A stretch of 36,839 nt of DNA from positions 1 through 36,839 of the forward strand of contig CAISIO010000016.1 in NCBI GenBank assembly GCA_903885445.1, in the 5' to 3' direction. The DNA comes from Candidatus Staskawiczbacteria bacterium (GTDB taxonomy: Bacteria; Patescibacteriota; Minisyncoccia; Minisyncoccales; Staskawiczbacteraceae). The translations under genes were made by a program, and so were the position numbers. Positions 1-36,839 of the stretch are shown in pieces. Under the pieces are notes generated by a model. The model did no database searches and was not told the origin of the DNA. It saw only the letters and a list, made by a program, of their open reading frames with translations. Within the stretch, counting starts at the first letter, position 1. Every line of letters starts with the position of its first letter.

Positions 1-2440
1 AAGATAATGTTCCGTCACAAACCGACCCTGTTGTGTTACTCATGGTTAACGTGGCGGTGCTGTCATTTTTCGAGGCGGTAATTATTTTGCTCTGGGCAGG
101 ACTTGTGTTTGGATTAACTATTGTGATAATCGGCGCGGTGGTATCAATGATAAATGAACTCGTAGAAAAACCAACGCTTCCCACTGTGTCTTCGGCATAA
201 GCAGTATAAATATGATTACCTTCGCTCAATATAGAACTATGGTTTATGTCGGTCGCGTTATATAAAGCCGTAATCTCGTCTTGGCTGAGCGCCCTATTAA
301 AAATCATTACGTCGTCGACTGAACCGTTAAAAAATTTGGTGCCGCCACCACTGCATCCATTCACGCTATTGCAGTTAATCCCCATGTGGATTATTTGGTC
401 TGTAGAAGAGTAAGGTTGTCCCGAAGGAGACAATTCTGTAATTTGTTTTACTCCATTTACATACATCGACAACTTTGTGCCATCCCACCTCAAAGCCACA
501 TGAGTCCAAGTGCCGCTGGCAACATTATTGTCAGAATATAACTGCCCGGAGTGGTTAATACCACCCACCCCTCCTATTCCGAAACTACCATATAATTTGC
601 TGTCGTGAATATTGATTAAAAAATTAGTGTAATAATCATTATAATTGGAAGTGGTTCCTCTTTTTTCGATTATTTCATGGTCATTGCCGTCTAGAACAAC
701 CTTGAACCAGGCTCCAACCGTAAATTTTTGAACGTTTAAATTCGTGTTATTAGCAACGTTAATATAACGCCCATTAGTAAAACTAAATGCTTGACCAAAT
801 TTTCCGGTTGCGTATGTGGGAGTTCCGCCATACCATATTCCATTGTTATGGCTAGTCATGTAATCAGTCGCATTGTCTTCTCCTTTCCACCAGCTTACCA
901 GCGAATTATCAAAATTTGGAATTAAAGAACCCAAATGAGCGTCTGTCGCTGAAGCGCTAAAGATAACCGACGTGTTATTAGAGGTTGCGCCATCTACGGG
1001 CAAAGCTATTGCAACTAACGGATTGGTCGTATCTATTGCGTAACTCAAAACCGTTCCGCTAGTGTCTTCATTTAGAGATTCATCCATACAGGCGATATAA
1101 ACCGTTTTGGGTCCATCGGTCCCTAAATCAGGAACATCACAGGAAACAACCGTTGCGACTCCCGCGGTGCAAGAAGCATGGTTGGACATCGAGCTATAAC
1201 TGCCATTCGATAATGAAAGCCGGCAGTTGCCGTTTTTATCAAGATTAAATGAAATCGAAGAAATAGCCGCGGAAACAAAGCCGGATGCAGGATTCCAATT
1301 AGACTGGGCAGGAGGTGGTTGAGGAACAATTACTGTCACCGTGTATTGTTTACTGCTAGTTCCATCTTGCGCTATTACTAAATACTTAACGGGGTCAGAT
1401 GAATTAGAAAAATCGGAACACTGAGAGCTAAAACAAGATAATATTGCTCCGTCGGAAACCGTAATTGTTGGACTCAAGTTTGTCACAACCGTGTTCATAG
1501 GAAGAGTCACTATAACTGTACCCATATTTAAATTAATTGAGACTGACTCTCCTATAATTTCAAAAGTAAAAGAACTGATATCTGTCGCAGTCCCTGCTGC
1601 AACTATTGTAATCGCATATGTAGCTGTCGTCCCGTCCACAGCGGTAACCACTAAAGTGTTTCCGGTTGCCACCGGGTTTGTTATCGCACTGTCATCCCAA
1701 GTTTGACGGTCATCGCCCTTTACTAAATGATCGTTATCTAAAAAAGTTAGCTTCGCGGGGCCCGAAGGATTGACGGGATCATAATGAACCGTAATTGTTT
1801 TTCCGACCGTATCCACGGAATAAACTCCAGATGTCACCACGGTATTATTACCAGTCGGAATATTATTTACGACAAAGCTTTTTATGTCATGATAAACTAA
1901 CTTGCCGGAGCTATCTACGCATTTTTTATCGGCACTACAAGTTTGCCCGATACTAACAAAACAATCATTATCTACTTTGCAGTCACCGTCGCTCTTATTC
2001 CCCAGTTTATCTGTTGCAGAAATATTTATCCAATAATCTACATCCGAGGTCCACGATCCGTCAACAACAACCGCTATACTATAAATTCCATCTCCTGCCG
2101 TTAAGTCCGGCACTTGGCCGTCGTCGTGCATTACGTTTCCATTCGTCAACTCCACGTATTGCCCGGAATCTTTGGGGTATTCAATGCTTAATAGGACACT
2201 GCCTAATTTGATATCGGACTTATCGCTTACGTGGGCCGTTATAACAACAACATTGCCCGACCCCGGATAAACTTGGGGATTCTCAACTAATGGATAGGGT
2301 GTACAATTTTTACCGGTACCGCAAACTGAATCATAAAACTCAAAAGTGGGCTGGCCTTCCGCGGATGCGAAAAACCTCGGCCCGGAAACGATAGCCAGAA
2401 AAAATATGGTTGCTGATAAAATTGATAAATATTTTTTCAT
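1..2440 (-). CDS. Large secreted/surface protein with cadherin-like/DUF5018-like and LamG (concanavalin A-like) regions; C-terminus truncated by the window edge
   Basis: Frame is open from ATG at 2440 (MKKYLSILSATIFFLAIVSGPRFFASAEG..., signal-peptide-like) to position 1 with no stop. It is missing from the ORF track because it runs off the edge. Contains ...YTVTVIV..., LVSWWKGEDNATDYMTSHNNGIWYGGTPTYATGKFGQAFSFTNGRYINVANNTNLNVQKFTVGAWFK...GTWTHVALRWDGTKLSMYVNGVKQ...GSVDDVMIFNRALSQDEITALYN, a classic LamG-like jelly roll. Confidence 0.88.
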   Translation of the reverse strand, partial: MKKYLSILSATIFFLAIVSGPRFFASAEGQPTFEFYDSVCGTGKNCTPYPLVENPQVYPGSGNVVVITAHVSDKSDIKLGSVLLSIEYPKDSGQYVELTNGNVMHDDGQVPDLTAGDGIYSIAVVVDGSWTSDVDYWINISATDKLGNKSDGDCKVDNDCFVSIGQTCSADKKCVDSSGKLVYHDIKSFVVNNIPTGNNTVVTSGVYSVDTVGKTITVHYDPVNPSGPAKLTFLDNDHLVKGDDRQTWDDSAITNPVATGNTLVVTAVDGTTATYAITIVAAGTATDISSFTFEIIGESVSINLNMGTVIVTLPMNTVVTNLSPTITVSDGAILSCFSSQCSDFSNSSDPVKYLVIAQDGTSSKQYTVTVIVPQPPPAQSNWNPASGFVSAAISSISFNLDKNGNCRLSLSNGSYSSMSNHASCTAGVATVVSCDVPDLGTDGPKTVYIACMDESLNEDTSGTVLSYAIDTTNPLVAIALPVDGATSNNTSVIFSASATDAHLGSLIPNFDNSLVSWWKGEDNATDYMTSHNNGIWYGGTPTYATGKFGQAFSFTNGRYINVANNTNLNVQKFTVGAWFKVVLDGNDHEIIEKRGTTSNYNDYYTNFLINIHDSKLYGSFGIGGVGGINHSGQLYSDNNVASGTWTHVALRWDGTKLSMYVNGVKQITELSPSGQPYSSTDQIIHMGINCNSVNGCSGGGTKFFNGSVDDVMIFNRALSQDEITALYNATDINHSSILSEGNHIYTAYAEDTVGSVGFSTSSFIIDTTAPIITIVNPNTSPAQSKIITASKNDSTATLTMSNTTGSVCDGTLS

Positions 2441-2441
2441 A

Positions 2442-3473
2442 TTATTCGCAATACTCCGGCTCGCCGCAGATGCCATATTCAGAAACGCTATGGCACGTTT
2501 TTACATTAGGCGTGCACGATGTATCTCCTTCTACGCACGACGCATCAATGGCTTTTATGTCCACATAATAAACCCCTACGTTGCTTGTGCTCCAGTCCAG
2601 CGACCAATCGCAATCTGCAAGAGAAGTGCAATTTGGATTACCGGGATCGATATTTAAATCCGGCGAAAGCGGTAAAAATCTCTCGGCGCTGTCACTGGCG
2701 ACTTCCATACCATCTAATCCGTAAAAGGTTCCGCCCGAGGGAGCATCGTGGACTATAGCCCAAACATTGCCCACTGTGCCCGATAGCGCCACCACTTGGG
2801 CCGCAATATTAAGCGACGTCCCCTCTTCGGTAGATTTTGGATTAACGCACGTTTCTTTTATTGTAATAGCTTCCCCGGCTTTAGGCAAAGAAATAATAAT
2901 TTCAATTTGCCTTTCAGCTCCGCCAAAGGCCCCCAAAGATTGTATTTGAAAATTAGAGGACTTGCCATCGCCTGAAGGATAAACCTCCGCCGATGTGGAA
3001 TAATAATATTTGTTGCTATCATCAAAATAAGTCGTAAAAGAAACTTTGCAGTTATTGCACTTGTCTAAATCACATCCGTGATTATTGGTCGAGCCAACAG
3101 GATATACTTGCGGTTCGGCGAAGCCATCATTAGGAGTACAAAAGACACTGCCGCTTTCTCCGGTATCGCAGGTCTTGGAGTTTACGCCTTCAGAAGCATA
3201 CATGGTGCACAAACCTCTGGCCACGTTTACTTCAGGGTCGCTACCAATTAAAACCGGCACCACCTTCCTGTCGTAATAAAGCACCTTTTCAATTCCGCTG
3301 TCAGCTGCAAAAAAACTTACCATGGCGTCTCCAATGTTCCTTATGATTTTAATTTCGCTGTATAAAATTATGCTTACAAACAAAACAACAGCCAAAATAA
3401 TCAGCATGATAAAAAAAGTGATAATTAGCGAAACTCCCCTTTCCGGATTTATAATTTTAAAATAATTCAGCAT
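2442..3473 (-). CDS. PilX-like minor pilin/pilus assembly protein
   Basis: 343 aa; N-terminal hydrophobic segment RGVSLIITFFIMLIILAVVLFVSIILYSEIKIIRNIGDAMVSFFAADSGIEKVLYYDR typical of PilX N-termini; sits between the pilW-like gene and the LamG gene. Confidence 0.75.
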   Translation of the reverse strand: MLNYFKIINPERGVSLIITFFIMLIILAVVLFVSIILYSEIKIIRNIGDAMVSFFAADSGIEKVLYYDRKVVPVLIGSDPEVNVARGLCTMYASEGVNSKTCDTGESGSVFCTPNDGFAEPQVYPVGSTNNHGCDLDKCNNCKVSFTTYFDDSNKYYYSTSAEVYPSGDGKSSNFQIQSLGAFGGAERQIEIIISLPKAGEAITIKETCVNPKSTEEGTSLNIAAQVVALSGTVGNVWAIVHDAPSGGTFYGLDGMEVASDSAERFLPLSPDLNIDPGNPNCTSLADCDWSLDWSTSNVGVYYVDIKAIDASCVEGDTSCTPNVKTCHSVSEYGICGEPEYCE

Positions 3474-3480
3474 TAAAAAA

Positions 3481-4158
3481 CTATCTCACGTTTAATGTTC
3501 TTCTTGAAACTGTTGTTTGAATGGTTCTTACCGGATTTTCACTGTCGCCCGCAATTTTAACATTTAAAAGCACTGTCACTCTCGGCTGGAGGCATTGGTC
3601 CGCCAAATTTCCGCACTGCATAATTCCGCACTGGTTCGGATCACTGCACCCCATTCCGCTCACCGACCCATCGGTTCCATTTATTGCAAACCTGACCGGG
3701 TTTGTGAGATCAATTTGCGTATTGGTTGAAGTAAGCGCAACCGGCGAACCATTATTCCTTACCTCCTTTAAAACAGGATGCTGGGCGTCGGTATTGTCTA
3801 CAAAAAATTCCTGGCAGATAGGATCATCATCAGAAGAAGCGCCAGATTGATTCAAAAATTTGATTCCCCTACAAACTCCAGTTTCGCAATGCTTAAGCAT
3901 ATAAATATATCCTTTGGGCAAGCAAGCTGCGTCAGAGTCGGTTGATGCCGCTTTTGCCATTCTTAATGCCTTTGACATATATTCTTCCACATAACTGATT
4001 TGATTTAGAAGCTCCTGCTCAGCTAAAACTTTTTTCTGATTTTGAAAAATAGAAATAAAAATAGAAATGGCAGCTCCAATAATAAACAAAAATATGGCAG
4101 TAACCACAACCAGTTCTATCAAAGTAAACCCTTTATTTTTTTTATTAATACCAGTCAT
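3481..4158 (-). CDS. Prepilin-type N-terminal cleavage protein, PilW-like minor pilin
   Basis: 225 aa; KNKGFTLIELVVVTAIFLFIIGAAISIFISIF class III prepilin signal. Confidence 0.85.
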   Translation of the reverse strand: MTGINKKNKGFTLIELVVVTAIFLFIIGAAISIFISIFQNQKKVLAEQELLNQISYVEEYMSKALRMAKAASTDSDAACLPKGYIYMLKHCETGVCRGIKFLNQSGASSDDDPICQEFFVDNTDAQHPVLKEVRNNGSPVALTSTNTQIDLTNPVRFAINGTDGSVSGMGCSDPNQCGIMQCGNLADQCLQPRVTVLLNVKIAGDSENPVRTIQTTVSRRTLNVR

Positions 4159-4723
4159 ATAATGTTTCTTCAGCTGCTATGCAATTTTTTCCCGGCACGC
4201 ATGTGCCAGCCGAAAAACCTGGCGAATCAAGAATTGTCGCTTTTTGATCCCAGGAAACTTCTATCTTAACCATTACAATATGGTCTGTATTCCCGTCTAC
4301 ATCAGCAAGCGGGACAATTGTAATTTTTCTTTGGAACTTTGTCTTCTTTGAATTATTTTGTTGGTCGTAAACATAAAAACCGTTTGAATTTTGATATAAA
4401 TAATCTCCGGGTGTAAAAGGAGACATCGTTATCGCTGTCGTTTTATAATCCGCTTTGCAACCCGTAGTAACGCATTCTGCCAAATTAAGCCCGCTAAGCC
4501 AGGAATTAAGCCCGGGATGAATATCCATATTTATCCAATTACTGTCTCTTATATTTCTTACTATTTCCATTCCCTCCTGCGTTAAATATGTTGCTGTAAG
4601 ATTATCGGCGGCATTTGAAGTTAAAATAACCACTATTGAAAAGGCGCTAAAAACTCCGACAATCCCGACAGACAAAACAAAAATGGAAATAATTAATTCT
4701 ATAATTGTAAAACCATTTTTCAT
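4145..4723 (-). CDS. Prepilin-type N-terminal cleavage protein, PilV-like minor pilin
   Basis: 192 aa; MKNGFTIIELIISIFVLSVGIVGVFSAFSIV...TQEGMEIVRNIRDSNW; overlaps the next gene by 14 nt. Confidence 0.85.
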   Translation of the reverse strand: MKNGFTIIELIISIFVLSVGIVGVFSAFSIVVILTSNAADNLTATYLTQEGMEIVRNIRDSNWINMDIHPGLNSWLSGLNLAECVTTGCKADYKTTAITMSPFTPGDYLYQNSNGFYVYDQQNNSKKTKFQRKITIVPLADVDGNTDHIVMVKIEVSWDQKATILDSPGFSAGTCVPGKNCIAAEETLYDWY

Positions 4724-4724
4724 A

Positions 4725-5360
4725 TTATTTTACCTCTATAAGCCCGGATGTATTTATCCGAACTGTTTTAGTAGATTCATCGTCAGATAATCCCAAGATA
4801 ATCCCAACAACAGAACTAGTCGTGTCGGAAATATCTATAGCCGGGCGTGGAGGTGTAAAGTTTATGCTCACAGAACCGCCGGTGATATTCTCCAGCCCTT
4901 CTATATATAAATTAGGATTTTCTTTGAGTACGTCAATTATTTCCACGATGCAATCTGATTGGGGACTATCTTGTTTTAAACAAAGGTTATTTTCGTAATC
5001 TTGGCTGCCACTGTATTTTTGCCAGTGGGCCGAATTGCCGTCGGGTATGTCTGCGTATATAATATATTGTTTAGGGTGGGCAAGGTCAACGTAAATGCCA
5101 AACCCCGTAGCCGCAGTTTGTTCGCCTTTCGCATCAACTGTTTGCGTGCCAGACCCGGACAAACCCAAATCTTCAGCTCTTCTAAAATTTTGCGCCAAGC
5201 GGTAGGCGGTTCTTGAAAGCGCGAATTGCTTTTGGATTTTAGGATAATCGGAAATCAAAATTACAGAAAACAGCGCGACTATCGCAACCGTAACAATAAC
5301 TTCTATAAGCGTAATGCCTGTTTCTGAATTTTTCAAATTTGGAAAAAATTTAAATACCAT
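4725..5360 (-). CDS. FimT/GspH-like minor pseudopilin
   Basis: 211 aa; SETGITLIEVIVTVAIVALFSVILISDYPKIQKQFALSRTAYRLAQNFRRAEDLGLSG. Confidence 0.82.
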   Translation of the reverse strand: MVFKFFPNLKNSETGITLIEVIVTVAIVALFSVILISDYPKIQKQFALSRTAYRLAQNFRRAEDLGLSGSGTQTVDAKGEQTAATGFGIYVDLAHPKQYIIYADIPDGNSAHWQKYSGSQDYENNLCLKQDSPQSDCIVEIIDVLKENPNLYIEGLENITGGSVSINFTPPRPAIDISDTTSSVVGIILGLSDDESTKTVRINTSGLIEVK

Positions 5361-6097
5361 TGAATTATCTGGCTTCCGAAAAGCATCGCTATAAATGTTC
5401 CCATAATCAAAAACGGGCCAAAAGGTATTTCGCTTTTCAAGCTTTTTCTTTCAAAAACCATCAGTATTACTCCTATTATAGCACCAAAAAAGAATGCTAA
5501 AAACAGGGCTGTTAAAACATTGGGCAAACCCAAAACAAGTCCCATTATAACAGCTAATTTTACGTCGCCAAAACCCATCCACTTCCCCCTGGAAATTAAA
5601 AATATCAGCAAGAAAAAACCCGAAGCAATCAGGGAAGCAATTATTAAATTTGGAACTAATTTAAAATTAAAAACAAGCTGGTAAATAAAAGTTATTATAA
5701 TTGCCGGGAGTAAAACCTTGTCTGGAATTATAAAATGTTTTAAATCATAAACGAAAATTATCACCAAAACCGCCGTTATATAAAACAAAAATACTGTAGA
5801 AATAGGGCTGAAAAAGCTAGAGACTAAAACGAATAAAACTCCCGTGGCAATTTCCACCAGCGGATATTGTATAGATATTTTTTTATTGCAATATCTGCAT
5901 TTGCCCCTTAAAAATAAAAAGCTGAAAATCGGAAATAAATCCAGCCAAGATAATTCGTGTTTGCAACTTGGGCAGAAAGACCGGCCCTTCAAGGTTTTGC
6001 CTTCTTCTAACCGATAAATAAAACAATTCAAAAAACTGCCAATGCATACGCCAAAAATAAAAACAAAAATATCGAAAATTAAAATTATGTTTTGCAT
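5333..6097 (-). CDS. pilD: Prepilin peptidase / A24 aspartic leader peptidase
   Basis: 254 aa; IGSFLNCFIYRLEEGKTLKGRSFCPSCKHELSWLDLFPIFSFLFLRGKCRYCNKKISIQYPLVE (CxxC pairs) and GFGDVKL catalytic motif. Confidence 0.95.
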   Translation of the reverse strand: MQNIILIFDIFVFIFGVCIGSFLNCFIYRLEEGKTLKGRSFCPSCKHELSWLDLFPIFSFLFLRGKCRYCNKKISIQYPLVEIATGVLFVLVSSFFSPISTVFLFYITAVLVIIFVYDLKHFIIPDKVLLPAIIITFIYQLVFNFKLVPNLIIASLIASGFFLLIFLISRGKWMGFGDVKLAVIMGLVLGLPNVLTALFLAFFFGAIIGVILMVFERKSLKSEIPFGPFLIMGTFIAMLFGSQIIQWYLNFFQI

Positions 6098-6990
6098 TAC
6101 GGTATTTTTATTACCTTTTTTACCACACTGTCGCCGTCGACTTGAATATCAATATAATTATGGAAATCGTGCGCCGGATTGTTCCCAACCGCTCCTCCTC
6201 CCGAGCCACCGGTGGTTATGTACTCAACGCCGTTTCTGGTCCAATCGTAATAAGCGTGTATATGGCCAAAAAATACAATGTCCGGTTTATATTTTTCCAT
6301 TAACGCGCTGGCAAGCTTGGCCTTCAGGTCGCCACTTGGAAAGGCGCCCAAAGCATGGTTTATACTGGGCCGGGGATCGTAAAACGGAATATGCATAAAA
6401 ACAAACTTATGCCGGTAATTTCTCTGCAGTTGCGCCTCCAGCCAAGACGCTTGTTGTGCGGTAACCATGCTCTCGCTGGCGTCTCCGGCGACAATAAATA
6501 AAGAGTTGCCGTAGCTGAACGAATAATAAAAATCGCCAAAAACACTTAAATAATTTTTGCCGCCATCGCTTTCTATATCATGGTTGCCAACCGCAGTTAA
6601 AACCGGAATTTTAGACCCCTTTATAATGTCGTAAAAAAACTGACCATTTTTTCCATCGCCAGCCACCAGGTCGCCTACATCAATAGCAAAAGCATAATTT
6701 CCCTTGTCGATATCTTTTAAAATACTCTTTAACGTTTTCGAGTTGCCTCCGTCTACAGGATTAACATGGCTGTCCGACAAAACAGCGAAGCTAAATTTAT
6801 CAGACTGGTTTTGCTGTATTTTTTCAATCTGTTTTTGGTTGTTTCCCGAAGGCGTGCCATACGAGTTGATTCGCGGGAAATTGGCTTGAGGAAAATTATA
6901 GAACTTGTGAGCTACAACCGCGAAAGACGCCGTAATGGCGCACAGAGAAAGAACGACTGTAATTACCTTTGAAATAGACTTCTTGTTCAT
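6097..6990 (-). CDS. Calcineurin-like metallophosphoesterase with N-terminal TM/signal segment
   Basis: 297 aa; LSDSHVNP, DVGDLVAGDG, VGNHDIE, HIPFYDPR, FFGHIHAYYDW motifs. Confidence 0.9.
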   Translation of the reverse strand: MNKKSISKVITVVLSLCAITASFAVVAHKFYNFPQANFPRINSYGTPSGNNQKQIEKIQQNQSDKFSFAVLSDSHVNPVDGGNSKTLKSILKDIDKGNYAFAIDVGDLVAGDGKNGQFFYDIIKGSKIPVLTAVGNHDIESDGGKNYLSVFGDFYYSFSYGNSLFIVAGDASESMVTAQQASWLEAQLQRNYRHKFVFMHIPFYDPRPSINHALGAFPSGDLKAKLASALMEKYKPDIVFFGHIHAYYDWTRNGVEYITTGGSGGGAVGNNPAHDFHNYIDIQVDGDSVVKKVIKIP

Positions 6991-6994
6991 TTTG

Positions 6995-7681
6995 CTATTT
7001 TTTAAATCTATATTTTAAAAGCGTTAAAACCGCCGTAATGCCGTCTTTAAATTTGATTTTCTTGCCCTGTTCTTTTCCTCTCGCGTTATAACTTATCGGC
7101 ACTTCAAATATGCTAATTCCTTTTTTCGCAATTTTAGCCGTCACTTCCGGGCAAAATTCAAACCCTCTGCTTTCAATTTCAATCGACTTTAAAACATCCG
7201 CCTTAAAAAGCTTGTAGCAGGTCGGCTCGTCAGTCAGGCGTAAACCGTAAAGCAAGTTAGTCAAAAGCGTAATCACTCTTCCGCCCAAATAAAACATAAG
7301 TCCGCCCCTTTTGCTTTTTCCTAAAATGCGCGAACCGTAAACAACTTTTGCGCTTCCGTTTATTATTGGAGTCAGCAATTTGTTATAATCAGCCGGATCA
7401 TACTCCAAATCCGCGTCTTGAATAATAATAAAATCTCCGGTTGCCATTTTTACTCCATCTTTCACCGCACACCCCTTTCCCCCGTTTTTTTTGCGCTCTT
7501 TTATAACCAGACCATATTTATTCTCTAATCCTTTAACAATTTTTAGAGTGTTATCAAAAGAGCCGTCGTCAACAACAATAATTTCTTTCTCAACAGGCAA
7601 AACAACCTCCCCGATTTTTTTAATTATCTGGCCAATTGTTTTTTCTTCATTAAAAGCCGGAATGATTATTGACAGCTTCAT
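6995..7681 (-). CDS. Glycosyltransferase family 2, dolichol-phosphate mannosyltransferase-like
   Basis: 228 aa; [20 protein letters not shown]...[13 protein letters not shown]...[11 protein letters not shown]. Confidence 0.9.
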
Positions 7682-10125
7682 TAATTAATTCGCAATATTT
7701 TACCTTGCAAAACGTCTTCTTCTGAAACTTTTATATTCTTTGAATAGCTTCCTATTTTAATTAAATAACCGCCGGCTAAAATATCAGAATTTTTCTGCGT
7801 TCCCGTTGAATACGGAACAACAAATTCAAAGTTTCCATTTTCATCCGCGACAACTTCGTTTTGATAAATAAAATCTCTTTTTTGATTAGTTGAAACCTCT
7901 GTTGAAAGCGCCACCTCTGAACCGGGCGTCGTCCTGCCGGTTATTTTTGCTCCTTTTACGTATTCAAAAACTTTTACTTGCTTGGTTGTTTTATAATCCT
8001 GCTCCCAAAAAATAGAATTGTCGCTTTTTGATTCGTAAACCAATCTGAAGCTGCTAAGCGCCGGTATGATTAAGTTTACTTTATTTTTTTCAACTGTTTT
8101 GGGCAGCGAAACTAAAGAGCCGTCCAAAAAATACAGGCGGGTGCTCATTGCCAAGTCATACTTTGTCGGTTCGGTTTCAGAAATATTGTCGCCTACGTAG
8201 TCGTCCATATTAGCGTTTACCCAGCGGACGTAAGAAGCAAAAACGCCATTGGGGTTGGAAAATCCAGAGTCAACAATAACGTATTTTGCGCCAAGCTCGT
8301 CTAAATATCCCGTTGCCTTTTTTTCATCTGTTGAAAGAAAGAAAGTTCCTTCGCCCGGCTGGACAGTCCCATCATTGTTTATATATCCGATGCCTTCCTG
8401 AAACGGATTGGAAACCGGAATTCTATGGCTATAATAAGTTATGTCGTGCCCGACATCCCATTGCGCCAAAATGCCGTATGCTTGCGAGGGATATTTATAC
8501 GGCTGAGAGGCTTTATACAGCGAGTAATAATCTACGCCGGGGTCGGGAGTATTGGTTTTAAGCCATTTTAAAGTATCGTACCAATCTGCGCTAAGCGCGG
8601 GTGAGCTTACAGCTATGCCAATAGCGCCCTGCATAAACGAAGGCAAATTTGATGGGAAGGGGTCGTCTATATTAAACGGAAATGGATAGAATAAGAAAAA
8701 AATAACATTAAATAATATAACTACCGAGCTTACATAAAAGTAAAAACGCAGATAAGATCTTTCGGCAAATTCATCTGCCTTCCTAAGCGCTTGCCAGCCC
8801 AATTTAAAACCCTCAATAATTATAAAACTTGCAAGTAAAGATATAATTACCGAAAGATAATAAGAGTTTCTGTTTTGTCCAAAAGCAGGGATAATACCTA
8901 CGGCAAACAAAATAATCGAAGTCCAGATAAAAAGCAAAAATTGCTCGGGTTTCTTCTCTTTTATAAATTTGTATAAAGATACGCACAATGATACTACAGA
9001 CAGATAAAAAAGAGCAGAAAAAGCGTTAAACGCCCCGCGAATCCTAATTGGCGACATCTCGCCGACAAACTGCCTTGCAGATTTATTGTCTACCATGCCA
9101 GAATTAACTTCCATGGCGGTTTTTATAAAAATATTCCAGACAAACGGCGCCACAAATTTTAAAGCCAACGCAACAATCATCCCGCCAGCAAGTAAAATTA
9201 CCGGCAAAAAATACCTCTTAATATTTTTCTTGCGTAAATAATTTCCAAGGAATCCCATTACCGCAAACACCAAAATACCGGCAACAAAACATAAAAAGTG
9301 CTGAATATTATATATTCTGCCGGTCACAAAATCAGGGTTTCCGAAAAACGGGGCAATCATTAAAAGCGCAATTAAAAAAATCACGCCACCTGACAGCAAA
9401 ATCCATTCTTCGTTGCCGCCCTGTAAATACCTGATTAAGTAATAAAGAGAAATAAAACAAAAAGTAATAAAAAGAAAAAGCAGGGCGCCGGTCCAGGTTA
9501 AAAAATACAACCCCAAAGAAACGCCCGCTAAAACCGTCCACAGCCAAAATATTTTCCCTTTTTTTGGACCGGTTATTAAATAAACCAAAAACAATACAAA
9601 AAGCGATGAAAAGAAAACCTCGGCAACATGGTGGTCTGTAATGCCCAACAAAGACCTGCCCAGAAAGGGCGGCATCACGGCAATTAAAAAAGCTGAGAGG
9701 ATAGCAATTGGATTCGACCAAATTTTCTTTCCGATAAGATAAACTAAAAATACAACCAAACCGCCCATGACAGCCGGATAAAACGGCGCAATTTTGTTTA
9801 TTAATTCCAGCGTTGGCTTGCCAAAACTAACCAGCCATATAATTAAACAAAGCAAAAAGTCGTATAAGGGTCCAAAATGTATGTATGTTCCATAGGGAAA
9901 ATAAGTATAAGGGTCAAAATTAATGCGCCAGGGAAAATGATTGCCCAAAAGCTCGTTTTCAACCAGGCGCATATGATAGACTCCGTCATCTGGAGAATAT
10001 TTTACCAGGCCCGAAGAGTAATCTGCCATCACCGCGCCATAGCTGAAATAAATCCTCAAAAAAAGGGCGAGGGCGAATATGGCAACAATTAAAATTACAG
10101 TGATAATTTTAGCTTTTGTTTTCAT
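7681..10125 (-). CDS. STT3/PglB/AglB-family oligosaccharyltransferase
   Basis: 814 aa; multi-TM N-terminal half with [15 protein letters not shown] and [16 protein letters not shown] motifs, and a [20 protein letters not shown] segment corresponding to the STT3 WWDYG region. Confidence 0.85.
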
Positions 10126-10160
10126 AATTGCTTTATCTTATCAAAAATACTCGCCAAACA

Positions 10161-10187
10161 AAAGAGCCCGGCAAGTGCGGGCTCTTT
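10161..10187 (-). terminator. Rho-independent-like terminator of the downstream-most pilin
   Basis: AAAGAGCCCG-GCAAGTG-CGGGCTCTTT; on the minus strand followed by TTTTGTTT. Confidence 0.75.
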
Positions 10188-10199
10188 CCTGAAAAAAAT

Positions 10200-10640
10200 T
10201 TAATGGCAGGTAAAAGCAGGCCCGCTAATGTCATTACAAGCCACTGTATAACAATTTCCAGCCGAAATATCTCTCATTGTCTTTTTTCCCGTGGAATCAA
10301 CGCAGAAAGCATTGTTTTTATTAGTGACCAATCCTGAACAGGTACACCAATTTGTACCATTGGCGTAGCACAACGCATTCAATCCAGAAGCAACATTGGA
10401 TATTGCGTTAAGAATAGAATACCCGTATGTTGCGCAAACATTAGTGCTTGTGTTATTATAGGTTCCGGTTTTCTCAAAAACTACTGCCGCGTCTGTCATG
10501 AGCGAGGACAGGTTGCCCTTGATGGCTGCGTCCTTGCCTTTGTTGATAAACCCTGTAACGTTAACCAGCACAATAGCGGCCAATACCGCGATGATGGCAA
10601 TAACCACGATTAACTCAATGATTGTAAAACCTTTTTGCAT
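10200..10640 (-). CDS. Type IV major-pilin-like protein (copy 1); ORF can extend to 10652
   Basis: MQKGFTIIELIVVIAIIAVLAAIVLVNVTGFINKGKDAAIKGNLSSLMTDAAVVFEK; Cys-rich C-terminal half with WCTC...FCVDSTGKK. Confidence 0.92.
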   Translation of the reverse strand: MQKGFTIIELIVVIAIIAVLAAIVLVNVTGFINKGKDAAIKGNLSSLMTDAAVVFEKTGTYNNTSTNVCATYGYSILNAISNVASGLNALCYANGTNWCTCSGLVTNKNNAFCVDSTGKKTMRDISAGNCYTVACNDISGPAFTCH

Positions 10641-10697
10641 ATTAAACATCAAATTATGTTTATATTCTACTATTTTATCATAAAGCCGTTACAAAAC

Positions 10698-10730
10698 AAA
10701 AGAGCCCCGGTAAAACCGCGGGCTCTTTTT
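10698..10730 (-). terminator. Terminator downstream of pilin copy 2
   Basis: aaagagccccggtaaaaccgcgggctcttttt stem-loop with T-run on the minus strand. Confidence 0.75.
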
Positions 10731-10746
10731 GTGATATCGGGAATAA

Positions 10747-11187
10747 TTACGGACAGACGAACGAGGAGGCGCAAGTAGTCGCCGCGCAGTTTGCCGCTGT
10801 AGTTTCTTTTTTTGTTCCGGTGTAGTCAACACAGAAATAATTACCGACAGTGTTCACTAATTGTGCGCAGGCGCACCATTGAGTGCCGTTATTGCCACAA
10901 TTCATCAAATTACTATTTGAGCCAGCACCGATCATAGCGTTTTTAATTGCTGCCCAAGGACCAGAAGCGCCGCAAACGCTATTAGTGGCGTCTGTGTTAT
11001 ATGCCGCATTCTTTTCGAAAACTACTGCCGCGTCTGTCATGAGCGAGGACAGGTTGCCTTTGATGGCTGCGTCCTTGCCTTTGTTGATAAACCCTGTAAC
11101 GTTAACCAGCACAATAGCGGCCAATACCGCGATGATGGCAATAACCACGATTAACTCAATGATTGTAAAACCTTTTTGTTTTTGCAT
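10747..11187 (-). CDS. Type IV major-pilin-like protein (copy 2)
   Basis: 146 aa; MQKQKGFTIIELIVVIAIIAVLAAIVLVNVTGFINKGKDAA..., variable C-terminal half with WCACAQLV...FCVDYTGTKK. Confidence 0.92.
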   Translation of the reverse strand: MQKQKGFTIIELIVVIAIIAVLAAIVLVNVTGFINKGKDAAIKGNLSSLMTDAAVVFEKNAAYNTDATNSVCGASGPWAAIKNAMIGAGSNSNLMNCGNNGTQWCACAQLVNTVGNYFCVDYTGTKKETTAANCAATTCASSFVCP

Positions 11188-11225
11188 TTTTATTATTTTA
11201 TTTGTAATTATAATTGTTAAGCGTT

Positions 11226-11269
11226 CGCCCAGCGATTAACGCCGGGCGCCAGGTGTTCATCACCCGGCG
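11226..11269 (-). promoter_or_regulatory. Twin-hairpin 5'-leader element (copy A)
   Basis: Minus strand: CGCCGGGTG-ATGAA-CACCTGGCG overlapping by CG with CGCCCGGCG-TTAAT-CGCTGGGCG; 39 nt upstream of the pilin copy 2 ATG. Confidence 0.7.
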
Positions 11270-11358
11270 ACCTTTAGAATAAGTTTTCCCTTATTATACA
11301 ATAAAGACAAACAATAGTGTATGTGTATAACTCGCGCTTGTGGATAAACGGCACAAAT

Positions 11359-11390
11359 AAAAACACCCCGCTTTTAAACGAGGTGTTTTT
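11359..11390 (-). terminator. Terminator downstream of pilin copy 3
   Basis: aaaaacaccccgcttttaaacgaggtgttttt stem-loop. Confidence 0.75.
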
Positions 11391-11403
11391 AAATCTTAAA
11401 TCT

Positions 11404-11844
11404 TTATGGGCAAACTGTCGCGGTCCAAGCGGTAACACAGGTTGCGGCTGCAATCGTCTTTTTTGTTCCAGTCGAGTCAACACATAGGGCGTTAACTTTA
11501 TCGTTTACCAATTGAGCGCAGGCGGCCCAAGTAGTTCCAACTGTAGCTGTTTCGCTGATGTCCACGTTACAGGCGGACTTTCCAGTGTCTCCTCTTGTTG
11601 CATCCACTGCATCCAGCGCAGCCTTAACTGTAGCGCTCGTGCAAAGACCCGTGTAGGTGCTGCTGTGTGTATCATAGAAAACTGCTGCATTTGTCATGAC
11701 GCTGGCCAAATTTCCTGTAATTGACGCATCTTTTCCTTTTGCTATATACTGGGTGACGTTAACCAACACAATGGCGGCCAATACCGCGATGATGGCGATA
11801 ACAACGATTAATTCAATGATTGTAAAACCTTTTTGTTTTTGCAT
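11404..11844 (-). CDS. Type IV major-pilin-like protein (copy 3)
   Basis: 146 aa; MQKQKGFTIIELIVVIAIIAVLAAIVLVNVTQYIAKGKDAS...; WAACAQLV...LCVDSTGTKK. Confidence 0.92.
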   Translation of the reverse strand: MQKQKGFTIIELIVVIAIIAVLAAIVLVNVTQYIAKGKDASITGNLASVMTNAAVFYDTHSSTYTGLCTSATVKAALDAVDATRGDTGKSACNVDISETATVGTTWAACAQLVNDKVNALCVDSTGTKKTIAAATCVTAWTATVCP

Positions 11845-11894
11845 TTTTTATTGTTTTAATTAATTTTTTCTTAATTTATTATCTTAAGCAGATT

Positions 11895-11938
11895 CGCCAA
11901 GTGATGAACACCTGGCGTCCAGTGTTAATCACTGGACG
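11895..11938 (-). promoter_or_regulatory. Twin-hairpin 5'-leader element (copy B, internally inverted relative to copy A)
   Basis: Minus strand: CGTCCAGTG-ATTAA-CACTGGACG overlapping by CG with CGCCAGGTG-TTCAT-CACTTGGCG; upstream TTGTAG-17-TAAAAT promoter-like sequence; ~50 nt upstream of the pilin copy 3 ATG. Confidence 0.7.
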
Positions 11939-12009
11939 ACCTTTATAATAGTTTCCTCTATTTTACAAGATTAAAGCTGGCGCTACAATACAAGGGGGCT
12001 GTGGATAAC

Positions 12010-12471
12010 TTAACTTCCGCAAACTTCCGGCACAATTTCAGGGCATTCGGTTAGATTGTTTGCTGAACAATCCAAACTGCACATTTCTTTTTTCACTCCC
12101 CTGCTATCAACGCAAAACGCCATATTTGAATCGGTAAACTTCTGCGCGCAGGCAGCCCAGGATTGATAGTTATTGCCGGAATCAACATTACAATTAAAAA
12201 TAGCGCCGGGAGGCATTTGCGCGATGGCGTTTTCAACCACGTTTGAAGTGCAAAAATCATTGTCGCTGTCGCCATAAGCGTTGGGAAATCCGTTATAATA
12301 AACCTCGCCTGCTGGCACCAAAACAGCCAAGTTTCCGGAAATGTTTGAATCTTTTCCCTTGCTTATATACTGGGTGACGCTAAACATAATAATTCCCGAC
12401 AAGACAGAAATTATCGCGATGACAACAACCAGTTCAATAATAGTAAAACCCTTTGAACAGTTCATTTTCAA
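12010..12471 (-). CDS. Type IV major-pilin-like protein (copy 4, more divergent)
   Basis: 153 aa; MKMNCSKGFTIIELVVVIAIISVLSGIIMFSVTQYISKGKDSNISGN...; WAACAQKF...FCVDSRGVKK. Confidence 0.92.
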   Translation of the reverse strand: MKMNCSKGFTIIELVVVIAIISVLSGIIMFSVTQYISKGKDSNISGNLAVLVPAGEVYYNGFPNAYGDSDNDFCTSNVVENAIAQMPPGAIFNCNVDSGNNYQSWAACAQKFTDSNMAFCVDSRGVKKEMCSLDCSANNLTECPEIVPEVCGS

Positions 12472-12474
12472 AAA

Positions 12475-13683
12475 TTATATCGTATTTAAGGCTCCGTATA
12501 GCGGCTCTATGACAGAAACCGCCAAAAGCGCGACAGCGGCTCCCATAAAAATAATCAAAACCGGCTCCAAAAGCGCAGTGAAGGTTGCTACTGCCTGCTT
12601 AACCTCTTTTTCGTAAAATTGTACTATCTGCATCAAGTTTCTGTCCAAGGTTCCTGTTTCTTCGCCAACCTGTATCATTTGCACCACAAAAGGCGGGGCA
12701 TAATTGGGATATTTTACCAGCACAGAACTTATTCTTTCTCCTCCCGAAACTCTTTCTTCTGTTTCAGCCAGCATTTTTTTGTAAACAATATTTCCGACTG
12801 TTTCTTTTGTAATGCTCAGCGCGTTATTAATTGAAAGCCCAGCGGCAATTAGAGTGGAAATGTTTTCTGCAAAACGTATCAAAAATATTTTTTTTAAAAA
12901 TCCGCTCAAAATTGGCACTTTCAAAGACAGTTCATCGTATCTTTCTTTCCCTCCTTTGGTGGTGAAATAATAAATTATAAATAAAATCAAAGCGATGAAA
13001 GCCAGCATCAAAATCCAGCCGTAACTTGCTATAAAACCGTAAAAGTTAATCATCAGCATTGTGAAAGCCGGCGGTTTTGCCGTGGTTTGTTTTAACAAAT
13101 CAATAAGACGGGGCATAACGAAGAACACGACAATCGGAATTACTATAAGAAGAACCGCGATAACGAAAGCCGGGTAAATTAACGCTCCTGTTATTTGGGA
13201 AGAAATATCATGCTCCCTTTCCAAGTGGTCTGAAAGATAAGCAAGCGATTCGGAAATTTTTCCGGACGCTTCTCCTGTTTTTATCAAACTTACATAGAAG
13301 ACATTAAAAGTTTCGGGGAACGCGGCAAGCGCCACAGACAAAGAATTTCCTTCTTCAACCAGCTGGGAAATTTTTAAAATCTTTTCTTTAAAATTTGGGT
13401 TTTTTATCTGGATTGCCAAACTCCGCAAGCTCTGGGTCACCGCAACCCGCGATTGCATCATCACGGAAAGCTGGCGGGAAAATATCGCCAAATCTTTTTT
13501 GGAAACCTTATTTAAAAAATCTATCCCGCCCGAACGGAAAATCGCAGGAGCTTGCTCTTTTATGGAAGTGACGAAAATATTGTACTTTTGTAAAAGCGCG
13601 GCAGCCGCCTCTTTTGACGACGCTTCAACCGTGCCGGTTTCGGCCTTGCCCTCTTTAGACCTGGCCTGATATATATATTTCAT
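12475..13683 (-). CDS. pilC: T4P inner-membrane platform protein PilC/GspF family
   Basis: 402 aa; MKYIYQARSKEGKAETGTVEASSKEAAAALL..., FSRQLSVMMQSRVAVTQSLRSLA, VGEETGTLD, FTALLEPVLIIFMG. Confidence 0.95.
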   Translation of the reverse strand: MKYIYQARSKEGKAETGTVEASSKEAAAALLQKYNIFVTSIKEQAPAIFRSGGIDFLNKVSKKDLAIFSRQLSVMMQSRVAVTQSLRSLAIQIKNPNFKEKILKISQLVEEGNSLSVALAAFPETFNVFYVSLIKTGEASGKISESLAYLSDHLEREHDISSQITGALIYPAFVIAVLLIVIPIVVFFVMPRLIDLLKQTTAKPPAFTMLMINFYGFIASYGWILMLAFIALILFIIYYFTTKGGKERYDELSLKVPILSGFLKKIFLIRFAENISTLIAAGLSINNALSITKETVGNIVYKKMLAETEERVSGGERISSVLVKYPNYAPPFVVQMIQVGEETGTLDRNLMQIVQFYEKEVKQAVATFTALLEPVLIIFMGAAVALLAVSVIEPLYGALNTI

Positions 13684-14744
13684 CTTAATAAGTTTCTTAC
13701 TTCGCCAGGATCTAACGCGTAATCAACAGCGTTTTTCAAAGATATTTCTTTCTTTCTCACCAAATCAACCATTGCCCTGTTTGAAGAAATCATCCCCTCT
13801 TTGGCGGAAGTTTCTATAACAGCAGGAATCTCGTGCGTCTTGTCTTCTCTTATCAAGGTTGATATTGCGTTATTACAAATCATCACTTCACAAACCGGAA
13901 TAAACCCGCCTTTAATTCTTGGAATCAGTCTTTGAGAAATTATTCCCAAGAGCGAACTGGACAATTGGAATCTGATTTGGTTTTGCTGGTCGCCGGGAAA
14001 AACATCAACTATCCTGTGGATTGTCTGCGCCGCCGAGTTTGTGTGCAAAGTTGCGAAAACCAAATGCCCGGTTTCCGCCGCGGTAATTGTTGTAGAAATA
14101 GTTTCAAGGTCGCGCATTTCTCCCACCATAATCACATCCGGGTTTTGCCGGAAAGTAGACCTTAATGCTCCCGCAAAACTCAACGTGTCCAATGAAACCT
14201 CTCTCTGGTCTATAATCGCCCGGTCAATCGGATAAGTATATTCTATGGGGTCTTCAATTGTTATTATGTGAGATGACCTTGTGTGATTTATCTCGTCTAT
14301 CATGGCGGCCAAAGTTGTGGTTTTACCCTGACCGGAAGCTCCTGTCACCAAAATAAGACCTTGGGGACGGGACACAAAATCGTGCAAAATCGGAGGCAAG
14401 CTAAGCTCTTCAATTGTTCTTATATCGGAAGGAATAAAACGCAACGCCAAACTTATGGTTCCTCTCTGGAAAAAAGCATTAATCCTGAACCTTCCTTTGC
14501 CTCCGTGGTCGTAAGAAAAATCCATTTCTTTTTCCTCTAAAAATCTTTTTTTCTGAACTTCCGACATTATTGAAAAAGCTATGCCCTCAGAATCCTTGTC
14601 GGTAATTATTTTTTCCTGGCCCAAAGGAACCAATTGGCCGGTAATCCTTATATTCGGCGCGTGCCCGACGCATATGTCCAAGTCAGAGGCCTCCTCTTGG
14701 ACTGCTATGTCTAAAAGTTTTTTTAAATACGATAAATAATCCAT
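13680..14744 (-). CDS. pilT: T4P retraction ATPase PilT
   Basis: 354 aa; Walker A GASGQGKTTT, IITIEDPIEYTY, GEMRDLETI, HLVFATLHTN. Confidence 0.95.
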   Translation of the reverse strand: MDYLSYLKKLLDIAVQEEASDLDICVGHAPNIRITGQLVPLGQEKIITDKDSEGIAFSIMSEVQKKRFLEEKEMDFSYDHGGKGRFRINAFFQRGTISLALRFIPSDIRTIEELSLPPILHDFVSRPQGLILVTGASGQGKTTTLAAMIDEINHTRSSHIITIEDPIEYTYPIDRAIIDQREVSLDTLSFAGALRSTFRQNPDVIMVGEMRDLETISTTITAAETGHLVFATLHTNSAAQTIHRIVDVFPGDQQNQIRFQLSSSLLGIISQRLIPRIKGGFIPVCEVMICNNAISTLIREDKTHEIPAVIETSAKEGMISSNRAMVDLVRKKEISLKNAVDYALDPGEVRNLLR

Positions 14745-14762
14745 AAAACTAATTTTTAATTT

Positions 14763-16520
14763 CTATTTTTCTTCTGTTGCCCTTATAATCTCTTCAACTG
14801 TTGTGAGGCCCTTCAAAACTTTTAAAATACCCTCCTGTTCCATGGTAAGCATGCCTTGCTTTTGGGCAGATTTAAAAATCTGGCTTTCAAGCGCGTTTTT
14901 CTGTATTAATTCCGCTATTTCGTCCGTCATTGATAAAACTTCATAAAGCCCGACCCTGCCGGCATAACCCGTCAAACCGCACGCGTCGCATCCTTTTGCC
15001 TCGTAAATGAAAAGCGGATCTTCCATTTTCAATTCGGCTCTTGCGGCTGAAGGCAAGTTTTTAACTTTTTCCAAAATATAACTTCTTATTTTTTCTACCG
15101 GTTTGATTTTTATTTTACATTTCGGACACAAAGTCCTGACCAATCTCTGGGAAATGACAACCCTCAAGGTGGAAGGGATTAAAAACGGCCTGACGCCCAT
15201 ATCAATCAATCTTGGAATCACTCCCACAGAAGAATTGGTGTGCAAAGTTGAAAGCACAATATGCCCGGTCAAAGCCGCGTTTATTGCCAAGCTGGCTGTT
15301 TCTTCGTCCCTGATTTCTCCGACCATGATAACGTTCGGATCTTGCCTTAAAATTTGCCTTAATCCGTGAGCAAAAGTATATCCTATCTCCGGCTTTACTT
15401 GCGACTGGTTAATCCCCGCAATCGAATATTCAATCGGGTCTTCAACCGTGACAATGTTTACCGAATCCTGGTTTAAAATTCGCAAAATCGCGTACTGGGT
15501 TGTTGTTTTTCCAGAACCCGTCGGACCTGTGAATAATATCATTCCGTACGGCTTTTTTATCGCGATTTTTATAACATCCAAACTTCTTCCTGTTATTCCC
15601 AGATCCTCAAAAGACCTTGATGCTGTTGTGGCGTCCAAAACCCTCAATTCAACTTTTTCACCGTAAAGGGTTGGAAATGTCGAAACCCTGAAATCAACGT
15701 CGGTGTTGTTTATTTTTATTGAAAACCTTCCATCCTGGGGAAGCCTATTTTCATCTATTTTCAGCCCCGAAAGAATTTTAATCCTGGCAACAACCGCCGG
15801 ATGGACTTTTAAAGGCAAAAATAAACTCGGATGTAAAACTCCATTTAATCTGAAGCGGACGGTCAGTTTATCTCTGCCCGGCTCAATGTGAATATCAGAA
15901 GCGTGCCCCTCTACCGCGTGCCTTAATATCACCAAAACCATTTTAATTATCGGCGCCTCTTCCGCTATCGCTTGCACCGACGCGTTTTCAGACAGGCTTC
16001 CTGAAGATTTTTCAGAATATTCTCCTGTTTCCCCGCCCAACGCTTCTAGGGCCTTTTTAGTTTCAGTTGATATGTTTTTGCGCTGTTTTAACAGATTAGC
16101 CAAATTCCCGGGAGTAATCAGATAAACCTGATAAGCGAAATTTTCCTGGTTGGCCAAAAATCTCAAAGCGTTCTGGGCGGCTATGTCTTCGGGATAAACC
16201 ATCCCGATTTGCAAAGAATTCGACTGCGATTTTGACGGCACGTCGGTTCCTCTGGCTATGGCGGCCATTTTGTAATTAATAGACGCTTCTTCGGGTATTA
16301 ACTCCAAAACATCAGCAGGGACATCTTCCGCCCTTATTTTTTTTAAAGGAATGCCTAAAACCTTGCTTTTTAAGTTAAAAAGAAAATCCTCCGAAACAAT
16401 GTTTTTGCTCAAAATAATTTCTTCCTCCGTCCTGCCGGTTTCCTCTACTTGTTTTTTTAGTTCGCCCATCTTCTCTTCGGAGAAAAATCCTTGAGCGAAT
16501 AATTCTTGTAATAATTTCAT
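14763..16520 (-). CDS. pilB: T4P assembly ATPase PilB/GspE
   Basis: 585 aa; GPTGSGKTTT, VEDPIEYSIAGINQSQV, VGEIRDEETA, CPKCK...CDACGLTGYAGRVGLYEVL. Confidence 0.95.
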   Translation of the reverse strand: MKLLQELFAQGFFSEEKMGELKKQVEETGRTEEEIILSKNIVSEDFLFNLKSKVLGIPLKKIRAEDVPADVLELIPEEASINYKMAAIARGTDVPSKSQSNSLQIGMVYPEDIAAQNALRFLANQENFAYQVYLITPGNLANLLKQRKNISTETKKALEALGGETGEYSEKSSGSLSENASVQAIAEEAPIIKMVLVILRHAVEGHASDIHIEPGRDKLTVRFRLNGVLHPSLFLPLKVHPAVVARIKILSGLKIDENRLPQDGRFSIKINNTDVDFRVSTFPTLYGEKVELRVLDATTASRSFEDLGITGRSLDVIKIAIKKPYGMILFTGPTGSGKTTTQYAILRILNQDSVNIVTVEDPIEYSIAGINQSQVKPEIGYTFAHGLRQILRQDPNVIMVGEIRDEETASLAINAALTGHIVLSTLHTNSSVGVIPRLIDMGVRPFLIPSTLRVVISQRLVRTLCPKCKIKIKPVEKIRSYILEKVKNLPSAARAELKMEDPLFIYEAKGCDACGLTGYAGRVGLYEVLSMTDEIAELIQKNALESQIFKSAQKQGMLTMEQEGILKVLKGLTTVEEIIRATEEK

Positions 16521-16523
16521 GCT

Positions 16524-16982
16524 TTATCTTTTAACTGTATTATTTTGCGCGGAAGTGTTTGTTTCAAGGGTTGGCTGTAAGCCCTGTTGGTAGTACGGGG
16601 AAAAAGGATTGTCTCTGCCAATTTTCGCCTCTTTAAGTTCGGACACGGACAGCCCGCTGTTTTCTAAAATCGCCATGGCCGCTTCCTTCGAAGCAGCCGT
16701 TATAAAGCCAGTTTTAAAACTATTTTCTTCATCAGTGGCTTCATAGCTGTATTGTGTCTGCATTTTAGCGAACGGCTGGAGACTTTTAAACTGGGCTGAA
16801 TCTAAAATCTTCGTATCAACATTGACTTTCGGCTTGTTAAAAACCAGAGTTGCCGGGACTTCTTTCGGGCTCGACAGGAAAACACCGAAAAAAACAACTG
16901 CAATAAACAGCAGAAACATTACTGTAATTCCCAGGAAAAAAGTTTTTTGCCGTTGTTTTGGTGATATAAAAACTACTGCCAT
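16524..16982 (-). CDS. Single-TM pilus-locus protein in the pilP position with a PilC-N-terminal-like domain
   Basis: 152 aa; one TM near the N-terminus; YSYEATDEENSFKTGFITAASKEAAMAILENSGLSVSELKEA resembles the PilC N-terminus; ends with GRDNPFSPYYQ. Confidence 0.75.
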   Translation of the reverse strand: MAVVFISPKQRQKTFFLGITVMFLLFIAVVFFGVFLSSPKEVPATLVFNKPKVNVDTKILDSAQFKSLQPFAKMQTQYSYEATDEENSFKTGFITAASKEAAMAILENSGLSVSELKEAKIGRDNPFSPYYQQGLQPTLETNTSAQNNTVKR

Positions 16983-16983
16983 T

Positions 16984-17550
16984 TTAGTATGAATGCGTTT
17001 TAACTTGCAGGCTGAAATTGTACATTTGTTGCGTTTGGGGCTGCGGATTTAAAGATGCCAGCGATGAGCCCGATCCGAAAGAAATATTTGTAACCTCGAA
17101 AATGCGGGATGATTTTTCCAAAGCAATAATAAACTTTTCTAACGACGCATAGTCTCCAACAAGGTTTATTGAAAAAAATAAATCCTTAATTGCGCCGTTA
17201 CTGCTGTCCTGCGCGCTGCTCAAGGCCGATTTAGATAAAAACAAACTTTTCAAAATAATCCCGTTTTCCGTTGCCATTTTTTGTACCGCGTAAACAAGCC
17301 CTCCCAGATTGGAATCTTGAGGCAGCGCGTCGTCAATTTTTTGGATTTCAGCTTTCCGGCTTTGCAAATTGGCATAGGTATTAGCTATGGCATTATAATA
17401 TTCAAATTCCGCGTTGTACTCCGCATTTTTTTGGGCAAGGTCTGTTTGTAATTTACCAAACGCCTTGTACTCCGGAGCCACCAAAAAGAATATCATTAAT
17501 ATAATGATGAAAAGCGCTACTGCGATTGTGATGGGTCGGTCGATTTGCAT
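16984..17550 (-). CDS. pilO: PilO-like protein
   Basis: 188 aa; N-terminal TM, coiled coil, ferredoxin-like fold region (GLVYAVQKMATENGIILKSL...INLVGDYASLEKFIIALEKSSRIFEVTNISF). Confidence 0.85.
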   Translation of the reverse strand: MQIDRPITIAVALFIIILMIFFLVAPEYKAFGKLQTDLAQKNAEYNAEFEYYNAIANTYANLQSRKAEIQKIDDALPQDSNLGGLVYAVQKMATENGIILKSLFLSKSALSSAQDSSNGAIKDLFFSINLVGDYASLEKFIIALEKSSRIFEVTNISFGSGSSLASLNPQPQTQQMYNFSLQVKTHSY

Positions 17551-17552
17551 AA

Positions 17553-18155
17553 TTATTGTTGGATTGCGGGCTGGTCCGAAGGCGTGCTATTTGTTAAAAT
17601 CGGAGACGCCGAGGAAAGATAGTCAAATATGCTTTGGTCTAACATAATGTCCATACTGAACTGGATTCTGGCAGAATCCCCCAGCGAAGTATTCAGATTG
17701 CCGATGTTTTTAATGTATTTTTTGTTGCTTTCACTTTCAAGAACCGTCACTTGCCTGGAAAATGCGTCCATGCTGTCGGCCTCGCCAGACAACTGGACTC
17801 CGTTGTTTTTTTCATCCAAGCCAAACTGCTTGAACCAAATATTCGGCATTGTCTGTTTTTCCATAAAAGCGAAAACATTCGAAGCAAACTCGTGGCTCTT
17901 TAACAAGCCAGCGAAATCGCCAATCTTTTTTTGGTAGCCGATAACTATCTGCTCGTATTCTTTTTGCTGGTTTGTGCCCACTCCCTGCAGTTTAACGGCT
18001 TCTTTTTTTATGTCGCTTTTTACCATATTATTTTTGACAAGAAAAATAAGCCAGCAAAACAATGTGGCTATCAGCAAAGATATCACAAAATAAAATATCA
18101 CATCCATCCACCAGAATTTTTTTTCCCTTAGTTGGAAAATTGTAGAAAAATCCAT
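17553..18155 (-). CDS. PilN-like protein
   Basis: 200 aa; N-terminal TM then coiled coil; located between the pilM and pilO genes. Confidence 0.65.
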   Translation of the reverse strand: MDFSTIFQLREKKFWWMDVIFYFVISLLIATLFCWLIFLVKNNMVKSDIKKEAVKLQGVGTNQQKEYEQIVIGYQKKIGDFAGLLKSHEFASNVFAFMEKQTMPNIWFKQFGLDEKNNGVQLSGEADSMDAFSRQVTVLESESNKKYIKNIGNLNTSLGDSARIQFSMDIMLDQSIFDYLSSASPILTNSTPSDQPAIQQ

Positions 18156-18194
18156 AGCTTATATTAATTATACAACGAATTGTCCGCGTGCGTA

Positions 18195-19310
18195 TTAAGT
18201 TTCAAGACCTCCCAACGCCACGCCCGTGGCTACAGAAAAGCTTGGCGCCATTTTTTCAAGGGTTTCTCCTAAAATGGGCGGGTATAAAAGCTCGGAAAAA
18301 CAATTGGGAATTTCAACTTTCTTTTTTAAAACTTCGGCGAAATACTCTTTCAAACCCGGCAAATTTGACGTACCGCCGGTTAAATAAATTGCGCCAACTT
18401 CCTTGCCCTCCTGCTGGTAAAAATCAGACAAAATCTTCTTTACTTCAATTAGCAACGGGTCGATTAAAAGATAAAGCGTTTTTGATATTTCTTCTTTTGA
18501 GGAAGTTAATCCTTCTTTGTTTTTTAGTTCCTCGGCTTCTACGTGGCCTAATCCTAAAGCGGAAGAAATGCTATAAGTCAGTTGGCTTCCCGCAAAATCA
18601 AAACTATAGCTCTTCTTTAAACTTTTCCTGTCAACTATATTTATTGTCGTACTCTGCACCCCTATATCCACTAGGCAAACGCAACCCCTGTCTTCCCTTG
18701 CCAGCGCCCTTGATAACCCCAAAGCTTCGGCTTCCACCGCGTAAAGATCAAGGCCAGCCTGCTGGGCGACTTTTTGGTAGTCCTGTATAATCTGGTTCGG
18801 AATTGCCACTAAGAATATTTTAAGCCCTGACTGCTTGTCGCCGGGAGTCCCCGAAATTAATTTCCAATCCAGGGTTGTTTCGGTTATCGGCAAAGGAATA
18901 TATTGCGGAGCATTGTAATAAACCGCTTCTTTTAATTCGCCCGCGCTCATTGGGGGCAATTCAAAAGAAGTGCAAAAAGTTGAAAAATCGGGAATTGAGA
19001 ATATAACTGCTTTTGTCCTTATTTTTGCCTCGTCTAAAACAGCTCTTATGGCCCTGGAAACGAAATAGTTGGACAACAAATAACTTCCCTTTTCAACACT
19101 TCTAAACGGCTCCTTATAAAGGGATACTGATTTGATTTCTCCATAGTTTTCCAATGTTTTCCCCTGGCCCCAACGCGATATTTCAACTACCTTAATAGAC
19201 GCGGTGCCCACGTCAATTCCAACCATTTTTTTGGGAAAAAACATCTTTAGCGGATTGGAAAAGATGTTCAATTTTTCTATATTAAAATTGCTTAGGAAAT
19301 TTGAAGCCAT
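18195..19310 (-). CDS. pilM: PilM, actin-like T4P assembly protein
   Basis: 371 aa; MVGIDVGTASIKVVEIS, CVCLVDIGVQSTTINIV, IYLTGGTSNLPGLKEYFAE. Confidence 0.95.
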   Translation of the reverse strand: MASNFLSNFNIEKLNIFSNPLKMFFPKKMVGIDVGTASIKVVEISRWGQGKTLENYGEIKSVSLYKEPFRSVEKGSYLLSNYFVSRAIRAVLDEAKIRTKAVIFSIPDFSTFCTSFELPPMSAGELKEAVYYNAPQYIPLPITETTLDWKLISGTPGDKQSGLKIFLVAIPNQIIQDYQKVAQQAGLDLYAVEAEALGLSRALAREDRGCVCLVDIGVQSTTINIVDRKSLKKSYSFDFAGSQLTYSISSALGLGHVEAEELKNKEGLTSSKEEISKTLYLLIDPLLIEVKKILSDFYQQEGKEVGAIYLTGGTSNLPGLKEYFAEVLKKKVEIPNCFSELLYPPILGETLEKMAPSFSVATGVALGGLET

Positions 19311-19350
19311 ACTTATGTATATTATATAATGAAGTCAATAAAATAACACT

Positions 19351-20112
19351 GTGGATAACAAAGAACAAAAAAACAAGGATTTTGTCCTGGACTTATTCTT
19401 CCCGAAATTTTGTTTGGGATGCCAAAAAGAGGGCTCTTATTTATGCGACGACTGCCGCGCGCTCCTGGATATTTCAGAATTCGATTATTGCCTCTGCCAG
19501 GTCCAAAAAGCGCTCAGGCCTTCCCGCCTGCTGCAAGACCCAAAAAGCGCCCAAAAAGATGGAAAATGCCAAAAATGCAGGAATAAAAATCTTTCCGGGC
19601 TATATTCCGCGCTTCCCTACAAAGAAAAACAGCTTACAAAAAAGTTGATTTACCAATTTAAATACCAGCCGTATCTAAAGGATTTAGCAAAAACTTTGGC
19701 CAGTATTTTAATCGAACATTTTATAATTTCCGGAAAAAACACCAACGAAATCTGGGAAAATGGAGTCTTAATCCCGATTCCCTTGGACAAAAAGAAACTA
19801 AAAATCCGCGGATATAACCAGTCAGAAGAAGTTGCGAAGGAATTATCAAAAGTCCTACAAATTCCCTTGATCGCGGATAATTTAATAAAAATAAAATCCA
19901 CAAAACCGCAAATGGAACTTTCGAAAGAGGAAAGAGAGAGAAATTTGGCGGGCGCGTTTATGATAAAAAATCCATCCGAATTGGCCGGAAAAAAGATATT
20001 CTTAGTTGACGATGTTTACACCACCGGCTCTACCATGGAAGAATGCGCCCGCGTCTTGAAAAATGCAGGCGCCAAATCAGTTTGGGGAATTGCAATCACA
20101 CGCGAGGAATAA
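19351..20112 (+). CDS. comF: ComF family phosphoribosyltransferase-like protein (GTG start)
   Basis: 253 aa; FPKFCLGCQKEGSYLCDDC Zn-motif; PIPLDKKKLKIRGYNQSEEVAKELS; IFLVDDVYTTGSTMEECARVLKNAGA. Confidence 0.9.
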   Translation: MDNKEQKNKDFVLDLFFPKFCLGCQKEGSYLCDDCRALLDISEFDYCLCQVQKALRPSRLLQDPKSAQKDGKCQKCRNKNLSGLYSALPYKEKQLTKKLIYQFKYQPYLKDLAKTLASILIEHFIISGKNTNEIWENGVLIPIPLDKKKLKIRGYNQSEEVAKELSKVLQIPLIADNLIKIKSTKPQMELSKEERERNLAGAFMIKNPSELAGKKIFLVDDVYTTGSTMEECARVLKNAGAKSVWGIAITREE

Positions 20113-20124
20113 AACCAGAGAATA

Positions 20125-20160
20125 AAAAACACAGAAGGAATTTTCCCTCTGTGTTTTTTT
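20125..20160. terminator. Bidirectional terminator between comF and the DUF805 gene
   Basis: aaaaaacacagaaggaattttccctctgtgttttttt. Confidence 0.75.
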
Positions 20161-20179
20161 GTCTGATAATTTTAAACAG

Positions 20180-20548
20180 TTATGCAGCCGCCTGGGTTTG
20201 GCCGTATTTTGCGTCGCCAGCTTTGGTTTTTTGAGCCAAAAAGACAATCAAAATAATCGTACCAATTAAAGGAATCAGGCCGATAAGAATCCACCATCCG
20301 CTGCGGCCTGTGTCGTGAAGTCTGCGCACAAGAACGGCAAGAGAAGGCAAAAGGACAGCCAGAGAATATATACCGCCCAAAACATCATTTGACGAGCCAT
20401 CTGCTGTTTTGCCAAAAATAAGGCCAGAAATTATGCCTATGATAATACTGATTATGACGTTATATAGAACGAACATCCAGTATTCTTTTCTTGTTGCACG
20501 TCCGCTGAACACCGCGTATTTTTTTAGAACTTCTACGTAATAATTCAT
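20180..20548 (-). CDS. DUF805 family membrane protein (YhaH-like)
   Basis: 122 aa; YAVFSGRATRKEYWMFVLYNVII...LLPSLAVLVRRLHDTGRSGWWILIGLIPLIG. Confidence 0.92.
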   Translation of the reverse strand: MNYYVEVLKKYAVFSGRATRKEYWMFVLYNVIISIIIGIISGLIFGKTADGSSNDVLGGIYSLAVLLPSLAVLVRRLHDTGRSGWWILIGLIPLIGTIILIVFLAQKTKAGDAKYGQTQAAA

Positions 20549-20613
20549 ATTTTAGCTATTTATTTTTTTTGATTTTATTATTCTAATCGACCTTTACTTT
20601 TTTTATTATTCCA

Positions 20614-21021
20614 TTATACTACCCTCTCAACCGTCTGCCAATCGCCGTCAACCCACAACAAAATTACTTCCACCGGAAATCCAAATGCTTTTGCGGTTTC
20701 CCTTGCTTTTTTCAAGTGCCCAATTTGGACGTCTTTTTCTGTTGGATTTCCAGCGCATCCAAAATGCCCGATAATCGCAACAACTTTTGAGCCGTGGTGA
20801 TGCACGGAAATTTCAACTCTTTTTTTAATATTCTCTATTACTGCCTCGTCAGAATTATCCGCCAAAATTTTGTTTGGCCCCGGTTCGGTCACCATGTCCA
20901 CATAATCAACGCCGTAATTTTTCTTCATATAATCTTTCACGGCATCCTGCACTCTTCCGTCCATGCAATTTATCGCGCACGCAAACTTACTTGTGCCCCG
21001 AGGGGTATTATCTGTGCTCAT
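20614..21021 (-). CDS. Compact beta-carbonic-anhydrase-like protein
   Basis: 135 aa; ACAINCMDGRV (CxDxR) and IIGHFGCAGNP (HxxC) zinc-ligand motifs. Confidence 0.8.
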   Translation of the reverse strand: MSTDNTPRGTSKFACAINCMDGRVQDAVKDYMKKNYGVDYVDMVTEPGPNKILADNSDEAVIENIKKRVEISVHHHGSKVVAIIGHFGCAGNPTEKDVQIGHLKKARETAKAFGFPVEVILLWVDGDWQTVERVV

Positions 21022-21023
21022 GG

Positions 21024-21449
21024 TTATATTTTTTCTTTAATCAATTTTTGTAAAATAATTCCGGCCAAAAGCGCCTCCACCAACCCGCTGATTAGCCAAC
21101 TTGAAACAATTGCCAAAGAATAAGGCATACTGCTGTATGTCGCAAACATTCCGGGAATTGTGGCAATAATCCAGTAGGTTAAACCAAATTTCATTCCGCC
21201 CTTTATATTCTCGCCAAAAATGTTTTTTGTTTTATTCCAAAACCATGCCAGCAGAACTCCCACCAAAAACGGATGCACAAAAAACAAAAGCATTAACGGG
21301 TCTTTAAAAGACCTGAATAAATTAGGATTTTGGTATTCCGCTGTTATGGAAGGGAAAATCATGCCGAATATCTGGTTTACAACCTGCGACGCCAGAAAAA
21401 GCACTAACCCCGCGAGCAACCCCGACAAAATTACTTTTTTCGAATTCAT
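21024..21449 (-). CDS. Small multi-TM membrane protein, unknown function
   Basis: 141 aa; four hydrophobic segments; next to the carbonic-anhydrase-like gene. Confidence 0.65.
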   Translation of the reverse strand: MNSKKVILSGLLAGLVLFLASQVVNQIFGMIFPSITAEYQNPNLFRSFKDPLMLLFFVHPFLVGVLLAWFWNKTKNIFGENIKGGMKFGLTYWIIATIPGMFATYSSMPYSLAIVSSWLISGLVEALLAGIILQKLIKEKI

Positions 21450-21514
21450 ATTTTGACTACTTAATTATATTTTTTTATTTTACCACTTTTTTGAAATAAC
21501 AGGTACAATGTAGT

Positions 21515-23035
21515 ATGGAAGATTTATTAAAAAAACATTTTGGATACGACACTTTCCGCCCGCTTCAAAAAGAAATTATTGAAAGAGTTTTACTTGGAAA
21601 AGATTCTGTGGTTTTGATGCCTACCGGCGGAGGCAAATCATTATGCTTTCAATTGCCCGCTTTGATTCTTGAAGGCGTGGCGATTGTTATTTCTCCGCTT
21701 ATTTCATTGATGAAAGACCAGGTAGATTCGCTATGCGCAAATGGTATTGCGGCAGATTTTATCAACAGCAGTCTTACTCCGAAAAAAATTGCCGAAGTGA
21801 TGGACCGTGCTCTTGAGGGAAAATTGAAAATTATTTATATTGCTCCCGAAAGGCTCAGCGTGCCAGGGTTTGAAGATTTTTTGCATTCGCTTTGCATTAA
21901 TGTTATTGCCATAGACGAGGCGCATTGCATTTCGCAGTGGGGACATGATTTCAGGCCCGACTACCGCAATTTAACAGTGCTGCGCGAGAACTTTCCCAAC
22001 ATCCCGATTATTGCGCTAACAGCCACAGCCACCGAAGATGTGCGCGAAGATATTGTAAAACAACTTTCTTTGCAAGACCACAAAATGTTTATTTCCAGTT
22101 TTAACCGTCCCAATTTAAGTTATGAAGTGCTGCCAAAAAAAGATTCTTTTGCTACGATTCTTGACCTCGTACGCAGTTATAAAAACGAGAGCGTAATTAT
22201 CTATTGTTTTTCGCGAAATGACACCCAGATAATGGTTGATAAATTAAATAGCCATGGCTTAAATGCGGCACCCTATCACGCGGGCTTAAACGCCAAAACC
22301 AGAAAAGAAAATCAGGAAAAATTTATCAAAGATGAGATCAATATTATGGTTGCTACCATTGCTTTTGGAATGGGAATTGATAAGCCCGACGTGCGTCTGG
22401 TAATTCACCATAGTTTGCCAAAATCCATTGAAGGATATTATCAGGAAACCGGGCGCGCGGGAAGAGATGGATTGCCGGCTCGATGCGTGCTCTTTTTTTC
22501 ATATGCTGACAAATTTAAACAAGATTATTTTATCAATAATATAAAAGACGACGACGAGCGTGAAAAAGCGCAAGAAAATCTCAGCCAAGTTTTACATTAT
22601 GGAGATTTAAACGGTTGCAGGCGTAAATTTTTGCTTAACTATTTTAACGAACATTACCCAGAGGAAAATTGCGGGAATTGCGACAGGTGCGTAAAAAAGC
22701 CTTCATTTAAAATTACTCCTCAATTATCGTCGATGGTTGGCGGAATAAGAATAGAAGAAATACAGCAACCCGATGACGACTTGTCTTTTCAAGAAGAATC
22801 CTACGATAAAATATTATTTGAAAAGTTAAAAACACTGAGGACCAAAGAAGCCCAGCGTTTGCATGTGCCGCCTTACGTGGTATTTGGAGATAAAACTCTA
22901 ATCCAAATGGCCCTGCATATGCCAAAAAATTCTGAGGAATTTTTGGAAATCTACGGCGTTGCAAACAAAAAGCTCGACCAATTCGGCGAGCAATTCATCC
23001 AGGTCATCCGTGAATATATTGACGAAAATATGTAG
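21515..23035 (+). CDS. recQ: RecQ-family ATP-dependent DNA helicase
   Basis: 506 aa; FRPLQKEIIERVLLGKDSVVLMPTGGGKSLCFQLPAL, DEAHCISQWGHDFRPDY, YYQETGRAGRDGLPARC, Zn Cys cluster CRRKF...CGNCDRC, C-terminal HRDC-like domain. Confidence 0.95.
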   Translation: MEDLLKKHFGYDTFRPLQKEIIERVLLGKDSVVLMPTGGGKSLCFQLPALILEGVAIVISPLISLMKDQVDSLCANGIAADFINSSLTPKKIAEVMDRALEGKLKIIYIAPERLSVPGFEDFLHSLCINVIAIDEAHCISQWGHDFRPDYRNLTVLRENFPNIPIIALTATATEDVREDIVKQLSLQDHKMFISSFNRPNLSYEVLPKKDSFATILDLVRSYKNESVIIYCFSRNDTQIMVDKLNSHGLNAAPYHAGLNAKTRKENQEKFIKDEINIMVATIAFGMGIDKPDVRLVIHHSLPKSIEGYYQETGRAGRDGLPARCVLFFSYADKFKQDYFINNIKDDDEREKAQENLSQVLHYGDLNGCRRKFLLNYFNEHYPEENCGNCDRCVKKPSFKITPQLSSMVGGIRIEEIQQPDDDLSFQEESYDKILFEKLKTLRTKEAQRLHVPPYVVFGDKTLIQMALHMPKNSEEFLEIYGVANKKLDQFGEQFIQVIREYIDENM

Positions 23036-23037
23036 AG

Positions 23038-23122
23038 CGGAGGAGGTGAGACTCGAACTCACGAACCCCGTGAGGGGTTCCGGTTTTCAAGACCGGTGCA
23101 ATAGCCACTATGCGACTCCTCC
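23038..23122 (-). tRNA. tRNA-Ser (anticodon TGA)
   Basis: GGAGGAG...CTCCTCC acceptor; CCGGTCTTGAAAACCGG anticodon arm; long variable arm ACCCCTCACGGGGT; GGTTCGAGTCTC-type T-arm; no encoded CCA. Confidence 0.92.
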
Positions 23123-23127
23123 GAGTG

Positions 23128-23210
23128 CGGAGAGGGTGGGGCTCGAACCCACAAGACGGCAAGCCGTCAGAGATTAGCAATCTCTTGCAATACCATTATG
23201 CGACCTCTCC
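23128..23210 (-). tRNA. tRNA-Ser (anticodon GCT)
   Basis: GGAGAGG...CCTCTCC acceptor; AGAGATTGCTAATCTCT anticodon arm; variable arm GACGGCTTGCCGTC; no encoded CCA. Confidence 0.92.
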
Positions 23211-23300
23211 AATTGGGTTTAATTCTAGCTTTAAAAACTGATAAAGTCAATTTGCAGAATACATAATTTTGTGCTATTTTGAAGGCGGAGGAAAGAAAGC

Positions 23301-24053
23301 ATGAATTACAAAATAATCATTTTAACCGCAGTGTTGGTTGTTGCCGGATTGGCGGTGGGATATTTTTATGTTCTCCCTATTTTCAAAACCCATGAGCCGG
23401 ATGAAAATGCCGACTTAACTGAGATAAAAACAGATATTATTATACAAGATAAAAAAATAACCGACGAGACAAAGCCCTTTAAAATAGACATTGTTTATCC
23501 GCAAGTTGCAAGGCAGGATGAGTTTAATAAAATGGTCCAGGATATAATAGATAAAGAAATAAACGATTTCAAAAAAAATTCCTTGGAAAATGATACCGCA
23601 GTAAAACAAACCGACCCTGTAAGTTATGCAAAATATCCAAGAGAATATGATTTGCAAATCGGATACGACAAAGGTGTTGCTGATGAAAACACAATAAGCG
23701 TTGTTATAAATATTTATAACTTTGAGGGCGGAGCCCATGGAGCGAGCTATTCAAAAGCTGTAAATTATAATCCTAAAACAAAAAAAGAAATAAAACTGGC
23801 GGATTTATTTCCTAACGACCCGGACTATCTCAAAAAAATTTCCGGCTACTGCATCATAGACTTAACTTCGCAAATGACTAAAAGCGGGGCCGTAGATATG
23901 AGCAACACGGAATGGCTTCAAACAGGCGCGGGACCAACGGAAGAAAATTATTCTATTTTTCTTATAAATAAAGATCATATTACGTTTTACTTTCAGCAAT
24001 ATCAGGTGGCGGCGGGCGCGGCAGGAGACTTTAAGGTAACAATGCCAAGATAA
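23301..24053 (+). CDS. DUF4163/DUF3298-type (RsiV/PdaC-like) membrane-anchored protein
   Basis: 250 aa; N-terminal TM; INIYNFEGGAHGASYSKAVNYNPKTKKEIKLADLFPN...DHITFYFQQYQVAAGAAGDFKV. Confidence 0.8.
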   Translation: MNYKIIILTAVLVVAGLAVGYFYVLPIFKTHEPDENADLTEIKTDIIIQDKKITDETKPFKIDIVYPQVARQDEFNKMVQDIIDKEINDFKKNSLENDTAVKQTDPVSYAKYPREYDLQIGYDKGVADENTISVVINIYNFEGGAHGASYSKAVNYNPKTKKEIKLADLFPNDPDYLKKISGYCIIDLTSQMTKSGAVDMSNTEWLQTGAGPTEENYSIFLINKDHITFYFQQYQVAAGAAGDFKVTMPR

Positions 24054-24073
24054 AAACGTCGTAAATATAATAA

Positions 24074-24145
24074 GCCCTCGTGGTCCAATGGATAAGACGC
24101 AAGGTTGCGGACCTTGTAATGCAGGTTCGAATCCTACCGAGGGCA
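24074..24145 (+). tRNA. tRNA-Arg (anticodon GCG)
   Basis: GCCCTCG...CGAGGGC acceptor; CAAGGTTGCGGACCTTG anticodon arm; AGGTTCGAATCCT T-arm. Confidence 0.92.
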
Positions 24146-24187
24146 CACAAAAGTCCCAAGTACCTTCACATAGGAAGGAGGTGCACC

Positions 24188-24508
24188 ATGAAGGACAACG
24201 GGAAAAAGTGGAAGACGGCTCTTTACGAAAAAAGAGAGCTGTCCAGGCAAGGGCGAGTTTTGCAGGTTGCACAGAAGCATGCCGCACGCTATCTTCGCCA
24301 CCTGCAAGAGAAAGAATTTCCCGGGAAGTCGCTCATCCAGCTGTTGCTCGTCGTCGCAAGAGACGGGCCGTTGCTGGCTGGCGCAATGGCGGTTGAGCAT
24401 GTTGAGCTCAACCAAAAAAACCTGTCTGCAGATGACCGAGAATTCCTGCAACAGGTAAAAGTTCTGCTCGCAAAGCGGGCAGAACAAACAGGCTGTCCCG
24501 TGTCCTAA
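24188..24508 (+). CDS. Small GC-rich ORFan protein (MKDNGKKWKTALYEKRELSRQG...)
   Basis: 106 aa; ATG preceded by a strong SD (aggaaggaggtgcaccATG); the longer ORF in the track starts inside the tRNA and is not used. Confidence 0.65.
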   Translation: MKDNGKKWKTALYEKRELSRQGRVLQVAQKHAARYLRHLQEKEFPGKSLIQLLLVVARDGPLLAGAMAVEHVELNQKNLSADDREFLQQVKVLLAKRAEQTGCPVS

Positions 24509-24552
24509 CGGGTACCAGGAGAAAAAAAGCATGAGTCCCATTCACCTCTTCT

Positions 24553-24592
24553 AAGGGCGCCATCACCAAATCACATCTTGATGGCGCCTTTA
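24553..24592 (+). terminator. Terminator after the small ORFan
   Basis: aagggcgccatcaccaaatcacatcttgatggcgccttt stem-loop. Confidence 0.75.
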
Positions 24593-24631
24593 ACTTGGTT
24601 TTTTATCTATCTCTGATAGAATAGATTTATA

Positions 24632-26860
24632 ATGAACGCCATAACCCTGGAAACAAAAATTGAGGAAGTTCCAAAAATTGGAGTTGCTTACGCTAAAAGG
24701 TTAAAAAAGTTCGGCATAAAAACTGTGCAGGATTTGCTTTTTTATTTTCCGGCTAGATACGACGATTTTTCGGAGATAACAACCATTGACCAGGCGCGGA
24801 ATAAACTTGGCGAAGTCGCCTGCGTTCAGGGTGAAATTATAGAAATAGAAACCAGTAAATCTATATATGGAAGAATGGCTGTGACAAAGGCCGTTGTGCA
24901 AGACAGAACAGCGCAAATTAGCATTATTTGGTTTAATCAGCCATATCTGGAAAAATCTTTAAAAGAAAATGATTTTATCTGCGTGGCAGGAAAAGTAAGT
25001 TTAGGCAAAGAAGGGTTATTTTTTAACAGCCCTGCTTTCGAAAGAATAAACGAAATTGGAGAAAACGAAGAACTGACCCACACTGGCAGAATTGTCCCGG
25101 TTTATTCTGAAACAAGAGGAGTTACTTCGCGCTGGCTAAGATATGTAATTAAGCCGTTGCTTTACAGATTTTGCGAACAGATTCAGGAATCTTTGCCGAA
25201 AGAAATTATCAAAAAATATAAATTTTTGCCCATTCAAGAAGCTGTCTGGCAATTGCATTTTCCCGAATCATTTGAACATGCCGACGCCGCCAAATCACGC
25301 TTTTTATTTGAAGAGCTTTTTTTAATTCAGCTGAATGTTTTGAAAGAAAAAATAAAACTGATGCAGAAACGCGCCCACGCCTGCCCGATGGATGCCGAGC
25401 TGATGAAAAATTTTACCGATTCTCTGCCTTTCCAATTAACCGATTCACAAAAAAAATGCGCCTTTGCAATTCTAAAAGATTTGGAAAAAACAGTTCCAAT
25501 GTCGAGATTATTAGAGGGCGATGTTGGTTCTGGTAAAACAGTTGTGGCGGCAATGGCGGTTTTGAACGTTGTAAAATCAGGGCATCAAGTTGCTTTTATG
25601 GCGCCGACTGAAATTTTGGCAAAACAGCACTTTAAATCTGTTTCTGAAATGCTAAAAAAGTTTGATGTAAAAGTTGGAATGCTGACAGGAAAAGATGCCA
25701 GGATTTTTAAACCTGCCTCGCCGAGTCAAGGCGGGGATGGTGAAACATTCGAGGTTTCTAAAAAAAGTTTTAACGGAGATTTAGAAAACGGGCAATTAGA
25801 TATTGCAATTGGCACGCATTCTTTAATCCAAAAAGGAGTTGAGTTCAAAGATTTGGCCTTGGTGATTTTAGACGAACAACACAGATTTGGAGTTGAACAA
25901 AGAGACCATTTAATTAAAAATAAGAAACTTGTCCCCCACCTGCTTTCAATGACCGCCACTCCAATTCCGCGCACTTTGGCTTTGACCGCTTATGGAGATC
26001 TGGATTTGTCTTTAATAGACGAAATGCCAAAAAACAGGAAAAAAGTTAAAACAATTATCGTAGAACCCCAGCAAAGAAAAGAAGCTTATGAGTTTATAAG
26101 AAAAGAAGTTGCCGATGGAAAAGGGGTTTTTGTAATTTATCCGAAAATTGATTCGGCTGCCAGTAAGCTGAAAGAATCGATTGAAAAAAATGGGCAAATA
26201 ACAGGTTCGGCAACAGAATCTTTTGTACCGCAAAACTACGGGCCGATGTCTTTAGCTTCCCTGACAATTAACGAGGTTAAAGCTTTGAAAGAAGAATACG
26301 AAAGATTGTCAAAAGAAGTTTTTCCGGATTTAAGGATTACAATGCTCCACGGAAAAATGAAATCTCCCGAAAAAGAAAGAATAATGCTGGATTTTAAAAA
26401 AGGAGAAATAGATATTTTGCTTTCCACTTCTGTTGTGGAAGTTGGCGTTGATGTTCCGCGCGCCACGATTATGATGATTGAAGGGGCAGAAAGATTTGGC
26501 TTGTCGCAATTGCATCAATTCCGCGGAAGAGTCGGCAGAAGCGACATGCAATCTTATTGCTTTTTATTTACCACAGACCCAAGCATGCTAAACAGAAAAA
26601 GATTAAAAGCTTTAGTTGAATCAAATAATGGTTTTGAATTAGCTGAAAAAGATTTGGAAATAAGGGGCCCTGGAAGTTTATATGGCACACAGCAATCGGG
26701 AATTCCCGATATTGCAATGCAAGGACTATCAAATGTATTTTTGGTTGAAAAAACCCGCGCAGCCGCCAAAGAAATTCTAGAAAAAGATCCCGAGTTAAAA
26801 GATTACCCCGAGCTCAAAGAAAGGTTAAAACAATTCCAATCCCGCATCCACTTTGAGTAA
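24632..26860 (+). CDS. recG: ATP-dependent DNA helicase RecG
   Basis: 742 aa; N-terminal OB/wedge; LLEGDVGSGKTVVAAMAVLN, LVILDEQHRFGVEQR, LSMTATPIPRTLALTAYGDLDLSLIDEMPKNRK, QFRGRVGRSDMQSYCFL. Confidence 0.95.
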   Translation: MNAITLETKIEEVPKIGVAYAKRLKKFGIKTVQDLLFYFPARYDDFSEITTIDQARNKLGEVACVQGEIIEIETSKSIYGRMAVTKAVVQDRTAQISIIWFNQPYLEKSLKENDFICVAGKVSLGKEGLFFNSPAFERINEIGENEELTHTGRIVPVYSETRGVTSRWLRYVIKPLLYRFCEQIQESLPKEIIKKYKFLPIQEAVWQLHFPESFEHADAAKSRFLFEELFLIQLNVLKEKIKLMQKRAHACPMDAELMKNFTDSLPFQLTDSQKKCAFAILKDLEKTVPMSRLLEGDVGSGKTVVAAMAVLNVVKSGHQVAFMAPTEILAKQHFKSVSEMLKKFDVKVGMLTGKDARIFKPASPSQGGDGETFEVSKKSFNGDLENGQLDIAIGTHSLIQKGVEFKDLALVILDEQHRFGVEQRDHLIKNKKLVPHLLSMTATPIPRTLALTAYGDLDLSLIDEMPKNRKKVKTIIVEPQQRKEAYEFIRKEVADGKGVFVIYPKIDSAASKLKESIEKNGQITGSATESFVPQNYGPMSLASLTINEVKALKEEYERLSKEVFPDLRITMLHGKMKSPEKERIMLDFKKGEIDILLSTSVVEVGVDVPRATIMMIEGAERFGLSQLHQFRGRVGRSDMQSYCFLFTTDPSMLNRKRLKALVESNNGFELAEKDLEIRGPGSLYGTQQSGIPDIAMQGLSNVFLVEKTRAAAKEILEKDPELKDYPELKERLKQFQSRIHFE

Positions 26861-26892
26861 AAACCCATCGGGTCAACGCGTTGACCCGTTAA

Positions 26893-26916
26893 AAAACCGC
26901 CTCCCGGCGGTTTTTA
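26893..26916. terminator. Terminator between convergent recG and the glycosyltransferase gene
   Basis: aaaaccgcctcccggcggttttt. Confidence 0.75.
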
Positions 26917-28461
26917 CTTCCTAACTTTTTCAGTCACCCAGAAACCCATGTATCTACCCAACATTAAACGGATTTGGGCGTCGAGGGCTGGAAACGAGCC
27001 GAATAAAATTAAGGTTATCGGCAGGAAAATCCATTGTAGGAAGACGGTGGATTTTTTGTACCATCGCACATACCATTTAAATTCTCTTGGCACCGGAGGC
27101 AAAAGCATTGTGCTTAAAATTGCCGAGATAATCATTCCAATCATTGAGAATGTCATAATCCGGCTGGTTAAAATTGGCAGGTTGAAAGACAAGACCGTAA
27201 AGTTAAATTTTTGCCCGCCCAAAAGTATCGGCAGCCAGCCCAGCAGAAATAACAAAAGAGCTGCGGTTGCCCACGACCAAAATCCATCCATAACCGTGTA
27301 AAGATGCCCGATTTTATGCCAAATGGATATTTTTTTATTATTTAAAAATCCGAACATCATGTACGGTATTTCGTCGCATCCCCATGCCCAGCGCTTTTGC
27401 TGTTTGTACTGGTTTAGAATTGTGCGCCAGAAATTTTTCGCCATAACCGCGTCCATAGAAACCAAATAATAAATTGGCACTGCCCGGTAATTTCCGTCGT
27501 AATGTAAATAGGCTCTCCAAAAAATCCGGGAATCGTCTGACACGACATTGGCGGGGTACCCAACTTCAAAAAAAACCTTAGCCGGAGTTGAGTGCGAAGA
27601 ATAAGTTGTTAATTTTTCAGACCGTTCTTGCTGAATCATTTGCCAAAAAGTGTTCGAGGTTGAGACAACCCTGGAAAACGCGGAGGCAGACCAGATGTTA
27701 TTATTATAAACCGGCACCGGCTGGTAGCTGGCGTTTATGGGGTCTTTTTCTGTCAGATAAAAATATGTTACGCAGGCAAAATATTGCGGGAAAACTTTTG
27801 TATCAATATCAAAAGTGGAAATTAAAATATTTTCGTATGGAATTTTTAATTTATCGATGATTTTTTCTTTAATTTCATTCCCGGCAAAAGCGGTGTTTGA
27901 CCCCTTTCCGCTGATTTCCCCCACAACGCCGTCGGGATGCACGGAAACCAAAAATTTATAAAATTGATTTGAATATTTATCGCCAATAATTCTCGCCTGT
28001 TTTTCAAAAATTTTCCCGGCTCTTTCTTCAACCGCCAAAACAACAATCATTTTTTCTTTTGGATAATCAGATTTTATCAGGGTTTCGATGCTTTCCTCAA
28101 TAATTTCTTTGCTATCTTTGTATGTTGGCAGGATAACCACGTGATAAATTTCTTTCCATGACTTTCCGCTTGCCTTCTTTAGCTCTTTCATCCAATCTTT
28201 CTTCATGTTTGCCTTAACTTTAAAATAACCGACCACTTGGTGCAGAGAAAAATAAAATACCCTGAAAAGATAGTAAAAACAAAAACATATTATAAAAATC
28301 GCCACCTCAGAAGGAAACAACCAAGAAAAAACCAGCACACCAAAAAGTGTGCCCAAACTAATGATTCCCGGAATTGTTTCGAAAAACCTGTACAATCTCC
28401 TTTCGCCAGGATTTTTTATGTCCGAAGCTTTGGAGATATTCAGATATTCTTTTTTCTCCAT
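26914..28461 (-). CDS. Membrane-bound glycosyltransferase family 2 (cellulose-synthase-like topology)
   Basis: 515 aa; flanking TMs; HVVILPTYKDSKEIIEESIETLIKSDYPKEKMIVVLAVE, STFDIDTKVFPQYF, KQQKRWAWGCDE (QxxRW). Confidence 0.85.
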   Translation of the reverse strand: MEKKEYLNISKASDIKNPGERRLYRFFETIPGIISLGTLFGVLVFSWLFPSEVAIFIICFCFYYLFRVFYFSLHQVVGYFKVKANMKKDWMKELKKASGKSWKEIYHVVILPTYKDSKEIIEESIETLIKSDYPKEKMIVVLAVEERAGKIFEKQARIIGDKYSNQFYKFLVSVHPDGVVGEISGKGSNTAFAGNEIKEKIIDKLKIPYENILISTFDIDTKVFPQYFACVTYFYLTEKDPINASYQPVPVYNNNIWSASAFSRVVSTSNTFWQMIQQERSEKLTTYSSHSTPAKVFFEVGYPANVVSDDSRIFWRAYLHYDGNYRAVPIYYLVSMDAVMAKNFWRTILNQYKQQKRWAWGCDEIPYMMFGFLNNKKISIWHKIGHLYTVMDGFWSWATAALLLFLLGWLPILLGGQKFNFTVLSFNLPILTSRIMTFSMIGMIISAILSTMLLPPVPREFKWYVRWYKKSTVFLQWIFLPITLILFGSFPALDAQIRLMLGRYMGFWVTEKVRK

Positions 28462-28471
28462 AAAATAAGAG

Positions 28472-28546
28472 TGGCCCCAACCGGATTTGAACCGGTGTTC
28501 TTGGCTTGAAAAGCCAGTGTACTAGACCAGGCTATACGATGGGGCC
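28472..28546 (-). tRNA. tRNA-Glu (anticodon TTC)
   Basis: GGCCCCA...TGGGGCC acceptor; CTGGCTTTTCAAGCCAA anticodon arm; CCGGTTCAAATCCGG T-arm. Confidence 0.9.
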
Positions 28547-28671
28547 AAAAATCACAATCGATTTGACTGAATTTTAACTCAAAAACCTGAAAAAGGCAAG
28601 AAAAAAGCTCGCGCAAAGCGAGAGCCGGTCGAATGGAGATTCCATTCTCCATATCAAACCTTCAGCGGACT

Positions 28672-28836
28672 TCACCACAAAAGTGCAATTACCGCTCCGA
28701 CGATTGCAAGGACTACTGACAACGCACAGAACGCCGCCAGCCAAAGGGATCCTCTAGTCTCCCTCTCGTCTAGCAAAGCTTCCCTTTCGCGCTGCTCAAC
28801 TCCACCAGGCCCGACTCCTACTTCTACCTCGTTCAT
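28672..28836 (-). CDS. Small single-TM ORFan protein (MNEVEVGVGPGGVEQREREALLDERETRGSLWLAAFCALSVVLAIVGAVIALLW)
   Basis: 54 aa from ATG at 28836 with SD-like AAAGGGGC upstream; promoter-like TTGCTT-16-TATAAA on the minus strand; followed by a GC-rich hairpin with T-run near 28602-28622. Confidence 0.6.
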   Translation of the reverse strand: MNEVEVGVGPGGVEQREREALLDERETRGSLWLAAFCALSVVLAIVGAVIALLW

Positions 28837-28896
28837 GGGAGCCCCTTTCGTAAGAATTGGCCAAATGGGACATGACATCTTTTTTATACCAGAATA

Positions 28897-28925
28897 TTGA
28901 AAAAAAGCAAGTCTTCGGTTATAAT
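28897..28925 (+). promoter_or_regulatory. Leaderless promoter of tsaD (TTGAAA-17-TATAAT)
   Basis: TTGAAA 28897-28902, TATAAT 28920-28925, 17-nt spacer; ATG begins 7 nt after the last -10 base. Confidence 0.8.
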
Positions 28926-28931
28926 TCACAT

Positions 28932-30056
28932 ATGAAAATTTTAGCCGTAGAAACATCTTGCGACGACACTGGAATTGCAATTTTAAAAATTTCAGGCGAT
29001 AAAAAATCGCCGAGCTTTAATGTGCTTTCAAATATCGTTTCCTCTCAAATAGAAGTGCATAAAAAATATGGCGGAGTCTATCCTGCCATGGCAAAACGCG
29101 AACACCAAAAAAACCTGGTGCCAACTTTTGTAAAGGCGTTGAAAGAAGCCGGATTATTAAAATTAGGAAAAACAAATAAAAATCCTGATTTAAAAGATAT
29201 TTTAGAAAGAGAACAAGATTTGCAAAAAAAATTAATTCCATTTTTAAAAAAATATAAAAAGCCGGCCATAGATTTAATTTCTGTCACAAACGGCCCGGGA
29301 TTAGAGCCGTGCTTGTGGGTGGGAGTTAATTTTGCCAAGGCGCTTTCATCTTTTTGGAATATTCCAATCGTCCCGGTAAACCACGTAGAATCGCATATTT
29401 TGGTTAATTTACTGGAAAATAAAGATATAAAATTCCCGGCGGTTGCCTTGGTGGTTTCTGGCGGACACACTCAAATTATTTTAGTAAAATCAATTGGAAA
29501 ATACCAAATACTTGGAGAAACAAGAGATGATGCTGCCGGAGAATGTTTTGATAAGTGCGCCAAAATTTTAGGATTAGGTTATCCCGGCGGACCGATTATT
29601 TCAAAATTAGCTGAAAACGTAAAAACGGAAAAAGCCCTGCCCCGTCCAATGATTGGCACAAAAGATTATGATTTTTCTTTTTCAGGATTAAAAACAGCTG
29701 TTTTGTATGCTGACAGAAAAATTACAAATAAAAATGGTGAGTATAAAAAGCAAATGGCCTCGGAAGTCCAGCAAGCGATAATAGACGTTTTGATTAAAAA
29801 AACGATAAAAGCTGTAAGAGATTTTAATGCCAAATCTTTAATTTTAGGCGGCGGAGTTTCGGCAAACAAAGAATTAAGAAAGCAATTCCAAGCCAAGCTG
29901 GAAAAAGAACATTCAGCAACAAAATTTTTCGTTCCAAAACCTAATTTATCAACCGACAATGCTTTAATGACAGCAATAACCGGTTTTTATCACAAAAAAA
30001 ATACCGTTGGCTGGAAACTAATCCAAGCCGACGGCAATCTGCGGATCTCCAAATAA
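28932..30056 (+). CDS. tsaD: tRNA N6-adenosine threonylcarbamoyltransferase TsaD
   Basis: MKILAVETSCDDTGIAIL, PAMAKREHQKNLVP, VNHVESHILVNLL, VVSGGHTQIIL, LGGGVSANKELR. Confidence 0.95.
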   Translation: MKILAVETSCDDTGIAILKISGDKKSPSFNVLSNIVSSQIEVHKKYGGVYPAMAKREHQKNLVPTFVKALKEAGLLKLGKTNKNPDLKDILEREQDLQKKLIPFLKKYKKPAIDLISVTNGPGLEPCLWVGVNFAKALSSFWNIPIVPVNHVESHILVNLLENKDIKFPAVALVVSGGHTQIILVKSIGKYQILGETRDDAAGECFDKCAKILGLGYPGGPIISKLAENVKTEKALPRPMIGTKDYDFSFSGLKTAVLYADRKITNKNGEYKKQMASEVQQAIIDVLIKKTIKAVRDFNAKSLILGGGVSANKELRKQFQAKLEKEHSATKFFVPKPNLSTDNALMTAITGFYHKKNTVGWKLIQADGNLRISK

Positions 30057-30073
30057 AAAAAGTCAGCACCGAG

Positions 30074-30334
30074 TCAGCGCTTCATAGCGACGGCAAGCCA
30101 TGAAACGGTAAGCGTTTCCCCTTTTATTGTCTTGAGTCCGAAGGGCACAAACTGAAAAGCCTCAGCCTTGCCCCGAAATCTACGCTTTACTTCCAAGACA
30201 AGCCTTATGAACGCCTCCGCAATGGCTGCCTTGCCCGTTAAGCTTTCTCTGGGAATTTCAACGAGCAAGAAGACTCCCACAGAGTCAGAGCCCTCAACAC
30301 CAACCTCGCAAACGCCACCACTATTCTTCGCCAT
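30074..30334 (-). CDS. Small GC-rich ORFan protein (MAKNSGGVCEVGVEGSDSVGVFLLVEIP...)
   Basis: 86 aa from ATG at 30334 with SD (GGAAGGAAATACCATG); TTGACG-17-TATAGT promoter-like sequence at 30378-30406 on the minus strand. Confidence 0.65.
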   Translation of the reverse strand: MAKNSGGVCEVGVEGSDSVGVFLLVEIPRESLTGKAAIAEAFIRLVLEVKRRFRGKAEAFQFVPFGLKTIKGETLTVSWLAVAMKR

Positions 30335-30443
30335 GGTATTTCCTTCCACGATTAGGGACAGGGTCACATTGTGATTTACTATAATACAAGGCTCACGGCG
30401 CGTCAAGATTTACTGAGTGAATTAAGTTTGGTAAAATGTATCA

Positions 30444-32534
30444 ATGGAATTGCCATCTCAATACAACGCAAAAGAGGTTGAAGATAAGATTTACCGGCTT
30501 TGGGAAGAAAGCGGGTTTTTTAATCCGGACAAACTCCCCTCCCGCAACAAAAAACCGTTCTCCATAATAATGCCTCCGGCAAACGCCAACGGAAATTTGC
30601 ACGCAGGGCACGCTTTGGTTATGACAATTGAGGACATTATGACTAGGTACAAAAGAATGCGCGGGTTTAAGGCTTTGTGGCTACCGGGATTAGATCACGC
30701 AGGATTTGAAACGCAAATTGTTTATGAAAAAAAACTAGAAAAAGAAGGCAGGTCGCGGTTTAAAATGACGCCCGAAGAACTGTACAAAGAAATTTTGGAA
30801 TTTACCGAGGCAAACAAAACAAATATCCAAACGCAAGTTAAGAAAATGGGGGCCAGCTGTGACTGGTCAAGATTAAAGTTTACTTTGGACAAAGATATTG
30901 TTGATATTGTCTACCAAACATTTGAAAAACTTTACAAAGATAATTTAGTTTACAAAGGCAAAAAAATAATAAACTGGTGCCCAAAACACCAGACTTCTCT
31001 TTCTGACCTGGAAACACTGGACGCAGAAAGACAAGATAAATTTTATTATTTAAAATACGGGCCGTTTACTATTGCCACCGCCAGGCCAGAAACAAAATTT
31101 GGCGATAAATATGTGGTGATGCACCCAAAAGACAAAAGATACAAAGACTATAAAGACGGGCAAAAAATAGAATTAGAATGGATAAACGGGCCGATAACCG
31201 CGACTATTATAAAAGACGACGTAATTGATATGGATTTTGGCACAGGAGTTATGACAATTACTCCGTGGCACGACGCGGTTGATTTTGGAATTGCAGAAAG
31301 GAACAATTTAGAAAAAGAGCAGATTATAGATTTTTATGGAAAGCTTTTGCCAATTGCGGGAGAATTTGCCGGAATGAAAATTGCGGAAGCCCGGCCTTTG
31401 ATTATAGAAAAATTGCATTCAAAAGGATTGGTTGAAAAAGTTGAGGAAAATTATAAACACGTTGTTAAAACGTGCTATAAATGCGGAACTTTAATAGAGC
31501 CTCAAATAAAAGAGCAATGGTTTTTGAAAATGAAACCTTTGGCAGAACCGGCAATAAAGGCAATCAAAAACAACCAGATAAAAATTATTCCCGGGCATTA
31601 CAAAAAAATTGCTTTGCACTGGCTAAATAATATTATTGACTGGAATATATCGCGCCAAATTGTCTGGGGAATACCGATACCTGCAAAAACCTGCGAAAAG
31701 TGCCAAAACATAATTATTGACACTGAAAATAAAATAAACACGTGCCCGAAATGTGGAGAAAAAGATTTGATAAAAGAAAAAGATACTTTTGATACATGGT
31801 TTTCTTCCGGGCAATGGCCTTACGCTACACTTGATTTTCCCAAAGGCAAAGACTTTAAAACTTTTTATCCGACTGATGTCATGGAAACGGGCGGAGATAT
31901 TATTTTCTTTTGGGTAAGCAGAATGATTATGTTTTCGCTTTATAACACTAAAAAAATCCCTTTTAAAAATGTCTATTTGCACGGATTAGTTTTGGACGCA
32001 AAAGGGCAAAAAATGTCTAAGTCAAAGGGAAATGTTATAAATCCTTTAGACCTAACAGATAAATATGGCACAGACGCTTTAAGGATGGCGCTGGTGGTTG
32101 GCAACACTTCTGGCACCTCTTTACCATTGGACGAAAACAAAATAAAAGGATACCGAAATTTTGCCACAAAAATTTGGAACGCGGCCAGGTTTGTTTTACT
32201 GCAAAACGATAATTCAAAATTAACTAAAACTGACAAAAAATTACTCGCCGATTTCAAAAAATTAGCGAAAGAAATAACAAAAGAAATGGATGGCTTTAAA
32301 TTCTACGTCGCCTCTGAAAAAATATACCACTATTTCTGGCACACTTTCTGCGACAAAATTATTGAAGACTATAAGAAAAAACTGGTAAGCTATGATTTAT
32401 TAGCAACGCTTCTTTTTGAGTCGCTGAAACTTTTGCATCCTTTCATGCCGTTTATAACCGAGGAAATATACCAGCAGCTGCCGATAAAAAATAAGAAAGA
32501 GTGTATAATGATTGAAGAATGGATTACACAATAA
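30444..32534 (+). CDS. valS: Valyl-tRNA synthetase (compact)
   Basis: 696 aa; PPANANGNLHAGHAL (HIGH), LWLPGLDHAGFETQ, ATARPETKFGD editing domain, KMSKSKGN; Zn-like CEKCQN...CPKCGEKD. Confidence 0.95.
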   Translation: MELPSQYNAKEVEDKIYRLWEESGFFNPDKLPSRNKKPFSIIMPPANANGNLHAGHALVMTIEDIMTRYKRMRGFKALWLPGLDHAGFETQIVYEKKLEKEGRSRFKMTPEELYKEILEFTEANKTNIQTQVKKMGASCDWSRLKFTLDKDIVDIVYQTFEKLYKDNLVYKGKKIINWCPKHQTSLSDLETLDAERQDKFYYLKYGPFTIATARPETKFGDKYVVMHPKDKRYKDYKDGQKIELEWINGPITATIIKDDVIDMDFGTGVMTITPWHDAVDFGIAERNNLEKEQIIDFYGKLLPIAGEFAGMKIAEARPLIIEKLHSKGLVEKVEENYKHVVKTCYKCGTLIEPQIKEQWFLKMKPLAEPAIKAIKNNQIKIIPGHYKKIALHWLNNIIDWNISRQIVWGIPIPAKTCEKCQNIIIDTENKINTCPKCGEKDLIKEKDTFDTWFSSGQWPYATLDFPKGKDFKTFYPTDVMETGGDIIFFWVSRMIMFSLYNTKKIPFKNVYLHGLVLDAKGQKMSKSKGNVINPLDLTDKYGTDALRMALVVGNTSGTSLPLDENKIKGYRNFATKIWNAARFVLLQNDNSKLTKTDKKLLADFKKLAKEITKEMDGFKFYVASEKIYHYFWHTFCDKIIEDYKKKLVSYDLLATLLFESLKLLHPFMPFITEEIYQQLPIKNKKECIMIEEWITQ

Positions 32535-33247
32535 TCATCTACATAATTTTGGGAATCATGCCCAGTTTGACCTGGCTTATGTATTATCTTAGCAAAGATT
32601 TACATCCTGAACCGAAAAGAATGATTCTCAAAATATTTTTATGGGGAACGCTGATTACTCTGCCGGTTTTTTTTGTGCAAATAGGCCTTTCAAGACTTTT
32701 AGACGTAAGCGACATAAGCAACACGGCTTATAACTTAATATACTGGTTTATAATAATTGCTTTTTCAGAAGAACTTTTTAAATATCTGGTAATCAAATTA
32801 AAAGTCATAAACAGTCCGCACTTGGACGAACCCATAGACGTAATGCTTTATATGGTGGTTGCCGCCCTTGGGTTTGCAGCTCTAGAAAACGTTCTTTATC
32901 TTTTCGCGCCCGCCGGTCAAATGTCTTTTGACCAGATGATTAGCCGGGCTTTAATTATAGATTTTGTCAGGTTTATCGGCGCCACGTTCCTGCATACTTT
33001 ATGCTCGGCAGTCATCGGGTATTCACTTGCGCTTTCTTTCTGCCAAGTAAAAAGAAGGTACTTGTCAGTGGGGGTGGGTATAATTCTTGCCACGCTATTG
33101 CATGGACTCTATGATTTTTCTATAATGACATTAGACGGCAATATAAAATTTATTATCCCAGCAGTTGTTATACTGACGCTCGCTTTTCTCGTTTTCTGGG
33201 GGTTTGAAAGATTAAAAAAAATGAAAAGCATTTGCAAGATTAGATAA
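32519..33247 (+). CDS. PrsW family intramembrane metalloprotease
   Basis: 242 aa; multi-TM; FSEELFKYLVIK (EExxK), FVRFIGATFLHTLCSAVIG, LATLLHGLYDF; start overlaps the valS 3' end. Confidence 0.85.
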   Translation: MDYTIIIYIILGIMPSLTWLMYYLSKDLHPEPKRMILKIFLWGTLITLPVFFVQIGLSRLLDVSDISNTAYNLIYWFIIIAFSEELFKYLVIKLKVINSPHLDEPIDVMLYMVVAALGFAALENVLYLFAPAGQMSFDQMISRALIIDFVRFIGATFLHTLCSAVIGYSLALSFCQVKRRYLSVGVGIILATLLHGLYDFSIMTLDGNIKFIIPAVVILTLAFLVFWGFERLKKMKSICKIR

Positions 33248-33266
33248 AAAATTAATTATAAAAATT

Positions 33267-33677
33267 ATGAGCGCTAAAAAAATCAAACCAGAAAATATTA
33301 CAGAAGAAGCGCCAGTCGCGCCAGCTGAAAAAATATTTGAAGAAACTGGCGAACTTGTAGTTGACGTTTTTGAAACAAACGCTGATTTTGTGGTTTTAGC
33401 CGCCATTGCCGGCATACAAATAAAAGATTTGGACATCTCATTGGAAAAAGATATGATGGTTATAAAGGGAAACAGGTGCGACCCGCATGAGGGCGCCGAC
33501 AAAAAATATTTTTACCAAGAATGTTATTGGGGACCTTTTTCCAGAAAAGTTGTTTTGCCTGAGAATATAGACATAGACAAGGCCGATGCCCAGATTGACA
33601 AGGGAATCTTAACTGTAAAAATTCCCAAAAACGAAGCAGGAACAGGAAGCGGGAAAGTCGGAGTAAAAGTTTCCTAA
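33267..33677 (+). CDS. Hsp20/alpha-crystallin small heat-shock protein
   Basis: 136 aa; LAAIAGIQIKDLDISLEKDMMVIKGNR...YFYQECYWGPFSRKVVLPENIDIDKADAQIDKGILTVKIPK. Confidence 0.93.
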   Translation: MSAKKIKPENITEEAPVAPAEKIFEETGELVVDVFETNADFVVLAAIAGIQIKDLDISLEKDMMVIKGNRCDPHEGADKKYFYQECYWGPFSRKVVLPENIDIDKADAQIDKGILTVKIPKNEAGTGSGKVGVKVS

Positions 33678-33687
33678 AAATTATAAA

Positions 33688-33720
33688 CAAAAAATCCCCT
33701 AACACCAGGGGATTTTTTAG
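33688..33720 (+). terminator. Terminator downstream of hsp20
   Basis: aaaaaatcccctaacaccaggggatttttt. Confidence 0.8.
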
Positions 33721-33722
33721 TG

Positions 33723-33804
33723 TGCCGGCGGTGGGACTCGAACCCACAATTCTTGCGAAACATGCTCCTAAGGCATGCGCGTATTCCAATTCCGCCACGC
33801 CGGC
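33723..33804 (-). tRNA. tRNA-Leu (anticodon TAG)
   Basis: GCCGGCG...CGCCGGC acceptor; CATGCCTTAGGAGCATG anticodon arm; long variable arm; GGGTTCGAGTCCC T-arm. Confidence 0.92.
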
Positions 33805-33831
33805 ATTGGTTATTTATACATAAAAAAATGG

Positions 33832-33862
33832 GGGGCGTCAACGCGATTGCGTCAACACCCCC
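33832..33862 (-). terminator. GC-rich terminator-like hairpin after the large ORFan
   Basis: ggggggcgtcaacgcgattgcgtcaacacccccc; on the minus strand followed by ATTTTTTT. Confidence 0.6.
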
Positions 33863-33891
33863 CTTCAACTGTACCGCCACAAGTGGCGGAC

Positions 33892-35175
33892 CTACCTCCC
33901 GGCGGGTCTTTCGGGGGGACGAACGTCCCTACCTTCCGCCGGCGTGGCGGGCCTGACTTCAACCCACCTTCCCGGCAGCCTCTTGGTGCCCTCCTCAAGC
34001 CGCGAAACCTTGCCCTGCAACGTCGGGATGTCGGCGCTGTCGCTGCCCCAGAGGTGCTCATGCATTCTGTCCACCCTTCTGGCGGTCTCAGTTGCGCCTT
34101 CGTCGACGTCGCCAAGAATCTTCTTGGTGACGATGAGATCGGTGCGATCTCTAACCGCGTCAACCTGCAACTGCCCGATGTCCTTAGCGCCCTTCTTGGC
34201 GAGGGCGTCGGCGCCCTCGGCGATGTTCACGCCCTTGCGAGCCGTGTACAGCGCTTCGTTAGCGGTGTCTTCAATCGCCAACGGTTTCATCAGCAAGACG
34301 AATGCGTCGCCCTGCTGAACGGGACTGCCTTCCAGGAAATCCCTGGCCAACGTCTGGTTGGCCATCGCGAACAAGACGATTGTCTTAGCCCGCGAAATGA
34401 GCTGGCGTTTGGCCTCATCCTTGGCCACATAGGCATCCTCCGCTCGCTCGTCGAGCGCACGGAGACCAGCCTCATCCAACGTCACCAGCGACCTCAGACC
34501 GTCCTTCTGCCTGTCCCTGTCGGACAAGCAGGCCAGGATTTGGTCTACCCGTCTGCTGGTCAGGCGGTCTCGCCTAACCTCAGGCACTTCCCGAGCCTCC
34601 AAGGGCAGCGGTTCCGCTTCCCTGGGAACCGGCCTGACCTCCAGAGTCCTGAGCCGGCCTTCCAGACCGGTCAGGCCGTCCCTGGTCGCCGCCCTAACAT
34701 TCCTGTCGAGGCGGCCAACTAGGGCCCTGCCGAGCTTGCCCGTGTTGGGGTCCAAGGCCTTGCCGAAGTCATCCAACTTGGCGTCCTGCTTGCCAACCTT
34801 GTCGAACACCTTCACCATGTTGGCGTCGAGGCCAGCCATCTTCTGGTCGCTCTTGCCGGCCAAATGGCCGGTGTACCAGTATCCTCCCGCGATGCACAGC
34901 CCCAAGACCACGACGGCGGCGATGCCGCCGATAATGGCCCTGGTAAGGCTGGTCATGGGTGTCCTCGGAGCAGGTCCGAGAGGTGGCCCAGCGGGCGGGA
35001 CGAGCGGAGACGGTACAACCGCCGCTGCTACTCCTACCGCCGGAGGCGGTGGCGGAGACGGTACAACCGCCGCTGCTACTCCTACCGCCGGAGGCGGTGG
35101 CGGAGGCGGCGGGCTACCCGCTCCTCCTCCTGCCGCTGCCGCTGCTGCTGCCGCTCTTCGTGATGCTGATGACAT
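33892..35175 (-). CDS. GC-rich ORFan: Ala/Pro-rich low-complexity N-terminus, single TM, extended charged/coiled-coil domain
   Basis: ~427 aa from MSSASRR (ATG at 35175, SD GGAGAAGGACC); TM SLTRAIIGGIAAVVVLGLCIAGGYWYTG. Start trimmed from the track's 35193 because of SD position. Confidence 0.7.
   Translation of the reverse strand: MSSASRRAAAAAAAAGGGAGSPPPPPPPPAVGVAAAVVPSPPPPPAVGVAAAVVPSPLVPPAGPPLGPAPRTPMTSLTRAIIGGIAAVVVLGLCIAGGYWYTGHLAGKSDQKMAGLDANMVKVFDKVGKQDAKLDDFGKALDPNTGKLGRALVGRLDRNVRAATRDGLTGLEGRLRTLEVRPVPREAEPLPLEAREVPEVRRDRLTSRRVDQILACLSDRDRQKDGLRSLVTLDEAGLRALDERAEDAYVAKDEAKRQLISRAKTIVLFAMANQTLARDFLEGSPVQQGDAFVLLMKPLAIEDTANEALYTARKGVNIAEGADALAKKGAKDIGQLQVDAVRDRTDLIVTKKILGDVDEGATETARRVDRMHEHLWGSDSADIPTLQGKVSRLEEGTKRLPGRWVEVRPATPAEGRDVRPPERPAGR
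35005..35100 (-). repeat. 48-bp tandem repeat, 2 copies plus partial third, encoding a PPPPPAVGVAAAVVPS-type 16-aa repeat
   Basis: cggagacggtacaaccgccgctgctactcctaccgccggaggcggtgg at 35005-35052 and 35053-35100. Confidence 0.9.
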
Positions 35176-35312
35176 GGTCCTTCTCCTTCGCAAATGTGCC
35201 CCCTTTCAAGGAGGCTATTCCGTGTAAAGTTGCCCGGCGCTATTGCGCCGACTAGCAACAATGGATTCTATAGATTCGATTGTCAAAAAAACAGGTTTCC
35301 TATCTTGTCCAT

Positions 35313-35341
35313 ATTCTAGCATATAACAAAATCCTTGTCAA
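35313..35341 (-). promoter_or_regulatory. Near-consensus promoter of the minus-strand ORFan (TTGACA-17-TAGAAT)
   Basis: Minus strand TTGACA AGGATTTTGTTATATGC TAGAAT. Confidence 0.75.
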
Positions 35342-35394
35342 GAGTCAACTAGCTTTTAGCGCGCCCTTGATAAAATAATGTAGGGACACATCTA

Positions 35395-35423
35395 TTGACA
35401 AGGTTAATAGTATATGATATAAT
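35395..35423 (+). promoter_or_regulatory. Perfect consensus sigma70-like promoter of the plus-strand ORFan (TTGACA-17-TATAAT)
   Basis: TTGACA 35395-35400, TATAAT 35418-35423, 17-nt spacer. Confidence 0.8.
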
Positions 35424-35569
35424 CTAAATATAGAATAAGTTCTTTGAAATACCTTGGATCACGAAATTGGGCCGTAGCGCAGGATAAAATAATTTTGCAA
35501 CAGGACCCAGCTTCGTGATTCAAGAAAAACAACCCGAAAAGAATAACCCCGAAAAAGCAAGAGGAGACG

Positions 35570-36493
35570 ATGATGACCACTAGGACAAAGCTTGAGTTGG
35601 CAGGAGCAGCAGTGGCGGTTTGCGTGACGGGAGGATTGCTGTGTTGGGCGGTCTTCAGCAGCGACGACAAGGTCGTTGAGAAGCCGACCAGCCTGGTCAA
35701 GCAGGCCACAGGGGCCGAGAGAACGGTCCCTGAGAAACGAATCCATAGCCCCGAAGCGCGGTACGAGGCCGACGCGGAAGCCGGAGAAAAAGACATCTCC
35801 GTGGTCCGCCGGCACATCGCCCTCGCCCTCCGAGGCCTGGACGACCCCGACCTCTACGACGCATCCATACGGACGATCGTAGACAATGGGATGCTCGGCA
35901 TCAAGGTGTTGTTCAATGATTTCGTGAACAGCCCCAACGAAAAGGTGAGGAAAAACGCCGTAAGGGCGCTCAACATCCTCAAGTCTAGTCCTGCCACATA
36001 CGAACTGCTGCGCAAAGCGGCAGTTCAAACAACGTGGCCAGAGGTCGCCGCGGCAGCAACGAAAGCACTGAGCTACGACGACCGCACAGGGGAAAAGGTG
36101 GACTGGCTTCACAAGGAAGTTGGCGGGCTTCACAAGGACGTGAAGGAACTGGATAAGAAAATCGAACAGGTCCGCACGGCCGAGGCGCCAAAACCGCCGA
36201 CAGCCAAGCCCGAAGCCCCCACGCCCACGGCGCCCGTAATCGTCGCCAAACCCGAAGCCAGGTCTTCAATCGACTCGGCCGTTGCAAGGGACAACGAAGC
36301 GCGGCGGCGGGATCGCATCGAATTCCTCCAGAACGAGATACTCGATGACGAAGGCGTGCTTTCGCGGTGGAAAAATGCTCAACGGAGTGTCATCGATCCT
36401 GACATTAAGGACATCAGGAGGGGGGAGATCCGACAGTTCGAGCAGAAGCTGAATAACAAAAAGCGTGAGCTCGTTGAGCTCGAACGAAAATAG
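35570..36493 (+). CDS. GC-rich ORFan: N-terminal TM, helical (possibly HEAT-like) region, Pro-rich linker, C-terminal coiled coil
   Basis: 307 aa; ATG ATG preceded by SD gaggagacg; LAGAAVAVCVTGGLLCWAVFSS TM; NEKVRKNAVRALNILKSSPATYELLRKAA...WPEVAAAATKAL helical-repeat-like. Confidence 0.7.
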   Translation: MMTTRTKLELAGAAVAVCVTGGLLCWAVFSSDDKVVEKPTSLVKQATGAERTVPEKRIHSPEARYEADAEAGEKDISVVRRHIALALRGLDDPDLYDASIRTIVDNGMLGIKVLFNDFVNSPNEKVRKNAVRALNILKSSPATYELLRKAAVQTTWPEVAAAATKALSYDDRTGEKVDWLHKEVGGLHKDVKELDKKIEQVRTAEAPKPPTAKPEAPTPTAPVIVAKPEARSSIDSAVARDNEARRRDRIEFLQNEILDDEGVLSRWKNAQRSVIDPDIKDIRRGEIRQFEQKLNNKKRELVELERK

Positions 36494-36540
36494 GGCGCAT
36501 TGCGCGGCCGAATGAAAAGGCGCGAATGCGGTCAACTAAA

Positions 36541-36577
36541 ATACCCGATCGTCACGGATGATGGTCGGGTATGTTTT
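36541..36577 (+). terminator. Terminator of the plus-strand ORFan
   Basis: atacccgatcgtcacggatgatggtcgggtat followed by gttttttt. Confidence 0.8.
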
Positions 36578-36617
36578 TTTACAAAAAATTTAAAATAAAC
36601 GTAGCACTACTTTGTTA

Positions 36618-36839
36618 TTAACAAATACTTCTTACATTATTTATAAATCCGCAATTTCCGCCCGCGCCGGTTAAAGTATTTATAAAGGTGCAAGCCGTGC
36701 CCGCCAATAAAATGATAACTATTCCTATCACCGCAGCAACTAGCGCGGTTTTTGCTGTTGCCATTAAGGACGGATTGGCTGTTGAAGCAATATAGGTTAT
36801 ACCTGCAACAATAAAACCGATTGTGGCTAATCCTCCGCC
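36618..36839 (-). CDS. C-terminal part of a small TrbC/VirB2-like (pilin-like) two-TM protein, truncated by the window edge
   Basis: Open frame from the edge to TAA at 36618: GGLATIGFIVAGITYIASTANPSLMATAKTALVAAVIGIVIILLAGTACTFINTLTGAGGNCGFINNVRSIC*. Not in the ORF track because partial. Confidence 0.6.
   Translation of the reverse strand, partial: GGGLATIGFIVAGITYIASTANPSLMATAKTALVAAVIGIVIILLAGTACTFINTLTGAGGNCGFINNVRSIC

Follow-up and report, generated by a model that had tools for sequence, protein, structure and literature searches.

Copies A and B of a 44-nt twin hairpin, which lie in the leaders of two type IV pilin genes on a Candidatus Staskawiczbacteria contig, are best explained as insertions rather than as a switch dedicated to the pilins. 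We consider it probable, though well short of certain, that a small element dispersed among Patescibacteria, and linked to tRNA-invading GIY-YIG elements, was inserted here twice at a TCGA site. The window, by which we mean the whole stretch of DNA analyzed, spans 36,839 nt, and the relevant features are collected in Table 1.

Table 1. Features at copies A and B in the window, and loci at which a GIY-YIG ORF accompanies the element
Feature	Position	Strand	Details and basis
Copy A, twin-hairpin element CG-hp1-CG-hp2-CG	11226..11269	(-)	hp1 11249-11267, hp2 11228-11246; sequence, fold, family model
Copy B, twin-hairpin element	11895..11938	(-)	hp1 11918-11936, hp2 11897-11915; sequence, fold, family model
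Leader motif AAAGGTCG at copy A	11268..11275	(-)	TCG is the left insertion edge; element-free motif in pilin leaders of genus relatives
Leader motif AAAGGTCG at copy B	11937..11944	(-)	Sequence and pilin leaders of genus relatives
-10-like TATAAT, upstream of copy A	11293..11298	(-)	Sequence; putative promoter
-10-like TAAAAT, upstream of copy B	11960..11965	(-)	Sequence; putative promoter
Type IV pilin gene downstream of copy A	10747..11187	(-)	Pfam N_methyl, E 2e-9
Type IV pilin gene downstream of copy B	11404..11844	(-)	Pfam N_methyl, E 2.1e-9
Copies with GIY-YIG ORF in gap			L025/L085, L024/L086, L077/L088, L078/L116, L115

Twin hairpins in two pilin leaders

Both pilin genes share a leader order of -10-like hexamer, AAAGGTCG, 44-nt twin hairpin, A/U-rich stretch, and ATG. 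The initial annotation of this DNA had described the two twin hairpins and, just upstream of each, a promoter-like -10; both observations hold, the hairpins far above chance and the -10-like hexamers at a distance of ~20 nt. The 5′ flank that it gave as AAAGGT is indeed conserved, but the full conserved flank is longer, namely AAAGGTCG. When folded, the minus (mRNA) strand of each copy forms two adjacent hairpins with 5-nt loops and 8-bp stems (7 bp plus one pair supplied by the CG dinucleotide), with energies of -31.4 kcal/mol for A and -26.5 kcal/mol for B (z of -6.4 and -7.1, with no shuffle as good); on the plus strand, three pairs turn into A-C mismatches. Equally strict twin hairpins on the minus strand of the window comprise A, B, and one weaker site at 9184, and 60 shuffles of the window gave a mean of 0.38 and a maximum of 3. 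The element returned no Rfam match at the gathering score or at E ≤ 1, and the leader of a third pilin paralogue (10200-10652) has neither the AAAGGTCG motif nor the element.

Two further observations concern the surroundings of these genes. An AglB/STT3-type oligosaccharyltransferase gene (7681-10125) lies directly downstream of the pilin genes, which suggests that the pili are glycosylated. Between 33800 and 36500, the ORFs and the 48-bp GC-rich tandem repeats (35004-35147) differ from the AT-rich remainder of the contig, and this part is possibly a foreign stretch or an assembly join.

Copies A and B had been noted to match better when one of them is inverted, and the manual counts given for this (37/44 inverted, 32/44 direct) are exact. 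Over 153 pairs of family members, however, mean identity is 31.7/44 in the direct and the inverted orientation alike, with 28 of these pairs reaching 37/44 in one orientation, and L014, a copy from another genus, matches A and B at 39 and 40 of 44 positions, in each case better than the two match one another. Because the element family is dyad-symmetric and its direct and inverted identities are equal, the inverted resemblance of A and B is nothing special. The family-wide comparison rules them out as a specific inverted pair, and an inversion event between them need not be assumed; the suggestion of an invertible element is likewise not supported, orientation being uninformative in a dyad-symmetric element.

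The element family and its place beside tRNA genes

We searched with two covariance models, the first made from copies A and B and the second from 12 copies. The first model matches A and B alone in their own genome, where a loose pattern marks ten other places (nine of them read out), none with the stems. Copies were found with the first model in 10 of 36 genomes of the family, and with the second in 25 of the 247 order genomes (where a few low-scoring matches are doubtful) and in 11 of 384 genomes drawn from the class; some weak matches (L060 and, as displayed, L052) show no twin hairpin and are left out of the counts. Among 84,980 species genomes, the exact 24-base 5/5-loop pattern occurs in seven stretches, all titled Patescibacteria or Candidatus Staskawiczbacteria. 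In the viral contigs of IMG/VR, neither the 5/5 nor the 4/4 loop class has an exact pattern match. The open-access literature searched yielded no description of a twin-hairpin element of this kind.

The covariance-model search, which the initial annotation had proposed, thus brought up many copies in the genomes of relatives, and their covariation is strong. In the 12-copy alignment, 97.4% of twin-hairpin cells are paired and 29 cells are changed on both sides, so that the compensatory stem changes first noted between A and B are real and hold across the whole family; none of 500 shuffles scored as high. Because the model that recruited the 12 copies had the fold built in, the covariation leans towards that fold, but an artefact is unlikely given that slid controls reached 42% or less and that independent regularities emerged later. 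Covariation for a single long hairpin across the whole element fell below that of its shuffles, and this structure was rejected. Kissing between the loops of A and B, a further suggestion, is possible on paper; across the family, the variable middle loop bases neither covary nor are complementary in more than 2 of 12 copies, and we discarded it as a general property. In sense-oriented copies, 513 of 532 stem cells are Watson-Crick, 11 are G-U, and 5 are A-C.

A common unit emerges from the 41 distinct copies that could be parsed, 33 of which are CG-CG-CG. Read from either end, the loop is ATNAA in 40/44 five-nt units and ATNC in 36/36 four-nt units, and one element, in G224, mixes units of both loop classes. 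As read from these sequences, the element is an inverted dimer of one 18-19-nt hairpin unit with the loop ATNAA or ATNC. A dinucleotide bounds and separates the hairpins, giving CG-hp-CG-hp-CG or, at TTCA targets, CA-hp-TG-hp-CA; among the parsed copies, both TTCA targets carry CA-TG-CA on the sense strand. The flanking dinucleotide tracks the target (CG in TTCG loops, CA in TTCA loops), and the middle one is complementary to the flank; such a pattern would be expected either from a target duplication of 2 bp or from a structural need.

Most copies lie next to tRNA genes. Among the 46 outside the own genome, 35 follow an intact same-strand tRNA at a distance of 8-277 nt on its 3′ side, another 5 are located 5′ of a tRNA, and for the remaining 6 no tRNA occurs within 400 nt. 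In the tRNA-linked copies, TTCG (or TTCA) precedes the element and CGANTCC follows it, after which the sequence reads like the remainder of a tRNA 3′ end; the usual site of the element is the T-loop (TTCG|element|CGANTCC) in a second copy of the neighboring tRNA's 3′ end. These tails agree with the 3′ end of the neighboring tRNA at a mean of 0.754, compared with 0.578 for permuted partners (maximum 0.634 in 5000 permutations), and 10 of them are 95-100% identical to it. The one clear anticodon-loop case, L018 (the L084 copy at 3739), has the 5′ half of tRNA-Arg duplicated instead. At two loci, element and tRNA tail stand in tandem behind one tRNA, with a 67-bp period in L067 (3280-3393) and an 85-bp period in L248 (1417-1545). 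A copy with no tRNA nearby, L073 3598-3645 (G213:C1:357597), is ~1 kb from a Y1 transposase gene (G213:C1:356597).

Empty sites and GIY-YIG genes

In nine genus relatives whose pilin leaders could be read (another two contigs stop short of this region), the leader contains AAAGGTCGA or a near variant and lacks the element, so that the wider search of pilin leaders that had been suggested found no further element before pilins in this group. These leaders read AAAGGTCG, or ATAGGTCG in G032, always followed by A. The two leaders in the window read AAAGGTCG-element-CGAA, which places the element exactly at TCG|A, and across the family it sits at TC(G/A)|A. Comparable empty sites occur at two other places. 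In leaders of khpA, a gene named from its sequence character only, AGGTCG is kept in 23 of the 27 inspected, and the element follows AGGTCG in G012 only. The gene for tRNA-Val(gac) lies 0-10 nt from the next gene (pseudouridine-synthase-like) in G000, G028, G029, G031, and G033, and in G034 a ~30-nt spacer, the element, and a second 3′ end stand between the two; the query used to locate these loci becomes inexact beyond about residue 26, with consequences for locus finding only. With empty sites in the pilin, khpA, and tRNA-Val(gac) comparisons, insertion is the simplest account, and we infer movement of the element from this presence and absence between relatives.

The AAAGGTCG motif is itself conserved in pilin, khpA, and other leaders, often ~20 nt past a -10 and 40-100 nt before ATG. 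In the window it occurs at 20588-20595 as well as at the two places in Table 1, and elsewhere in khpA leaders (L174-L200), pilin leaders (L156-L166), and leaders of the own genome (L203, L215, L222, L227, L230, and L231). Genome-wide, the 8-mer is rarer than its reversed control (30 vs. 111). A different hairpin, of a type resembling CACTGAGC...GCGAAGTG, is found repeatedly in the leaders and tRNA spacers of these genomes (L156, L158, and L053).

All five copies with a gap of more than 250 nt have a small GIY-YIG ORF between tRNA and element, in the orientation of the tRNA (PF01541, E 1.3e-15; solved relatives 1zg2 and 1ywl, UPF0213); the ORF of L116/L078 is broken by a stop codon. The other 30 of the 35 tRNA-linked copies lack such an ORF, which is thus present at 5 of the 46 copies outside the own genome, and none adjoins copies A and B in the window. 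The only match to the GIY-YIG query in the own genome, L114, is weak and not element-linked. Of the six GIY-YIG proteins in the family that are most similar, five are linked to the element. The association with tRNA genes extends to small GIY-YIG ORFs generally, since 36 of 73 have a same-strand tRNA within 150 nt (21 upstream and 18 downstream, three having both) and none of the 73 has an opposite-strand tRNA within that distance. At L122, L126, L146, L109, L123, L112, L129, and L153, the T-, D-, or anticodon loop of displaced tRNA pieces holds hairpins unrelated to the element, as read by eye. Over L085-L154, the loop-filling hairpins in duplicated tRNA pieces belong to several unrelated families. 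Some small GIY-YIG genes have start codons 1-6 nt past the tRNA end, as if tRNA processing yielded a leaderless mRNA.

Competing accounts and a proposed mechanism

Several other accounts of the element deserve consideration. Selection might favor, at the DNA or RNA level, a hairpin that plugs the loop of displaced tRNA fragments and so prevents misfolding of the tRNA or recutting; such hairpins would arise repeatedly, and the leader copies would be by-products. The unrelated twin and single hairpins that fill displaced tRNA loops at the eight loci named above are consistent with this, as is a middle dinucleotide complementary to the flank in CG and CA targets alike; however, the constancy of the ATNAA/ATNC loops is too great for hairpins of independent origin, and members of this family are also found at non-tRNA sites, which makes the account somewhat unlikely. 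We regard as quite unlikely the structured pilin mRNA leader put forward in the initial annotation, in which the twin hairpin would stabilize or regulate the two pilin transcripts, maybe through loop-loop contact or protein binding. It would fit the placement between -10 and pilin start, the maintained compensatory changes, a perfect fold of A and B on the mRNA strand only (3 G-U, no A-C), and the recurrence in a second kind of leader, that of khpA in G012. On the other hand, the readable pilin leaders of genus relatives all have AAAGGTCG or a near variant and none has the element, other copies are nearly all beside tRNA genes and mostly outside leaders, the strand bias (G-U 11 vs. A-C 5 in sense-oriented copies) is not significant, the middle loop bases do not covary, and no known Rfam family matches. 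A dedicated pilin-mRNA regulator is thus not borne out, and the interpretation first given to these hairpins is, overall, partly supported.

Two kinds of known mobile DNA also come into question. The copies could be remnants of tyrosine-integrase islands at tRNA genes, in which case the 3′-end copy would correspond to the displaced fragment, and the hairpins would belong to the attachment site. As described for such islands (PMC4383910), the target tRNA is regenerated, a displaced fragment remains, and the break falls in the T-loop or anticodon loop. All of this has parallels here, where the break lies in the T-loop or, at L018/L084, in the anticodon loop. Unlike those islands, the inserts are ~60-325 bp (gap 8-277 nt), too short for an integrase gene, with hairpins at the junction and GIY-YIG ORFs as the only ORFs present, and the leader copies, which have no tRNA sequence, would go unexplained; we find this origin decidedly unlikely. 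A REP/BIME element moved by a RAYT (Y1 transposase) is highly improbable. The element is short, palindromic, paired, inverted, intergenic, and dispersed, and the earlier comparison with REP/BIME was to that extent near in kind, but it is not a REP: Y1 transposase (PF01797) is absent from the carriers G000, G034, and G319, where a RAYT may have been lost, although present in six other carriers, and thus is not obligatory; the 41 parsed copies have no consistent GTAG (or GGAG) foot, being flanked by TC(G/A) and CGA/CAA; copy number is low; and the site is fixed at TC(G/A)|A.

We propose that copies A and B arose by insertion along the following lines. A GIY-YIG nuclease would cut the conserved T-loop GGTTCGA, and the element would enter at the cut; duplication of the tRNA 3′ end in the process would preserve a complete tRNA. 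Versions that are short and gene-less may be remnants or passengers mobilized in trans. Through its likeness to GGTTCGA, the conserved pilin-leader site AAAGGTCGA would have served as an off-target site on two occasions here, and a further off-target insertion would have taken place ahead of khpA in another genus. Mobilization in trans within the own genome is a conjecture, since L114 is a weak match that has no link to the element. Within the pilin mRNAs, the element would then form a stable but incidental twin hairpin right behind an unbroken AAAGGTCG, and because that motif is left whole, little effect on the pilins is expected. A regulatory role could nevertheless have been acquired later in pilin mRNA, whose strand folds better than the complement. 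The presence of unrelated hairpins at other tRNA-linked GIY-YIG loci suggests that the task of the hairpins in the displaced loop is perhaps structural, a matter of having a hairpin there and not of one element's sequence.

More tentatively, and with some doubt, we suggest that Patescibacteria tRNA genes harbor minimal nuclease-driven elements, in which a GIY-YIG nuclease opens a loop, the tRNA end is duplicated, paired hairpins occupy the displaced loop, and the hairpin pair also moves alone to TCGA sites in leaders. If so, ultra-small genomes hold a very small tRNA-targeted mobile element whose integration logic (tRNA rebuilt, displaced piece hairpin-capped) differs from that of introns, integrase islands, and REP elements, and the many small GIY-YIG genes beside tRNA genes in the family would be accounted for. 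It would also caution against reading covarying RNA structures in mRNA leaders as riboregulators without further thought, since such a structure can instead be a mobile element.

Parts of this scheme resemble known systems. Mitochondrial double-hairpin or repetitive hairpin-forming elements of fungi and sponges are dispersed and thought to be mobile by unknown means (PMC2800124); they too are very short single or double hairpins that are present or absent between relatives. The likeness is one of description, with shared ancestry not expected, and the element studied here stands apart in that it has a bacterial host, targets a fixed TCGA site, combines conserved loops and covarying stems, and is linked to the tRNA T-loop and a nuclease gene. 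T4 SegB is a free-standing GIY-YIG homing endonuclease whose gene lies in a tRNA cluster (PMC2988022), and here as well a small GIY-YIG gene adjoins tRNA genes outside introns; in contrast to SegB-type nucleases, the tRNA 3′ end is duplicated, the displaced copy has hairpins, and the hosts are cells, not phages. Finally, the rRNA genes of CPR bacteria contain homing-endonuclease insertions, over half of them group-I-intron-like with LAGLIDADG proteins (PMC11270868). In both cases stable-RNA genes of CPR genomes are heavily invaded by homing-endonuclease elements, while the tRNA-linked insertions described here involve a GIY-YIG protein and the duplication of a tRNA end, and they lack an intron.
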